Counted from the first letter of the stretch, positions 1-64,000 are shown. The stretch: 64,000 nucleotides of DNA from Arhodomonas aquaeolei DSM 8974 (GCF_000374645.1 NZ_KB894801.1:1-64000), one strand, 5' to 3'. The notes: generated from the letters alone by a model not told the origin. Numbers and translations are program-made.

Positions 1-177
1 GAGATCCTTGATCCGCTTCAAATCCGACGCCTCAAGGCCGCCGTACTTCGAGCGCCACTGGTAGAACGTCGCCGTGCTGATACCCAGCTCCCGGCAGATA
101 TCCTTCACCGCCACGCCCTCTTCGGCGCGCTTCAGGGCGCTGACGATCTGGTGTTCGCTGTACCGGCTCTTACGCAT
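1..177 (-). CDS. IS3-family transposase OrfA, N-terminal part
   Basis: The 59 codons present encode the N-terminal helix-turn-helix of an IS3/IS911-type OrfA. The protein begins MRKSRYSEHQIVSALKRAEE and continues with a DICRELGIS recognition helix and a TFYQWRSKYGG segment, all typical of this family. OrfA binds the element ends and is normally joined to the OrfB integrase by a -1 frameshift. The gene runs off the window edge, so whether the element is intact or active cannot be judged. ATG at 175-177 on the minus strand is the only sensible start. Confidence 0.85.
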   Translation of the reverse strand, partial: MRKSRYSEHQIVSALKRAEEGVAVKDICRELGISTATFYQWRSKYGGLEASDLKRIKDL

Positions 178-256
178 GATGACCTCCAGGTCGAGACCGC
201 CATCATGCCGGAAGTTCTACTAATCCGTGGACCTAATCTACGGGAAGGGGACACCA
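1..256 (-). mobile_element. IS3-family insertion sequence, partial (one end)
   Basis: The element enters from the left edge of the window and contains the start of an OrfA transposase on the minus strand (1-177). Upstream of that gene the minus strand reads TGGTGTCCCC beginning at 256, which has the TG...CA terminus expected for an IS3-family inverted repeat. The other end lies outside the window, so neither the inverted repeat pair nor the target duplication can be confirmed. From 257 the DNA becomes AT-rich (about 262-300), unlike the rest of the window. The exact boundary is an inference. Confidence 0.55.
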
Positions 257-378
257 GATCGTCGCATTGACTATTTAACATAATATACATTACACGCAAT
301 TATGGATGCGTTAGGCGCGTGTGGAGCCGTCCGCCGGTCAAGGTAATCTGCCCTGGGCCTTCTGATCTTCCCGTGGGC

Positions 379-1305
379 CTATTCCGGCAACGGGATGTAG
401 TCGTACTCGTCGCCGACGACCTTGGGAAAGGTCTGCGCTCTCCACTCGGCCTTGGCCTGTTCGATGCGTGCCTTCCGGCTGGATACGAAGTTCCACTCGA
501 TATGGCGTTGTCCCAGAGGCTCTCCGCCGACGATTGCGATGCGTGCGTCGCGAGTGGCCTCGAGGATGATCCCTGGCGCGTCGGTGAATACCGCCATGGT
601 GTGCTCCGGGATTGTCGTGCCCCTGGCGGTCAGCCCGCCTTCCACGACATAGACGGCGCGTTCGTGCGCTTCCGGTACCGCCAGGCGCTGGCCTGCGCGC
701 AGGCGGGCCTCGACGTAAAGCGTCTGTGCGTACGTCCGCACCGGTGAGCTGACGCCGAATGCGTGGCCCATCATCACCCGGACCGGGACGCCGTCGACCT
801 CCACGCGGGGTATCGTGGTGTCCGGATAGTGATGGAATGCAGGCGCCGTCTCCTCGTCGGCCTCCGGCAGAGCGAGCCAGAGCTGGAGGCCATTGAGACG
901 ATGAGGCGCGGCGGTCACCTCCGGGCGCTCGCGCTCGGAATGCGTGATCCCTTTGCCCGCCACCATGAGATTGATGTCGCCGGGCCGAATGGGCTGATAG
1001 CTGCCGAGCGAGTCACGGTGCAGGATCTCCCCCTCGAAGAGATACGTCACGGTCGCCAGGTTTATGTGCGGATGCGGCCTTACGTTGATGCCGTCGCCTG
1101 GTGGGAAGTCCGTGGGACCCATGTGGTCAAAGAAGATCCACGGCCCGACCAGCTTGCGCTCGCGGGTCGGCAGCACGCGCCGGACGGAGAAGCCGCCGAG
1201 GTCGCGCTTGCGGGGCTCGATCAGCAGCTCGATGGCGTCGCAGCTCCGGGGGGCACTGCAGTCCTGCTCGTAGGTTTCACTGGATTCCGGGGCCAGGTTG
1301 CTCAT
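379..1305 (-). CDS. Pirin family protein
   Basis: A bicupin pirin of about 308 residues. The N-terminal cupin carries the metal-binding signature: RPHPH followed about 40 residues later by the GKGITHSE segment, giving the three His plus one Glu that bind iron in this family. Bacterial pirins are cytosolic; some show quercetin dioxygenase activity and others bind central metabolic enzymes, so the real role here is not known. I chose ATG 1305 because a GGAGG lies 5 nt upstream; an ATG immediately before it (1308) is too close to that site. The gene follows the aminotransferase on the same strand after a gap of about 160 nt that includes an AT-rich patch (about 1434-1465), so it may have its own promoter. 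Confidence 0.9.
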   Translation of the reverse strand: MSNLAPESSETYEQDCSAPRSCDAIELLIEPRKRDLGGFSVRRVLPTRERKLVGPWIFFDHMGPTDFPPGDGINVRPHPHINLATVTYLFEGEILHRDSLGSYQPIRPGDINLMVAGKGITHSERERPEVTAAPHRLNGLQLWLALPEADEETAPAFHHYPDTTIPRVEVDGVPVRVMMGHAFGVSSPVRTYAQTLYVEARLRAGQRLAVPEAHERAVYVVEGGLTARGTTIPEHTMAVFTDAPGIILEATRDARIAIVGGEPLGQRHIEWNFVSSRKARIEQAKAEWRAQTFPKVVGDEYDYIPLPE

Positions 1306-1469
1306 CATTCCCTCCGGCGGCGGCGATTTTCCGTCGCGACGTGGTAATGGTAGATCGCACGGCACGGCGATGCCTGTGCCGGGGAAATGCGTCTGCCCCT
1401 CTGTCGGATCGTTATCGTTGCCCGTTCGTCGAACTGATTTCTCTTAAAACAATTCTTTATCGACAAAGT

Positions 1470-2642
1470 CTAGAGAAGGTTCAAGCGTTCCCCGATCACC
1501 GCGGCGCGCTCGGCGGTGGTGTTCGCGAACGCGACACGCAGGTAACGCGCCTGGTCCGGGCCGAAGAAGTCTCCCGGCACGGTCACCACGCCGGCGTCCC
1601 TCGCCAGCCGCTCGGCGACCCCGCTCGAGGTCTCGTCCGGAAAAGGATGCCGGATGTAGGCGAAGTACGCGCCCATCGAACTCACCGGCCAGTCGGGCAC
1701 GCCGGTCATCGCGTCGCGGAACGCCTCGGCACGCCGTGCCATTTCGCGGCGGTTGTCCTCGCGCCACGCTGCGAGCGCCGGCAGGGCCCGCGCCACGGCG
1801 AACTGCGGGACGCGCGGGGCGCAGATCTGGAGGTTGTCCATGACCTTGGCGATCTCGGTGATGACGTCCGCGCCGGCGGTGACGGCGCCGAGCCGGTGCC
1901 CCGGGATGCAGAAGGACTTCGAGAAGCTGTAGAGCTGGATGACGTCGTGCGTCCAGTCCGGCTCGCCGAACAACCCATGGGGCATCTGGTCCTGCGCCGG
2001 GAGGAAGTCGCGGTAGGTCTCGTCGACGATGAGCCAGAGCCCACGCCGCCGGCAGACGGTGTGGATGGCCGCGACGGTCGCCGGCGGATAGATCGCCCCG
2101 GTCGGGTTGTTCGGCGTGACCAGTACCACCGCGCGGGTCCGTGGGCCGATGGCGGCCTCTACCCCGGTGGGATCGGGTACGAAACCGTATTCCGCGAGGC
2201 TTTCCAGGTGCTCCGTGCCGATGCCGAGCATCGACAGCGAGCTCTCATGGTTGAAGTAGAACGGATTGACGAGCAGCACGTTGTCGCCGGCCCCCGCCAC
2301 GGCCATGACCGCGGCCAGAAACGCCTGATTGCAGCCGGCGGTGATGTGCACGTTCTCCGGGCGGATGTCGCCCTTGTAGAGCGCGCTGACATGTTCGGCG
2401 TAGGCACTGCGCAGCGCGGCCTCGCCTTCGATGGGGCCGTAACCGGCGAATTCCGCGCTCCCGGCGGCCTCTGCGAGCCAGCCCAGGATGTCGGGGTGCG
2501 GCGGGTAGCCCGGCACGGCCTGGGCCAGGTCCACAAGGGGGCCGTGATCGCCGCTGTATGCCCTCGCCCACTGCTGGACGGCGGCGATGGGGGGCGGCGC
2601 GAGGCCGTGCACGGCGGGGTTGAATCCGGCGGTGTCGGTCAT
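1470..2642 (-). CDS. Class I/II pyridoxal-phosphate aminotransferase
   Basis: A 390-residue fold-type I aminotransferase. Visible family features are the NNPTGA segment, the VDETYRDF segment with the PLP-contacting Asp and Tyr, and SFSKSFCIPGHRLG, in which the Lys forms the Schiff base. It probably transfers an amino group between an amino acid and a 2-oxo acid, but the substrate cannot be read from the sequence. ATG 2642 gives a normal N terminus; its ribosome site (GGAAA) is weak. It lies 58 nt downstream of the lysR gene on the same strand, so the two may be co-transcribed, and across the divergent promoter from the guanidino transport operon, which may hint at related nitrogen metabolism. 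Confidence 0.85.
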   Translation of the reverse strand: MTDTAGFNPAVHGLAPPPIAAVQQWARAYSGDHGPLVDLAQAVPGYPPHPDILGWLAEAAGSAEFAGYGPIEGEAALRSAYAEHVSALYKGDIRPENVHITAGCNQAFLAAVMAVAGAGDNVLLVNPFYFNHESSLSMLGIGTEHLESLAEYGFVPDPTGVEAAIGPRTRAVVLVTPNNPTGAIYPPATVAAIHTVCRRRGLWLIVDETYRDFLPAQDQMPHGLFGEPDWTHDVIQLYSFSKSFCIPGHRLGAVTAGADVITEIAKVMDNLQICAPRVPQFAVARALPALAAWREDNRREMARRAEAFRDAMTGVPDWPVSSMGAYFAYIRHPFPDETSSGVAERLARDAGVVTVPGDFFGPDQARYLRVAFANTTAERAAVIGERLNLL

Positions 2643-2700
2643 GGGTTTCCGGCTGTGTCGCTGTCTCGTGTGTCGTGTCGGGGGCGAAATGCCTGCTGCG

Positions 2701-3726
2701 TCAGTGATCTGTACCGTCGCGGGGTGCGCCCGCCCCGGTCGCCGCCGCGGCATCGTCATGCCCGGCCCCGGAGGGGACATTACCACTACTGCGCCGCCGC
2801 CCGCTCCTGCGTGTGCCGGACTGTGGCTCCGCCAACGCGTTGCTGCCGTCGCGGGCGGCGTAGAGCCAGTCTATGAACACCTTCACGATGGGCGCCGCCC
2901 TCGCCTCGCTGCGGCAGGCGACGTAGAAGCTGTCCACGGCCGGCACGGAGCGGTCGAAGGGGCGGACGAGCACGCCCCGGGAGAGCAGTCCGCTGGCGGT
3001 CATGGTATCGCCCAGGGCCACGCCGTGGCCGAGCACCGCCGCCTCCAGGCCAAGGCGCGCGTCGCTGAGGAAATGATGGGTGCAGCGCCCGGCGAGGTCC
3101 GGGGCATCCAGCGCGCAGAGCCAGGCGTGCCATTCCCGGTGATCGGCGATGTGGAGCATTACGTGCTGTTCGAGGTCCCGGGGCGTGCGTAGCGGTCGGC
3201 TGTTCAGCAGCGTCGGGCTGACCACCGGGAAGAGCTCGAGGTTCGACCACAGCCGCACCCAGCAGTCCGTCAGGTTGCCGTCGCCGTAGAGGATGCAGAC
3301 GTCGTGCTCCGGCGAGTGCACGTTCTGCGGATCGTTGGATGAGGTCAGTGTCAGGCGGACGTCCGGAAACTGCTCGTTGAACTCCCGAATCCGCGGCAGC
3401 AGCCAGAACGAGAGCAGCGCCGGCGTGCAGCTCACCGACAGGTCTCCACGCGTGGAAGGCCGCCGGATCTCCGCCATCGCGGTGGCGATCTCCTCGAACG
3501 CCGAGGATACCGAAGGCAGCAGCCGTGCCCCCTGCGCGGTGAGCTTGAGGCGCTGCGCCTTGCGCTCGAAGAGCTGCACGTCGAGGGATGATTCCAGGGC
3601 GCGGAGCTGGTGACTGACGGCGCCGTGGGTCACGTTGAGCTCCCGCGCGGCCTCGGAGACCGAGCCCCTCCGGGCAGTGGCCTCGAAGGCGCGGAGCGGA
3701 TTCAGCGGGGGTAACCTGGAAGGCAT
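2701..3726 (-). CDS. LysR-family transcriptional regulator (GcvA-like)
   Basis: 341 residues. The N terminus holds the winged helix-turn-helix: the PLNPLRAFEATARRGS start, then SEAARELNVTHGAVSHQLRALE (read as two overlapping halves) and LFERKAQRLKLT. This N-terminal pattern is typical of GcvA-like regulators. A two-lobed effector domain follows. The last 45 or so residues are a low-complexity tail rich in Arg, Gly and Ala that most family members lack. The gene is divergent from the ureohydrolase/ABC operon, and a perfect LysR-type palindrome lies 17 nt upstream of its start, so it very probably controls that operon and itself. The effector is unknown, perhaps the guanidino compound being imported. 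Confidence 0.92.
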   Translation of the reverse strand: MPSRLPPLNPLRAFEATARRGSVSEAARELNVTHGAVSHQLRALESSLDVQLFERKAQRLKLTAQGARLLPSVSSAFEEIATAMAEIRRPSTRGDLSVSCTPALLSFWLLPRIREFNEQFPDVRLTLTSSNDPQNVHSPEHDVCILYGDGNLTDCWVRLWSNLELFPVVSPTLLNSRPLRTPRDLEQHVMLHIADHREWHAWLCALDAPDLAGRCTHHFLSDARLGLEAAVLGHGVALGDTMTASGLLSRGVLVRPFDRSVPAVDSFYVACRSEARAAPIVKVFIDWLYAARDGSNALAEPQSGTRRSGRRRSSGNVPSGAGHDDAAAATGAGAPRDGTDH

Positions 3727-3742
3727 TGTCAGGCCTCTCTTC

Positions 3743-3757
3743 GTGAGAAAAACTCAC
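3743..3757. promoter_or_regulatory. Probable LysR operator (T-N11-A palindrome)
   Basis: GTGAG and CTCAC form a perfect inverted repeat around a run of five A. The T at 3744 and the A at 3756 are separated by 11 bases, the standard LysR recognition geometry. It sits between the lysR start (3726) and the operon promoter, the usual place for an autoregulatory and divergent-activation site. That the neighbouring LysR binds it is inferred. Confidence 0.75.
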
Positions 3758-3780
3758 AAACAACAGAATAACATTGTCAA

Positions 3781-3808
3781 TTGAACTTTCATGTCGCGTT
3801 GCAATACT
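3781..3808 (+). promoter_or_regulatory. Probable sigma-70 promoter of the ureohydrolase/ABC operon
   Basis: TTGAAC at 3781-3786 and AATACT at 3803-3808 with a 16 nt spacer match the -35 and -10 elements moderately (5/6 and 4/6). The -10 is degenerate, as expected for a promoter that needs an activator. Transcription would begin near 3815, leaving a leader of about 80 nt before the ATG at 3894. Confidence 0.5.
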
Positions 3809-3840
3809 TCAGTAATAGCCAAACGGGCAGTTCTGGAACA

Positions 3841-3872
3841 GCGGGCCGGCACCGATAGCCTCGGTGGCCCGC
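3841..3872 (+). other. Stem-loop in the leader of the ureohydrolase mRNA
   Basis: GCGGGC (3841-3846) pairs with GCCCGC (3867-3872); inside it, after a 3-nt bulge, CACCGA pairs with TCGGTG around the loop TAGCC. The hairpin ends 21 nt before the ATG. It could affect stability or translation. It does not have the ACGR loops of the guanidine-II riboswitch, so I do not call it a riboswitch. Confidence 0.5.
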
Positions 3873-3893
3873 ACAACATTGAGTGGACGTAAC

Positions 3894-4958
3894 ATGGCCT
3901 GGGATCAGGACAAGCTCGAAGCACTGCGGCAGCGCTACTCGTCCAGCGGCGGTGACGATTTCCACGACCCGCGCTTCAAGCGCGTGGCGGCACAGGTGTT
4001 CGAGGGCGGAAACCGCTCCGCGCCCTATGCCGGGGTGCCCACCTTCCTGGATGCGCCCTACTCGCCCGTCGATCCCGCCAATCCGGACTTCGGCGACCTG
4101 CAGGTGGGCATCGTCGGCGTGCCCATGGATCTGGGTGTGACCAACCGTCCCGGGGCGCGTTTCGGGCCACGGGCGCTGCGCGCCATGGAGCGTATCGGCC
4201 CCTACAACCACGCGCTGGACTGCGCGCCGGTCATGGATCTCCGCGTCGCGGACATCGGCGACGTGCCCATGCGCAGCCGGTACCGCCTGGAGCAGAGCCT
4301 GGAGGATATCGAGGCCTTCCTGGCGAGGCTCGTGGATGCCGGCGTGGTGCCGCTCTCAGCCGGCGGTGACCACTCGATCACGCACCCCATTCTCAAGGCC
4401 GTGGCGCGGCGCCATGGGCCCGTGGGCCTGGTCCATATCGACGCCCACTGCGACACCGGCGGGCCGTTTGACGACACCAAGTTCCACCACGGTGGACCGT
4501 TCCGCAACGCGGTGCTGGACGGCGTCCTCGACCCGACACGCACGATCCAGGTCGGCATCAGAGGTTCCGCGGAATACCTCTGGGAGTTCTCCTACGATGC
4601 GGGTATGACCGTCATCCACGCCGAGGAGGTGCCGGGCATGGGCATCCCCGCGGTGATCGAGCGCGCCCGCGAGGTGGTCGGCGGCGGGCCGGTGTACGTC
4701 TCCTTCGACGTCGACGGCATCGATCCCTCCTTCGCGCCGGGCACCGGCACGCCGGAGGTCGGCGGCCTGAGCTCCCGCGAGGTGCTGGAACTGCTGCGCG
4801 GGCTCAAGGGACTTGAAATCGTGGGCGGCGACGTCGTCGAGGTCGCCCCCGAGTACGACACGACGACCAACACCGCCCACGTCGGTGCCCAGGTGCTCTT
4901 CGAGATCCTGAGCCTGATGGTCTACAGCCCGTCGATGGCGCGTCCGTCGCGGGAATGA
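3894..4958 (+). CDS. Ureohydrolase (agmatinase/guanidinobutyrase-like)
   Basis: A 354-residue arginase-superfamily enzyme that hydrolyses a guanidino compound to urea and an amine. All six metal ligands of the dinuclear site are present: H160 in GGDHS, D183, H185 and D187 in DAHCD, and D272 and D274 in SFDVDGIDP. It is longer than a standard agmatinase, with an N-terminal extension of some 50 residues. The extended FHHGG segment after the DAHCD motif resembles guanidinobutyrase/guanidinopropionase and guanidine hydrolase relatives. It is first in an operon with an ABC importer and an amidase, so the substrate is probably taken from outside the cell. ATG 3894 starts the conserved region; an upstream GTG-type extension is unlikely. 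Agmatine, 4-guanidinobutyrate, guanidinopropionate and guanidine all remain possible. Confidence 0.88.
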   Translation: MAWDQDKLEALRQRYSSSGGDDFHDPRFKRVAAQVFEGGNRSAPYAGVPTFLDAPYSPVDPANPDFGDLQVGIVGVPMDLGVTNRPGARFGPRALRAMERIGPYNHALDCAPVMDLRVADIGDVPMRSRYRLEQSLEDIEAFLARLVDAGVVPLSAGGDHSITHPILKAVARRHGPVGLVHIDAHCDTGGPFDDTKFHHGGPFRNAVLDGVLDPTRTIQVGIRGSAEYLWEFSYDAGMTVIHAEEVPGMGIPAVIERAREVVGGGPVYVSFDVDGIDPSFAPGTGTPEVGGLSSREVLELLRGLKGLEIVGGDVVEVAPEYDTTTNTAHVGAQVLFEILSLMVYSPSMARPSRE

Positions 4959-4995
4959 ACCGAAGCAAACGTCCAAAGAAGCCGGGGAGATACAT

Positions 4996-6084
4996 ATGAG
5001 CGACGAAACCAAGAACGGCATCACGCGCCGGGAATTCATCGGCGCCGGTCTGGCGGGGGCGGCGATGCTGTCCATGCCGCCGATCCTGCGGGCACAGAAC
5101 CGGACCCTGAAGGTCGGCGTCTACGGCGGCTACTTCAAGGATTCCTTCGACAAGCACATCTTCCCGGACTTCACCAAGGAGACCGGCATCGAGGTCCAGT
5201 CCGTCGCCGAGCCCACCGGCGAGGCCTGGCTGGTTCAGCTCCAGAACGCCGCCCGTGCCGGCCAGGCCCCGGCGGACGTCTCGATGATGGCCCAGGTGCC
5301 GCGGCTCAAGGGGGCCAATGCGAAGCTCTGGGCACCCCTTGATGCGGCGAAGCTCGACAACCGCAAGTACCTGCTGGATAACTTCGTCCATACCTATGAC
5401 GACGGCAGCATCTCCGGTCTGGGGGCGGTGAGCTGGTACATCACCCTGGTGACCAATACCGATACCTACCCCGAGCCGCCGGAGAGCTGGGCCGCCTTCT
5501 GGGACCCGGCGAACCGCGACAAGCTCGGCCTGCTTGCCCTGGTGAGCAATTCGTTCCTCCTTGAGATCACCGCGAAGACCTTCTTCAACGGCCACGACAG
5601 CCTCAAGAGCGAGGACGACATCCTCAAGGTCCTCGACAAGCTCGCCGAGGTGAAGCCGAACGTGCGTCTGTGGTACCGCGATGAGGGGCAGTTCCAGCAG
5701 GCGCTGCAGAGCGGCGAGATCCCCATGGGCCAGTACTACCACGACGTCACCGGTCTCGCCGCGGCGGACGGCTTCCCGGTGCGCTCGACCTTCCCGAAGG
5801 AAGGCGGCGTGCTCGATTCCGGCTCCTGGTGCGTGTCCAAGGCCTCCAACCGGCTCGAGGAGGCGCACCTGTTCATGAATTACATGTGCCGGCCGGATAT
5901 CCAGGCCAAGCTCGCCCGCCGGGTGGGCACAGCGCCGACGGTCAAGCGCGAGCACCTGGACCTCAGCGACGAGGAGTTCGCCGCGGTGGCCAGCGACAAG
6001 CCCCCGATCCTGCCGTACTACCAGATGTATCTGGATCGTGGCGACTGGCTCTCGGACCGCTGGACGGCGATGATCACCGGATAA
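4996..6084 (+). CDS. ABC transporter substrate-binding protein, Tat-exported, polyamine/spermidine type
   Basis: 362 residues. The N terminus has a twin-arginine signal (TRREFIGAGLAGAAM) ending near a cleavage site after ILRAQ, so the folded protein is exported to the periplasm by Tat. The rest is a type 2 periplasmic binding protein with the LKVGVYGGYF start typical of the PotD/PotF group that binds polyamines and related cations. It is followed by a strong hairpin and then the ATPase and two permease genes, the standard arrangement. Together with the ureohydrolase upstream, it probably captures a guanidino or polyamine-like solute. RBS GGGGAG lies a few bases before ATG 4996. Confidence 0.9.
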   Translation: MSDETKNGITRREFIGAGLAGAAMLSMPPILRAQNRTLKVGVYGGYFKDSFDKHIFPDFTKETGIEVQSVAEPTGEAWLVQLQNAARAGQAPADVSMMAQVPRLKGANAKLWAPLDAAKLDNRKYLLDNFVHTYDDGSISGLGAVSWYITLVTNTDTYPEPPESWAAFWDPANRDKLGLLALVSNSFLLEITAKTFFNGHDSLKSEDDILKVLDKLAEVKPNVRLWYRDEGQFQQALQSGEIPMGQYYHDVTGLAAADGFPVRSTFPKEGGVLDSGSWCVSKASNRLEEAHLFMNYMCRPDIQAKLARRVGTAPTVKREHLDLSDEEFAAVASDKPPILPYYQMYLDRGDWLSDRWTAMITG

Positions 6085-6095
6085 CCCGGAACCGT

Positions 6096-6120
6096 GGGCG
6101 GTGCCGTAACGGCACCGCCC
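6096..6120 (+). terminator. Intercistronic hairpin after the binding-protein gene
   Basis: GGGCGGTGCCG and CGGCACCGCCC form a perfect 11-bp stem with a TAA loop, 11 nt after the stop codon. No T run follows, so partial read-through or protection of the upstream mRNA is more likely than full termination. Such hairpins commonly let binding proteins be made in excess over the membrane parts. Confidence 0.75.
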
Positions 6121-6164
6121 TCCTCGCCCACTTGAAAAATCATCATTAACCACCTGGAATCCCA

Positions 6165-7235
6165 ATGAATGCAGACAGCCACGACGCGCTGACGCTGCAG
6201 GGCGTCAGCCGGCATTTCGGTGACGTCGCCGCCGTCTCCGAGGTGGACCTCACCGTGCCCCGCGGGAAGCTGGTCTGCTTTCTCGGCCCCTCCGGCTGCG
6301 GCAAGACCACGCTGCTCCGGCTCATCGCCGGGCTGGACATGCCCACCGGCGGGCGCATCGAGTTCGCCGGCCGGGACGTGACCGCCCTGCCCGCGCACAA
6401 GCGCAACCTGGGCATGGTGTTCCAGTCGCTGGCGCTGTTCCCGCACCTGAGCGTCGCCGAGAACATCGCCTATTCACTGCGTATCCGCGGGCAGGACAAG
6501 GCCGCCCAGCGCCAGCGCGCCGAGGAGCTGTTGGACCTGGTGCGCCTGCCAGGGGTCGGTGACCGCCACGTCTCCCAGCTCTCCGGCGGCCAGCGCCAAC
6601 GCGTCGCGATCGCCCGGGCGCTGGCCCTGGAGCCCGAGCTGTTCCTGCTCGACGAGCCGCTCTCCGCTCTGGACGCCAAGCTCCGCGAGGAGATGCAGGT
6701 GGAGCTCAAGCTGCTGCAGCAGCGCGTCGGCGTGACCACCATCCTGGTCACCCACGACCAGCGCGAGGCCATGACTATGGCGGACATGGTGGTGGTCATG
6801 CGTGACGGCGAGGTGCAGCAGATCGGCACGCCACTGGAGGTCTACCGGGACCCGGCGAATGCCTTCGTCGCCGAGTTCATCGGTACCAGCAACCTGCTCC
6901 AGGGCGAGGTGGTGGACGACACCAGCGTGCGCGTCGACGGCCATGTGCTCCAGGCCGCGCGGCTGCCCGCCGGCGCTGCGGCGGGCACCGCCGTCACCGT
7001 CTCGGTCCGCCCCGAGGACGTGCACCTCTATGCCGGCGACGAGGATGGTCCGAACCGCCTCTCGGGAACCGTGGCGTTCGTGCGCGACGTGGGTCAGAGC
7101 GTCGAACTCTATGTGGACTGCGGCGGCACGCGTATCACCAGTCACGTCCAGCCCCGCGATAAGCCGGATGTCCACCAGGGCCAGACCGTGACGGTGGAGC
7201 TTCCCCCCGAGGCCTGCGTGGTACTGAAGCGATGA
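6165..7235 (+). CDS. ABC transporter ATP-binding protein, PotA type
   Basis: 356 residues. Walker A is GPSGCGKTTLLR, the signature is [16 protein letters not shown], Walker B is LFLLDEPLSALD, and the switch His is in LVTHDQREAM. A C-terminal TOBE domain of about 100 residues follows, as in PotA and other polyamine, iron and sulfate importers. It powers the importer formed with the two permeases directly downstream and acts on the inner face of the membrane. Its stop codon overlaps the ATG of the first permease by 4 nt (ATGA), implying translational coupling. Confidence 0.95.
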   Translation: MNADSHDALTLQGVSRHFGDVAAVSEVDLTVPRGKLVCFLGPSGCGKTTLLRLIAGLDMPTGGRIEFAGRDVTALPAHKRNLGMVFQSLALFPHLSVAENIAYSLRIRGQDKAAQRQRAEELLDLVRLPGVGDRHVSQLSGGQRQRVAIARALALEPELFLLDEPLSALDAKLREEMQVELKLLQQRVGVTTILVTHDQREAMTMADMVVVMRDGEVQQIGTPLEVYRDPANAFVAEFIGTSNLLQGEVVDDTSVRVDGHVLQAARLPAGAAAGTAVTVSVRPEDVHLYAGDEDGPNRLSGTVAFVRDVGQSVELYVDCGGTRITSHVQPRDKPDVHQGQTVTVELPPEACVVLKR

Positions 7236-8098
7236 GCACGACTGCGACCGAAGGCACGACGGCCCGCAAGTGGCTTTTGAGCTATCCGACCCTGATGCTG
7301 GGCGTGTTCTTCGTGGGCCCGTTCGGAATCATGCTCGCGGTGAGCTTCTTCCAGCGCGTGGAGAGCGCGTTCTACAAGCCGGCGTTCGTATTCTCGAACT
7401 ACGCGCGGCTGTTCTCCTCGCTGTTCCTGGACAACCTCGCGTTCTCGCTCTATCTGGGCATGCTGGTCGCCGTGATCAGTGTCTCCGTGGCGTTCCCGTT
7501 TACCTACCTGCTCTCGCGCATGCGCATGCGCACGCAGACGATCTGGTTGGTGTTCCTGCTCTCGGTGCTCTCGCTCTCCGAGGTGATCATCGCGTTCAGC
7601 TGGTCGATCCTGCTCTCGCGCACCGCGGGGGTGTCCAACCTGCTGGTATGGCTCGGGCTGATGGATCACCCGGTGGGGCTCGCGCCCGGGTTCACCGCGG
7701 AGGTGCTGGGCTACTGCTACCTCACCCTGCCCTACACCGTGCTCATGCTCTACCCGTCCATGTCGCGGCTGGACCCGGAGCTCACCGAGGCCGCGCGCAC
7801 CCTCGGGGCCTCGCCGCAGCGGGCGTTCTTCAACGTGGTGATCCCGGCGATGCGCCAGCCGATCGTGGCCTCGCTGATCCTGGTGTTCGTGTTCACGCTG
7901 GGCGTCTACCTGATCCCGCAGATACTGGGCAATCCGGAGCACTGGACCCTGTCGGTGCTGATCACCGACCAGGCGGTCTACCAGTCCAACGTGCCGTTCG
8001 CGGCGGCGCTGGCGGTGTTCCTGCTGCTGACCAGCCTGGCGCTCATTCTGCTGACCTTCGTGCTGGGTGCGCGTGAGCGTATCCACACCGCGAGCTGA
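7232..8098 (+). CDS. ABC transporter permease, PotB type
   Basis: 288 residues with about six hydrophobic membrane segments. The EAA loop that docks on the ATPase is seen as ELTEAARTLGASPQRAFFNVV. The first permease of a heterodimeric inner-membrane channel for polyamine-type substrates. Its start overlaps the ATPase stop (ATGA at 7232), and the second permease follows after 11 nt. Confidence 0.92.
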   Translation: MSTTATEGTTARKWLLSYPTLMLGVFFVGPFGIMLAVSFFQRVESAFYKPAFVFSNYARLFSSLFLDNLAFSLYLGMLVAVISVSVAFPFTYLLSRMRMRTQTIWLVFLLSVLSLSEVIIAFSWSILLSRTAGVSNLLVWLGLMDHPVGLAPGFTAEVLGYCYLTLPYTVLMLYPSMSRLDPELTEAARTLGASPQRAFFNVVIPAMRQPIVASLILVFVFTLGVYLIPQILGNPEHWTLSVLITDQAVYQSNVPFAAALAVFLLLTSLALILLTFVLGARERIHTAS

Positions 8099-8109
8099 GG
8101 GCCGCTGCC

Positions 8110-8910
8110 ATGACCCGCACCGTCCGCAATCTCTATTTCGCCGCGGTGGCCGTGTTCCTGGCCTCGCCCATCGTGGTGGTCCTCGGCGTCTCGCTGAACG
8201 CCAAGAAGCGTCTGTTCTTCCCGCCGGATGGGGTGTCGCTGCGCTGGTACGCCGACATGCTCACCGACGCCGCCTGGCGCGGGCCCATCGAGAACAGCCT
8301 GATCATCGCCACGGTGGCCGGCCTGGTCGCGACCTCCATCGCCCTGCCCCTGGCCTACGTGCTCTGGCGCCATCGCCTGCTCTACGCGAAGATCCTCTAC
8401 GGTCTCGGCATCGCGCCGTTCATGCTGCCGCCGGTGATCACCGCGGTGGGCTTCATGGTCTTCTGGGCGGCGCTGGGCCACTACGGGCAGTTCGAGAATG
8501 TCGTGATCGCCCACGGGATCTTCCTGGTGACCCTGCCGCTGATGACGATCTCCCTCGGCCTGGAGGCGCTGGACCGGGAGATGCTGGAGGCCGCACGCAC
8601 CATGGGCGCGGATGAGAAGACGACCTTCCTGACCGTGGTCCTGCCGCTGGTCCGCCCTTACATCATATCGGGTTACGCGTTCACCTTCGTGCTCTCCATG
8701 AACGAGTACATCATCGCGTACATGGTTGCCGGCTTCACGGTCGAGACCCTCCCGATCAAGATCTTCAACGCCCTGCGCTACGGCTACTCGCCGGTGATGG
8801 CCGCGGTGGCGGTGATGTTCGTGATGATCGCCATCCTCGTGTTTGGACTGATCGGTCGCTTCGGGAACCTCCCGCGCCTGCTCGGGCGCTGGGAGCCGAT
8901 GGACCGGTAA
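8110..8910 (+). CDS. ABC transporter permease, PotC type
   Basis: 266 residues, with about six membrane helices and the EAA motif EMLEAARTMGADEKTTFLTV. It is the second half of the permease dimer. The order binding protein, ATPase, permease, permease is complete, so the importer needs no gene from elsewhere. The amidase gene starts 19 nt after its stop, within the same transcription unit. Confidence 0.92.
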   Translation: MTRTVRNLYFAAVAVFLASPIVVVLGVSLNAKKRLFFPPDGVSLRWYADMLTDAAWRGPIENSLIIATVAGLVATSIALPLAYVLWRHRLLYAKILYGLGIAPFMLPPVITAVGFMVFWAALGHYGQFENVVIAHGIFLVTLPLMTISLGLEALDREMLEAARTMGADEKTTFLTVVLPLVRPYIISGYAFTFVLSMNEYIIAYMVAGFTVETLPIKIFNALRYGYSPVMAAVAVMFVMIAILVFGLIGRFGNLPRLLGRWEPMDR

Positions 8911-8929
8911 TGGCCGCGGGAGCCGCCAC

Positions 8930-9739
8930 ATGAAGCTCGCGATACACCAGACCGCCGGCAACGCCGGCGACCCCGCGGCGAACATCGCCGATCTGGAGCG
9001 CACCGCGGCGCGCGCGGCGGCGGAGGGCGTGGCGCTGCTCGTGCTCCCGGAGATGTGGCTGAGCGGCTACAACATCGGCACCGACGCCTGGTCCCTGGCG
9101 GAACCGGCGGACGGCCCGTCCGCCGAGCGCATCGCGGCGATCGCCCGCGAGGCGGGGCTCGCCATCCTCTACGGCTACCCGGAGCGCTCCGCCGCCGGCG
9201 TGTACAACGCGGCCCAGCTCATCGACGCGACGGGCGGGCGCGTCGCCGGGATGCGCAAGGCACACCTGTTCGGTGACGGGGAGCGGCGATTGTTCCTGCC
9301 CGGCGACACTGGCCTGCCCGTGGTGGACTGCGCCGGGCTGCGCTTCGGCATCCTGATCTGCTATGACGTGGAATTCCCGGAGGCGGTGCGTCACGCCGCG
9401 ATCCACGGCGCGGACGCCGTGCTCGTGCCCACCGCCCTATTCCATCCCTTCAGTTACGTCGCCACTCATGTAGTGCCCGTAAGGGCCTGGGAAAATGGCC
9501 TTTTCGTCGCCTACGCGAACCGCTGCGGTGCCGAGGACGGGGTGCGCTATACCGGTCGCAGCTCGATCTGCTCGCCGAACGGCGAGCCCATCGCCGCCGC
9601 CGGGGCGGATGAGGCGCTGCTCGTCGCCGAGGTCGATCCCGCCGCCTTCCGCCGGGACGACCCGGTCGGCAACACCTACCTGCAGGATCGCCGCCCGGAG
9701 CTCTATGCCGACCTGAGCGCCCCCGCCGTCCGCCGCTGA
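8930..9739 (+). CDS. Carbon-nitrogen hydrolase (nitrilase superfamily amidase)
   Basis: 269 residues. The catalytic Glu-Lys-Cys triad is visible: E in LLVLPEMW, K in RKAHLF and C in GILICYDVEFPE. Such enzymes hydrolyse amides or carbamoyl groups in the cytosol. As the last gene of the ureohydrolase/ABC operon it probably acts in the same pathway. One family-based possibility is hydrolysis of 4-guanidinobutyramide to 4-guanidinobutyrate, which a guanidinobutyrase would then split, as in the arginine oxidase route; another is an N-carbamoyl amine. No arginine 2-monooxygenase gene is present in the window, so this stays open. Confidence 0.87.
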   Translation: MKLAIHQTAGNAGDPAANIADLERTAARAAAEGVALLVLPEMWLSGYNIGTDAWSLAEPADGPSAERIAAIAREAGLAILYGYPERSAAGVYNAAQLIDATGGRVAGMRKAHLFGDGERRLFLPGDTGLPVVDCAGLRFGILICYDVEFPEAVRHAAIHGADAVLVPTALFHPFSYVATHVVPVRAWENGLFVAYANRCGAEDGVRYTGRSSICSPNGEPIAAAGADEALLVAEVDPAAFRRDDPVGNTYLQDRRPELYADLSAPAVRR

Positions 9740-9809
9740 GTCCCCGTGACCGGCCCCCGGTGGCCGCGCCAGTCCCCCCGACTCGACGTTGGATGACCAG
9801 CGTCAATAA

Positions 9810-11661
<1,852 letters not shown>

Positions 11662-11665
<4 letters not shown>

Positions 11666-11946
11666 GGATGAACGACACCGAGCGGCTCAAGCGCGAGGTC
11701 CGGCGCCAGGCGGCGCGGATGCGCCGCGCCGAGCGCGACCGTCCCACGCTGATGGCGCAGACCGTCTACCTCACCACCCTGGGGCTGCTGCTGGTCATCC
11801 CCGTGGTGGCGGGGGCGTATCTGGGCCTGTGGCTGGACGGTCGTGACCCGGGCTACTCGGTGTACTGGACGCCGGTCTGCCTGGTCGGCGGCGTCGTGCT
11901 GGGGGCCAGCAATGTCTATCTGTTCATACGGGGGCGGGACCGGTGA
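11662..11946 (+). CDS. atpQ: N-type ATPase AtpQ (AtpI/AtpZ-like membrane protein)
   Basis: 94 residues with a basic N-terminal stretch and two membrane helices joined by a short polar loop (YLGLWLDGRD), the pattern of the small AtpI/AtpQ proteins thought to help assemble the c-ring. Known N-ATPase operons usually have atpQ followed by a second small gene, atpR; here atpQ overlaps atpB directly. ATG 11662 overlaps the atpC stop (ATGA); a second ATG at 11668 is also possible. Confidence 0.8.
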
Positions 11947-12626
11947 ACGGCGGCGGACTGCTCGACGGCGGCGGCGTGGCCCTTGGTCCGGTCACGCTCA
12001 GCGACACGGTGCTCTACACGTGGCTGATCATGGCCGTGCTGGCGCTCGCCTGCCGGCTGCTCACCCGTCGCCTGGGCGACGACCCGGGCATGGTCCAGGC
12101 GGCGCTTGAGGGCATCGTCGAGGCCATCGAGGGCGCCGTGGCGCAGGTCATGCCGGATCATCCGGAACGGGTGGTGCCGCTGGTGGGGACCCTGTGGGTG
12201 TTCCTGGTGGTGGCCAACCTGCTCGGTATCGTGCCGGGGCTGCACTCGCCCACCGGTGATCTATCCGCCACCGCCGCGCTCGCGTTCGTGGTGTTCGTCT
12301 CGGTGCACGTCTTCGGTGTGCGCTACCAGGGCCTGCGCGGCTATCTCCGGCACTACCTCTCGCCGAGCCCGATCCTGCTGCCGTTCAACGTCATCGGCGA
12401 GATCACGCGCACGGTGGCACTTGCGGTGCGGCTGTTCGGCAACATCATGAGCTTGGAGCTCACGGCACTGCTGGTGCTCGTGGTGGCCGGATTCCTCGCG
12501 CCGGTGCCGATCCTGATGCTGCACGTCATCGAGGCCCTGGTGCAGGCCTACATCTTCGGCATGCTCGCGCTGGTGTACATCGCCGGCGGCATCGCCTCCC
12601 AGCGACTCACCCAGCAAGGAGAGTGA
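11943..12626 (+). CDS. atpB: N-type ATPase subunit a
   Basis: 227 residues and about five or six membrane helices. The essential Arg facing the rotor is in ALAVRLFGNIMS, and the paired helix EALVQAYIFGMLALVYI is present. It forms the two ion half-channels in the membrane. GTG 11943 overlaps the atpQ stop (GTGA). It is shorter than the housekeeping E. coli subunit a, as is usual for this family. Confidence 0.92.
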   Translation: MNGGGLLDGGGVALGPVTLSDTVLYTWLIMAVLALACRLLTRRLGDDPGMVQAALEGIVEAIEGAVAQVMPDHPERVVPLVGTLWVFLVVANLLGIVPGLHSPTGDLSATAALAFVVFVSVHVFGVRYQGLRGYLRHYLSPSPILLPFNVIGEITRTVALAVRLFGNIMSLELTALLVLVVAGFLAPVPILMLHVIEALVQAYIFGMLALVYIAGGIASQRLTQQGE

Positions 12627-12629
12627 CCG

Positions 12630-12899
12630 ATGTCCGATCTCAGCGTCCTGATCATCGCCTCCACCGCCGTGGCGCTGATCGCCATCGCCCTGGGTGTGAT
12701 GCTGCCCGCCTGGGCCATGGGCAAGGCGATCAGCAAGGCCCTGGACGCCCTCGCCCGCCAGCCCGAGTCCGAGCGCGCGATCACCCGCACGCTGTTCATC
12801 GGCCTGGCGATGATCGAGTCCCTGGCCATCTACGTGCTGGTGGTGGTGCTCATCGTGCTCTTCCGCAACCCCCTGCTCGGCTACCTTCTCGGGCAGTAG
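12630..12899 (+). CDS. atpE: N-type ATPase subunit c
   Basis: 89 residues forming a two-helix hairpin with the polar loop ARQPES. Helix 2 carries the ion-binding E63-S64 (MIESLAIY). Sodium-binding rings usually have E-S-T; here the third position is Leu, and no Gln stands out in helix 1, which reads VMLPAWAMGK. On sequence alone the ring cannot be assigned to sodium, and proton coupling is equally or more likely. RBS AGGAGAG lies just before ATG 12630. Confidence 0.92.
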   Translation: MSDLSVLIIASTAVALIAIALGVMLPAWAMGKAISKALDALARQPESERAITRTLFIGLAMIESLAIYVLVVVLIVLFRNPLLGYLLGQ

Positions 12900-12908
12900 G
12901 AGCCGGTC

Positions 12909-13633
12909 ATGGAACTGAGCTGGACCACGTTCGCGCTGGAGGTCGTCAACTTCCTGATCCTCGTGTGGATCCTGCAGCGCTTCCTCTACCGGCCGGTGCA
13001 GGCCGCCATTGCACGCCGGCGCGAGGGTGTGCGCGCTGCGCTCGAGGCGGCGCGCTCCGAGCGGGAGGCGGCCGAGACCCTGCGGCAGGACTACGAGGCC
13101 CGCCAGGCGGAATGGGCCGCCGAGCGGGAGCGCGCACGGGCGGCGCTGGACGAGGAGATCGCCGCGGAGCGGCGCCGGGCCATGACGGCCCTGGAGGACG
13201 AACTCGACGCCGAGCGCCGCAAGGTTGCCGCGCTCGCCGAGCGGGGGGTGGAACGCGAGGCCGAGCGTCACGAGGCGGAGGTCCGTTCCCTTGCCGCCGG
13301 GCTCGCCGCACGGCTGCTGGAGCGTGCCGCCTCCCCCGCGCTGGAGCGCAGTCTCATCGACATGGCCGTCGAGGACCTGGCCGGCCTGGACGAGGCGCAG
13401 CTCGCGCGCATGCGCGAGGCCGAGGGGCCCATGGAGGTGGTGAGTGCCTACACACTGGCGGCGACGGACCGCGATGCCCTGCGTGAGGCGGTGGAAGCGC
13501 GGCTGGGCGCCGGCCGCGAGTGGCGTTTCAGCGAGGATCCGGCGCTGATCGCGGGTGTGCGCCTGCGTGTCGGTGCCTGGGTGCTCAAGGCCGATGTCGC
13601 CGACGAGCTGGCGTTCTTCGCCGGGGAGACCGC

Positions 13634-13637
<4 letters not shown>
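12909..13637 (+). CDS. atpF: N-type ATPase subunit b with delta-like C-terminal domain
   Basis: 242 residues, much longer than the 156 of E. coli b. One N-terminal membrane helix ([16 protein letters not shown]) is followed by a long charged coiled coil (about residues 30-130) and a C-terminal domain of about 80 residues. The segment [13 protein letters not shown] resembles the end of the F-type delta subunit. N-ATPase operons lack a separate delta gene, and this extension is thought to take over its role in the outer stalk. Its stop overlaps the atpA ATG. Confidence 0.88.
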
Positions 13638-15087
<1,450 letters not shown>

Positions 15088-15091
<4 letters not shown>

Positions 15092-15912
15092 GTGGCCGGG
15101 CCCGGGTGGAGGCCCGGATCGCGACGCTTGGCGAGCTCGGCGAGATACTCGGGAGCATGAAGACCCTCGCGGCCGTCGAGGCACGTACGCTGGCCAGGCT
15201 TCAGACCCATCAGGCCGGTGTGAGTGCGGTCATCGACACGGCTTCCCGGGCCTTCTGGCAGCACTATGGCGGGACGCTCCTGCCGGATGCCGGCACGCCG
15301 GTAACCCTGGCCGTGGGCAGCGAGCGCGGATTCGTGGGGGACTTCAACCGCCGGGTCGCGGCGGCGGTCCCCGCGGGCGCGCCCTGCCTGACCGTGGGCC
15401 GGCGCCTGCCCGGCCGGCTGCCGGCGGGTGTGCCGATGGTCGGGACGCTGGATGGGCCGGTGGTCGCCGACGAGGTGGAGCCCGTGCTCACGGCCACGCT
15501 GGCGGCGTTTGCACGGTTCATCGAGGGCCTCGGGCCACCGCGGATCACCGCCGTCTATCAGGTCCCCGGCGGCGTCGGAGTCCGCCAGCGGCAGATCTTT
15601 CCGCCGTCCCCAGAGCCGCCGGCGGTGCACGGTGCCGGCAATCCGCCGTTGCTCAACCTCTCCCCCGGGGACTTCCTGCGTGAGCTGCTGGACTACCACC
15701 TCACGGCCGCACTCCGGGACGTCGTCCTGTCCTCGCTCACCGCGGAGAACGAGCAGAGAACCCAGCACCTCGACGCCGCCGTGCGCCGGCTCGATGAACG
15801 CCGTGCGGCACTCAGGCGGCGCGGCCAGGCGCTGCGCCAGGAGGAGATCACCGAGGAGATCGAGGTGATCCTGCTCGGTGAGACGGCACTGGCGCCCCTG
15901 CACCGCGAGTGA
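15088..15912 (+). CDS. atpG: N-type ATPase subunit gamma
   Basis: 274 residues. N-terminal coiled-coil helix with the conserved [12 protein letters not shown] segment, a central domain with [10 protein letters not shown], and a C-terminal helix with [16 protein letters not shown]. It forms the rotating central stalk. It is the last gene of the operon and converges with the MocR gene, whose end lies only 12 nt away. GTG 15088 overlaps the atpA stop (GTGA). Confidence 0.92.
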
Positions 15913-15924
15913 CGGCTCGGCGGC

Positions 15925-17361
15925 TCAGCTGATCCCCTCCCGGTGCAGCTCGCGGGCGATGGTGCCGAGCCGGGCGACGGCGTCCGCCACCGTGTCTGTC
16001 CACGGGTGCGCGCAGTTCAGGCGCAGGCAGTCGCGGTAGCGTCCGCTCGAGGAGAAGATCGGGCCCGCGGCGATGCTGATCCCCACCGCCCGGGCACGCT
16101 GCTGGAGGATGACGGCGTCGGTGCTCCGCGGCAGCTGCACCCAGATCACGAATCCGCCGCGCGGGCGCGTCACCCGTGTGCCTTCCGGGAAGTGGCGGCC
16201 GATGGCATCCACGAAGCGCCGCACCTGGCGTTCGTAGCGCCGGCGGGCGCGTCGGAGGTGCCGCTCGTAGCCGCCCTGCTCCAGGTAGTCCGCTACCGCG
16301 AGGGTGGTGACCGTGGGGCTCGCCTGGCTGCCGGCGTACTTGAGATACATTACCCGGTCGCGGTAGCGCCCCGGTGCCACCCAGCCCACCCTGAGCCCCG
16401 CGCCCAGGGTTTTCGAGAAGGAGCTGCAGTAGAGGACGTCGCCGTCCTCGTCGTAGGCCTTGGCGGCCCACGGACGCACGCTGTTGAAGGCGAGCTCGCC
16501 GTAGACGTCGTCCTCGATCAGCGGCACGCCATGCTCGCGCAGAAGCGCCACCAGCGCGGCCTTGCGCGCCGGCGGGGCCAGGTGGCCCAGCGGGTTGCCG
16601 AAGCTCGGCATCATCACGCAGGCGCGGATCGGCCAGGTCCTGAGGGCGTGGGCGAGCGCGTCCGGGATCATGCCGTCGGCGGGGTCCGTGGCGATCTCCA
16701 GTGCACGCATGCCCAGGGACTCGATTGCCTGGAGGATGCCGTAGAAGGTCGGCGACTCGATGGCCACCACCTCCCCCGGGTTTGCCACCGCCCGCAGGCT
16801 CAGCACCAGCGCCTCCTGGCAACCGGAGGTCACGACCAGCTCGTCCGGGCCGGTGCTGCAGCCGGCATCGGCCATGCGCCGGGCGACCTGCACGCGCAGC
16901 TCCGAGCTGCCCGGCGGGAAGTCGTAGCCGGCGATGCGCCGGCGTGCGCGCCGGCGTACCCGCGCAAAGGATCGGTCCAGTGCCGCCCCGGGCAGAAACC
17001 CGGCATCCGGTACCGCGGCGCCCAGGGACATCAGGTCCGGATCGTGATGGGCCTGTACGAGCTCGAGAACCCGCTCCTGGCCGGAGACCAGGGACGGCCC
17101 CGGTGTCTCCTCGGCACTGACCTCCGGTGGCGCCGTGGCGTGGCGTGCACGGCCGCGCACGTAGAAGCCCGAGCGGGGCCGCGCCTCCAGGATCTCGCGC
17201 TGCTCCAGCAGCTCGCAGGCGGCCACCGCCGTGGCGACACTGACGCCGTACTGGCGGCGGAGCTTGCGCACGCCGGGCAGGCGCTCGCCCGGGGCGTAGG
17301 TGCCCTGTTCGATCTGTGCCTGTATTCCTGCCGCGACGCGTTCGTAGAGGTAATCACTCAT
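15925..17361 (-). CDS. MocR/GntR-type transcriptional regulator with aminotransferase domain
   Basis: 478 residues. The N-terminal winged helix of the GntR family (residues about 1-75, with PGERLPGVRKLRRQYGVS) is joined to a fold-type I aminotransferase domain. The PLP-binding Lys lies in SSFSKTLGAGLRVGW. MocR proteins use bound PLP plus an amine or amino acid to switch transcription, for example PdxR, GabR or TauR. The target is unknown. It is divergent from the glycine/sarcosine methyltransferase across 265 nt, so regulation of that gene, or of its own, is a reasonable guess. Confidence 0.93.
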   Translation of the reverse strand: MSDYLYERVAAGIQAQIEQGTYAPGERLPGVRKLRRQYGVSVATAVAACELLEQREILEARPRSGFYVRGRARHATAPPEVSAEETPGPSLVSGQERVLELVQAHHDPDLMSLGAAVPDAGFLPGAALDRSFARVRRRARRRIAGYDFPPGSSELRVQVARRMADAGCSTGPDELVVTSGCQEALVLSLRAVANPGEVVAIESPTFYGILQAIESLGMRALEIATDPADGMIPDALAHALRTWPIRACVMMPSFGNPLGHLAPPARKAALVALLREHGVPLIEDDVYGELAFNSVRPWAAKAYDEDGDVLYCSSFSKTLGAGLRVGWVAPGRYRDRVMYLKYAGSQASPTVTTLAVADYLEQGGYERHLRRARRRYERQVRRFVDAIGRHFPEGTRVTRPRGGFVIWVQLPRSTDAVILQQRARAVGISIAAGPIFSSSGRYRDCLRLNCAHPWTDTVADAVARLGTIARELHREGIS

Positions 17362-17626
17362 CGCGGCCCATGATAGGCCAAACTGTACCGGTCAGCATTG
17401 CCCGCAACTGAATCTGTGTCTGCCGCCAGCCTTTCCCTAAGGTAAGCAGCGGTCGTGGTCGGGCCCCACCGGGACCTCCCCGGTGTCGCGGGGCCCGCCG
17501 CTCCCATCGCTGACCACCCGTGCCCGGCACGGGCGACGGCACAGCCGTCTACCGATGGGTGAGCGGGCCCGGCCGTCGATTGCGGCCGGGTCATCTGTGA
17601 CCACGCAATTTCATGAGGAACGACCG

Positions 17627-18397
17627 ATGTCAGCCGTTCTGAATTCCGACAAGGGCAACGAGTACCATCAGTACACCCCGACCTTCGCCGACTACTGGGA
17701 CGACCTGGTCGGCTGGGAATCCCGCCTCGAGCGCGAGGGCCACTTCTACAACCGTCTGATCGGGTCCCAGGGCGCGAAGGACGTCCTCGACATCGCCTCG
17801 GGCACGGGCGTGAACGCCGTCTCGTTGGCCCGCGCGGGCTTCAACGTCACCGCCGTGGACGGCTCCGAGAACATGATCGCGAAGACGCGGGAGAACGCGA
17901 AGAAGTATGGCGTTTCCTTCGTCGATTCGAAGGCCGTGGACTGGCTGTCGCTCGACAAGGTCCTGGGCACGGAGCGCTATGACGCCGTCGTCTGCCTCGG
18001 CAACTCCTTCACCCACCTGTTCGACCACGAGCAGCGGCGTGATGCCCTGCAGGCGATCCTCGCCGTGCTCCGTCCGGGCGGGATGCTGGTGATGGACCAG
18101 CGCAACTACGACACCATGCTCGACGAAGGCTACAGCTCGAAGCACGAGTTCTGCTATACGGGTGCGGGCGTGGATGTCGGCCCGGCCGAGCTCAACCGCC
18201 GGCTCGCGAAGTTCGAGTACCGTTTTCCGGACGGCGCGACGTTCCAGCTGAACATGTACCCGCTGCGCCAGGATTACCTGACGCACCTCCTCGAGGATGC
18301 GGGCTTCATCAACGTGGAGCGTTTCGGCGACCTGCAGCGGCCCTACGATCGCCGCAACGTGGACTTCGTCCAGCAGGTGGCCTTCCGCCCGCGCTAA
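17627..18397 (+). CDS. Glycine/sarcosine N-methyltransferase
   Basis: 256 residues. A class I SAM methyltransferase with motif I VLDIASGTGVN and a strongly diagnostic stretch CLGNSFTHLFDHEQRR, followed by LVMDQRNYDTMLDEGYSS, both as in the halophile glycine/sarcosine methyltransferase that makes sarcosine and dimethylglycine on the way to glycine betaine. The product is a compatible solute used against osmotic stress. The partner enzyme for the last methylation is not in the window. RBS GAGGAA lies 6 nt before ATG 17627. The 265 nt upstream (17362-17626) hold no other gene, only a short GC hairpin (17570-17591). Two hairpins follow the stop. Confidence 0.85.
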   Translation: MSAVLNSDKGNEYHQYTPTFADYWDDLVGWESRLEREGHFYNRLIGSQGAKDVLDIASGTGVNAVSLARAGFNVTAVDGSENMIAKTRENAKKYGVSFVDSKAVDWLSLDKVLGTERYDAVVCLGNSFTHLFDHEQRRDALQAILAVLRPGGMLVMDQRNYDTMLDEGYSSKHEFCYTGAGVDVGPAELNRRLAKFEYRFPDGATFQLNMYPLRQDYLTHLLEDAGFINVERFGDLQRPYDRRNVDFVQQVAFRPR

Positions 18398-18410
18398 AAC
18401 ACGCCCACCG

Positions 18411-18479
18411 CGGCCGGGGCCCGTCAACGCCCGGCCGCCCACGGGTCGGTTGCGCGGCGGCGAACGTCGCCGTCGCGCG
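18411..18479 (+). terminator. Tandem hairpins downstream of the methyltransferase
   Basis: GCGGCCGGG (18411-18419) pairs with CCCGGCCGC (18431-18439). A second stem joins 18453-18463 to 18469-18479 over 11 bp with one G-U pair and a 5-nt loop. Neither has a T run. They fit an intrinsic-like or Rho-assisted end for the monocistronic methyltransferase transcript. Confidence 0.6.
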
Positions 18480-18518
18480 ACATCCCCCTCGCGCGGCCCT
18501 GAACCCCATTCGACACCT

Positions 18519-18548
18519 TTGCGGCAGCGCGTAGGCTTCGGCGATAAT
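18519..18548 (+). promoter_or_regulatory. Probable promoter of the TraB-family gene
   Basis: TTGCGG (18519-18524) and GATAAT (18543-18548) with an 18 nt spacer. The -10 matches 5 of 6 positions. Transcription would start about 30 nt before ATG 18587. Confidence 0.5.
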
Positions 18549-18586
18549 GCGCCCTTTACTGGCCGCCATCGGATCACCCCCTCCCC

Positions 18587-19786
18587 ATGTCAGAGACCCC
18601 CGCGGATCACCTGGTGCGAACGGTCGAGGTCGGCGCGACCACCTTCACGTTGCTGGGCACCGCCCATGTCTCCCCGGAGAGCGTGGCCGACGTGCGCCGC
18701 GAGATCGATACGGGGCGCTACGACGCCGTCGCTGTCGAGCTTTGCGAGAGCCGTCACAACGCCCTCATGAATCCCCGCGCGCTTGAGGAGATGGATCTCT
18801 TCCATGTCATCCGGACCGGCAAGGCCGGGATGGTGGCGGCGAGCCTGGCGCTGGGCGCCTATCAGCAGCGGCTCGCGGAGCAGTTCCAGATCCGCCCGGG
18901 TGCCGAGATGGAGGCGGCGATCCAGCGCGCCCGCGACGGCGGGCTGCCGCTGTATCTCGTGGACCGCGAGATCGGTGTCACCCTCAAGCGCATCTACCGG
19001 CGCACGCCCTGGTGGCAGCGGCTGATGCTGGTCTCGGGGCTGTTCGCGAGCCTGTTCTCCCGCGAGCGCATCGACGCGGAGGAGATCGAGCGGCTCAAGG
19101 AGGGGGATATCCTGGAATCCACCTTCTCGGAGTTCGCCGACCGCTCCCGGGTGCTCTACGACACCCTGATCCACGAACGGGACCGCTTCATGGCGGCGCG
19201 CCTGCTGAGCGAGGCGGCGGAGCACCGGCCGCGCCACGTGCTCGCCGTCGTCGGCGCGGGGCACCTCGCCGGCCTGGAGGCGGCGCTGCGCGAGGGGATC
19301 GCGGAACCCGAGGCGGAGGTCCAGCGGCTGAGCTACACGCCGCCGCGGGCGCGCTGGGTCCGCGCGATTCCGTGGCTGGTGGTGGCCCTGGTGCTCACCG
19401 GCTTCATCATCGGTTTCAACCGCAGCACCTCGCTGGGCATCGAGCTGGTGCTCGAATGGGTGCTGATCAACGGTGCGCTCTCGGCGCTGGGCGCGGCCGT
19501 GGCCCTCGCCCATCCGCTCACCGTGATCACCGCCTTCGTGGCCGCACCGTTGACCTCGCTGAACCCCACGGTCGGGGCCGGGATGGTCACCGCGGCGGCG
19601 GAGATGGCCCTGCGCAAGCCCCAGGTGCGCGATTTCCGTGCCCTGCGCCGCGATGTCACCCGCCTGCGCGGGTGGTGGCGTAACCGGGTCGCGCGTACGC
19701 TGCTGATCTTCCTGCTGAGCACCCTGGGCTCCGCGGTGGGGACCTACCTCGCCGGATTCCGTATCGCCGGCAAGCTCTTCGGCTGA
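18587..19786 (+). CDS. TraB/GumN-family membrane protein
   Basis: 399 residues. The N-terminal cytosolic domain has LLGTAHVSPES, AVELCESRH and VVGAGHLAG, conserved motifs of the TraB/Tiki-like family with its GTAH, E and GxxH residues. The C-terminal third holds about four membrane helices. Related eukaryotic Tiki proteins are metalloproteases, but bacterial members of this type have no proven activity. It stands alone, with its own promoter and a strong hairpin after it. Function unknown. Confidence 0.88.
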   Translation: MSETPADHLVRTVEVGATTFTLLGTAHVSPESVADVRREIDTGRYDAVAVELCESRHNALMNPRALEEMDLFHVIRTGKAGMVAASLALGAYQQRLAEQFQIRPGAEMEAAIQRARDGGLPLYLVDREIGVTLKRIYRRTPWWQRLMLVSGLFASLFSRERIDAEEIERLKEGDILESTFSEFADRSRVLYDTLIHERDRFMAARLLSEAAEHRPRHVLAVVGAGHLAGLEAALREGIAEPEAEVQRLSYTPPRARWVRAIPWLVVALVLTGFIIGFNRSTSLGIELVLEWVLINGALSALGAAVALAHPLTVITAFVAAPLTSLNPTVGAGMVTAAAEMALRKPQVRDFRALRRDVTRLRGWWRNRVARTLLIFLLSTLGSAVGTYLAGFRIAGKLFG

Positions 19787-19790
19787 CCTG

Positions 19791-19816
19791 CCGCCGTCGC
19801 GGGCACGCGACGGCGG
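19791..19816 (+). terminator. Hairpin terminator after the TraB-family gene
   Basis: CCGCCGTCGCG and CGCGACGGCGG form a perfect 11-bp stem with the loop GGCA, starting 4 nt after the stop codon. There is no T run, so termination may need Rho or be partial. Confidence 0.7.
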
Positions 19817-19852
19817 TGACACACACGGCCTGAGGGCGATCAGGAGATAGCC

Positions 19853-20986
19853 ATGCACGACGAATTCCCCCAGGACGAGTCGCTCATCTACCTCAACCAC
19901 GCCGGCGTGAGTCCGTGGCCGAAGCGCACGGCGGATGCCGTGGCCGCCTTCGCCGGAGTGAACGCCCGCCGCGGCGCGGCGGACTACCCCGCGTGGCTCC
20001 GCACGGAGGCCCGGCTCCGCGAGCAGCTCGCCTGGCTTGTGGGGGCGGAGGGCAGCGACGACATTACCCTGGTGGCGAACACCTCCGAGGGCCTGTCCAT
20101 GGTGGCCCACGGCCTGCGCTGGCGTGCCGGCGACAACGTGGTGATCAACGACCAGGAGTTCCCCTCCAACCGGATGGTCTGGGAGTCGCTGGCGGAGCGC
20201 CACGAGGTGGAGATCCGCGAGGTGACGCTGACCGGGGCGGAGGATCCCGAGGGCGCGCTCATCGACGCCATGGACGAGTACACCCGGGTCCTGCCGGTGA
20301 GCGCGGTGCAGTACGGCAGCGGCCTGCGCATCGACCTGGAGCGCCTCGGCAGTGCCTGTTCCGAGGCGGGCGCACTCTTCTGTGTGGACGCGATCCAGCA
20401 GCTGGGCGCCTTGCCCTTCGACGCCACCGCCGTCGGGGCGGACTTCGTGGTCGCCGACGGCCACAAGTGGATGATGGGCCCGGAGGGGCTGGGCGTGCTC
20501 TACACCACGCCGGCGGCGCGGGAGGCGCTGGAGCTGAACCGCTTCGGCTGGCACATGGCGGAGGCGCTGGGGGACTTCGACCGCCGTGACTGGGCGCCGG
20601 CGGCCTCCGGCCGGCGCTTCGAGGCGGGCAGCCCGAACATGCTCGGCATCCACGCCCTGTCCGCGAGCCTGTCACTTTTCGAGGACGAGGGTATCCAGGC
20701 CATCGGCGATTTGGTGATGACCAACGCCCGAACGCTGCTGGAACGCATCGCCGATGAGCCGGCGCTGAGTGCGGTCACGCCGGTGGCGCCCGAGCGGCAC
20801 GCCGGCATCGTAACCTTCCGCGTGGCCGGGGTGGCGGACCCCGGGGACCTGCTCGGGCGTCTGCGCGGCGCCGGCATCCCCTGCGCGGCGCGTGCCGGCG
20901 GCATCCGCTTCTCGCCGCACTTCTACAACACCGGCGAGCAGCTCCACGCCGCGGTGGACCGCGTTCTCGCCCTCGCGGGCGGCTGA
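19853..20986 (+). CDS. Class V pyridoxal-phosphate aminotransferase / desulfurase-like protein
   Basis: 377 residues. Starts with YLNHAGVSPWP; contains the cofactor segment CVDAIQQLGA and the Schiff-base Lys in ADGHKWMMGPEG, and ends with FSPHFYNTGEQL, all typical of class V enzymes. It lacks an obvious cysteine-desulfurase loop, so it may be an aminotransferase, an epimerase-like enzyme or a kynureninase relative. It lies between two hairpin-bounded units and converges with tatD (5 nt apart). Substrate unknown. Confidence 0.85.
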   Translation: MHDEFPQDESLIYLNHAGVSPWPKRTADAVAAFAGVNARRGAADYPAWLRTEARLREQLAWLVGAEGSDDITLVANTSEGLSMVAHGLRWRAGDNVVINDQEFPSNRMVWESLAERHEVEIREVTLTGAEDPEGALIDAMDEYTRVLPVSAVQYGSGLRIDLERLGSACSEAGALFCVDAIQQLGALPFDATAVGADFVVADGHKWMMGPEGLGVLYTTPAAREALELNRFGWHMAEALGDFDRRDWAPAASGRRFEAGSPNMLGIHALSASLSLFEDEGIQAIGDLVMTNARTLLERIADEPALSAVTPVAPERHAGIVTFRVAGVADPGDLLGRLRGAGIPCAARAGGIRFSPHFYNTGEQLHAAVDRVLALAGG

Positions 20987-20991
20987 CGGGC

Positions 20992-21774
20992 TCAGGCGCT
21001 GGCGTGCGCCGGGCGGGTCTGCGGGAAGAGCCGGTAGAAGTTCTCGCTGGTCACCGCCGCCACCTCCTCGACGGACTCCCCGCGTACCTCTGCGAGGCAC
21101 TCGGCGACGTGGCGGACGTAGGCGGGCTGGTTTTCGCGGCCGCGGTGCGGTACCGGGGCGAGATACGGGCAGTCGGTCTCGATGAGCAGCCGGTCCCCGG
21201 GGATGTGCGCCGCGGTCCCACGCAGTGCGTCGGCGTTGCGGAAGGTCACGATCCCGGACAGCGAGATGTGGAAGCCCTCGTCGAGCATGGCCCGGGCGGT
21301 GGGCCAGTCCTCGGTGAAGCAGTGGATGATGCCGCCGACCTCGCGGGCGCCCTCCTCGCGCAGGATCGCGAGCGTGTCCTGCGGTGCGGCCCGGGTATGC
21401 ACGATCACCGGCTTGCCGATGAGCCGTGCCGCGCGCACATGCCGGCGGAAGCGCTCGCGCTGCCACTCCGGCCGGTCCTCGTTGTACGCGTAGTCGAGCC
21501 CGGTCTCGCCAACGGCGACGATGAGCGGGTGGTCGGCCAGCGCCGCCAGGGTCTCCTCGTCCGGGTCCTCGCCGGTGCCGCTGGGATGCACGCCGATGGA
21601 GGTGGAGATCTCGGTGTGGCGCTCGGCCAGCGCGATCAGCGCGTCACGGCTCTCCACGTCGATGGCGACGTTGAGGAAGTGCTCCACGCCCTCGTCGAGC
21701 GCGGCGGCCAGGGCACGGTCGGTGTCGGCGTTGTCTTCGAGCAGGTGGAAGTGGCAGTGGGAGTCGACGAACAA
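20992..21774 (-). CDS. ycfH: TatD-family metal-dependent hydrolase/nuclease
   Basis: 260 residues forming a TIM barrel. Metal ligands can be read: H6 and H8 in DSHCHFH, E in VGETGLDY, H in PVIVHTR, H in GIIHCFTE, and D in LIETDCPYLAP. Members are 3'-5' DNases or D-aminoacyl deacylase-like enzymes. As in many gammaproteobacteria it closes the tmk-holB-pilZ run, which supports the ycfH assignment. Confidence 0.92.
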   Translation of the reverse strand: MFVDSHCHFHLLEDNADTDRALAAALDEGVEHFLNVAIDVESRDALIALAERHTEISTSIGVHPSGTGEDPDEETLAALADHPLIVAVGETGLDYAYNEDRPEWQRERFRRHVRAARLIGKPVIVHTRAAPQDTLAILREEGAREVGGIIHCFTEDWPTARAMLDEGFHISLSGIVTFRNADALRGTAAHIPGDRLLIETDCPYLAPVPHRGRENQPAYVRHVAECLAEVRGESVEEVAAVTSENFYRLFPQTRPAHASA

Positions 21775-21796
21775 GGGCGTCCTCGCGGTCGTGAGT

Positions 21797-22142
21797 CTAC
21801 ATGGTATGGGTGGGACGCTCGGATTCCAGCGTGCCGGCGAGATAGGTCTCGATCTTGTTGCGCGCGGGGCCGCCGTCCTTCTCGGTGAACTGCACGCCGA
21901 TGCCCGCGGTGCGGTTGCCCTGGGCGCCCTGGGGGGTGATCCACACGACCCGTCCCACCACCGGGATCTTCTCGCTCTCCTCCATCAGGGTGAGCAGGAT
22001 GAAGACCTCGTCGCCGATCTCGTAGCGCTTGGTGGTGGGCACGAACAGTCCGCCGTTGCGGATGAAGCCCATGTAGGCGGCATACAGCGCGTTCTTGTCG
22101 CGAATGGACAGCGACAGGATCCCCTGGCGCCCTCCGCCCCGG

Positions 22143-22156
<14 letters not shown>
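21797..22156 (-). CDS. pilZ: PilZ domain protein
   Basis: 119 residues with a single PilZ domain. The position after holB is that of the type IV pilus gene pilZ in Pseudomonas and Xanthomonas. In that group PilZ itself does not bind cyclic di-GMP well; the N-terminal RxxxR motif is not obvious here either (LSIRDKNALYAAY). It assists pilus assembly with PilB and FimX partners, none of which are in the window. It overlaps the holB end by 14 nt. Confidence 0.88.
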
Positions 22157-23143
<987 letters not shown>

Positions 23144-23147
<4 letters not shown>

Positions 23148-23776
23148 TCGGACTCCCCGAAGGCCACGGCCAGCGCGGCGCGGATGCGCCGCTGGACGGT
23201 GTCGGTGTCGGCGGAGGCGTCGATCAGCCGCATCCGTTCCGGGTGCTCGGCGCAGCGGCGCCGGTAGACGGCGCGGGCGCGCTCGAAGAAGGTCCCGCCC
23301 TCGCTCTCGAATCGGTCCGGGGCACTGCGCGCGGAGGCGCGCTCACGGCCCTGCTCCACGGGTAGGTCCAGGTAGAGGGTGAGATCCGGGCGCAGCCCCT
23401 GCTGCACCCAGCGCTCCAGCTCGGCGATGCGTGCCTCGCCGAGGCCGCGCCCGCCGCCCTGGTAGGCGTAGCTCGCGTCGGTAAAGCGGTCGGAGACCAC
23501 CCACTGGCCCTCGGCCAGCGCCGGGCGGATGACCCGGGCGACGTGCTCGGCGCGGGCGGCGAAGACCAGCAGCGCCTCGGTCTCGGCGGTCATGCCGTGG
23601 TAGTCGTGGTTCAGGAGCAGGCCGCGGACGGCTTCGCCCACCGGTGTACCGCCGGGCTCGCGGGTCATCACCGGCTCCAGTCCGCGCTCGATGAGCCAGT
23701 CGCGCACGGTGTCCATGGCGGTGGTCTTGCCCGCGCCCTCGAGCCCCTCGATGGTGATGAAGCGCCCCGCGGTCAT
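23144..23776 (-). CDS. tmk: Thymidylate kinase
   Basis: 210 residues. P-loop EGLEGAGKTT, the DR(F/Y) motif in VSDRFTDASYAYQGGGR, and a C-terminal LID region. It phosphorylates dTMP to dTDP in the cytosol. ATG 23776 lies 1 nt after the mltG stop. It sits in the conserved mltG-tmk-holB order. Confidence 0.95.
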
Positions 23777-23777
23777 G

Positions 23778-24794
23778 TCACTGTCCCCCATTGAGCTGAT
23801 AGCGGCGTACCGCGCGGTTGTGGGCCTCCAGGGTCGAGGAGAACACGTGCCCGCCCTTGCCGTCGGCCACGAAGTACAGTGCGTCGCCGTCGGCGGGATG
23901 GACAGCCGCATGGAGGCTGTCCCGCCCCGGTAGCGCGATGGGCGTCGGCGGCAGGCCCGCGCGGGTATAGGTGTTGTAGGGATTGTCCCGGCGCAGGTCG
24001 GCGCGGGTGAGATTGCCGTCGAAGCCCTCGCCCAGGCCGTAGATGACGGTGGGATCGGTCTGCAGTCGCATTCCGCGACGCAGCCGGCGCGCGAACACGC
24101 CGGCAATGCGGGCGCGCTCGCCGGCCACACCGGTCTCCTTTTCGATGATCGACGCCAGGATGAGCGCGTCATCGGGGTTTTCCAGCGGGAGATCGTCCGC
24201 ACGGCCCTCCCAGGCGTCCGCCAGGGCGCTGTTCATGGCGCGGTAGGCGCGCTGGAGGAAATCGCGGTCGCTGGTGCCCCTTGGGAAATGGTATGTCTCC
24301 GGCAGGAACCGGCCCTCCGCCTTCTGGTCGGGATGGCCGAGGGCGGCCATCACGGCCTGCGGATCGTCGAGCGCAAGGGTGTGTTCGAGGGCGTCGTGAT
24401 TGGCGACGGCGTCGAAGAGCTGGCGTGCGGTCCAGCCCTCGACGATGGTCAGCTCGTGCTGGATTACGTCGCCGGTGACCATCGCCCGAAGCAGGCCGGT
24501 CGCACTGGCGCCGGGGGCGATGCGGTACTCCCCCGCCTTGATCCGCGCGGCATCGCCGGTGTAGCGGCCGTACAGCCGCAGCGGCCAGGCGGCCTTCAGG
24601 CGCTCCTCACGGACGAGCCGCCGGGCGATGCCCGCCAGCGTGTCGCCCCGCGCCACCGTGATTTGTGCCGGCTCGGACCCGGCCGCGACGAGGGGCCGGC
24701 TCATGGTGGTCTCGTAGGTCTGCCACGCCCAGGCCGCGGTTGCGGCGGCGGCGAACACGGCGGCCATGCAGAGAGCGGTCAGCCATCGCTTCAT
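23778..24794 (-). CDS. mltG: Endolytic murein transglycosylase MltG
   Basis: 338 residues. One N-terminal membrane helix (residues about 5-24), a LysM-like subdomain (ITVARGDTLAGIARRL) and a YceG catalytic domain with the conserved EGRFLPETYHFPRG and the catalytic Glu in IIEKETG. It cuts nascent glycan strands at the inner membrane and sets their length. ATG 24794 overlaps the pabC stop (ATGA); an ATG 12 nt upstream would add MAFA. Confidence 0.93.
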   Translation of the reverse strand: MKRWLTALCMAAVFAAAATAAWAWQTYETTMSRPLVAAGSEPAQITVARGDTLAGIARRLVREERLKAAWPLRLYGRYTGDAARIKAGEYRIAPGASATGLLRAMVTGDVIQHELTIVEGWTARQLFDAVANHDALEHTLALDDPQAVMAALGHPDQKAEGRFLPETYHFPRGTSDRDFLQRAYRAMNSALADAWEGRADDLPLENPDDALILASIIEKETGVAGERARIAGVFARRLRRGMRLQTDPTVIYGLGEGFDGNLTRADLRRDNPYNTYTRAGLPPTPIALPGRDSLHAAVHPADGDALYFVADGKGGHVFSSTLEAHNRAVRRYQLNGGQ

Positions 24795-25627
24795 GGCGAA
24801 TGCCATCCCTTCGGGGTGATGATCGCCCCGGCGGCGGCGAGTGCATCGATGCAGGCCCGCGCACCGGCGGCCTCCGGCCAGGCCCGTCGCTCCAGGCGCG
24901 CCACCGGCCAGACGCCGACGAGGCTGTTGCTCAGCCACAGCTCGTCCGCCCGGGCGAGCCCGTCCCATGTCAGCCGCCGCACCCGGGGGCGCAGGCCGAG
25001 GCGGGGCGCCAGCGCGATGATCCGCCGCCGCATGACCCCGGCGATGCCGCAGTCGGCGACCGGTGGTGTGCACAGGATGTCGTCGAAGCGGGCGAACACA
25101 TTGCTCATGGTACCGGCCACAACGTTACCACGGGTGTCGGCCATGAGCCCCTCGGCGATCCCGGGGTCGTCCCATTCCCGCCGGGCGAGAACCTGCTCCA
25201 GGCGGTTGAGGTGCTTGATGCCCGCGAGCGCGGGCTGTACGGCGAGTGCTGTCACGCAGCGGTGAACGGTGATGCCCTCCCGCCACCAGTGCACCGGGCG
25301 TTCGGGTACGCCGCCCCGGTGGGTGAGCACGCGGGGCCCGGCATCCGTGGGCGGGGTGTAGCCGCGCCCGCCGCTGCCGCGGGTGACGATAAGCTTGATG
25401 ACGCCGTCGCCCTGCCCTGCCAGTGCCGCGACCTCGGCGTCGACCCGTTCCAGCGGCGCGGCGAAGCCGAGGCGGGTACAGCCGCGTGCGAGCCGTGCCC
25501 GGTGATCCGGCCACAGCGCAGGGTGGCCGCCGACGACGGCCACCGTCTCGAACACCCCATCGCCGTAAGCCAGCCCGCGGTCGTCCGCCGGGGGGGCGGC
25601 GCCGGGTCGACCGTCGACGCGCCACAT
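24791..25627 (-). CDS. pabC: Aminodeoxychorismate lyase
   Basis: 278 residues of fold-type IV PLP enzyme. DRGLAYGDGVFET is the N-terminal signature, the Schiff-base Lys is in AGIKHLNRLEQVLA, and SNSLVGVWPV near the C terminus is typical of PabC and not of branched-chain aminotransferases. It releases pyruvate from aminodeoxychorismate to give p-aminobenzoate for folate. It lies between fabF and mltG as in E. coli. Confidence 0.93.
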   Translation of the reverse strand: MWRVDGRPGAAPPADDRGLAYGDGVFETVAVVGGHPALWPDHRARLARGCTRLGFAAPLERVDAEVAALAGQGDGVIKLIVTRGSGGRGYTPPTDAGPRVLTHRGGVPERPVHWWREGITVHRCVTALAVQPALAGIKHLNRLEQVLARREWDDPGIAEGLMADTRGNVVAGTMSNVFARFDDILCTPPVADCGIAGVMRRRIIALAPRLGLRPRVRRLTWDGLARADELWLSNSLVGVWPVARLERRAWPEAAGARACIDALAAAGAIITPKGWHSP

Positions 25628-25643
25628 CGCCGCTGCCGCCGGA

Positions 25644-26885
<1,242 letters not shown>

Positions 26886-26920
26886 GCCCCACCTCCGTAA
26901 ATGCCAACCACCCGAAACAG

Positions 26921-26948
26921 CACAGGGCCGGCGACGACCGGCCCTGTG
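26921..26948 (-). terminator. Attenuating hairpin between acpP and fabF
   Basis: CACAGGGCCGG and CCGGCCCTGTG form a perfect 11-bp stem with a 6-nt loop, 26 nt after the acpP stop. On the minus strand a short pyrimidine-rich stretch (CTGTTTC) follows. It fits partial termination that keeps acyl carrier protein far more abundant than FabF. Confidence 0.75.
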
Positions 26949-26974
26949 TCAGCGTATCGATCCGACGGGGACCG

Positions 26975-27211
26975 TTACTCGAGGTTGGCGTTGATGTAAT
27001 CGACCGCCTGCTGGACGGTGGTGATCTTCTCGGCTTCCTCGTCGGGGATCTCGCACTCGAACTCTTCCTCAAGGGCCATCACGAGCTCGACGGTGTCGAG
27101 GGAGTCTGCGCCGAGATCGTCGACGAAGGAGGCCTCGGAATTCACCTCTTCCTCCTTCACCCCCAGTTGCTCCACGACGATCTTCTTAACGCGCTCTTCG
27201 ATACTGCTCAT
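26975..27211 (-). CDS. acpP: Acyl carrier protein
   Basis: 78 residues, strongly acidic. S37 in [10 protein letters not shown] takes the phosphopantetheine arm. It carries growing acyl chains for fatty acid, lipid A and related synthesis. GGAGGAAGGATC before ATG 27211 is a very strong ribosome site. The 131 nt upstream (27212-27342) hold no gene but include TAAAAT on the minus strand near 27297, a possible -10 for a private acpP promoter. Confidence 0.97.
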
Positions 27212-27342
27212 CTTGATCCTTCCTCCGGAGTGTAGAAAGTTCCGACCCGCCTACGCGGCCCCCAGCGTCAGACCCCGGGCCGAATCCGGCCGTATTTTAG
27301 GTGAACCGTCCCGGGCATGCCAGCGACTCGCGTACGACCGGT

Positions 27343-28089
27343 TCAGGCCATGTACAGGCCGCCGTTGACGTTGAGCGTCTCACCGGTGACGAAACCCGCC
27401 GCCGGCGAGGCGAGATAGCACACCGCCGCCGCGATGTCCTCCGCCCGGCCCAGCCGGGCCAGGGGTGTCTGGCCGACAAGGGCCTCGCGTTGCGCCTCGT
27501 TGAGCTCGTCGGTCATGTCCGTCTCGATAAAGCCCGGGGCGACGGCGTTCACGGTGATGCCGCGGGTGCCGACCTCGCGTGCCAGCGAGCGGGTCATGCC
27601 CATGACCCCGGCCTTCGCCGCAGCATAGTTCGTCTGACCGCTGTTGCCCATCAGGCCGACCACCGAGGCGATGTTGATGATGCGTCCGCGCCGCGCCTTC
27701 ATCATGCCCCGTAGCACCGCCTTGCTCATGCGGTACACCGAGCTCAGGTCCGTGTCGATGATGTCGTCCCACTCATCGTCCTTCATGCGCATGAGCAGGT
27801 TGTCGCGGGTGATACCCGCGTTGTTCACCAGCACCGTCGGGGCGCCGTAAGCCTCGGTCACGGCAGCCACCGCCGCACTCACGCTGTCGGCGTCGGTCAC
27901 GTTGAGGGTGACGCCGAAGCCTTTGATACCGGCCTCTTCGAGGTGGGCGGTGATGCGTTCCGCGCCCGCCCCGGAGGTCGCGGTGCCGACCACCCGGGCG
28001 CCGGCCTGGCCGAGCCCGGTCGCGATCGCGCGCCCGATGCCGCGGCTCGCGCCGGTGACGAGTGCCGTTTCGTTTTCGAGTGAGAACAT
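27343..28089 (-). CDS. fabG: 3-oxoacyl-ACP reductase
   Basis: 248 residues. Short-chain dehydrogenase with TGASRGIG (NADPH site), NNAGITRD, the catalytic Ser region SVVGLMGNSGQ and the YAAAKAG Tyr-Lys pair. It reduces 3-oxoacyl-ACP. ATG 28089 is preferred over the adjoining GTG 28092. The fabD-fabG gap is 11 nt. Confidence 0.95.
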   Translation of the reverse strand: MFSLENETALVTGASRGIGRAIATGLGQAGARVVGTATSGAGAERITAHLEEAGIKGFGVTLNVTDADSVSAAVAAVTEAYGAPTVLVNNAGITRDNLLMRMKDDEWDDIIDTDLSSVYRMSKAVLRGMMKARRGRIINIASVVGLMGNSGQTNYAAAKAGVMGMTRSLAREVGTRGITVNAVAPGFIETDMTDELNEAQREALVGQTPLARLGRAEDIAAAVCYLASPAAGFVTGETLNVNGGLYMA

Positions 28090-28100
28090 CACGTTGCGCC

Positions 28101-29039
28101 TTATTCCTGAAGTGCCTTTTCAAGCGTGTCCGGGTCGAACACCGGCAGCGCCGGCATGCGGCGCTCGATACGGCGGTTCAGCCCGGCGAGAACCTTGCCC
28201 GGCCCGGCCTCGACCAGGCGGGTGACGCCCCGTGCCTGCATGGTGCGGATCGTGTCGACCCAGCGGACCGGGCTGTGGAGCTGGGCGACGAGTCGCTCGC
28301 GGATCGCCCCGGCGTCCGCCGCCGGCTCGGCGTCGACGTTGTGGATCACCGGCACGGTGGGCTCGCCGATGGTGACCGAGGCGAGCCGTTCCTCCAGGCG
28401 TTCCGCGGCCGGGCGCATCAGCGCGCAGTGGGACGGCACGCTCACCGGCAGGGCCACCGCCTTCTTGGCGCCCGCCTCCCGGGCGGCCTCGATGGCCCGG
28501 TCCACGGCGGACCGGTCCCCGGCGATCACCACCTGTCCGGGGGCGTTGTAGTTCACCGCCTCGACGATCTCGCCCTGGGCGGCCGACTCACAGGCTGCGC
28601 GCACGGCGTCGTCGTCCAGGCCCAGGATCGCGGCCATGGCGCCCTGCCCCTCCGGCACGGCGCTCTGCATGAACCGGCCGCGATCGTGAACGACCGCGAC
28701 CGCGTCGGCGAACTCCATGGCCCCGGCACACACCAGCGCGGTGTACTCGCCGAGGCTGTGCCCCGCCATGATCCCCGGAGCGGCGCCGCCGCGTGCCTGC
28801 CAGACGCGCCATACGGCGACGCCCGCGGCGAGCAGCGCGGGCTGGGTGATTTCGGTACGGTTGAGGCTGTCCTCCGGGCCGTTGACGGCGATGTCCCAGA
28901 GGTCGGTGTCGAGGATCGCGCCGGCTTCCTCGAAGGTCTCACGTACCGCCGGATAGGTCCCGGCGAGCGCATCGAGCATGCCCACCGACTGCGAACCCTG
29001 GCCGGGGAAGACGAATCCGAGGGTGTTGTCTGTCGTCAT
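28101..29039 (-). CDS. fabD: Malonyl-CoA:ACP transacylase
   Basis: 312 residues. Starts with FVFPGQGSQ, has the nucleophile Ser in GHSLGEYTAL and the catalytic His in VPSHCALM. It moves malonyl from CoA to ACP. Second gene after plsX-fabH in the conserved fatty acid cluster. Confidence 0.96.
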   Translation of the reverse strand: MTTDNTLGFVFPGQGSQSVGMLDALAGTYPAVRETFEEAGAILDTDLWDIAVNGPEDSLNRTEITQPALLAAGVAVWRVWQARGGAAPGIMAGHSLGEYTALVCAGAMEFADAVAVVHDRGRFMQSAVPEGQGAMAAILGLDDDAVRAACESAAQGEIVEAVNYNAPGQVVIAGDRSAVDRAIEAAREAGAKKAVALPVSVPSHCALMRPAAERLEERLASVTIGEPTVPVIHNVDAEPAADAGAIRERLVAQLHSPVRWVDTIRTMQARGVTRLVEAGPGKVLAGLNRRIERRMPALPVFDPDTLEKALQE

Positions 29040-29065
29040 GATCGTCTGTGCTCCACTCGTGCGCG

Positions 29066-30046
29066 TCAGAAGCGGACCAGTGCCGAGCCCCAGGTGAAGC
29101 CGGCGCCGAAGGCCTCGAGCAGCAGAAGCTGCCCCGGCTGTATGCGCCCGTCGCGGACGGCGACGTCCAGCGCGAGGGGGATGGACGCCGCGGAGGTGTT
29201 GCCGTGGCGGTCCACGGTCACCACCACGCGGTCCATGGGCAGCTCCAGCTTGCGTGCCGTCGCCGCCATGATCCGGATGTTTGCCTGATGGGGGACGAGC
29301 CAGTCGATGTCGCCGCGCTCCAGGCCGTTGGCGGCGAGGGTCTCCTCCACCACGGCGCCCAGGGTGCGCACGGCGATCTTGAAGACCTCGTTGCCGCGCA
29401 TGGTGACCTTGCCGGAGGCCGGGTCGGTCATGAGGGCCTCGACGCCCTTGGAGACGCCCCAGGGCACGTTGAGCAGCGGTTCCTGGCGGCCGTCGGAGTG
29501 CAGGTGCGTCGACAGCACCCCGGGGGTCTCGTCCGCTTCCAGGATGACCGCGCCGGCACCGTCGCCGAACAGCACGCAGGTCCCGCGATCCTCCCAGTTG
29601 AGGATGCGCGAGAAGGTCTCCGCGCCGATGACCAGGGCGCGCCGGGCGCCGCCGGTGCGGATGAAACGGTCGGCTGCATCGAGGGCGTAGATGAACCCCG
29701 AGCAGGCGGCGGCAATATCGAAGGCGATGGCGCCGCCCGGGATGCCCAGCCGGTGCTGGATGAGGCAGGCGGTGCTGGGGAAGACCTGGTCCGGCGTGGA
29801 CGTCGCGAGGATGAGCAGGTCGATGTCGCCGGGGCCGACGCCGGCGGCCTCCATCGCGGCCTCGGCGGCACGCGTGGCGATATCGCCGCAGGTCTCACCG
29901 TCGGCAACGACGTGCCGCTGGGCGATGCCGGTGCGTTCGCGGATCCAGCGGTCCGAGGTCTCGACAAGACGTTCCAGCTCTTCGTTGGTGACCACCCGCT
30001 CGGGCAGGTGGCTCCCCGTCCCCCGGATCCTGGCGTATACGCTCAC
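29066..30046 (-). CDS. fabH: 3-oxoacyl-ACP synthase III
   Basis: 326 residues. Catalytic Cys in DIAAACSGF, His in VPHQANIRI and Asn in HGNTSAAS. It starts fatty acid chains by condensing acetyl-CoA with malonyl-ACP. The start is GTG 30046, overlapping the plsX stop (GTGA). Confidence 0.96.
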
Positions 30047-31077
30047 GACGTCTGCAATCCTCTCGTCAGGGTCTCGCCGAGGCGCTGGTCGATGAGCGTC
30101 GGCACGGCGTTACGCGCCTCCAGGACGCCCACGTCGATGGCGTGCTCGAAGGCGACGGCATCCGCGCCACCGTGACTCTTGACCACCACGCCGCGCAAGC
30201 CGAGGAGGCTCGCGCCGTTGTAGCGCCGGGTGTCCAGCCGCCGGCGCAGCGAGCGCAGCACCGGCATCGCGACCAGGCCGGCGAGCCGAGTGAGCAGGTT
30301 ACGGCAGAATTCCTCGCGCATGTAGTGCGAGATCATGCCGGCGACGCCCTCGCTGGTCTTGAGCGCGACGTTGCCGGTGAAGCCGTCGCAGACCACCACG
30401 TCCGCGGCCCCACGGAACATCGAGTCGCCCTCGACGTAGCCGACGTAGTGCAGGCTGCTGTCCTGCAGGAGCTGGCCGGCCTGCTTGACCTCGTCGTTGC
30501 CCTTGATCTCCTCCTCGCCCAGGTTGAGGAGGCCGACCCGTGGGGCCTCCAGTCCGCCTACGGTCTCGGCGAGCACCGAGCCCATGACGGCGAACTGGAA
30601 GAGGTGTTCGGCGGTGCAGTCCACGTTGGCACCGAGGTCGAGCATCTGGAAGGCGCCACCCTCGCAGGGGATGGTGGTGCAGATCGCCGGCCGGTCGATA
30701 CCCGGCAGGGTCTTGAGCACGTAGCGGGCGGTTGCCATCAGTGCGCCGGTGTTGCCCGCGCTCACGCAGGCGTCGGCCTCGCCGGACTTCACGAGGTCGA
30801 CGGCGACCCGCATGGACGAGTCCTTTTTCGCGCGCAGTGCCTGTGAGGGCAGCTCGTCCATGCCGACGAGCTGACTGGCGTGGTGCACGCGCAGCTGCCC
30901 GCCCTCGTCCGCGCCGTGGCGGGACAGCGCGTCGCGCAGGGCATCCTCCTGGCCCACGAGGATCAGGCTGACCGTATCCCCGTGGCGGCGGCAGGCGGCG
31001 AGTGCCGCCGGTACGACCACGTCCGGACCGTGGTCGCCGCCCATGGCATCGACCGCGATGGTTTGACGCCGTGTCAT
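30043..31077 (-). CDS. plsX: Phosphate acyltransferase PlsX
   Basis: 344 residues. Opens with [15 protein letters not shown] and contains [10 protein letters not shown] and [11 protein letters not shown], all diagnostic. It makes acyl-phosphate from acyl-ACP for membrane phospholipid synthesis, at the inner face of the membrane. It lies between rpmF and fabH as in E. coli. Confidence 0.96.
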
Positions 31078-31160
31078 GCTGCTCTCTCGAACTGCCTCGG
31101 GCGCAACGCGAACGGCCGCCGCGCCCGGTCCGGGCGGCCGCGCGGCCGGGGGCCGCTCGT

Positions 31161-31340
31161 TCAGTCTTCCTGGCCCTTGGCGACCTTGCGGCCGCGATAG
31201 TAGCCGTCGGCCGAGATGTGGTGGCGGCGGTGGGTCTCGCCGGTGGTCTGCTCGGTGGACAGCGTGGGCTTGCCCAGCGCGTCGTGGGACCGGCGCATGC
31301 CGCGCTTGGACGGGGTCTTGCGGTTCTGTTGGACTGCCAT
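31161..31340 (-). CDS. rpmF: 50S ribosomal protein bL32
   Basis: 59 residues. The N terminus [20 protein letters not shown] is typical of bL32, and the C terminus [14 protein letters not shown] matches gammaproteobacterial members. It has no zinc-binding cysteines, so it is the zinc-free form. AGGAGTAGCCTCC lies upstream of ATG 31340. It is co-transcribed with yceD and followed by plsX. A GC-rich inverted repeat around 31114-31146 separates it from plsX. Confidence 0.96.
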
Positions 31341-31370
31341 GGAGGCTACTCCTGTATCGGATCCAGCGAC

Positions 31371-31889
31371 TCAGTGATCGTCCCGCCGCTTGAGCTCGGC
31401 GAGGACGGCAAACGGATTCTCGCGCTCGGGCTCCGGTTCGCCCGGCGGGCCGAAGTGCTGCTTTGAGTCCGCGCAGCCACTGTCGGCGTCGTGTAGCGCC
31501 ACTACCGGCAGCTCGAGGATCAGCTCGTCCTCGAGCAGCGCGAATACGTCGAGGCGATCGTCCAGCGCGACGACCGCCTCGTCATGACCCTCGGTGTCGG
31601 CCTCGGTGGCGACCACCACCACGCGGAAGTCCGCGTGCCTCGGCACGGTCACCGTGCCGAGGCAGCGCTGACACTGCAGTGCCAGCCCGGCATCGACCTG
31701 CCCTTCAGCGATGACGAGCCCGCCGGGCTCACGGCTCACGCGGATGTCGGCGCTGGCCGTGCCGGTCGACTCGACGAGGCTCCCTGCCAGCCGTTCCCGG
31801 CCTGCCAGAGGCATGCTGCCGGTGAGACTCGCGCCGTCGTCGCCGAGCCGGCGGAGGTCGACAAACTGCGGCAAGGTTTCCTCGTGCAT
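31371..31889 (-). CDS. yceD: YceD/DUF177 family protein
   Basis: 172 residues. The central [10 protein letters not shown] cysteine pair, the acidic middle and the final [12 protein letters not shown] are the family's hallmarks. The family is linked to ribosomal RNA accumulation in plants and E. coli and always sits before rpmF. ATG 31889 matches the usual short N terminus ([14 protein letters not shown]). The other candidate, ATG 31901, overlaps the -10 element of the promoter and cannot be used if that promoter is real. The mRNA leader would then be only about 4 nt. Confidence 0.88.
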
Positions 31890-31899
31890 AAGGCAGCCC

Positions 31900-31928
31900 A
31901 TATTATCCACGGCACGGGACGGTGTCAA
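31900..31928 (-). promoter_or_regulatory. Near-consensus sigma-70 promoter of the yceD-rpmF-plsX-fab operon
   Basis: On the minus strand, TTGACA (31928-31923) is a perfect -35, followed by a 17 nt spacer and TAATAT (31905-31900). Expected start is near 31893. It is the best promoter I see in the window and would drive ribosomal protein bL32 and the fatty acid genes. Confidence 0.8.
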
Positions 31929-31985
31929 AACGCTGTCAGACGACCATCAACCCCCCGCCAGCGCGCGGGCGCAGGAGGTGACGAC

Positions 31986-32576
31986 GTGACGGAACCCCGG
32001 CGGCTCGTTCTCGGCTCCGGCTCGCCCTACCGTGCGGCGCTCCTCGAGCGCCTGGGTCTCTCCTTCGAGCAGAGGAGCCCCGAGATCGATGAAGTCCGGC
32101 ACGGCGACGAGTCCCCGTCCGCACTGGTTGTACGCCTGGCGGCGGAGAAGGCCCGTGCGGCGGGCGCCGGCCTGGATGACGCACTGGTCATCGGCTGCGA
32201 TCAGGTGGCCTGTCTCGACGACGGTCACGTCCTTGGTAAGCCTGGGGATCGCGCCGGCGCGATCGCGCAGCTGCGGGCGGGCAGCGGCCGCCGGGTGGGT
32301 TTCCTGGTCGGTCTCGCCCTGCTCGACACCCGCACCGGGGCGCTCGCCGAGCGCCTGGAGACCGTCGACGTCGTCTTCCGCGATCTCTCCGCCGCCGAGA
32401 TCGAACGCTACGTCGACCGGGACCGGCCCTGGGACTGTGCGGGGGCGTTCCGCGCCGAGGGCCTCGGGATCGCGCTGTTCGAGGCGATCGAGGGCCGGGA
32501 CCCGAACACCCTCGTCGGCCTGCCCCTGATCGCCCTCGCAGAACTGCTGCGCGAGGCGGGGGTACCCCTGCCCTGA
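31986..32576 (+). CDS. yceF: Maf-family nucleoside triphosphate pyrophosphatase (YceF type)
   Basis: 196 residues. The N-terminal LGSGSPYRAALLERLG is the Maf signature in its YceF variant (SPYR); in the E. coli case this form prefers methylated GTP. A middle IGCDQVACLD provides the catalytic Asp region. The start is GTG 31986 with AGGAGGTG 5 nt upstream, close to full anti-Shine-Dalgarno pairing. It is divergent from yceD with 96 nt between them. Confidence 0.9.
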   Translation: MTEPRRLVLGSGSPYRAALLERLGLSFEQRSPEIDEVRHGDESPSALVVRLAAEKARAAGAGLDDALVIGCDQVACLDDGHVLGKPGDRAGAIAQLRAGSGRRVGFLVGLALLDTRTGALAERLETVDVVFRDLSAAEIERYVDRDRPWDCAGAFRAEGLGIALFEAIEGRDPNTLVGLPLIALAELLREAGVPLP

Positions 32577-32592
32577 CCCGGCACGGAACCGT

Positions 32593-33549
32593 CTAGCGCA
32601 CGGCACCGGTGAACGGCCCGCCGAACCGCTGGGCGAGACGCACCGCGGTCACGCCCAGGCGGTTCATGACCCGCTCCAGGAAGCCGCCCCGCGGGGTGTA
32701 GTCCACCGTGCGGGCCACGCCGACGACGTCCCGTGCGACCTCGTCCGGGGTGGCCAGTGCGTCCGCCAGGCCCAGGTCCACCGCGCGGGCACCGGTCCAG
32801 ACCAGCCCGGAGAAGATGTCGTCGCGGTCGCTGGCGAGCCGGTCGCCCCGGCCCTGCTTTACCGCGTCGATGAACTGCTGGTGGATCTCCTCGAGCATCG
32901 ACTGCACATGCTCCTCCACCGCCGGGTTTGTCTCGCTGAACGGATCGAGCATCGCCTTGTTGCGTCCGGCCGTGTAGAGCCGGCGCTCGATGCCGAGCTT
33001 CTCCATGGCCCCGGTGTAGCCGAATCCGCCCATGATCACGCCGATGGAGCCGACCAGCGATGCGGGGTCGGCGTAGATGCGGTCAGCCGCGGCGGCGACG
33101 TAGTACGCCCCGGACGCCGCGATGTCGCCGGTGACGGCGTACAGGGGTTTGTCCGGATGGGCGGCACGGAGCCGCTGGATCGCGGCGTAGATCCGGCGTG
33201 CCTGCACCGGGCTGCCGCCGGGGCTGTTGATGCGGAGCATGACCGCCCGCGCCCCGGAGGCGGAGAAGGCCTCCTCCAGGCCGTTGATGACGCGGTCGGC
33301 GCTGGCCGGGGTGTCGGCCGCGATGGTGCCGTCCAGGTCGACCACGGCCGTATGCGGCGCCGTGCCGGGCATCTGGGCTTCGCCCTGCAGCGACGGCAGG
33401 GTGAGCAGGAGGATCGCCACCAGGTAGGCCAGCAGCAGGAATTTGAACAGCAGGCCCCAGCGGCGCGCCCGCCGGCGCTCGCGGATGCCCTCCAGGGCGA
33501 TGTCGCGCAGGGTCGCCTGCGCCCAGTCGTCGCGCTCGTCCGTGGCCAT
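32593..33549 (-). CDS. sppA: Signal peptide peptidase SppA-like serine protease (S49)
   Basis: 318 residues: the short, single-domain form. One N-terminal membrane helix (about residues 32-52). The catalytic Ser is in DIAASGAYYVAAA and the Lys in AGRNKAMLDPF; MLRINSPGGSP holds the oxyanion segment. It degrades cleaved signal peptides in the inner membrane, facing the periplasm. It follows rluC after 3 nt and converges with yceF. Confidence 0.93.
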   Translation of the reverse strand: MATDERDDWAQATLRDIALEGIRERRRARRWGLLFKFLLLAYLVAILLLTLPSLQGEAQMPGTAPHTAVVDLDGTIAADTPASADRVINGLEEAFSASGARAVMLRINSPGGSPVQARRIYAAIQRLRAAHPDKPLYAVTGDIAASGAYYVAAAADRIYADPASLVGSIGVIMGGFGYTGAMEKLGIERRLYTAGRNKAMLDPFSETNPAVEEHVQSMLEEIHQQFIDAVKQGRGDRLASDRDDIFSGLVWTGARAVDLGLADALATPDEVARDVVGVARTVDYTPRGGFLERVMNRLGVTAVRLAQRFGGPFTGAVR

Positions 33550-33552
33550 CTG

Positions 33553-34503
33553 CTAGCTCTCCTTGTCCTGGTGGTGTTCGGAAAGGCGGTCGAGAAATCC
33601 GGTGAGTTCCGTGGGCAGCGGCGCCTCCACGGTCAGCCGCGTGCCGTCCGCTGCGGGCAGCGACAGCCGGGCGGCATGGAGGAACATCCGCCGCAGTCCG
33701 AGGCGGCGGGCCTCGCGGTTGCGTTCGTGCTCGCCGTAGCGGTCGTCGCCGGCGAGCGGCGTGCCCAGGTGGGCGGCATGGACACGGATCTGGTGCATCC
33801 GCCCGGTTTCGAGGTCGACGTCCACGAGGGTCCAGCCGGTATAGCGCCGGCGACGGTGAAAAACGCTGCGTGCCGGCCGCCCGGCCGCGCTCACCCGGAC
33901 CATGGATTCCCCGCCCGGTCCGCTCTGGCGCTCCAGTCGTGCCTCCACGGGTATCGTCGCCGCGCTCATCCCGCCGGCGAGCAGCGCGGTGTAGCGCTTG
34001 TCCAGCCCGCCCTCGCGCAGCGCCGCGTGCAGACGTTTCAGGGCGGCCCGGCGCTTGGCGACGACCAGGCAGCCGCTGGTGTCGCGGTCCAGGCGGTGGA
34101 CCAGATCCAGGAAGCGGCAGTCGGTGCGCAGCTGGCGCAGCGCCTCGATAACGCCGTAGCCGATGCCGCTGCCGCCGTGCACTGCCATGCCGGAGGGTTT
34201 GTCCACGACGATGATGTCGTCGTCCTCGTGGAGGATGCGGCTGCGCAGCCGCTCCAGCACCCGTGTCGAGGCCTCCTGCTGACTGCCCCGGCCTTCCCGC
34301 ACGGGCGGCAGGCGCAGGCGGTCACCGGCACGCAGGCGATACGTCGGTTTGGTGCGTGAGCCGTTGACACGGACCTCGCCGCGGCGCAACAGCCGGTAGA
34401 CCAGGCTTTTCGGTACGCCACGCAACTCACGGCTGATGTAGTTGTCTACCCGCTGGCCGTCGTATTCGGGGTCGATCTCGATGTGGCGGACCTGACTGCC
34501 CAT
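33553..34503 (-). CDS. rluC: 23S rRNA pseudouridine synthase RluC
   Basis: 316 residues. An S4 RNA-binding domain at the N terminus (about residues 15-75) is followed by the RluA-family catalytic domain with LVHRLDRDTSGCLV, where the second Asp is catalytic. It modifies three uridines of 23S rRNA in E. coli. Its place, divergent from rne, is the classic gammaproteobacterial arrangement and supports RluC over RluD. Confidence 0.93.
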   Translation of the reverse strand: MGSQVRHIEIDPEYDGQRVDNYISRELRGVPKSLVYRLLRRGEVRVNGSRTKPTYRLRAGDRLRLPPVREGRGSQQEASTRVLERLRSRILHEDDDIIVVDKPSGMAVHGGSGIGYGVIEALRQLRTDCRFLDLVHRLDRDTSGCLVVAKRRAALKRLHAALREGGLDKRYTALLAGGMSAATIPVEARLERQSGPGGESMVRVSAAGRPARSVFHRRRRYTGWTLVDVDLETGRMHQIRVHAAHLGTPLAGDDRYGEHERNREARRLGLRRMFLHAARLSLPAADGTRLTVEAPLPTELTGFLDRLSEHHQDKES

Positions 34504-35082
34504 GCGCGCTCCGCGGCGTGAGAAAGGGAGGTTTATGGCGGAAGCTCATCATACTAACCCGGCCACGGCCGGTGTCACCCCCTCGCAGTGTCCGAACGCC
34601 CGGCCGAAGCCGCCGGCCGGCCCGCCGGAGGGCGGTGCTGGCGGTGGCCGCAGGGGTGACAATGCATTCATTGCTTGGAAGGCAACTGTCAACGTTGGTA
34701 TATTTGCAACGCTGTTACACGGCCCAAAAGCGCGTGATCAAAGCGCCGGCCGGTAGCCGCATGGATAAAGATTGCAGGCTGCGCGCGGCATCTTCACCGG
34801 CGCGCGGCCAAACTGCAGTTGCCCGTTACTGTCAATCACCCGCGCGGACGCATGTTCCGTGTGGCCAATGCGCCCCCCGGCGCCGGCGTCTTATCCGCGA
34901 AATGTCTGGATTCATCGTGTCCCGAATGATTGCTGCGCTTCTCGGCCCCTGGCTGGCCGAAGGGGCTGCGGCGCTGGCCGGAGACGGTCGTGGCGCGCAC
35001 GCGCCACGGCTGGCGGCACGATCGCTTCCCAACGGATTTGGCGAGGCGGCTGACCGGGTCGAGCGCCGGAGACCCCCCCGTT
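34504..35082 (+). other. rne upstream region and long mRNA leader, no gene seen
   Basis: This 579-nt gap between rluC and rne has no convincing coding sequence. From 34540 to 34660 it is GC-rich; an AT-richer stretch (34660-34720) holds the rne promoter. The remaining 370 nt would be transcribed as leader. In E. coli an equally long (361 nt) rne leader lets RNase E limit its own synthesis, and the same is likely here. No strong anti-Shine-Dalgarno site precedes the ATG (CGGAG is 13 nt away). Confidence 0.6.
34675..34704 (+). promoter_or_regulatory. Probable rne promoter
   Basis: TTGGAA (34675-34680) and TATATT (34699-34704) with an 18 nt spacer. Both elements match 4-5 of 6 positions. Start would be near 34711, giving a leader of about 370 nt. 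Confidence 0.6.
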
Positions 35083-38000
35083 ATGAAACGAATGCTGATC
35101 AACGCCACGCAGCCGGAAGAGCTGCGTGTCGCCCTCGTGGACGGCCAGTCCCTCTACGACCTGGACATCGAGACCCCTTCCCGGGAGCGCAAGAAGGCGA
35201 ACGTCTACAAGGGTAAGATCACCCGCGTCGAGCCCAGCCTCGAGGCCGCGTTCGTCCAGTACGGCGCGGAGCGCCACGGCTTCCTGCCGTTCAAGGAGAT
35301 CGCACGCAGCTATTTCCAGGGCGGCGACGACGCCGACCCCGGCAAAGTCAGCATCCAGGACGTCATCAAGGAAGGCCAGGAGGTCGTCGTCCAGGTCGAG
35401 AAGGAGGAGCGCGGCAACAAGGGCGCGGCGCTCACCACCTTCGTCAGCCTCGCCGGGCGCTATCTCGTCCTGATGCCGAACAATCCCCGTGCCGGCGGCG
35501 TCTCCCGCCGCATCGAGGGTGCCGACCGCACGGAGATCCGCGACGCCCTGCGCGAGCTCGAGGTGCCGGAAGGCATGGGCCTGATCGTGCGTACCGCGGG
35601 CGTCGGCCGTACCGTCGAGGAGCTTCAGTGGGACCTCGACTATCTCCTCAATCTCTGGAAGGCCATCCAGAAGGCTGCTCATGAGCGTTCCGCCCCTTTC
35701 CTGATCTATCAGGAGAGCAACGTCATCATCCGTGCGCTGCGCGACTACCTGCGCTCGGATATCGGCGAGGTCCTGATCGACGACGAGGAGGTCTACGGCC
35801 AGGCCCGTGAGTTCATGCAGCAGGTGATGCCGCAGAACCTCTCGCGGCTCAAGCGCTACGACGACGAGGTCCCGCTGTTCACCCGCTACCAGATCGAGAG
35901 CCAGATCGAGTCCGCGTTCCAGCGCGAGGTCCGGCTCCCGAGCGGCGGCGCCATCGTGATCGATCACACCGAGGCGCTGATCTCCATCGACATCAACTCC
36001 TCGCGTGCCACCAAGGGCGCCGATATCGAGGAGACCGCCTTCAACACCAATCTCGAGGCCGCCGATGAGATCGCGCGCCAGCTGCGCCTGCGTGACCTCG
36101 GCGGCCTGATCGTCATCGACTTCATCGACATGGGGCCCAACCGCAATCAGCGCGAGGTGGAAAACCGCCTGCGCGAGGCGGTGAAGCAGGACCGTGCCCG
36201 TGTCCAGGTCAGCCGCATCTCGCGCTTCGGCTTGCTGGAGATGTCGCGCCAGCGCCTGCGTTCCTCGCTGGGCGAGTCCAGCCAGGAGATCTGCAGCCGT
36301 TGCGGGGGCCAGGGTACGATCCGCAGCGTCGAGTCGCTGGCACTGTCGATCCTGCGCATCGTCGAAGAGGAGGCGATGAAGGACAAGACGGGCAAGGTGC
36401 TCGCCCAGCTGCCCGTCGACGTAGGCACCTTCCTCCTCAACGAGAAGCGCTCGGCGATCAGCGAAATCGAGCAGCGCAACAGCGTCGACATCATCCTGAT
36501 CCCGAATCGCAACCTGGAGACGCCGCACTACGAGGTCCATCGGATCCGCAGTGACGACAGCTCCCACGACGACGCCAGCTATCAGCTCGCCTCCTCCGAC
36601 GAGGGCCAGAGCGAGGCGGAGCGGCTCATGACCTCGGAGCGGCCGAAGGCCGAGCAGCCCGCGGTGAAATCGGTGCGCCCGAGCAAGCCGGCACCCGCGT
36701 CCAGGCCCGCTGCCAGCCGTTCCGAGGGCGAGGCGGAGGACAAGACCGTGTCCGAGCCGGCCCAGACCCGTAACGAGGCGCAACGCCCGGCTGCGGCGCT
36801 CCCGGCGGAGCCGGCCCGTGCGCTGGGTGGCTTTTTCGGCTGGCTGCGCAAGATCGTCGTCGGCGACGGCGAGGATGAGAGCGCCCGCCGTCAGGCGATG
36901 GCGACCCCGGCCGAGGATGGTTCCCGCAAGGAGGATCGCTCCCGCAAGGAAGAACAACCGAAGGCCGCCCCCGCGGCCTCCGGCAAGAGTGGCTCCGGCA
37001 GCAAGGGCAACGCGCAGGCGGCCCAGGAGGCCCGGTCCGGCGGCGGCGAAGGGAAAGGCAAGGCAGGCGGTCGCGGCGGCCAGCGGGACGAGCGCTCCGG
37101 CAAGGGCCGCAAGGACGGCGAGAGTCGCAAGGACGACGGTGGTGGCGACCGCCGGCGCGGTGGCGATGACGAGTCCGCCCCGCGCAAGCGCAATGGTAAC
37201 GGCGGCCGCAAGCCCGCCTCTGCGGATGAGCGCGGTCGCAGTGCCGGAGCGGAGACAAACGAGACCAAGGTGGCGGACGAGACGAAAACGGCCGAGGCCG
37301 CCGAGGCCGGCAAGTCCGAGAGTGGCGGTGAGACAGCCCGCAGCGATGACGGGCGCGGCGGCAGCCAGCGCAGCTCCGGCCGCAGCCGCCGGGGACGCCG
37401 GGGTGGCCGTCGTCGCCGCCGTTCCAGCCGTCCGGGCCAGGAAGGTAACGGCAGCGAGACCGCCGAGGCCGGCACCGATGGTGACGCTGACACGGATACC
37501 GCTGCAGCGCCGTCCCCGCAGTCCGGGAAGGATGCCGGCAGCGGGAAGCCGTCGAAGCAGCCGGCGGGTGGCGAGTCCGGGCAGGAAAGTGCCGTGGCGG
37601 CTGACGGGGACGACAAGCCGGTGAAGGAGACCGCGGCGAAGGCGGCCCGTGACAAGGACGGGACCCGCTCCGGCAAGGACAGGAAATCCGACCGGTCCGG
37701 GGCCGACGAACCGGAGAAGTCCGGCGAGGGCCGCAAGGGCGGCAAACGCCGCGACGAGGCGGCCAATGATCCCCGCCGCTGGTCGGGGCGGCCGCGCATC
37801 CCGGCCGACGGCGGACAGCCCCGGGGCGCCGGAACTGATACCACGGGATCGGACAGGACCGGTACGGCGGCTTCTGCCGCGACGGATGGGGCCGCGGCCG
37901 GGGCGCCGGTGCAGGATACGGCCGCGGGTACAGAGCCCGCGGTGCCGGAGAAGCCGCAGCGCGCGGCGGAGGACGCCGGTACGTCGGGGGATACCGCCGG

Positions 38001-38427
38001 CGAGGCGTCCGGCGACCGCCCTGCCCCGGACGCGGCTGCGCCGGCGGCCGGGACTCGGGCCGCATCCCCGGCAGCGGGTGACACCGTTGAGGAGAAGGCA
38101 CCTGCGGGCCAGCCGGAGGCGCCGTCGGTGAGCGACGCCCCGGAGACGGCGGCGGGAGCGGCTGACCGGGAGCCGGAGTCGGGTGCCTCGACGGCGGCGA
38201 GCACCGGGAGCGGGGTCGGCGGCGAGGACGAGGCGCACGACACGTCCTCGACGAAGGCTACCGGTAACCCCGAGGCGGAGGAGCCTGCGGCGTCGGACGG
38301 CGATGATGATCACCGGCGTCACGAGTCCGGGTCGCCCGCCACGGAGGAGTCTTCGGACGAGTCGGACCCCGGCTCGGACTCCGACGGCGGACCGGTCCAT
38401 CACGGCTCCGGATCGTCCGTGACCTGA
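35083..38427 (+). CDS. rne: Ribonuclease E
   Basis: 1114 residues. The S1 domain lies at about 35-125 and the catalytic core has D303 (SIDIN) and D346 (VIDFIDM). The zinc-link C404 and C407 (CSRC) are also at the E. coli positions, so the N-terminal half aligns without gaps. After about residue 530 comes a long disordered tail rich in Glu, Lys, Arg, Gly and Ala. Near 578-592 an amphipathic helix ([14 protein letters not shown]) could anchor the enzyme to the membrane, like segment A of E. coli. Around 763-785 there is an Arg-rich RNA-binding patch. It initiates mRNA decay and rRNA/tRNA processing. The last 250 residues are mostly Ala/Gly/Asp/Glu. Confidence 0.97.
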
Positions 38428-38467
38428 CTGCGGACGATGCCGTCGGGGCGGTCGGCCCCGGCACGGG

Positions 38468-38498
38468 CATACCGGGCGGCATCATGCCGCCCGGTATG
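38468..38498 (+). terminator. rne terminator hairpin
   Basis: A 14-bp perfect stem, CATACCGGGCGGCA (38468-38481) pairing with its complement (38485-38498), loop TCA, 40 nt after the rne stop. It is followed by TTACCCGCC with no long T run. This is the strongest hairpin in the window. Confidence 0.8.
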
Positions 38499-38557
38499 TT
38501 ACCCGCCTTCCTGCCGGCGCGACCGGCTCTTGAGAATTCCCTTGTATATAATGACTT

Positions 38558-38578
38558 GCGGCATATTTGCGATGCCGC
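38558..38578 (-). terminator. Hairpin downstream of the phosphatase gene
   Basis: GCGGCAT (38558-38564) pairs with ATGCCGC (38572-38578). On the minus strand it follows the phosphatase stop by 21 nt and is followed by an AT-rich stretch (AAGTCATTATATAC), compatible with termination. The same stretch holds TATAAT on the plus strand (38548-38553) without a good -35. Confidence 0.5.
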
Positions 38579-38599
38579 CGTGAAGGCCGTTCGTCCGGT

Positions 38600-39091
38600 T
38601 CAGAGGCCGTGATCGCGCCGGATGGCCGTCAGCAGTCCGGCGGACGCCTCGTCCACGAGGTCGAAAACGTGCTCGAAGCCGTCCCCGCCGCCGTAGTAGG
38701 GGTCCGGTACTTCGCTTTCCGGACGGTCCGCGGCGAAGCTCAGGAAACGGTGGATATGCTCCCGCGCGGACGGCGGTGCGTCGGCGACGAGGATGCCGTA
38801 GTTCGCCTCGTCCATGGCAAGGATGTAGTCGAAGGCCTCGAAGTCGTAGCTGTCCACCTGGCGGGCTCTCAGCCCGGAAATATCGATCCCCCGGGCCGTG
38901 GCCGCTTCCTGCGCACGCCGGTCCGGGGCGCGGCCGATGTGGAATCCGTGAGTGCCTGCGGAGTCGACGTCGATGATGTCACCGAGACCGGCGGCCTCCA
39001 CGTGGGCGCGGAACACACCCTCCGCCGTCGGTGAGCGGCAGATGTTGCCCATGCACACCATCAGGACCCGGATAAACCGCTTTTCAGTCAT
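38600..39091 (-). CDS. Low-molecular-weight protein-tyrosine phosphatase
   Basis: 163 residues. The P-loop has C13 and R19 in VCMGNICRSPTA; the general acid Asp is in VPDPYYGG. It removes phosphate from tyrosine in the cytosol. In polysaccharide loci such enzymes act with a tyrosine autokinase, but none is in the window, so the target is open. It lies downstream of kdsB with 90 nt between, possibly in one unit with the exbB-kdsB run. Confidence 0.93.
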   Translation of the reverse strand: MTEKRFIRVLMVCMGNICRSPTAEGVFRAHVEAAGLGDIIDVDSAGTHGFHIGRAPDRRAQEAATARGIDISGLRARQVDSYDFEAFDYILAMDEANYGILVADAPPSAREHIHRFLSFAADRPESEVPDPYYGGGDGFEHVFDLVDEASAGLLTAIRRDHGL

Positions 39092-39181
39092 AGGCTTGCT
39101 CTGTCTCCATCGTGTCGGTAACAGTGGGCCCGCACCCGCGCGTGGTGTGGGCCGGCCCCGGGGCGTGAGGTTGCCGCCGGA

Positions 39182-39931
39182 TCATTCCGGGGACCCGTCG
39201 CGCAGCGCCGCCGTGACCCGGGAGACGTCCTCCGGCGTGTCCACGCCGTGCCCGGGTACCGCCGGCGCGGGCGCGACATGAATGCGGTAGCCGTGCCACA
39301 GGGCGCGTAGCTGCTCGAGCTTTTCGGCCTCTTCCAGCGGGCTGGGTTCCAGTGAGGCAAAGGCACGGAGGAACCCGGCGCGGTATCCGTAGACGCCGAG
39401 ATGGCGGTGGTGCAGCCCCGGGTGCGGGGCGCCGTCGCGCACGTAGGGGATCGGCGCGCGGCTGAAATACAGGGCGTAGCCGTGACGGTCGGTGACGACC
39501 TTCACCACGTCCGGCCGCGCCGCCATGTCGGCGTCCAGCGGCGTGGACAGGGTCGCGATGTCGGCGTCGCGGTGATGCTCCAGGGCATCGGCGACCCCCT
39601 GCAGTAGTGCGGGCGGCATCAACGGCTCGTCGCCCTGGAGGTTGACCACGATGGCGTCGTCCGCCAGTCCGCAGTGCCGGACCACCTCGCCGAGGCGGTC
39701 GGTGCCGGTGGGGTGTGCCGGGTCCGTGTGCACCACCTCGCTCCCGATGGCGCTGCAGGCGCCCGCTATCCGGGCGTCGTCGGTGGCGACGATCACCCGG
39801 GCGGCACCGCTCTCGCGGGCGCGGCGGATGACGTGGGCGATCATCGGCTCGCCGGCGAGCTCGATCAGCGGCTTGCCGGGCAGGCGCGTCGAGGCGTAAC
39901 GCGCCGGGATGACAACGGTGAATGCCTGCAT
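39182..39931 (-). CDS. kdsB: CMP-Kdo synthetase (3-deoxy-manno-octulosonate cytidylyltransferase)
   Basis: 249 residues. The nucleotide-binding opening VVIPARYASTRLPGKPL and the NLQGDEPL segment are diagnostic. It activates Kdo with CTP for inner-core lipopolysaccharide. The start ATG 39931 overlaps the lpxK stop by one base (TGATG). Confidence 0.96.
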   Translation of the reverse strand: MQAFTVVIPARYASTRLPGKPLIELAGEPMIAHVIRRARESGAARVIVATDDARIAGACSAIGSEVVHTDPAHPTGTDRLGEVVRHCGLADDAIVVNLQGDEPLMPPALLQGVADALEHHRDADIATLSTPLDADMAARPDVVKVVTDRHGYALYFSRAPIPYVRDGAPHPGLHHRHLGVYGYRAGFLRAFASLEPSPLEEAEKLEQLRALWHGYRIHVAPAPAVPGHGVDTPEDVSRVTAALRDGSPE

Positions 39932-40902
39932 CAGCTCGCTTGCCCTCCTTGTGTGAGGCGGTCCAGGAGACGGTCTATCGCGGCCGCCGCTGCCGGGTCC
40001 GGAACAGCGGTCACCGGCAGGAACCACGCCTGCGAGGCCCCGGGGCATTTCACGGCGTCCTTCTCGGTCATGATCACCGGCAGGCCGTCGCCGAAGTCGA
40101 GCTCTCCAGGCACAAAGGCATGGTGGTCGGCGAAGGCATGGGGGATCACCTCGTAGCCCATCGTGCGTAGTGTGGCGAAAAAGCGCCCGGGATGCCCGAT
40201 CCCGGCGACGGCGTGCACCCGCTGCCCGGCATGCGGCGTCGGCCCGGTGTCACCGGACAGCGGCCGGAGCTCGCCGGGCGCCAGTGCGTAATGGCCCCTG
40301 GCCCCGGGCCATGCCGCGCCCTGGGCGATGACGATATCCACGTCCGCGAGCCGGTCCGGCGGCTCCCGCAGCGGCCCGGCAGGCAGGCAGCGACGGTTGC
40401 CGAGCCCCCGCGCGGCATCCACCACGGCGATTTCCGCGTCCCGGTGCAGGCGGTAGTGCTGCATGCCGTCGTCGCTCACGATCAGATCGCATCCCGCCTC
40501 CACCAGCAGCCGGGCCGCGGCGACGCGGTCGGGACCGGCAGCGACCGGGCAGCCCGTGCGCCGTGCGATCAGCACCGCCTCGTCACCCACTGCCGCGGGG
40601 TCGCTGTCCGGGGCGACGCGCTGCGGCCAGTGCCGGGCACCGCCGCCGTAGCCCCGGAGCACGACGCCGCAGCGCCGGCCACGGTTCCGGAGGTGCTCCG
40701 CGAGGTGAATGACCAGCGGTGTCTTGCCGCTGCCGCCCACGAACAGGTTGCCCACCACGAGCACCGGCACCGGCAGGCGTACCGCCCGTGATTGCCAGTA
40801 GCGACGGCGGGCCCGTCCGGCAGCGGCGTAGAGTGCGCCCAGTGGTGACAGCAGCCGGTCCGTCAGGCGGCGGTGTAGCCACCAGCCCGGGATGCCCGTC
40901 AT
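39931..40902 (-). CDS. lpxK: Tetraacyldisaccharide 4'-kinase
   Basis: 323 residues. P-loop GNLFVGGSGKTPLV after an N-terminal membrane-associated segment, the catalytic DDGMQHY and the late TEKDAVKC. It phosphorylates the lipid A precursor at the 4' position on the inner membrane. It overlaps msbA by 4 nt (ATGA), the conserved msbA-lpxK coupling. Confidence 0.96.
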   Translation of the reverse strand: MTGIPGWWLHRRLTDRLLSPLGALYAAAGRARRRYWQSRAVRLPVPVLVVGNLFVGGSGKTPLVIHLAEHLRNRGRRCGVVLRGYGGGARHWPQRVAPDSDPAAVGDEAVLIARRTGCPVAAGPDRVAAARLLVEAGCDLIVSDDGMQHYRLHRDAEIAVVDAARGLGNRRCLPAGPLREPPDRLADVDIVIAQGAAWPGARGHYALAPGELRPLSGDTGPTPHAGQRVHAVAGIGHPGRFFATLRTMGYEVIPHAFADHHAFVPGELDFGDGLPVIMTEKDAVKCPGASQAWFLPVTAVPDPAAAAAIDRLLDRLTQGGQAS

Positions 40903-42692
40903 TCGCCGGCGCCCTGACGTTCCGGTTGCTGATTACGGAACTGCATGCGGTGCAGCGCGGCGTACGCCCCGCCCCGTTCGATGAGCGTATCGTGGTCGCC
41001 GCTCTCGATGATGCGGCCGCCATCGAGCACGAGGATCCGGTCCGCGGCCTCGATCGTGGACAGCCGGTGCGCGATGACGAAGGTCGTGCGCCCGCGCATC
41101 AGCGTCTCCAGCGCCCGCTGGATGTGGTACTCGGATTCCGTGTCCAGCGCCGAGGTGGCCTCGTCCAGGACCAGGATCGGGGCATCCTTGAGCAGGGCCC
41201 GGGCAATGGCGATGCGCTGGCGCTGACCGCCGGAGAGCATCACGCCGTTCTCCCCCACCACGGTGTCGAAGCCCCGGGGCAGCGCCTCGATGAACTCGCG
41301 GGCGTTCGCCAGCGCCGCCGCGCGTTCCACGTCGGCGCGGTCGGCTTCGCCGGCGGCGCCGAAGGCGATATTGGCGGCGATGGTGTCGTTGAACAGCACG
41401 ACCTGCTGGCCGACGAGCGCGATCTGGCGGCGCAGGTCATGGAGCCGGTAGTCGGTGAGCGGGATGCCGTCCAGGCGGATGGTACCGCTGACGGGCTCGT
41501 AGAAGCGCGGCAGGAGGTTGACCAGGGTGGTCTTGCCGCTGCCCGAGCGGCCTACCACCGCGACGGTCTCGCCGGCCGGCACGTCCATGTGGATGTCGGT
41601 GAGGACCGCGGGGCCGGCGGGGTCGTAGGCAAAGCCGACGTCCTCGAAGCTGACCCGTCCCTCGGCGCGGTCCAGGGTGAGCGTGCCGTTGTCGGTCTCC
41701 GGCGTCTCGTCGATGACCTCGAAGATGCTCTCGCCGGCGGCGATGCCGCGCTGGATCGTCGAGTTCACGTTGGTCAGACGCTTGAGCGGTTGCATGAGCA
41801 GCAGCATGGCGGTGATGAACGACACGAACCCGCCCACCGTGACCTCGGCGATCATCTCCTGGCGGGTCGCCAGGTAGATCACGAATGACAGCGCGGCGGC
41901 GGAGACGAACTGCACCACCGGCGTGCTCAGCGCCTTGGTGGCGGAGAACTTGATGTACTGGCGCATGTTGAGGTCGTTGACGCTGCCGAAACGCCGGCGC
42001 TCGTGAGCCTGTGCGCCGAAGACCTTGATCACCTCGTGGCCCTCTATGGCCTCCTCGGCCACGTAGGCGACGCTGCCGACACTGCCCTGGATACGGCGGC
42101 TCAGGCGCCGGAAGCGCTTGCTGATGTAGACCACCAGCACTGCCAGTATCGGGCCGAGGCCGAGGAAGATCAGCGCCAGACGCCAGCTCACGAAGAACAT
42201 GTAGCCGAGCAGAGCGACGGCGGTGGCGCTGTCACGCACCAGCACGATGAGCGCGTCCGTGCCCGCCTGTGCCACCTGCTCCACGTTGTAGGTCAGCCGC
42301 GAGAGCAGCCGCGCTGAGGAGCTGTTGTCGAAGTAGCGCTTGGGCAGCGTGAGCAGCCGCTCGAAAACCTGGCTGCGCAGCTCGTGGATCACCCGCCGGC
42401 TCACCCACATCATCCCGAAGCTCGCGCCGAAGCTCGCCACGCCACGGAGCAGGAAGATGCCCATGAGGGCGAACGGGATCAGCCGGATCATCTCCGGGTC
42501 CCGCTCGACGAAGCCACGGTCCAGCATGGGCTTCATCAGCCAGGCGAACACGCTCTCCATGCCGCCGCTGACCACCATGCCGATCACCGCGACCAGCGCT
42601 ATGCCCCAGTAGGGGCGCACGTAACCGAGAAGGCGGCGGTACACGCCGCCGTCGCCCGGGCGGGCGACGGCGTTCAGCCCCGGATCCGTCAT
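40899..42692 (-). CDS. msbA: Lipid A export ATP-binding/permease protein MsbA
   Basis: 597 residues. Six membrane helices (about 25-310) are joined to one ATPase domain with Walker [14 protein letters not shown], signature MLSGGQRQRIAIARAL and Walker B ILVLDEATSALD. It flips lipid A-core across the inner membrane. Its neighbours (exbD before, lpxK and kdsB after) support MsbA over other half-transporters. Confidence 0.95.
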   Translation of the reverse strand: MTDPGLNAVARPGDGGVYRRLLGYVRPYWGIALVAVIGMVVSGGMESVFAWLMKPMLDRGFVERDPEMIRLIPFALMGIFLLRGVASFGASFGMMWVSRRVIHELRSQVFERLLTLPKRYFDNSSSARLLSRLTYNVEQVAQAGTDALIVLVRDSATAVALLGYMFFVSWRLALIFLGLGPILAVLVVYISKRFRRLSRRIQGSVGSVAYVAEEAIEGHEVIKVFGAQAHERRRFGSVNDLNMRQYIKFSATKALSTPVVQFVSAAALSFVIYLATRQEMIAEVTVGGFVSFITAMLLLMQPLKRLTNVNSTIQRGIAAGESIFEVIDETPETDNGTLTLDRAEGRVSFEDVGFAYDPAGPAVLTDIHMDVPAGETVAVVGRSGSGKTTLVNLLPRFYEPVSGTIRLDGIPLTDYRLHDLRRQIALVGQQVVLFNDTIAANIAFGAAGEADRADVERAAALANAREFIEALPRGFDTVVGENGVMLSGGQRQRIAIARALLKDAPILVLDEATSALDTESEYHIQRALETLMRGRTTFVIAHRLSTIEAADRILVLDGGRIIESGDHDTLIERGGAYAALHRMQFRNQQPERQGAGE

Positions 42693-43114
42693 GGCTGTGC
42701 GCCGGCCGCCGCGGCCATGCCGACGTGGGTGAGCCCCGCTTGGCCGGCCGCGTCGAGGGCGCGTACCACCACCTGGTGGCGTGCGTTGGCGTCAGCGTCC
42801 ACCACGACCGGCACATCGGCGGCGTCACGGTCGCCGAGCGCGTCCTCCAGGGCCTGGCGGATGGTGGCGACCTTGCCGTTGGCGAGCGTGCGTCCGTCCA
42901 CGCTGATTCGTCCGTCCGGGGAAATAGTCACGTGCAGCGTCTCGCGCTCCGGGGTCGTGGCGGACTGTTCCGCGCTGGGCAGGGTCACGTCCAGGCGTGT
43001 CTGCTGAACGAACGTGGTGCTGACCATGAAGAAGATCAACATCAGGAAGACCACGTCGATCAGCGGGGTCAGGTTGATCTCGGGCTCGTCACGGCGTCGC
43101 GGGCTCAGGTTCAC
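42689..43114 (-). CDS. exbD: ExbD/TolR-family protein
   Basis: 141 residues. One N-terminal membrane helix with the essential Asp in LTPLIDVVFLMLIFFM, then a periplasmic domain. With ExbB it converts the proton gradient into force on an outer-membrane or periplasmic partner. No tonB or tolA is nearby. GTG 43114 overlaps the exbB stop; the gene's own stop overlaps the msbA ATG. Confidence 0.93.
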   Translation of the reverse strand: MNLSPRRRDEPEINLTPLIDVVFLMLIFFMVSTTFVQQTRLDVTLPSAEQSATTPERETLHVTISPDGRISVDGRTLANGKVATIRQALEDALGDRDAADVPVVVDADANARHQVVVRALDAAGQAGLTHVGMAAAAGAQP

Positions 43115-43740
43115 GCCGCCCTCCCCTCGTTCGCCGGCCGCTGGCCGTGGATGGCCTCGACGAGCTTGAGGGCCTGCTGCTCCATGTCCACGATCAGCTC
43201 ATCGACGCGGCCGCGCAGGTAGCGGTATGCCATCAGTGCGGGGATCGCCACCACGAGCCCGGCGGCGGTGGTGATCAGCGCCTGGGAAATGCCGCCGGCG
43301 AGCGCCGGCGCGTTGCCGACGCCGTGGCTGGAGATGGTGCTGAACACGTCGATCATGCCGACCACCGTGCCGAGCAGGCCCAGTAGCGGGCTGATCGCGG
43401 CGATGGTGCCGAGGGTGTTGAGGTAGCGCTCGAGGTTGTGGGCCTCGTGGCGACCGGTATCCTCGATGCTCTCCATCATCACCTCGCGGCTGAGGTGCCG
43501 GTTGATCACACCGGCGGCGAGTACGCGCCCGAGCGGGGAGTGCCGTCGCAGGTTGCGGATGGCGTCGCCGTCCATCGCGTCCACCTTGAGCTTGTTCCAG
43601 ACCTCCGCGACCAGGTGCCTGGGCAGGACGCGGTTACGCTGCAGCGACCACAGCCGCTCGATGACGATGGCCAGCGCCAGCACCGAGCACACGATGATGG
43701 GCAGCATCAGCCAGCCGCCGGCCTTGACCAGTTCCCACAC
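43111..43740 (-). CDS. exbB: MotA/TolQ/ExbB proton channel family protein
   Basis: 209 residues with three membrane helices (about 9-29, 110-130, 155-180) and the conserved LGLLGTVVGMIDVF and ALITTAAGLVVAIPA. It forms the pentameric channel around ExbD. The exbB-exbD-msbA-lpxK-kdsB order is common in gammaproteobacteria, suggesting a link to envelope assembly. The start is GTG 43740 with GGAGG 9 nt upstream; it lies inside the end of comEC (34 nt overlap). Confidence 0.92.
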   Translation of the reverse strand: MWELVKAGGWLMLPIIVCSVLALAIVIERLWSLQRNRVLPRHLVAEVWNKLKVDAMDGDAIRNLRRHSPLGRVLAAGVINRHLSREVMMESIEDTGRHEAHNLERYLNTLGTIAAISPLLGLLGTVVGMIDVFSTISSHGVGNAPALAGGISQALITTAAGLVVAIPALMAYRYLRGRVDELIVDMEQQALKLVEAIHGQRPANEGRAA

Positions 43741-46040
43741 GTCTTGCCACCTCCGTTGTCGGGGCGATCGCCTAGTCGCCCGGAATCATACCGATTTTGC
43801 CGGCCCGCCTGAACTCCGTGCGGGCGTTCGTGGTAGAGGCGCCGGCGTGCAGGGCGTTCCCGCCGCACCCACCAGGCGCCGGCGCCGGTCTCGCGCACGG
43901 TCACTGCGCCGCTCTCGGCGAGGTTGACCACACGGGCGCCGCAGCGCGCGAGCCGCGCGACCACGGCGGGGGCCGGCAGGCCATAACGGTTGTCGTAGCC
44001 GGCGGATATCACTGCGAGCCGGGGCCGGGCCGCCCGCAGCAGGCCCGGCGTGGTGGACGTCGCACTGCCGTGGTGGCCCACCTGCAGAACGTCTACCGGG
44101 CTCCGGATTCGGGCGGCCACCGCGGGTTCGTCGGCGGCGACCAGGTCGCCGGTGAGAAGAACGCGGTGCCTGCCGGTGTCCACCACGAGCACACAGGAGG
44201 CGGCGTTACCGCTTCGACCGGTCTCCACCGGCGCGAGCATCCGGAATGTGACGCCGTCCCAGCGCCACGACTGGCCGGCACGACAGGGCGAGCCCCCCGT
44301 CTCGCCGGGTTCGCCGCTGACCAGCCGGTCCACAGCGACGGCGCGGCGCACTGCCGCCAGCCCGCCAGCGTGGTCTGCGTCCGCGTGGCTGACCACCAGA
44401 CGGTCGATGGTACTCACCCCGTGCCCGCGGAGATAGGGCACCAGGCTGTAACGTGCGGCACTGGCGCCGGCGCCCCAGCGCGGCCCGGTGTCGAAGACAA
44501 GCACGTGCCGCCGGGTTTCGACGACGGTGGCCGCACCCTGCCCCACCTCCACGAAGGTGACCTTCAGGGCTGGCCGGGGCGGTGACGGTGCGGTCAGCGC
44601 CAGCCCGGCGAGGGCGAGCGTGAGCCATCGCCCGGGGAAACCGCGGGGTAGCAGCGCGATGCCGCCGGCGGCGCCGAGCAGCGGCCAGAACGCGGGTGCC
44701 AGCGGCCCTGGCCGAACCATCGTGATCCGCTCGGCGAGCCATGCGGCGGCCGTCAGCACGGTGTCCAACACTGCCGCGAAGGCCGTCAGGACGTGGCCGG
44801 CCGGCCATACGGCGTCCGCGGCCGCGGCGAGGAACGCGCCCGGGACAATGAGCAGCCCGGTCAGTGGTACCGCGATCAGATTGACCGGGGCGCTGACCCA
44901 GGAGAACGCACCGAAGCTGTGCAGCAGCAGCGGCGTGAGCCCGGCGGTCACGGCGATCTGGACGCGCAGTGCGCCGCCGAGTCTGCGCCGCCCTGGCCGC
45001 CATGCCAGGAGGATTAGGGCGACAGCACCGAACGACAGCCAGAAGCCGGGGGACAGCGACGCCCAGGGGTCGGGCGTGAGTACCGCGGTGGCGGCCAGCG
45101 TCAGTCCGCGCCAGCGTGACGGCCGGCGGCGCCATAACAGCGCGCCGGCGACAACCGCGGCCATCACCAGTGCCCGGCGGGTCGGCAGCGAAAAGCCGGC
45201 GGCGGCCGCATACGCGAGCGCCGCCGACATGCCACATAGGGCGCCGGCGACGCTGGCCGGCCAGCGCCGCGCGAACGCCGGCACCCGCCGCCACAATGCC
45301 GCCGAAAGAAGACCGGCAAGTCCGGCGACGAGGCCGATGTGCAGCCCGGAGATCGCCACGAGGTGCGTGACGCCGAGGGTGCGCAGGGTCTTCCAGAGGT
45401 CGCCGGAGATCCCTCGGCGGTCGCCCACCAGCAGGGCCCGGACGACGGCGGCGCCGTCGCCGCCGCCGCCCAGCCGTGTTGCCAGCGTTCCGGCGAGGCG
45501 GCCGCGCCAGCCGGCCACCCCGGCCGCTGCGGCGAGCCGTTCGCCACCGTGGATGTAGCCGGTGGCGCTGATGCCCCGGCGGGTCAGCCAGGCCTCGTAG
45601 TCAAAGCGAACCGGATTCATGAAGCCCCGGGGGCGCTTGAGACGGACGCGAAGTCGCCAGCGCTCGCCGGCGCGGACCACCGGGGCCTCGCCGTACCAGC
45701 TCAGGCGCATCCGCTCCGGCCGCCGCGGCAGCGCCGGATCGATGGTGTCGACATCCAGGACGAGCCGGGTGAGCCGGCCGTTGTCCTCCGGCAGCGCGGC
45801 GACCTCGCCGGTCACGGTAAAATCGTCGCCGGAGCGGGCCTCCGGCAGGCGCGCTTCGAGGTCCAGTGCCATCACGGTTGCGGCCCAGGCGACCGCGGCG
45901 CCGAACAGCGCCAGTCGCCGTGCGAGCGGGTGCCGCGCCGGGGCAAGCAGCACCAGTGCGAACGCCGTCGACAGCGCCCATGCCGCCGACGCCGCCGGCA
46001 CGTGTACCGGCACCAGCAGACCCAAGACCCATGCCACCAT
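43707..46040 (-). CDS. comEC: DNA internalization competence protein ComEC/Rec2
   Basis: 777 residues. N-terminal membrane helices, DUF4131 region, the ComEC channel core with THLVAISGLHIGLVAG, further helices and a C-terminal metallo-beta-lactamase domain (residues about 525-750) with FDTGPRWG, SHADADHAGG and GHHGSATST. It moves single-stranded DNA through the inner membrane during natural transformation. The last 40 residues past the lactamase domain look like extension into the exbB ribosome-binding region. AGGAGGG 8 nt before ATG 46040 is a good RBS. Confidence 0.94.
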   Translation of the reverse strand: MVAWVLGLLVPVHVPAASAAWALSTAFALVLLAPARHPLARRLALFGAAVAWAATVMALDLEARLPEARSGDDFTVTGEVAALPEDNGRLTRLVLDVDTIDPALPRRPERMRLSWYGEAPVVRAGERWRLRVRLKRPRGFMNPVRFDYEAWLTRRGISATGYIHGGERLAAAAGVAGWRGRLAGTLATRLGGGGDGAAVVRALLVGDRRGISGDLWKTLRTLGVTHLVAISGLHIGLVAGLAGLLSAALWRRVPAFARRWPASVAGALCGMSAALAYAAAAGFSLPTRRALVMAAVVAGALLWRRRPSRWRGLTLAATAVLTPDPWASLSPGFWLSFGAVALILLAWRPGRRRLGGALRVQIAVTAGLTPLLLHSFGAFSWVSAPVNLIAVPLTGLLIVPGAFLAAAADAVWPAGHVLTAFAAVLDTVLTAAAWLAERITMVRPGPLAPAFWPLLGAAGGIALLPRGFPGRWLTLALAGLALTAPSPPRPALKVTFVEVGQGAATVVETRRHVLVFDTGPRWGAGASAARYSLVPYLRGHGVSTIDRLVVSHADADHAGGLAAVRRAVAVDRLVSGEPGETGGSPCRAGQSWRWDGVTFRMLAPVETGRSGNAASCVLVVDTGRHRVLLTGDLVAADEPAVAARIRSPVDVLQVGHHGSATSTTPGLLRAARPRLAVISAGYDNRYGLPAPAVVARLARCGARVVNLAESGAVTVRETGAGAWWVRRERPARRRLYHERPHGVQAGRQNRYDSGRLGDRPDNGGGKTCGNWSRPAAG

Positions 46041-46186
46041 CCCTGTGGCCCTCCTGTCGTCAGCCGTTCACCCCGCCGTCGCGGCGGACACCGCCCGGTC
46101 ACCGGCACGGCCGCCGTGGCCGATTCGGCGACGGCTACCGCGCTCCCCCGGCGTCCCCACGGCCGGACGGACAAGCGCGCCGAGGG

Positions 46187-46214
46187 GTGACAATGCCAAT
46201 GAGCGGGTTAGTAT
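46187..46214 (+). promoter_or_regulatory. Probable promoter of the DUF2062 gene
   Basis: GTGACA (46187-46192) and TAGTAT (46209-46214) with a 16 nt spacer. Start would be near 46221, 18 nt before ATG 46239. The rest of 46041-46238 shows no gene. Confidence 0.45.
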
Positions 46215-46238
46215 GTGCGCCAGCGACAGGGGGGTACC

Positions 46239-46781
46239 ATGCCGAGGCGGTTTCTCAAGCGATACCTACCCGAACCGCATCGGGTCACCGGGCGGCGGGA
46301 ACTGCGGTGGCTCGGCCGTCTCCTGGAGGACCCCTTCCTGCTCCACCTCAACCGCCGCTCCGTTGCCGGCGGTGTCGCCGTGGGGCTGTTCACGGCGTTC
46401 CTGCCGATACCGTTCCAGATGATCCTCGCCGCGGCACTCGCGATCTTCTTCCGTGTGAATATCGTGCTGTCGGTGGCGCTGGTCTGGGTCAGCAACCCGC
46501 TGACCATGCCCGCGCTGTTCTACTTCACCTACATGGTAGGGACGTGGTTCCTGGGCACGCCCGTCTTCCCCGCGGCCTTCGAGCCCAACCTCGCGTGGTT
46601 CTGGCACGAGCTGGGCGCCATCTGGCGCCCGCTGCTGCTGGGCTCGGTGGTCACCGGCCTGCTCGTGTCCCTGGCCGGCTACGGCAGCGTCCACCTGCTC
46701 TGGCGGTTCTATATCATCGCCCATCTGCGCCAGCGCCGGCGTCGTCGCCAGCGTCGCGCAGCCGGCCGTCCTCGAGGGTAA
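46239..46781 (+). CDS. DUF2062 family membrane protein
   Basis: 180 residues. The DUF2062 core is a pair of hydrophobic hairpins with [16 protein letters not shown] and [13 protein letters not shown], plus a third membrane segment ([17 protein letters not shown]). The C terminus is a run of Arg. The family is found next to lol or comEC genes in many gammaproteobacteria; its function is unknown. AGGGGGG precedes ATG 46239. Its 3' end overlaps lolD, which is read from the other strand, by 68 nt. Confidence 0.88.
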
Positions 46782-47433
46782 CGGTTCGGTCCAGCCGTGC
46801 GGCGAGCGCGCGGTCGTGGGTGACCACCACCACGCTGGTGCCGTGATCCCGGTTTACCGCCTGGAACAGTTCGAACACCGACTCCGCGGTCTGCCAGTCG
46901 AGATTGCCCGTGGGCTCGTCGGCGAGCACGCAGGCGGGCTCGGTCACCAGCGCCCGGGCGATCGCTACGCGCTGGCGCTCGCCACCGGACAGCTCTCCCG
47001 GCTTGTGACGGTGGCGCGCCGTGAGCCCGACACGCTCCAGCATCGAGGCCGCGGCCTCACGGGCGCTGCGGGTGCTGCTGCCGCCGATGAGCAACGGCAT
47101 CGCCACGTTCTCCAGCGCGGTGAACTCCGGCAACAGATGATGAAACTGGTAGATGAAACCGAGGGCGCGGTTGCGCAGGCGTCCCCGGGGCACGGGGCCG
47201 AGCTCGGTGAGGCACTGGCCGTCCACCCAGACCCGCCCGCGTTCGGCGCTCTCGAGCCCGCCGAGGAGGTGCAGCAGCGTGCTCTTGCCGGAGCCGGAGC
47301 GACCGACGACGGCGAGCTGCTCGCCCCGGCGGACCTGCAGGGAGACGCCGTCGAGAACCTGCAGGCGGTCGTTGCCCTCGCGGAAGCTCAGTGCCAGATC
47401 CTCGCAGGCGAGCACGGTATCGGTCTCACTCAT
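46714..47433 (-). CDS. lolD: Lipoprotein-releasing system ATP-binding protein
   Basis: 239 residues. Walker [17 protein letters not shown], the LolD-type segment [16 protein letters not shown], signature [16 protein letters not shown] and Walker [12 protein letters not shown]. It powers release of lipoproteins from the inner membrane. It overlaps the permease stop by 8 nt. Its last 20 residues ([13 protein letters not shown]) extend past the usual end and are read antisense to the DUF2062 gene. Confidence 0.95.
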
Positions 47434-48673
47434 AGCGCAGGGCCTCCGCGGGGGCGACGCGCGAGGCGCGCCACGCCGGGTATAGGGTCGCGAGCAGCGA
47501 CAGACCGAGGGCGGCGAGGGTTATGTGCACTACATCCCCCTGATGAAGTTCCGAAGGTAAGGTGCTGATCAGATAGACATCCGCCGGTAGGAACTTGGTG
47601 TGAAAGAGCTGCTCGATGGCCGGCACGATGGTCTCGACGTTGAGCGCCAGCGCGACGCCGCCGAGCACGCCGATGAGTGTACCGGCGATGCCCAGGACCG
47701 CGCCCTGTACGATGAATATCCCCATGATGCTGCGCGGGCTGGCACCGAGGGTGCGCAGTATCGCGATGTCCGAACGCTTGTCGGTCACCACCATCACCAG
47801 GGTGGAGACGATATTGAACGCCGCCACGCCCACGATCAGCAGCAGGATGACGAACATCACCGTCTTCTCGGTCTGCACGGCGCGGAAGAAGTTGCGGTTC
47901 TGCATGGTCCAGTCGGAGATCCGGTAGAGCCCCGGCAGGTCCTGCGCGATCTGGCGCACGAGCCGCGGTGCATCGAACAGGTTGTCGAACTCCAGGCGTA
48001 TCCCGGTAACGGCGTCCCCGGTGCGGAACAGCGTCTGCGCGTCCTTGAGCTGGATGAGCGCCAGCGAGTTGTCGTACTGGGACATGTCCACCGAGAACAC
48101 GCCGACCACGTGGAAGCGACGCAGCCGTGGCAGCACACCGGCGACGGAGACCCGGGCCTCCGGGGCGACCACGGTGACGGTGTCGCCACGGCCGACGCCC
48201 AGCCGGTCGGCGAGCCCCTGGCCGAGGACGATGCCGTAATCCCCCGGAGTGAGTGCGGAGAGGCTGCCGGTGACCATGTTGTCGTCGACGCTGGATACGC
48301 CGCGCTCCTTGTCCGGGAGCACGCCGCGTATCAGCGCGCCGGTGACCTCTTTGCCCCGGGTGATCATGACCTCGCCGCGCACGTAAGGGGCGGCCCCCTT
48401 GACCTCGGGGCGCTGGCCGAGGCGTTCGGTGAGGCCGGCCCAGTCCTCCAGCGGCTGCTGGTAGCCGCTGACGGTGCCGTGGGCAACCATCCCGAGGATG
48501 CGGTCGCGCAGCTCCGACTCGAAGCCGTTCATCACCGAGAGCACGGTGATGAGCGCGGTAACGCCCACGGCGATGCCGAGCATCGAGGAGGCCGAGATGA
48601 ACGAGACGAAGTGGTTGCGGCGTCTCGCACGGGTGTAGCGCAGTCCGATATACAGCTGTAACGGCTTGAACAT
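47426..48673 (-). CDS. Lipoprotein-releasing permease of LolC/LolE (LolF) type
   Basis: 415 residues. An N-terminal helix ([23 protein letters not shown], read in two parts), a large periplasmic domain (about 50-270) and three C-terminal helices in FtsX fold ending in [17 protein letters not shown]. It extracts lipoproteins for LolA. Only one LolC/E-type gene accompanies lolD, so the transporter may be a homodimer of the LolF kind, unless a second gene lies elsewhere. Confidence 0.93.
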
Positions 48674-48691
48674 GCCGGGCCCTTTGCTGGG

Positions 48692-49402
48692 TCAGGGACA
48701 GATGACGGGCACCCGCCGGGCGGGCTCGATGGCGTGGTCGCCCGGCGCGGCGGTGAAGGCGTAGACGCCGACGCCGTCGGCGATCGCCGCACGCAGTGCC
48801 CGTCCGTAGTCGGGATCGATGTCGTCGGCCGGACGGACCTCGGTCACATCCGTACGCTGGACGCAGAATATCAGGCTCGGGCGCAATCCCGCGCGGGCGA
48901 GGCGCGAGAGCACCTCCAGGTGGCGGGTACCGCGCGTGCTCACCGCGTCCGGGAACAGCGCGACGCCGTCCGTGACCGCGGCGGTGACGTTCTTCGCCTC
49001 CACGAACCGCTCCGTGCCGTCGCTGTCGGTCACCAGGAAGTCGGCACGCATGGGCTCGTCCGGCACCCCGACCTCACGCCGGAGCCGGGCGGTGTCGCCG
49101 AGCTCCGGGAACCAGCCCGCGGCCAGGGCGTCGGCGACCACGTCGTTGGTGCGCCCGGTGTGGATGCCCACGCGCACGCCGTCGGCCACGGCGACCTGCT
49201 CCCAGGTCCACGCGTACTTGCGTCCGGGGCGGGTGGAGTGGCTCAACCACACCGCCTGCCCCGGCTCGGCGCAGCCGAGCATCGAGCCGGTGTTCGGGCA
49301 GTGGGCCGTCAGGTGCTCGCCATCGTCGCACTCGACGTCGGCGAGGAAACGTTTGTAGCGGCGCAGCAGTCGTCCCCTGCGCAGCTCCCCCGGATACTCC
49401 AA
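48692..49402 (-). CDS. sfsA: SfsA family protein (sugar fermentation stimulation)
   Basis: 236 residues. LLRRYKRFLADV, HCPNTGSMLGC and the nuclease-like FPDAVSTRGTRHLEVL are diagnostic. SfsA has been described as DNA-binding; the fold resembles restriction-type nucleases. I chose TTG 49402, which yields MEYPGELRRG like other family members and has GGGAGG 5 nt upstream; GTG 49408 would lie inside that ribosome site. Confidence 0.92.
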   Translation of the reverse strand: MEYPGELRRGRLLRRYKRFLADVECDDGEHLTAHCPNTGSMLGCAEPGQAVWLSHSTRPGRKYAWTWEQVAVADGVRVGIHTGRTNDVVADALAAGWFPELGDTARLRREVGVPDEPMRADFLVTDSDGTERFVEAKNVTAAVTDGVALFPDAVSTRGTRHLEVLSRLARAGLRPSLIFCVQRTDVTEVRPADDIDPDYGRALRAAIADGVGVYAFTAAPGDHAIEPARRVPVICP

Positions 49403-49497
49403 GATCACCTCCCGGTGTGGCGCGGCGGCCCGCGGCGTCAGTTTTGCCGTGTCGGGGCCGGTGCTATAGTGGACGCGGTCAACAGGGAGTAAGTTCT

Positions 49498-49764
49498 ATG
49501 CCACGCGTGTTTCTCGCCGTCCTGCTCCTCGCCTCGGTCGTCGTCCCGGCGTCGGCGGAGACGCTGCTGCTCGACCAGGTCGAGGCGACCAAGGGCGTCG
49601 GTCCGCACAACGGCGTGACCATGGAGACGGTGCGCGAGCGATACGGCGAGCCGCAGACCCGCGAGGGCCCGGTCGGCGAGCCACCGATCACGCGCTGGCA
49701 GTACGACGGCTTCGCCGTATACTTCGAGCGCAACCTGGTGATTCATACCGTCGTCCGCCGCTGA
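49498..49764 (+). CDS. Small exported protein of unknown function (BamE/SmpA-like motif)
   Basis: 88 residues. A cleavable signal peptide (about residues 1-19, ending PASA) is followed by a short domain with GVTMETVRERYGEPQTREGP and GEPPITRWQYDGFAVYFE. The M-x-x-V-x-x-x-Y-G-E-P pattern resembles the repeat of BamE/SmpA-type proteins. There is no lipobox Cys. Its job is unknown. TATAGT (49465-49470) may be its -10. AGGGAG lies 8 nt before ATG 49498. Its end overlaps the convergent acetylpolyamine hydrolase gene by 22 nt. Confidence 0.78.
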   Translation: MPRVFLAVLLLASVVVPASAETLLLDQVEATKGVGPHNGVTMETVRERYGEPQTREGPVGEPPITRWQYDGFAVYFERNLVIHTVVRR

Positions 49765-50783
49765 TCCGGCGCGGGGCCGAGCCCGCGGGCGAAGGCCTCC
49801 GCGTAGCCGGCGAGCCCGGCGACGTCGTACCCCCCTTCCAGCAGGACGAGCACCGGCAGCTCGGTCGCGGCCAGCCGCACGCCGATCGCCTCGAAGTCTG
49901 CCGCCGTCAGCCCTACCGCGGCATCCTGGATGGTGTCCGTCGCCGCGGTATCGAATCCCAGCGACAGGACCACTGCGTCCGGCCGTGTCGCCGTCAGTGC
50001 GGTCAGGGCGTCGTCGAGCTGCGCCAGATAGGCCTCGCCGTCGGTGCCCTCTGCGAGCGTGGCCAGGTGCACGTGTGTCCGCCCGGCGCCGTCCCAGCCG
50101 GCGTCCAGGTGCGGGTAGTTCCGCCACGGGTCGGCGTGCAGCGAGAAGTACGGTGCGGCCTGGTCGGCGAACTCCACGCTGCCGTCGCCGAGGTGGTAGT
50201 CCACGTCCAGCACCGGGCAGTGCCGGCCGGCGGCGGTGAGGGTACGCGCGGCGACGTAGGCATTGTTGTAGAAGCAGTACCCGCCATAGCGCCGGTAGCC
50301 CGCATGATGGCCCGGCGGGCGGCACAGCGCGACGACATGGCCGCCGTGCTCGGCGAGGTGCGCCGCCGCCCGGCGCGCGGTCTCGGCGGAGTCCAGGGCC
50401 GCCTGGCGCGTCGCCCGGGTGATGGGGGTGCCGATCTCGGCGGTGAACATGCCGCCGCGGAAGCGCAGCGGTCCGGCGCTCAGGTCCCCATGGAAGATCG
50501 AGGGGACGTATTCTTCCCCCTCCTCCAGGGTCTCGCCGATCCCGCGGAGGAAGGCGAGGTATTCCGGGGCATGCAGCGCGGCGACGGTTTCCTCGCGGCC
50601 GCCTTCCACGGGATGTTCCGCGAGCGGCCAGGTACGGCCGAAACCGGTCAGGACCTCGCCGATACGCTCGGCCACCTCCGGGTATGGCACCGGCGGGTAG
50701 CCGTCGGAGAAGTCCCAGCGGGGCTGGTGGGCGGCGTGGCGGGCCGGGCGGAAGACCGGTACCGGGGTAACAGGTTCAGTCAT
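49743..50783 (-). CDS. Histone deacetylase-fold amidohydrolase, probably acetylpolyamine amidohydrolase
   Basis: 346 residues. The zinc and charge-relay residues of the class are present: CRPPGHHAG (two His), LDVDYHLGDG (Asp, His), SLGFDT (Asp) and LLEGGYD. The R-W-D-F N terminus and RHAAHQP start are found in the acetylpolyamine hydrolase group. It would remove acetyl groups from acetylputrescine or acetylspermidine in the cytosol. It is the last gene of the polyamine operon, overlapping speB by 8 nt, and this context favours a polyamine substrate over protein lysine. Confidence 0.88.
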   Translation of the reverse strand: MTEPVTPVPVFRPARHAAHQPRWDFSDGYPPVPYPEVAERIGEVLTGFGRTWPLAEHPVEGGREETVAALHAPEYLAFLRGIGETLEEGEEYVPSIFHGDLSAGPLRFRGGMFTAEIGTPITRATRQAALDSAETARRAAAHLAEHGGHVVALCRPPGHHAGYRRYGGYCFYNNAYVAARTLTAAGRHCPVLDVDYHLGDGSVEFADQAAPYFSLHADPWRNYPHLDAGWDGAGRTHVHLATLAEGTDGEAYLAQLDDALTALTATRPDAVVLSLGFDTAATDTIQDAAVGLTAADFEAIGVRLAATELPVLVLLEGGYDVAGLAGYAEAFARGLGPAPDQRRTTV

Positions 50784-51696
50784 AGCTCACCTCGGACTGG
50801 CTGCCCGTGGCGGGCGCCTCGTGGAAGCCCTGCCGGCGGCCCCAGCAGGAGATCATGCGCTGGCTGAGCTTGGCGGCGACCATCTCGGAGACGCAGCTCG
50901 GCTCGGGGACCAGCTCGACAATGTCGCAGCCGCGCAGATCGATGCGCGGGTTGGCGATCAGCGTCTCGACCAGCTCGACGACGTCGTACCAGCCGAGCCC
51001 GCCGGGCTGCGGCGTGCCCACGCCGGGCACCTCCGCCGGACTGAACACGTCCATGTCCACCGTGAGCCATACCGGGCCGTCCAGGCCGGCGAGGCGTTCG
51101 AGCAGCGCCTGCCAGGCGGCCGGACGGTGGAGTGCGCGGTCCCGGTGGCACTCGATGGCGTCGTCGTCGCGCACCCGTGCGGCCTCCTCGTCCATCAGCG
51201 AGCGAACGCCGGCGAGGAGGACGCCGTGCCCGGCCGCGCGGATGTGATGCATCGGGCACGCATGGCTGAGCTCGGTGCCCTCGAAGTGCCGGCGCAGGTC
51301 GGCATGGGCATCCAGGCAGACCACGGTGCCCGGCTCCGGCATGCGTGCCTGCACCAGTGCCGGAGTGATCGAGTGTTCGCCGCCGAGGGCAAGTATCAGC
51401 GGTCCGTCCGGCAACGCGGCCGCCGATCGGGCCAGCCGCCGGTGGTAGTCGACGGCGCGCTCGTAGAGCTGCTTGCCGAGCGGTGGTACCACGCAGATGC
51501 CCATGTGCATGAGCGGTGACCAGTTGCCGTCCTCCTCGAAGTACTCGAGCTGGGCGGTTGCGTCGAGGATCGCCTCGGGGCCGTTACGGGTCCCGGGCTT
51601 GTAGGAGACGGTCTGCTCGTGCGGCACCGGCAGCACGAGGATATCGGCCGTGTCGACCGGGCGGTTCGGGAGGAGCTGGTAACGAAGGTTCGACAT
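50776..51696 (-). CDS. speB: Agmatinase or aminopropylagmatine ureohydrolase
   Basis: 306 residues. Metal ligands lie in LGGEHSIT, LDAHADLR and TVDMDVFSP. It splits agmatine into putrescine and urea, or N1-aminopropylagmatine into spermidine and urea, as in Thermus where speE and speB are also neighbours. It lies 12 nt after speE. It is clearly distinct from the ABC-linked ureohydrolase at 3894, which is longer and has DAHCD and an N-terminal extension. No arginine decarboxylase gene is in the window. Confidence 0.92.
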   Translation of the reverse strand: MSNLRYQLLPNRPVDTADILVLPVPHEQTVSYKPGTRNGPEAILDATAQLEYFEEDGNWSPLMHMGICVVPPLGKQLYERAVDYHRRLARSAAALPDGPLILALGGEHSITPALVQARMPEPGTVVCLDAHADLRRHFEGTELSHACPMHHIRAAGHGVLLAGVRSLMDEEAARVRDDDAIECHRDRALHRPAAWQALLERLAGLDGPVWLTVDMDVFSPAEVPGVGTPQPGGLGWYDVVELVETLIANPRIDLRGCDIVELVPEPSCVSEMVAAKLSQRMISCWGRRQGFHEAPATGSQSEVSYD

Positions 51697-51708
51697 CAGG
51701 TTATATTT

Positions 51709-52581
51709 TCAGGTTGCGGGTTTTTGGAGCTTTTCGTAGATGGAGACCGGCAACGCGAAGGTCGCCGCCAGGCTCGCCGGGCCGGTGGCCGGCAGGGCCA
51801 GCCGGCGGGCGGTGGCGCGCTGCGCGAAGCGCTCCATCGGCAGGGCATCGACATCGGGGAGACGCTCGTCGGAGGCCAGGACGTAGCTCCAGAGGTGGTA
51901 GAAGCTCGGCACCACGATGCCGTAGCTGGAGACGTTGGTGAAGGCGGCGTCGAGCGTCGCGCGCACATGGGCATGGGCCGCGGTGCGGCCGGTGGTCAGC
52001 CCACCGGCCTGGGTCGCGGTGATGGCCCCGGGGTTGAGCCGGCGGCGCAGGCGCTCGTAGAGCTGCCGGCTGTAGAGGGCTGCGGCGGGGTCGTCCGGAT
52101 CGTTGAAGTCGACCAGGTCCCCGATGACGACGTCGAAGCCCTCGCCGGGTTCGTCCAGGAATTCATTGATGTCGCGGCATTGCACGTCGAGCCGCGGGTC
52201 CGCGAATGCGCCGGCGTTCCACCCCGCCAGGTGGGTGCGGCAGAGCTCGACGAACTCGGCATCCATGTCGACCATCACGACCCGGGTGACCCCGGGGTGG
52301 CGCAGCACCTCGCGTGCGGTCGCGCCCTCGCCGCCGCCCATGATCAGGACCCGGCGGGGGTCCGGGTGGACCAGCATCGCGGGATGCACCAGGGCCTCGT
52401 GATAGATCGCCTCGTCCGCCTCGCAGGACTGGATGTCGCCGTCGAGCGCCACGCACACGCCGTGGACCGGCGAACGGAAGAACAGATAGGACTGGAACGT
52501 GGTGCGGCCGGCGGCGATCACCGACTCTGCGGTGTGCTCCACCCAGTCGCCGTCCTCGCTATATTGACCGAAGCTCAGCAT
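51709..52581 (-). CDS. speE: Aminopropyltransferase (spermidine/thermospermine synthase family)
   Basis: 290 residues. The dcSAM site GGGEGATAREVLRH and EAIYHEALVHPAML are family hallmarks. In place of the E. coli ISDCTDP segment it has VIGDLVDFNDPDDPAA, and later ITATQAGG; both resemble the ACL5/thermospermine group. Substrates could be putrescine, agmatine or spermidine. It needs decarboxylated SAM, but no SAM decarboxylase gene is nearby. I chose ATG 52581; TTG 52587 is an alternative. Its start lies inside the end of the GNAT gene (23 nt overlap). Confidence 0.9.
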   Translation of the reverse strand: MLSFGQYSEDGDWVEHTAESVIAAGRTTFQSYLFFRSPVHGVCVALDGDIQSCEADEAIYHEALVHPAMLVHPDPRRVLIMGGGEGATAREVLRHPGVTRVVMVDMDAEFVELCRTHLAGWNAGAFADPRLDVQCRDINEFLDEPGEGFDVVIGDLVDFNDPDDPAAALYSRQLYERLRRRLNPGAITATQAGGLTTGRTAAHAHVRATLDAAFTNVSSYGIVVPSFYHLWSYVLASDERLPDVDALPMERFAQRATARRLALPATGPASLAATFALPVSIYEKLQKPAT

Positions 52582-53185
52582 CCTCAATCCTCACCCTCTC
52601 CGGTATCCGCTCCAGCTGCCCGGTCAGCCGTGGATCCCCGGCCGCCAGACCGTAGCCGTCGATGAAGGCCTGCCGTACCCAGCGGGCGACCGTCGCACCC
52701 GGTATCGCCGTCGCCCACTGCTGGCGTGGGTGGACCATCAGCGCCATCGCCTGGGTGGCCGCCGGATCATCGTAGTGCGGCACGCGGTAGTCCAGCGCCA
52801 GCCGCCGGAAGCCGCAGCGCGCATACAGCCGCGCCGGGCGCGGCTCCGCCTCGACCACTAGCCACGCCCCGGGACCCTCGGTGGCGAACCGCCGGGCCGC
52901 CGCCGTGGCCAGTCGTACGCCGAGCCCCCCGCCGCGCCACCCCGGCGCAATGGCCAGGAACGTCAAGACTGTGCAGCCAAGCCCCGGCGGTACGTCCGCG
53001 ACATAGAATCCGGCGATCCGCCCTTCCGGGTCCGTGAGCCGCTCGCCGCGGTAGCGCCCGGCATCCAGTCGTGCCAGCACCCGGGGCGTGGGCTCGCGCT
53101 CCCACGCCGGGAAGGTCGCCTCGTAGAGCGCCACGAAAGCGTCATCGTGCGGAGCGATCGGTTCCAGGGACGGTTCGGGGGTCAT
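52559..53185 (-). CDS. GNAT-family N-acetyltransferase
   Basis: About 208 residues from ATG 53185. The acetyl-CoA loop is in LAIAPGWRGGGLGVRLA, followed by ARLYARCGFRRL of motif B. The acceptor is unknown. It is the first gene of the operon with speE, speB and the acetylpolyamine hydrolase, so polyamine acetylation is plausible, but a protein or small-molecule acceptor cannot be excluded. The start is uncertain: the frame stays open to 53329, and ATG 53185 has a GGAG only 3 nt upstream. It is divergent from mfd. Confidence 0.8.
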   Translation of the reverse strand: MTPEPSLEPIAPHDDAFVALYEATFPAWEREPTPRVLARLDAGRYRGERLTDPEGRIAGFYVADVPPGLGCTVLTFLAIAPGWRGGGLGVRLATAAARRFATEGPGAWLVVEAEPRPARLYARCGFRRLALDYRVPHYDDPAATQAMALMVHPRQQWATAIPGATVARWVRQAFIDGYGLAAGDPRLTGQLERIPERVRIEDAELRSI

Positions 53186-53388
53186 GGGCTCCGGGTCGGT
53201 CTCGACGAGTGCGTGCCCATCCGCGGGCGACTCCGCCCGGGGACCGGGCGTATGATGCCAGATTCCATCCGCCCCCATAAGGTCCGGCACGGCGTTACGG
53301 CTGGTCTGGTCCGGGCCCATTGAGTACACTCACCGGCCGGTGCCACTCTCGGCAAGCCGCCCAACCGCCAGCGTCCTCGAAGCTCGTC

Positions 53389-56300
53389 ATGGCCACCACC
53401 GACAACGATCCCCTCGTCCCGCGCCTGCCCAAGGGCCCGGGCGACCGTCTCCACTGGTACGACCTGGCCGGTGACAGTGCCGCACTGGCGGTCGTCGCCG
53501 CCGCGCGGCAGCACCCCGAGCCGACCCTCGTGGTGACGGCGACACCACAGCAGGCCCAATCGCTGGAGGCGGCGCTGGGGTTCTTCGCCGGCGGGGAACT
53601 GCCCGTGCGTGTCCTGCCGGACTGGGAGACGCTGCCCTACGACGTCTTTTCCCCGCACCAGGACATCATCTCCCAGCGCCTGCGCGCCCTGCACGGCCTA
53701 CCCTCGATGGGCCGCGGCGTGCTCATCGTGCCGGGGGCGACGCTGATGCAGCGCATCGCGCCGCCGAGCTTCCTGGAGGCCACCACGCTCTTCCTTGCGG
53801 AGGGGGACCGGCTCGCGCTGGAGCCGATGCGCGAGCGCCTGGAGCGGGCGGGCTACCGCTGCGTCTCCGAGGTCATGGAGCACGGCGAGTTCGCGGTGCG
53901 CGGCTCGATACTCGATCTCTTCCCGATGGGCGCGGACAGCCCGCTGCGCGTGGACCTCTTCGACGACGAGATCGAGACCATCCGGCGCTTCGACCCGGAG
54001 TCCCAGCGCAGCAGCGAGCGCGTGCCCGAGGTGGCGCTGCTGCCGGCGCGGGAGTTCCCCACCGGCGAGGAGGGTATCCGGCGCTTCCGGGGCAACTGGC
54101 GCGCCCGTTTCGCCGGCGATCCCACCGACAGTGTGGTCTACCGGGAGGTCAGCGAAGGCCACCTGCCCAACGGCATGGAGTACTACCTGCCGCTGTTCTT
54201 CGAGGAGACCGCGACGCTGTTCGATTACCTCCCCGAGGGCAGCCTCGCGGTCCGGGTGGCCGGACTGGACGAGGCCCTGGACGGCGACTGGGCGCAGATC
54301 GGCGAGCGTTACGAGCAGCGTCGCCACGACCGCGAGCGCCCGCTGCTGACGCCGGAGTCGCTTTACCTGCGCCCGGACGAGCTGCGCGAGCGGCTCAACG
54401 CCCTGCCCCAGGTCTATCTGCACGAGGAGGCGCCGGAGGGGGCGCACGGCGGCAGCATCCGTCACCCGGTGACGGGACTGCCGGACCTGCGCGCCGAGCC
54501 GGCGGCGGCCCGGCCGCTGGCGGCGCTGGAGTCGCTGCTCGCCGATGAGGCGGGGCGCGTGCTGTTCCTCGCCGAGACCGCGGGCCGGCGGGAGCGCCTC
54601 ATGGAGCGCCTGGAGCAGGCCGACCTGCGCGTGCCGGCGGTCGCGGACTGGACGGCGTTCGTGGCCGGAGATGCCCCCCGCGCGATCACCACCGGTCCGC
54701 TGGAGCGCGGCTTCCGCCTGACGGAGGCGGGGATCACCCTGATCCCGGAGGCGGCGCTGTTCGCCGAGCGGGCCAGCCAGCGGCGCCGACGCGAGCGTCC
54801 GGAGCGGGACCCGGACACGATCATCCGCGACCTCACCGATCTCAGTGTCGGTGCGCCGGTGGTCCACGAGGATCACGGCGTCGGCCGCTATATTGGGCTG
54901 CAGACGCTCAACGTCGGTGGCGTGGACACCGAGTTCCTCACCCTGGAGTACGCCGGCGGGGACAAGCTCTACGTCCCGGTGGCCTCGCTGCACCTGGTCT
55001 CGCGCTACACGGGACTGGATACCGAGCACGCCCCGCTCCACCGGCTCGGCAGCGAGCAGTGGGACCGCGCCCGGCGCAAGGCCGCGGAGCGTGCCCGCGA
55101 TGTCGCCGCCGAGCTCCTCGATATCTACGCCCGGCGCGCCGCCCGCGGCGGCCACGCCTATCACTACGATCCGGAGGATTACCGGCGTTTCGCCGAGCAG
55201 TTCCCCTTCGAGGAGACCCCGGACCAGGAGCGCGCGATCGCGTCCGTGGTCAATGACCTCGCCTCGGAGCAGCCGATGGACCGGGTCGTGTGCGGCGATG
55301 TCGGCTTCGGCAAGACCGAGGTCGCGATGCGCGCGGCCTTCATCGGCGTCCAGGAGGGCCACCAGGTGGCGGTGATGGTGCCCACCACCCTCCTCGCCCA
55401 GCAGCACTACCAGAACTTCAGCGATCGTTTCGCCGACTGGCCCGTGCGTGTCGAGCTGCTCTCGCGTTTCCGCTCGAAGAAGGAGCAGAACGCCGTGCTC
55501 GCCGATCTCGCCGCCGGCAAGGTGGACATCGTCATCGGCACCCACAAGCTGCTCCAGTCCTCGGTGAGCTATCACAACCTCGGGCTGGTGATCCTCGACG
55601 AGGAGCACCGCTTCGGCGTGCGCCAGAAGGAGCAGCTCAAGGGCCTGCGCGCCAGCGTCGACGTTCTCACCCTCACCGCGACGCCGATCCCGCGCACCCT
55701 GAACATGGCCCTGTCGGGCATGCGCGACCTGTCCATTATCGCCACGCCACCGGCACGGCGGCTGGCGGTAAAGACCTTCGTCAGCGAGTGGAACGACGCC
55801 CTGATCCAGGAGGCCTGCCTGCGTGAGCTCCACCGCGGCGGCCAGGTCTACTTCCTGCACAACGACGTGGACAGCATCGAGCGCGTGGCACGGGAGCTCA
55901 CGGAGCTGCTGCCGGATGCGCGGGTGCGCATCGCCCACGGCCAGATGCCGGAGCGCGAGCTCGAGCGCGTGATGCTCGACTTCTATCACCAGCGCTTCAA
56001 CATCCTGGTGTGCACCACCATCATCGAGAGCGGTATCGACGTACCCTCGGCGAACACCATCGTCATCAACCGCGCCGACCGCCTCGGCCTTGCCCAGCTC
56101 CATCAGCTCCGCGGCCGCGTCGGGCGTTCCCACCACCGGGCCTATGCCTACCTGCTCGCACCGCCGCGCCGGAGCATGACGGCGGATGCGTCCAAGCGCC
56201 TGGAGGCCATCGCGGCCCACGAGGACCTGGGTATCGGATTCACCCTGGCGAGCCACGACCTCGAGATCCGCGGCGCCGGCGAGCTCCTCGGCGAGGATCA

Positions 56301-56907
56301 GAGCGGGCAGATGCAGGAGGTCGGGTTCTCGCTGTACACGGAGCTGCTCGAGCGCGCGGTGCGCGACATCCGCGCCGGCCGCGAGCCGGCGCTGGACCGG
56401 CCGCTGAACCAGGGTACGGAGGTTGACCTGCGTATTGCTGCCCTGCTGCCGGAGGACTATCTGCCGGACGTGCACACCCGGCTGGTGCAGTACAAGCGCA
56501 TCGCCAACGCCTCGGATACGGAACAGCTCCGCGAGCTGCAGGTGGAGATGATCGACCGCTTCGGCCTGCTGCCGCAGCCGGCGAAGAACCTCTTCCGGGT
56601 GACCGAGCTCAAGCTTGCTGCCGAGGGGCTGGGCATCCAGCGCATCGAGGCCGGTCCGGGCGGTGGCAAGATCGAGTTCGGCGACCGGCCGGCAGTCGAC
56701 CCGGCGGCACTGGTGCGTCTGGTCCAGGAGCAGCCCGCCGTGTATCGTCTGGAGGGTCAGGAGCGGCTGCGCTTCAACCGCGAGACCGAGGACGCGGACA
56801 GCCGCATCCGCGAGGTGGAGGCGCTGCTTCAGACCCTCGGTGCCGGGAAGCCGTCCCCGTCGGACGACAGGGGCGCGGTGGAGCGCCCCGCCCGCGTGGA
56901 GTCGTAA
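53389..56907 (+). CDS. mfd: Transcription-repair coupling factor
   Basis: 1172 residues. An N-terminal UvrB-like region (1-350) with LPDWETLPYD, a CarD-like RNA polymerase-binding module (about 485-550, HEDHGVGRYIGL), a superfamily 2 translocase with Walker A CGDVGFGKTEVAMRA and ILDEEHRFGV, and the C-terminal TRCF domain. It removes stalled RNA polymerase at lesions and recruits UvrA. ATG 53389 is chosen because it begins the conserved part; the frame stays open upstream. Its stop is immediately followed by csiV. Confidence 0.96.
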   Translation: MATTDNDPLVPRLPKGPGDRLHWYDLAGDSAALAVVAAARQHPEPTLVVTATPQQAQSLEAALGFFAGGELPVRVLPDWETLPYDVFSPHQDIISQRLRALHGLPSMGRGVLIVPGATLMQRIAPPSFLEATTLFLAEGDRLALEPMRERLERAGYRCVSEVMEHGEFAVRGSILDLFPMGADSPLRVDLFDDEIETIRRFDPESQRSSERVPEVALLPAREFPTGEEGIRRFRGNWRARFAGDPTDSVVYREVSEGHLPNGMEYYLPLFFEETATLFDYLPEGSLAVRVAGLDEALDGDWAQIGERYEQRRHDRERPLLTPESLYLRPDELRERLNALPQVYLHEEAPEGAHGGSIRHPVTGLPDLRAEPAAARPLAALESLLADEAGRVLFLAETAGRRERLMERLEQADLRVPAVADWTAFVAGDAPRAITTGPLERGFRLTEAGITLIPEAALFAERASQRRRRERPERDPDTIIRDLTDLSVGAPVVHEDHGVGRYIGLQTLNVGGVDTEFLTLEYAGGDKLYVPVASLHLVSRYTGLDTEHAPLHRLGSEQWDRARRKAAERARDVAAELLDIYARRAARGGHAYHYDPEDYRRFAEQFPFEETPDQERAIASVVNDLASEQPMDRVVCGDVGFGKTEVAMRAAFIGVQEGHQVAVMVPTTLLAQQHYQNFSDRFADWPVRVELLSRFRSKKEQNAVLADLAAGKVDIVIGTHKLLQSSVSYHNLGLVILDEEHRFGVRQKEQLKGLRASVDVLTLTATPIPRTLNMALSGMRDLSIIATPPARRLAVKTFVSEWNDALIQEACLRELHRGGQVYFLHNDVDSIERVARELTELLPDARVRIAHGQMPERELERVMLDFYHQRFNILVCTTIIESGIDVPSANTIVINRADRLGLAQLHQLRGRVGRSHHRAYAYLLAPPRRSMTADASKRLEAIAAHEDLGIGFTLASHDLEIRGAGELLGEDQSGQMQEVGFSLYTELLERAVRDIRAGREPALDRPLNQGTEVDLRIAALLPEDYLPDVHTRLVQYKRIANASDTEQLRELQVEMIDRFGLLPQPAKNLFRVTELKLAAEGLGIQRIEAGPGGGKIEFGDRPAVDPAALVRLVQEQPAVYRLEGQERLRFNRETEDADSRIREVEALLQTLGAGKPSPSDDRGAVERPARVES

Positions 56908-56924
56908 TGATCGTGGAGAACGCC

Positions 56925-57518
56925 ATGCCGCGCCGGATCGCCGTCGCCGCGACCGCCGTCGTCCTCGCCCTCAGCGGGCTGGCCGTCAGCGGCGCCGCCC
57001 TCGCCCGGGACTATGCCGTGGAGGTCGTGGTCTTCCGCCAGTGGGAGGCGAGCGGCGCCGACGGCGAGAGCTGGCCGGACGTGCCGCCCGCGCTGCCGCA
57101 GGACGTGCGCGTCTCCCGCCCCGGCGGCGGCCCGTTCCGGCGCCTCGCGGCCAGCGCCTATCAGCTCTCGGGCATCCGTCAGCGCCTGGCGTCCGCGGAC
57201 CAGTACGTGGTGCTCGGTCATTTCGGCTGGATCCAGCCGGATCTCGCCAAGGGGCGGAACCAGTGGGTGGCCGTCGGCGACGGTGTCCCGGCCGGCGAAC
57301 GCATTCCGGAGACACCCGGGCTCTACGGGATGATGCGTGTCTACGTCAGCCGCTACCTCCATGCCCAGGTCGATCTGCGCTACCGCCGCGAGACCGGCGG
57401 TACCGTCTATCCCATGACCCAGAGCCGGCGCATGCGCAGCGACGAGATTCACTACCTCGACCATCCCTTGCTGGGTGTGATCGTCCAGGCGCGGCCCCTG
57501 GGGGACGGTGACGGCTAG
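56925..57518 (+). CDS. csiV: CsiV-family periplasmic protein
   Basis: 197 residues. A signal peptide (about residues 1-27, ending ALA) is followed by YAVEVVVFRQW and ending DHPLLGVIVQARPL, characteristic of CsiV. In Shewanella and Vibrio relatives it interacts with the peptidoglycan-synthesis machinery that uses PBP1a and LpoA. It follows mfd as is usual. ATG 56925 with GGAGA 6 nt upstream is preferred over ATG 56907, which overlaps the mfd stop. Confidence 0.85.
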   Translation: MPRRIAVAATAVVLALSGLAVSGAALARDYAVEVVVFRQWEASGADGESWPDVPPALPQDVRVSRPGGGPFRRLAASAYQLSGIRQRLASADQYVVLGHFGWIQPDLAKGRNQWVAVGDGVPAGERIPETPGLYGMMRVYVSRYLHAQVDLRYRRETGGTVYPMTQSRRMRSDEIHYLDHPLLGVIVQARPLGDGDG

Positions 57519-57597
57519 CGCCGATGCGGCGGCACCCCTACCCGAACCGGTCCCGGTCGGGGGATGCCCGCCGGCGTGAGCCGCGCGTCATCCGACG

Positions 57598-58452
57598 ATG
57601 AAGCCCGCCGCCCGCAGCCGGCTCTACGTGCCCGACTGGCGTCCCGGGGTTCACCTGCTCGACGCGACGGTCAGCGGTCAGCCCTTCGGCCGACACAGTC
57701 ACGATGCCTTCGCTATCGGCGTGATCGAGCACGGTGTCGGCGGCTATCGCAGCCGGGGCACGCGCTACGTCTTCCCCCGGCGGACGCTGTCGCTGATGAA
57801 TCCCGGTCAGCCGCATGACGGCTACGCTGTCGATGGTCGCATGGCATACCGCACGCTGTACGTGGGCGAGCAGGCGCTGGCGGAGATGCTGCCGTCGCGG
57901 CCGCGACGCGGTTTCCCCTCGCCGTATGCCCTGGATACCGGCCGATTCGTCAGCCGGCGTTTCGCGGCGCTCGCGCGGCGTATGGCGCTGCGGGGGCATG
58001 CGGGCTGGCGGCTGGCCGTCGATTCGCTGCTTCTGGACACCCTCGACGGCGTCTTCGTGCGACATGGGCGTGAGACGCCCACGACTCCCGGGCGGGAACC
58101 GGCGGCGGTGCGCCGCGTGCGGGACTACCTGGATACCCTCGCGCGTGATTACGCGGCGGCCGGACGAGCGCGGGAGCCGGAACGGTTGAGCCTGGGCGAC
58201 CTCGCCACGCTCGTGGACCTGCATCCCCACTACCTCCTCGACGTCTTCCGCGAGGCGGTGGGTGTCCCGCCCTACGCCTACTGGCTGCAACGCCGCATCG
58301 GCGAGGCTGTGCCGCTGCTTGCCCGCGGTGATCAGCCCAGCGACGTCGCGCTCCGTCTCGGCTTCTACGATCAGCCGCACTTCGCGCGTTGCTTCCGACG
58401 CATCACCGGCGTGACGCCGGGCAGCGTCGAACCGGTCCGGCAGGTGTCCTGA
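57598..58452 (+). CDS. AraC-family transcriptional regulator
   Basis: 284 residues. N-terminal cupin-like effector domain with HSHDAFAIGVIE and NPGQPHDG, and C-terminal double helix-turn-helix with LGDLATLVDLHPHYLLDVFR and ALRLGFYDQPHFARCFRRI (read in parts). It is followed after 168 nt by a DUF2000 gene in the same direction, which it may control. Effector unknown. Confidence 0.92.
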   Translation: MKPAARSRLYVPDWRPGVHLLDATVSGQPFGRHSHDAFAIGVIEHGVGGYRSRGTRYVFPRRTLSLMNPGQPHDGYAVDGRMAYRTLYVGEQALAEMLPSRPRRGFPSPYALDTGRFVSRRFAALARRMALRGHAGWRLAVDSLLLDTLDGVFVRHGRETPTTPGREPAAVRRVRDYLDTLARDYAAAGRAREPERLSLGDLATLVDLHPHYLLDVFREAVGVPPYAYWLQRRIGEAVPLLARGDQPSDVALRLGFYDQPHFARCFRRITGVTPGSVEPVRQVS

Positions 58453-58620
58453 CCTCACTCCTGCGACCGGGGTGACCGGTAGCCCGTATATCGTGCAATC
58501 CATTCGCCCCGCGACGGGATACGCTCGCCCCGGAATGGTCACGGCCGCCGCCCGTGCCCTGCGCAGGCGTGTCGGTGGCTCGTGTCAACGGCGTGTTCCG
58601 AATAGCGAGGGCAAACAGTC

Positions 58621-59025
58621 ATGAGCACGAAGAGCGTCATTATCGTGGACGGTTCGCTGCCGACCGGACTGAAAGCCAACACCGCGGCAGTGCTGGCCTT
58701 CAGTCTGGGCAAGGCTTGTCCGGAGCTCGTCGGTCCGCCCGTGCGCTGCGTGGACGGCACCGAGCTCCCCGGGATCACGACGACGCCCCTGCCGATCCTC
58801 GAGTCGGCGTCACCGGCGCTGGCGGCCCTCCATGGCGAGGCGGCCGCGGGCGGTCTGACGGTGTTCTGTTTCACGGACTCGGCACTGAATAGCCGGCATT
58901 ACGACGACTACATCGCGACCTGTGCGGAGACGGCGAGCGCGGAAATGACGTTCCACGGCGTCCTCGTTCACGGCCCGAGGAAGGCGGTCAACCGCCTGTG
59001 CGGCGGCTTCCCTCTCCTGCGCTGA
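58621..59025 (+). CDS. DUF2000 family protein
   Basis: 134 residues. VIIVDGSLPTGLKANTAAVL opens the family domain, and GVLVHGPRKAVNRLCGGFPLLR closes it. The DUF2000 fold resembles peptidyl-tRNA hydrolase 2, but the function is unknown. No AGGAGG precedes ATG 58621; the nearest is AGGGCAAACAGTC. It is adjacent to an AraC regulator, a pairing that recurs in genomes. A G+C-rich 96-nt gap follows with no gene. Confidence 0.85.
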   Translation: MSTKSVIIVDGSLPTGLKANTAAVLAFSLGKACPELVGPPVRCVDGTELPGITTTPLPILESASPALAALHGEAAAGGLTVFCFTDSALNSRHYDDYIATCAETASAEMTFHGVLVHGPRKAVNRLCGGFPLLR

Positions 59026-59121
59026 CAAACCGGACGTCGGCGTGCCGCCCCGGATCCGCGTCAGGCGAGCGCGGCCGGCGGGTGTCCGGCGACGCGCTAC
59101 GCGACGGTGCGGTCCGGGCTT

Positions 59122-59745
59122 CTAGGGCATGGCGGGGCGCTCAACGGGCATCAGGCGGTCCACGGCCTCCTGGACGAAGACGAAGGCGGCACGGGCGCCG
59201 GTGACGGCGCGATCCGCCTCCAGCGGTGTCAGTGCGATCGCGTCCAGGGTGGTCTTGAAGTCCCGCCAGTGCGGGGCGCGGCCGTCGGTGTGGGCGGCCA
59301 TGTGCCGGGCGCCGTAGGTCTCGGAAAGCGCCAGCCCCTGACGTGCCTCCCGGAGCAGGACCGCGGCCCCCATGCGCGAGCCCTCGTGGGTGTAGATCCA
59401 GCCCAGGGCCTCGGGGCGGCCGGGGATGGTGACCGCCGCTGCCGCGCGGCGATCCCGCTCCAGGGCGTCCTCCGGGATGCCGAGGTCGATGCAGTCGGCC
59501 TTCACCGCCTCAAGGCGGTCGAGCGCCGCCAGCCCGGGCAGATCGGCCTGCAGCCGTGGATCGCGGTACAGCGGCGCGGTGACGTGGTGCAGCCGGAGCT
59601 GAACGCGCAGGAACCGGCTGTAACGTTGCCGGTCCGCGAACGGGGCGGCGCCGGTGATGCGCCGGTCGAGTGCCTCGTGGACGGCCTGGGTCCCGACCTT
59701 GAGCCGCCGGGACAGCAGGGATTCCGGATAGGCAGCCTCGGGCAT
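59122..59745 (-). CDS. Biliverdin-producing heme oxygenase
   Basis: 207 residues. The proximal heme ligand is H23 in KVGTQAVHEALD, and the distal-helix region shows GWIYTHEGSRMGAAVL. It opens heme to biliverdin, iron and carbon monoxide. No bacteriophytochrome or TonB heme receptor lies in the window, so a role in iron recovery or signalling is not decided. ATG 59745 is chosen; ATG 59766 would add seven residues. Confidence 0.88.
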   Translation of the reverse strand: MPEAAYPESLLSRRLKVGTQAVHEALDRRITGAAPFADRQRYSRFLRVQLRLHHVTAPLYRDPRLQADLPGLAALDRLEAVKADCIDLGIPEDALERDRRAAAAVTIPGRPEALGWIYTHEGSRMGAAVLLREARQGLALSETYGARHMAAHTDGRAPHWRDFKTTLDAIALTPLEADRAVTGARAAFVFVQEAVDRLMPVERPAMP

Positions 59746-59848
59746 GGGTCGGCTTCTCCCCGTCATTGCCGTGGTAGGCATGAACGCCGGCGTGGCGTAA
59801 CCTGCCGCGTCACCCTGACGCAGCACTGGGGTCCCGGACGTACCGTGA

Positions 59849-59874
59849 CCGGCACAGCATGCCACATGTGCCGG
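59849..59874 (-). terminator. Hairpin between the DMT transporter and heme oxygenase genes
   Basis: CCGGCACA (59849-59856) pairs with TGTGCCGG (59867-59874) around a 10-nt loop. It lies about 120 nt past the transporter stop and upstream of the heme oxygenase start on the minus strand. No T run. No other feature is visible in 59746-59996. Confidence 0.4.
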
Positions 59875-59996
59875 GGCTGCCCGTCGATCCGTCCCGGTGG
59901 ATGCGGGCGCGACGGCGACCTGCCCCACCGCCGCGGGCACGACAGGGGGCCTTCCGCCGCAGGGCGGTGCCGTTGCACCGGGATCGGCGTCCGGCC

Positions 59997-60896
59997 CTAG
60001 CGCGTCGCCAGCCAGGCGCCCAGGAGGACGACGGGGATGGCGCAGAGGGTGGCGACGGAGAGGGTCTCGCCGATGATCAGCCAGGCGAGGACCGCAGTGG
60101 TCACGGGGATGAGGTAGTAAAGGCCCGCCGCCCGGCCCGCGCCGAGGGTGCTGATGGCCTTGTTCCAGCAGAAAAAGGCGACGATCGAGGCACCGACCCC
60201 CACGTACAGCAGTACCGCGTAACCCTGCCAGTCCAGACCGTAGAGATGAGCGGGGTCGGAGAGGGTCAGCCAAGCGGGGGCGAGCACGAATGCGCCGAGG
60301 ATGATGGTGATGGCGAGATTGGCCTGCACCGGGATCTCCCGCGTGAGCAGCCGGACCGTCACCGCGTAGCCGGAGAAGCAGACGACGGCGCCGGCCATGA
60401 GCAGCAGGGCCGGGACGATGCGTGTCTCCCCGCCGCCCCCCTCACCGGCGTGTCCGAGCGTGATGACGGCGACGCCCGCGAGCGCGATCAGCCCGCCGGT
60501 ACCGGCGTGCCTGGGCAGACGCTCACGCAGGAAGACAGCGGCGAGAAAGGCGATTACCAGGGGCGAGAGGGTGTTGAGCAGCGCCAGTACGGCGGCGCCC
60601 GCGTAATGGCCGGCGCCGTAGACGAGCGTGTTGAACGACGCGATGCCCAGCACCGCGCTCAGCACGACCATGGCGAAGCGGCGCCGGATCGCGGGCAGCT
60701 CGGCGACGATGGTGCGTCCGAACACCAGGGCCGCGATGACGGCGGCGATGCTCCAGCGGGCGAAGGACAGGTCGAGCGGCGTAAGGGTCGCCCCCATGCC
60801 GCGCGCGACCACGAAATTGCCAGACCACAGGGTGATCGCCAGCAACGCCCAGGCCGCCCCGGCCAGGAGGCTGCGGGTATCGTTTTCCGTGTTCAC
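59997..60896 (-). CDS. EamA/DMT-superfamily transporter
   Basis: About 299 residues with ten membrane helices in two EamA repeats (for example WALLAITLWSGNFVVAR and YLIPVTTAVLAWLIIGE). Such proteins move metabolites, often amino acids, out of or into the cell. Substrate unknown. GTG 60896 gives a start of normal length; an in-frame GTG at 60923 is possible. Neither has a good ribosome site. Confidence 0.88.
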   Translation of the reverse strand: MNTENDTRSLLAGAAWALLAITLWSGNFVVARGMGATLTPLDLSFARWSIAAVIAALVFGRTIVAELPAIRRRFAMVVLSAVLGIASFNTLVYGAGHYAGAAVLALLNTLSPLVIAFLAAVFLRERLPRHAGTGGLIALAGVAVITLGHAGEGGGGETRIVPALLLMAGAVVCFSGYAVTVRLLTREIPVQANLAITIILGAFVLAPAWLTLSDPAHLYGLDWQGYAVLLYVGVGASIVAFFCWNKAISTLGAGRAAGLYYLIPVTTAVLAWLIIGETLSVATLCAIPVVLLGAWLATR

Positions 60897-60934
60897 TGAC
60901 AGCCGCTCTCGTCTCCGGTCCACCAGGTCCGGAG

Positions 60935-60959
60935 GTTACGGCAGCACCGCTGCCGTAAC
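60935..60959 (-). terminator. Terminator hairpin after the methylthioinosine phosphorylase gene
   Basis: GTTACGGCAGC and GCTGCCGTAAC form a perfect 11-bp stem with the loop ACC, 5 nt after the gene's stop on the minus strand. There is no T run. Confidence 0.7.
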
Positions 60960-60964
60960 GTCTC

Positions 60965-61705
60965 TCAGAAGCCGTTGATCATCGATCCGAGCACGCAGCG
61001 GACATTGGCCATGCCCGTCTTGAGGATGCGCTCGATCTCGCTCATGGCGATCGGCGTGTCGCCGTGCACGCCGGCGGCCCAGTTGGCGACCACAGCGCAG
61101 GTCGTGTAGGGCAGCTCGAGCTCGCGGGCGAGTACCGCCTCGGGCATGCCGGTCATGCCAACCATGTCGCAGCCGTCGCGCTGCAGGCGCCGGATTTCCG
61201 CGGCGGTCTCCAGCCGTGGTCCCTGGGTGGCGCCGTAGCAGCCGCCGTCGACCATCGCCACGTCGCACTCGCCTGCCGCCGAGAGCAGCCGGCCCCGGAG
61301 GGTGGCATCGTAGGGCTGCGTGAAGTCCACGTGCGTGACGCGGTCGAGATCCTGCTCGAAGAAGGTATTCGCCCGTCCCCACGTGTAGTCGATGATCTGG
61401 TCCGGTGCTGCCAGCGTGCCGGGCGCGAGCTCGGCGCTGATGCCGCCCACCGCGGCCACCGCCAGCACGCAGGTTGCACCGGCCTGCTGCATCGCCCAGA
61501 TGTTGGCGCGGTAATTGATGCCGTGGGGCGGGATGGTGTGCCCGTAGCCGTGGCGCGCGAGGAAGATCACGCGCTGCTCATTGAGGTGGCCGTGGGTCAG
61601 CGGCCCGGAGGGCTCGCCGAACGGCGTGTGCACCATCTCGCGGCGGTCGATCTCAAGGCCCGGCAGCGATGTCAGGCCGGTGCCGCCGATAATCGCCAGT
61701 GTCAT
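60965..61705 (-). CDS. S-methyl-5'-thioinosine phosphorylase (MTAP family)
   Basis: 246 residues. IGGTGL opens the phosphate site, HTPFGEPSGPLTHG is the loop typical of the Pseudomonas-type methylthioinosine enzyme, and MVGMTGMPEAVLARELE is the purine/ribose site. It splits methylthioinosine to hypoxanthine and methylthioribose phosphate. The hpt gene directly upstream would salvage the hypoxanthine. Methylthioadenosine phosphorylase activity cannot be ruled out. Confidence 0.88.
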   Translation of the reverse strand: MTLAIIGGTGLTSLPGLEIDRREMVHTPFGEPSGPLTHGHLNEQRVIFLARHGYGHTIPPHGINYRANIWAMQQAGATCVLAVAAVGGISAELAPGTLAAPDQIIDYTWGRANTFFEQDLDRVTHVDFTQPYDATLRGRLLSAAGECDVAMVDGGCYGATQGPRLETAAEIRRLQRDGCDMVGMTGMPEAVLARELELPYTTCAVVANWAAGVHGDTPIAMSEIERILKTGMANVRCVLGSMINGF

Positions 61706-61754
61706 ACCCCTCCCCCTGGTTGATGGTCGGGAAGCGCCGTGTGTGGGGCGGCGG

Positions 61755-62333
61755 TTACTCGCCCTCGTGATCCGGGTGGACCGCGTAGACGCCGCCGAGG
61801 TTGCGGAAGTAGCCCTTGTAGTCCATGCCGGAGCCGAACACGTAGCGGTCGGTCACGGAGAGCCCGGTGAAGTCGGCCTGGAGGCCGTGGTAGCGCCGGT
61901 CGTGCTGTTTGTCGAACAGCATCGCCGTGTACACGGCCTTGGCGCCCTCGTCACGGCACTCGTCGATGATGCCCGCGAGGGTGTGGCCCTCGTCGAGGAT
62001 GTCGTCGACGATGAGCACGGTGCGTCCCTTGAGCGGGGTCTGCGGGCGCGCGAGCCAGATCACGTCGCGGCCGACGGTGGAACCGTGGTAGCGCGTGGCA
62101 TGGATGTAGTCGACCTCCAGGGGGAACTGCAGCCGCGGCAGCAGCCGGCCCAGGGGGACGATGGCCCCCGTCATGACGCCCAAGACGACGGGCATGGTAC
62201 CGCCGAGGCGGGTCTCGATGCGCCGGGCCATGTCGTCCAGCGCGCTCTCCACGGCGGCCTCCGTGTGCAGGATCTCCGCGGTGCTCAGGATCTCGTCCAG
62301 CTGCTGTGGCGTCACCGGGTTGTAATCACTCAT
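61755..62333 (-). CDS. hpt: Hypoxanthine-guanine phosphoribosyltransferase
   Basis: 192 residues. PRPP-binding loop TVLIVDDILDEGHTL and a DYIHATRYHGST flexible-loop region. It converts hypoxanthine or guanine plus PRPP to IMP or GMP. It lies 49 nt before the methylthioinosine phosphorylase gene, in the same direction. A TATAAT box lies about 50 nt upstream. Confidence 0.92.
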   Translation of the reverse strand: MSDYNPVTPQQLDEILSTAEILHTEAAVESALDDMARRIETRLGGTMPVVLGVMTGAIVPLGRLLPRLQFPLEVDYIHATRYHGSTVGRDVIWLARPQTPLKGRTVLIVDDILDEGHTLAGIIDECRDEGAKAVYTAMLFDKQHDRRYHGLQADFTGLSVTDRYVFGSGMDYKGYFRNLGGVYAVHPDHEGE

Positions 62334-62381
62334 CGGCGGTCCCTTCTGTCTCCACCGGGTATTGGGGCGTCGAGGCGCGCG

Positions 62382-62387
62382 ATTATA
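62382..62387 (-). promoter_or_regulatory. Consensus -10 element upstream of hpt
   Basis: TATAAT on the minus strand, about 50 nt before the hpt ATG. The -35 at 17 nt is poor (TGGCCC). The box sits in the loop of an 8-bp inverted repeat (CGAGGCGC with GCGCCTCG), which could be an operator or the nagZ terminator. Confidence 0.5.
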
Positions 62388-62419
62388 GGCGCCTCGGCGC
62401 TACGGGGCCACTCGGGGGC

Positions 62420-63442
62420 TCACCGCTCGAGCAGCGCGGCCGCCTCGCGGGCGCGGCGCCAGTCACGGCTGGCGTGCAGGTCCTTCAGCGCGGGGGCGTG
62501 CCGGCCGTGTAGCCGGGCACGGCGCAGTGCGGCAGCGGCATCGGCACCGCCGTGCCAGTCCGGGAGCACGGCGTCCACCGCCCTGCCCTCGTTACCGATG
62601 ATGACCATGTCGCTGCCGGCGCCGAGGGCGGTGCGGACGCGCTCGCGCAGGCCGCCGGCGACCGCGGCGCCCGCCATGGAGAGGTCGTCGCTGATCACGG
62701 CGCCCTGAAAGCCGAGCCGGCCGCGCAGGATGGTGCCGATCCAGTGGCGCGAGAGGCTGGCGGGCAGGCGGTCCTCCGCGGGGAAGACGATGTGCGCCAT
62801 CATCACCGCCTCCAGCCCGTTCATGATCAGCCGCCGGAACGGCACGAGGTCCGCGTCGTGCAGATCCCGGCTATCCCGCGGATCCTCCGGCAGGGCCTCG
62901 TGGGAGTCCAGGCGCACGCCGCCGTGACCGGGAAAGTGCTTTGCCACCGCGGCCATGCCGGCGCGGCGCATGCCCCGGACGAGTGCCGCGGACAGAGCGG
63001 TGACGGCCCGGGGGGTGTCCGCCAGGGCGCGATCGCCGATCACCGTGCTCATGCCGTGATCGATGTCGACCACCGGTCCGAGGCCGAGGTCCACGCCCAC
63101 GCCGAGCAGCTCTGCCGCGCCGAGCCAGCCAAGCTGCTCGGCGATGGCCTCCGCCTCCGCGGGTTCGCGCTGCCATAGCCGGCCGAGGCCGCGCTGGGCC
63201 GGAAGCCGGGTGAAGCCGTCGGTGAAACGCTGCACCCGCCCGCCCTCGTGGTCCGTGGCGACGAGCAGCGGCGGCGCGCGCAGCGAGCGGATATCGGCGG
63301 TGAGCGCGGCGAGCTGGTCGGCGTCGGCGAAGTTGCGACGGAACAGGATCACACCGCCCACGGCGGGATCGCGCAGGCGGCGGCGCTCCTCGCCGGTGAG
63401 CGTGAGTCCCTCGATGCCGATCATCAGCGGTCCGAGCGACAT
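62420..63442 (-). CDS. nagZ: Beta-N-acetylhexosaminidase NagZ
   Basis: 340 residues of glycoside hydrolase family 3. LVATDHEGGRVQRF, AKHFPGHGG with the catalytic His on a mobile loop, and ISDDLSMAGA with the nucleophile Asp. It removes GlcNAc from anhydromuropeptides in the cytosol during cell-wall recycling and helps control AmpC where present. It follows the L,D-transpeptidase by 4 nt. Confidence 0.94.
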   Translation of the reverse strand: MSLGPLMIGIEGLTLTGEERRRLRDPAVGGVILFRRNFADADQLAALTADIRSLRAPPLLVATDHEGGRVQRFTDGFTRLPAQRGLGRLWQREPAEAEAIAEQLGWLGAAELLGVGVDLGLGPVVDIDHGMSTVIGDRALADTPRAVTALSAALVRGMRRAGMAAVAKHFPGHGGVRLDSHEALPEDPRDSRDLHDADLVPFRRLIMNGLEAVMMAHIVFPAEDRLPASLSRHWIGTILRGRLGFQGAVISDDLSMAGAAVAGGLRERVRTALGAGSDMVIIGNEGRAVDAVLPDWHGGADAAAALRRARLHGRHAPALKDLHASRDWRRAREAAALLER

Positions 63443-63446
63443 GGGC

Positions 63447-63938
63447 TTACTCGATCACCACCGGCGTGCCCGCGGGCACGCGGTCGAACAGCTCCACCAC
63501 CGCGTCCGGGTGCATGCGGATGCAGCCGTGGGAGACCGGTTGCCCGAGCGGGGACTCCGGCGGGCCGCCGTGGATGTAGATGAACCGGCGCATTGTGTCG
63601 CACCGGCCGAGGCGGTTGTGGCCCGGCTCGGTGCCGCTCAGCCAGAGGATGCGCCCGAGGATCCAGTCCCGCCCGGGATGGGCGTCGGCGAGCGCCCGGG
63701 TATAGCGCTCCCCCGTCGGACGCCGGCCCACGAATACCGCGTCCGCCGGCTCGCCGGCGCCGATGCGCGCACGCACGATGTGCCGGCCCCGCGGCGTGCA
63801 GCCGCTGCCGTCCAGCTCGCCGGCACCATTGGCGCCGGTAGCCACCGGCCAGTCCGCGAGGACGGCGCCGTCGCTGCCGTACAGGCGGAGCCGCTGCGCC
63901 GCGAGGTTCACATGGATCCAGGGGGTGTGCTCAGTCAC
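63447..63938 (-). CDS. L,D-transpeptidase (YkuD family)
   Basis: 163 residues. The YkuD domain ends with IYIHGGPP and SHGCIRMH, where the Cys is catalytic and the His residues assist. No signal peptide is obvious, which is odd for an enzyme acting on periplasmic peptidoglycan: the N terminus MTEHTPWIHVNL is polar. An upstream start is blocked by the preceding gene's end. GTG 63938 overlaps that gene by 8 nt. Confidence 0.88.
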   Translation of the reverse strand: MTEHTPWIHVNLAAQRLRLYGSDGAVLADWPVATGANGAGELDGSGCTPRGRHIVRARIGAGEPADAVFVGRRPTGERYTRALADAHPGRDWILGRILWLSGTEPGHNRLGRCDTMRRFIYIHGGPPESPLGQPVSHGCIRMHPDAVVELFDRVPAGTPVVIE

Positions 63939-64000
63939 CGGTGCGCTCCGCGGCGGTCCACTCGCTGTAGGGGTAACGCACCAGCGAGACGTTGTAGTAG
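63931..64000 (-). CDS. Unidentified protein, C-terminal end only
   Basis: The minus strand is open in one frame from the right edge to TGA at 63931-63933, giving 22 residues beginning YYNVSLVRYPYSEWTAAERT. The composition looks like real coding sequence, and the stop overlaps the GTG of the L,D-transpeptidase by 8 nt, in line with other couplings in this region. I do not recognise the family from so short a piece. Confidence 0.55.
   Translation of the reverse strand, partial: YYNVSLVRYPYSEWTAAERTGD

What the first reader, a model, noticed from the sequence alone, without database searches (positions are those of the whole stretch)
49743..53185. Polyamine operon with built-in acetylation and deacetylation
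GNAT, speE, speB and a histone deacetylase-fold amidohydrolase overlap or nearly touch (23 nt overlap, 12 nt gap, 8 nt overlap). The outer pair could run an acetylation/deacetylation cycle on the polyamines made by the inner pair, to set free polyamine levels, for example under osmotic stress. The four-gene combination would make synthesis, storage as acetyl form, and re-use a single unit.
Basis: inference. Interest (0 to 1): 0.6.

Follow-up and report, generated by a model that had tools for sequence, protein, structure and literature searches.

The report
Polyamine operon with paired acetyl genes
Four overlapping bacterial genes join a polyamine-making enzyme pair to an acetyl-adding and an acetyl-removing enzyme; the same set recurs in distant bacterial phyla and the acetyl pair is almost always present or absent together, so it is probably a real, apparently undescribed unit for making and reversibly capping polyamines.

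Summary
The cassette is not a local accident. It recurs, whole or in parts, in several Gammaproteobacteria, in Sulfurimonas (Campylobacterota), a planctomycete and a myxobacterium. Within the window's order, the same six genomes hold the GNAT and this SpeE type, always adjacent. Across 26 genomes the GNAT and the deacetylase subfamily are both present in 14 and both absent in 9; among 135 Sulfurimonas genomes all four deacetylase carriers are among the five GNAT carriers, even where the two genes lie apart. The deacetylase is closest in sequence and predicted fold to acetylpolyamine amidohydrolases. SpeE is nearest to Thermus SpeE and carries the thermospermine-synthase-type motif, so SpeE-SpeB may run the N1-aminopropylagmatine route. 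The core idea, a polyamine acetylation/deacetylation pair tied to synthesis, is supported genetically. The GNAT substrate, the purpose and the osmotic role are unproven. I rate it a new variant of a known kind. The most novel reading is acetyl as a transient protecting group during synthesis.

The parts
52559..53185 (-). GNAT-family N-acetyltransferase, 208 aa, first gene of the operon; a longer GTG-started frame up to 53329 is open
   Evidence: PF00583, PF13508, PF08445 and PF13673; subfamily alignment A5 with invariant Y21, E31, D184 and others; AlphaFold2 model pLDDT 93.1 with a GNAT fold
51709..52581 (-). SpeE-type aminopropyltransferase, 290 aa, Thermus / thermospermine-synthase-like, motif GGGEGA (82-87)
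   Evidence: PF01564; best solved relative T. thermophilus SpeE 3anx/1uir, 221 bits, then thermospermine synthase 6bq2, 168 bits; D155 and D158 invariant in A1
50776..51696 (-). SpeB-type ureohydrolase (agmatinase / probable N1-aminopropylagmatinase), 306 aa
   Evidence: TIGR01230 agmatinase 180.6 bits, cut-off 174.3; H108, D129, H131, D133, D214, D216 invariant in A6
49743..50783 (-). acetylpolyamine-amidohydrolase-like zinc deacetylase (HDAC fold), 346 aa
   Evidence: PF00850; best solved relatives are all APAHs; 155-RPPGHH-160, D195, H197, D278, Y319 and G118 invariant; the 16 best Foldseek matches of the model are APAHs
53186..53388 (.). intergenic stretch between the operon and the divergent gene mfd (from about 53389, + strand), the place where an operon promoter would lie
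   Evidence: no sigma-70-type match was found there

Best explanation
It is a polyamine operon. SpeE transfers aminopropyl groups from decarboxylated S-adenosylmethionine, probably to agmatine (giving N1-aminopropylagmatine) and perhaps also to spermidine. SpeB removes urea to give spermidine or a longer free polyamine. The GNAT caps a terminal amine of the product with acetyl, and the APAH-type enzyme removes that cap, so the cell can hold part of its polyamine in a neutralised, reversible form. Shown: gene order, enzyme families, intact catalytic residues, recurrence in several phyla, and joint presence or absence of GNAT and deacetylase. Inferred: the substrates, the direction of flux, and the purpose (control of free polyamine).
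For: Gene order and coupling. Same order in L037 and L038, L127 and L130 and, across contig breaks, J044 (L124 and L183). In 54 genomes of the order the operon-type SpeE (380 bits or more) and the GNAT (over 90 bits) are found in exactly the same six genomes, adjacent in all. GNAT and deacetylase profiles in 26 genomes: both 14, neither 9, GNAT only 1, deacetylase only 2, Fisher p 1.6e-4. 135 Sulfurimonas genomes: 5 GNAT, 4 deacetylase, overlap 4. L126 and L131 share one locus and differ by having or lacking both genes at two separate positions. Deacetylase nearest to APAHs in sequence and model. SpeE nearest to Thermus SpeE, whose enzyme aminopropylates agmatine (PMC11107197). The genome has SpeA and SpeD, and no second alanine-racemase-fold decarboxylase besides SpeA and a LysA-length protein was found.
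Against: No activity is shown for any protein. The GNAT's acceptor cannot be read from sequence or fold. The deacetylase lacks the PIS motif typical of characterised bacterial APAHs (TIQ here) and has a shorter L2 loop (motif from PMC11532494). Genes are split in Nitrococcus and the myxobacterium. Genome counts are not corrected for relatedness.
Confidence: 0.55

Rival explanations
1. Transient protection: the acetyl group is a temporary cap during synthesis. GNAT caps one end of an intermediate (for example the aminopropyl end of N1-aminopropylagmatine or spermidine) so that SpeE elongates only once or only at the other end; SpeB opens the guanidino end; the amidohydrolase removes the cap at the end. 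The gene order would then be the order of steps.
For: Gene order GNAT-SpeE-SpeB-deacetylase is kept in distant lineages; GNAT and deacetylase are nearly obligate partners, as expected if both are needed for one product; SpeE carries the motif of thermospermine synthases (PMC11107197), so over-elongation is possible.
Against: SpeE-SpeB exists without GNAT and deacetylase in six Sulfurimonas genomes, so the route can run without a cap. No precedent found for this in polyamine synthesis.
Confidence: 0.2
2. Protein switch: as in Bacillus subtilis acuABC, where the GNAT AcuA inactivates AcsA by lysine acetylation and AcuC reactivates it, the GNAT acetylates SpeE, SpeB or SpeD and the HDAC-fold enzyme reverses it.
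For: Known precedent for a GNAT and an HDAC-fold gene in one operon beside their target enzyme (PMC8556138). The GNAT model aligns as well with protein N-acetyltransferases (RimI Z 15.2, Ard1 Z 15.1) as with PaiA (Z 14.8). A characterised APAH can also act on acetyl-lysine peptides (PMC11532494).
Against: The deacetylase is APAH-like, not AcuC-like. Some genomes keep GNAT and deacetylase away from SpeE and SpeB, which neither supports nor excludes this.
Confidence: 0.12
3. Only neighbours: the GNAT acts on an unrelated amine, and the deacetylase scavenges external acetylpolyamines as PA1409 and PA0321 do in Pseudomonas.
For: In the Nitrococcus genus the deacetylase sits by lolC, apart from GNAT-SpeE-SpeB. 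The window genome also has a ureohydrolase beside a polyamine-type uptake protein.
Against: Joint presence and absence of GNAT and deacetylase and recurrence of the cassette in several phyla.
Confidence: 0.13

Closest known systems
Thermus thermophilus SpeE/SpeB route via N1-aminopropylagmatine
   Same: SpeE is nearest in the PDB to T. thermophilus SpeE (221 bits) with the same GGGEGA motif; a ureohydrolase gene follows directly; the genome has SpeA and SpeD.
   Different: No GNAT or deacetylase is reported as part of that route in the papers read; the Thermaceae loci found here had SpeE (with SpeD beside it in L136) without them.
Acetylpolyamine amidohydrolases (Mycoplana ramosa, Pseudomonas PA1409 and PsApaH, Marinobacter subterrani)
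   Same: Closest sequence and fold matches, RPPGHH and EGGY motifs, Gly in place of the Asp/Glu of other HDAC classes, catalytic residues intact.
   Different: About 30% identity; no PIS motif; shorter L2 loop; encoded in a synthesis operon with an acetyltransferase, whereas P. aeruginosa APAHs have no known acetyltransferase partner (PMC4784309).
SpeG / SSAT spermidine N-acetyltransferases
   Same: GNAT fold; SpeG of Vibrio cholerae is among the best Foldseek matches.
   Different: No SpeG model was reached by the window protein; about 15% identity; human GCN5, RimI and Ard1 match as well.
acuABC of Bacillus subtilis
   Same: GNAT and HDAC-fold enzyme encoded together, next to a metabolic enzyme (PMC8556138).
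   Different: AcuC is class I HDAC-like and acts on protein; here the HDAC-fold enzyme is APAH-like.

Membership tests
Acetylpolyamine amidohydrolase (cluster 4 of PMC11532494) | closest by sequence and fold to characterised APAHs | tested here: met
   best five PDB sequences are APAHs; 16 best chains; Z 35.4 to 31.9, next 31.0, so the lowest APAH is tied with the next row
Acetylpolyamine amidohydrolase (cluster 4 of PMC11532494) | catalytic His-His, zinc ligands Asp/His/Asp, Tyr; RPPGHH and EGGY motifs | tested here: met
   H159, H160, D195, H197, D278, Y319, 155-RPPGHH-160, 316-EGGY-319 invariant in A4
Acetylpolyamine amidohydrolase (cluster 4 of PMC11532494) | Gly at the Asp/Glu position of other classes (PsApaH Gly117) | tested here: met
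   G118 aligns with it and is invariant
Acetylpolyamine amidohydrolase (cluster 4 of PMC11532494) | PIS motif at the HDAC10 gatekeeper position | tested here: not met
   TIQ in the window protein; PIQ, GIQ, DIQ, YTQ or YCQ in relatives
Acetylpolyamine amidohydrolase (cluster 4 of PMC11532494) | extended L2 loop and dimer | tested here: inconclusive
   L2 about 7 residues shorter than PsApaH; residues 96-114 have pLDDT under 50; only a monomer was modelled
Acetylpolyamine amidohydrolase (cluster 4 of PMC11532494) | hydrolysis of acetylpolyamines | not testable with these tools
   needs an enzyme assay
Thermus / thermospermine-synthase clade of aminopropyltransferases | hhhhGGGEGA motif and Asp at motif 3 | tested here: met
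   LIMGGGEGA (79-87) and D107 invariant in A1; motif rule from PMC11107197
NCBIfam polyamine aminopropyltransferase equivalogs | score above curated cut-off (TIGR00417 249.55; PRK00811 260) | tested here: not met
   173 and 203.1 bits; matched but divergent
N1-aminopropylagmatine synthase | aminopropylates agmatine | not testable with these tools
   the motif does not separate these from other SpeE (PMC11107197)
Agmatinase (TIGR01230) | score above curated cut-off and six metal ligands | tested here: met
   180.6 bits, cut-off 174.3; ligands invariant
SpeG spermidine N-acetyltransferase | match to the SpeG family model by sequence | tested here: not met
   no NCBIfam family for the window GNAT; one of 13 relatives hits PRK15130 at 2.5e-4 only
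SpeG spermidine N-acetyltransferase | fold | tested here: inconclusive
   SpeG, GCN5, RimI, Ard1 and PaiA all match similarly
acuABC-type protein acetylation switch | HDAC-fold partner of AcuC (class I) type | tested here: not met
   nearest relatives are APAHs

The most novel reading that the evidence does not exclude
A biosynthetic cassette in which acetyl serves as a transient protecting group: GNAT caps an intermediate, SpeE and SpeB build and unmask the chain, and the APAH-type enzyme removes the cap, giving control over which polyamine is made. This would be a protecting-group route in polyamine synthesis that is present in several bacterial phyla.
Probability: 0.2. Interest if true: 0.8.

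Novelty: new variant of a known kind. Interest (0 to 1): 0.55.

Why it matters
Bacterial acetylpolyamine amidohydrolases have been known since the 1990s, but in Pseudomonas no acetyltransferase partner was identified (PMC4784309). Here a GNAT subfamily and an APAH-like subfamily are near-obligate partners, tied to polyamine synthesis, in four phyla. That makes the question of what bacterial acetylpolyamine turnover is for directly testable with named genes, including in cultured Nitrococcus mobilis. If the protecting-group reading held, it would add a new logic to polyamine synthesis.

Tried and rejected
NCBIfam gave no family for the GNAT or the deacetylase of the window. Reading the GNAT acceptor from structure failed: the best VIA match is an uncharacterised protein (3ey5, Z 16.9), then a tie of N-terminal and small-molecule acetyltransferases. 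Glutathionylspermidine synthase (PF03738) was tried as a further partner: it is present in the 11 Sulfurimonas genomes tested but absent from the window genome and its relatives, so it is not part of the cassette here. BioA, adjacent in Sulfurimonas, Thiotrichales and J044, scores as genuine BioA, so I did not count it as a polyamine enzyme. 'Deacetylase only' in G011 is probably an assembly gap: its operon-type SpeB is cut by a contig end. Weak GNAT matches in seven Sulfurimonas (86-100 bits) look like a different subfamily; the two loci read (L185, L186) show another neighbourhood. Literature searches for such an operon found none in the held library; subscription papers are not covered. Promoter and terminator scan found nothing useful.

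Full report
Observation. The GNAT end and SpeE start overlap by 23 nt, SpeE and SpeB are 12 nt apart, SpeB and the HDAC-fold gene overlap by 8 nt. Upstream lies mfd on the other strand; downstream lie a small secreted protein on the other strand, an sfsA-like gene, lolC and lolD (names from my reading of the translations). No terminator-like site was found inside the operon.

What the proteins are. The HDAC-fold protein matches acetylpolyamine amidohydrolases best among all PDB sequences (3men 138 bits, 9gkz 130, 3q9b 118, 6phr 111; the best HDAC6 chain 99). Its AlphaFold2 model (pLDDT 79.6) has APAHs as its 16 best Foldseek matches, E 1e-21 to 5e-19, before P. aeruginosa HDAH at 1e-16; VIA-align gives Z 35.4 to 31.9 for APAHs and 31.0 or less for others, so the lowest APAH is tied with the next row. 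All catalytic residues are intact and invariant in its subfamily. It departs from characterised APAHs in the PIS position and in a shorter L2 loop. SpeE is nearest to Thermus SpeE and has the GGGEGA motif that Li et al. link to thermospermine synthases, a motif that does not separate spermidine/N1-aminopropylagmatine synthases (PMC11107197). The same paper found that 17 of 18 bacterial spermidine synthases aminopropylate agmatine. SpeB passes the agmatinase cut-off and keeps six metal ligands. The GNAT model is confident (pLDDT 93.1), but its acceptor cannot be told. Invariant E29 and E31 (A7) lie between the first two helices; by inference they could bind a cation.

The genome's other polyamine genes. 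There is a 630-aa SpeA-like protein (L199) and an E. coli-type SpeD (L200), two further SpeE-like genes (L080 and, cut by a contig end, L081), a second ureohydrolase at window 3864-4958 next to a polyamine-type binding protein, and three other HDAC-fold genes. The operon is therefore a second, divergent set. In Nitrococcus mobilis (G002), G003, G007 and G009 its SpeB is the only arginase-fold protein found.

Conservation. Within the order, the operon-type SpeE (380 bits or more) and the GNAT (over 90 bits) occur in the same six of 54 genomes, and are adjacent in each. Four genes in order: the window, G004 (L038) and G003 (L037, cut by a contig end inside the deacetylase). In the Nitrococcus genus GNAT-SpeE-SpeB stays beside mfd and the deacetylase stays beside lolC, which suggests that one ancestral stretch was broken between SpeB and the deacetylase (inference). 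The genome-contig scan with the SpeE alignment found 22 loci. Four contiguous genes: Thiotrichales L127 and a gammaproteobacterium L130. All four within a few kilobases: Sulfurimonas L126 and L129 and the planctomycete L137. J044 has bioA-GNAT-SpeE at one contig end and SpeB-deacetylase at another (L124, L183). The myxobacterium has GNAT-SpeE and SpeB-deacetylase on two contigs (L134, L182). Identity to the window proteins in these lineages is 29-44% (GNAT), 52-69% (SpeE), 38-65% (SpeB) and 39-55% (deacetylase), and the distances of the four proteins are correlated (r 0.57-0.83, Mantel p at most 0.0007).

If GNAT and deacetylase work as a pair they should come and go together, wherever they sit. 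In 26 genomes: both 14, neither 9, GNAT only 1, deacetylase only 2 (Fisher p 1.6e-4). One of the two deacetylase-only genomes is probably an assembly gap. In 135 Sulfurimonas genomes, strong matches: GNAT 5, deacetylase 4, all 4 among the 5 (hypergeometric p 3.8e-7). Sulfurimonas L126 and L131 carry the same locus (SpeE, SpeB, glutathionylspermidine-synthase-like gene, PAS-type gene, kinase, regulator); L126 has in addition the deacetylase after SpeB and the GNAT before the kinase gene, L131 has neither. These counts are not corrected for relatedness, many genomes are MAGs, and 22 of the 26 genomes were chosen for holding this SpeE.

Reading. The core is SpeE-SpeB; the GNAT-deacetylase pair is an optional, jointly inherited addition. 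The likeliest meaning is reversible capping of the polyamines made by the core (0.55 for the whole statement). A protecting-group role (0.2), a protein switch like acuABC (0.12) and mere neighbourhood (0.13) remain. Nothing here bears on osmotic stress, and no assay was found for any of the four proteins.

Limits. The genome-contig scan needed one of two short SpeE peptides, so the census is incomplete. Supplementary files and subscription papers were not available, so 'undescribed' means not found in the held library.

Noticed in passing
L125, L128, L131, L139 and others (Sulfurimonas); L127; L124: A genuine bioA lies directly beside the polyamine genes in Sulfurimonas, Thiotrichales and the gammaproteobacterium J044. 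BioA and SpeD both consume S-adenosylmethionine; the reason for the linkage is unknown.
   Followed up: partly
L126:12794-13867, L128:11778-12869, L181:4008-5096: A short glutathionylspermidine-synthase-like protein (about 360 aa) follows SpeB or the deacetylase in Sulfurimonas; it may conjugate the polyamine. Absent from the window genome.
   Followed up: partly
window 3864-4958 and 4996-6084: A second agmatinase-family gene next to a polyamine-type ABC binding protein and a LysR-type regulator (2701-3726, minus strand), probably uptake and catabolism.
   Followed up: partly
genus g2 of the window's family (14 genomes, 1.2-2.2 Mb): None of the small-genome relatives had a SpeE match, and the two tested had no SpeD, which suggests loss of spermidine synthesis.
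   Followed up: no
L119 (G005:C8:28779-29570): An operon-type SpeB (62% identity) in a genome without the operon-type SpeE or GNAT; it may serve as a plain agmatinase there.
   Followed up: no
window 49498-49764: A small secreted protein gene converges on the deacetylase; a similar gene lies at the same place beside the deacetylase in the Nitrococcus genus (L039:7664-8092).
   Followed up: no
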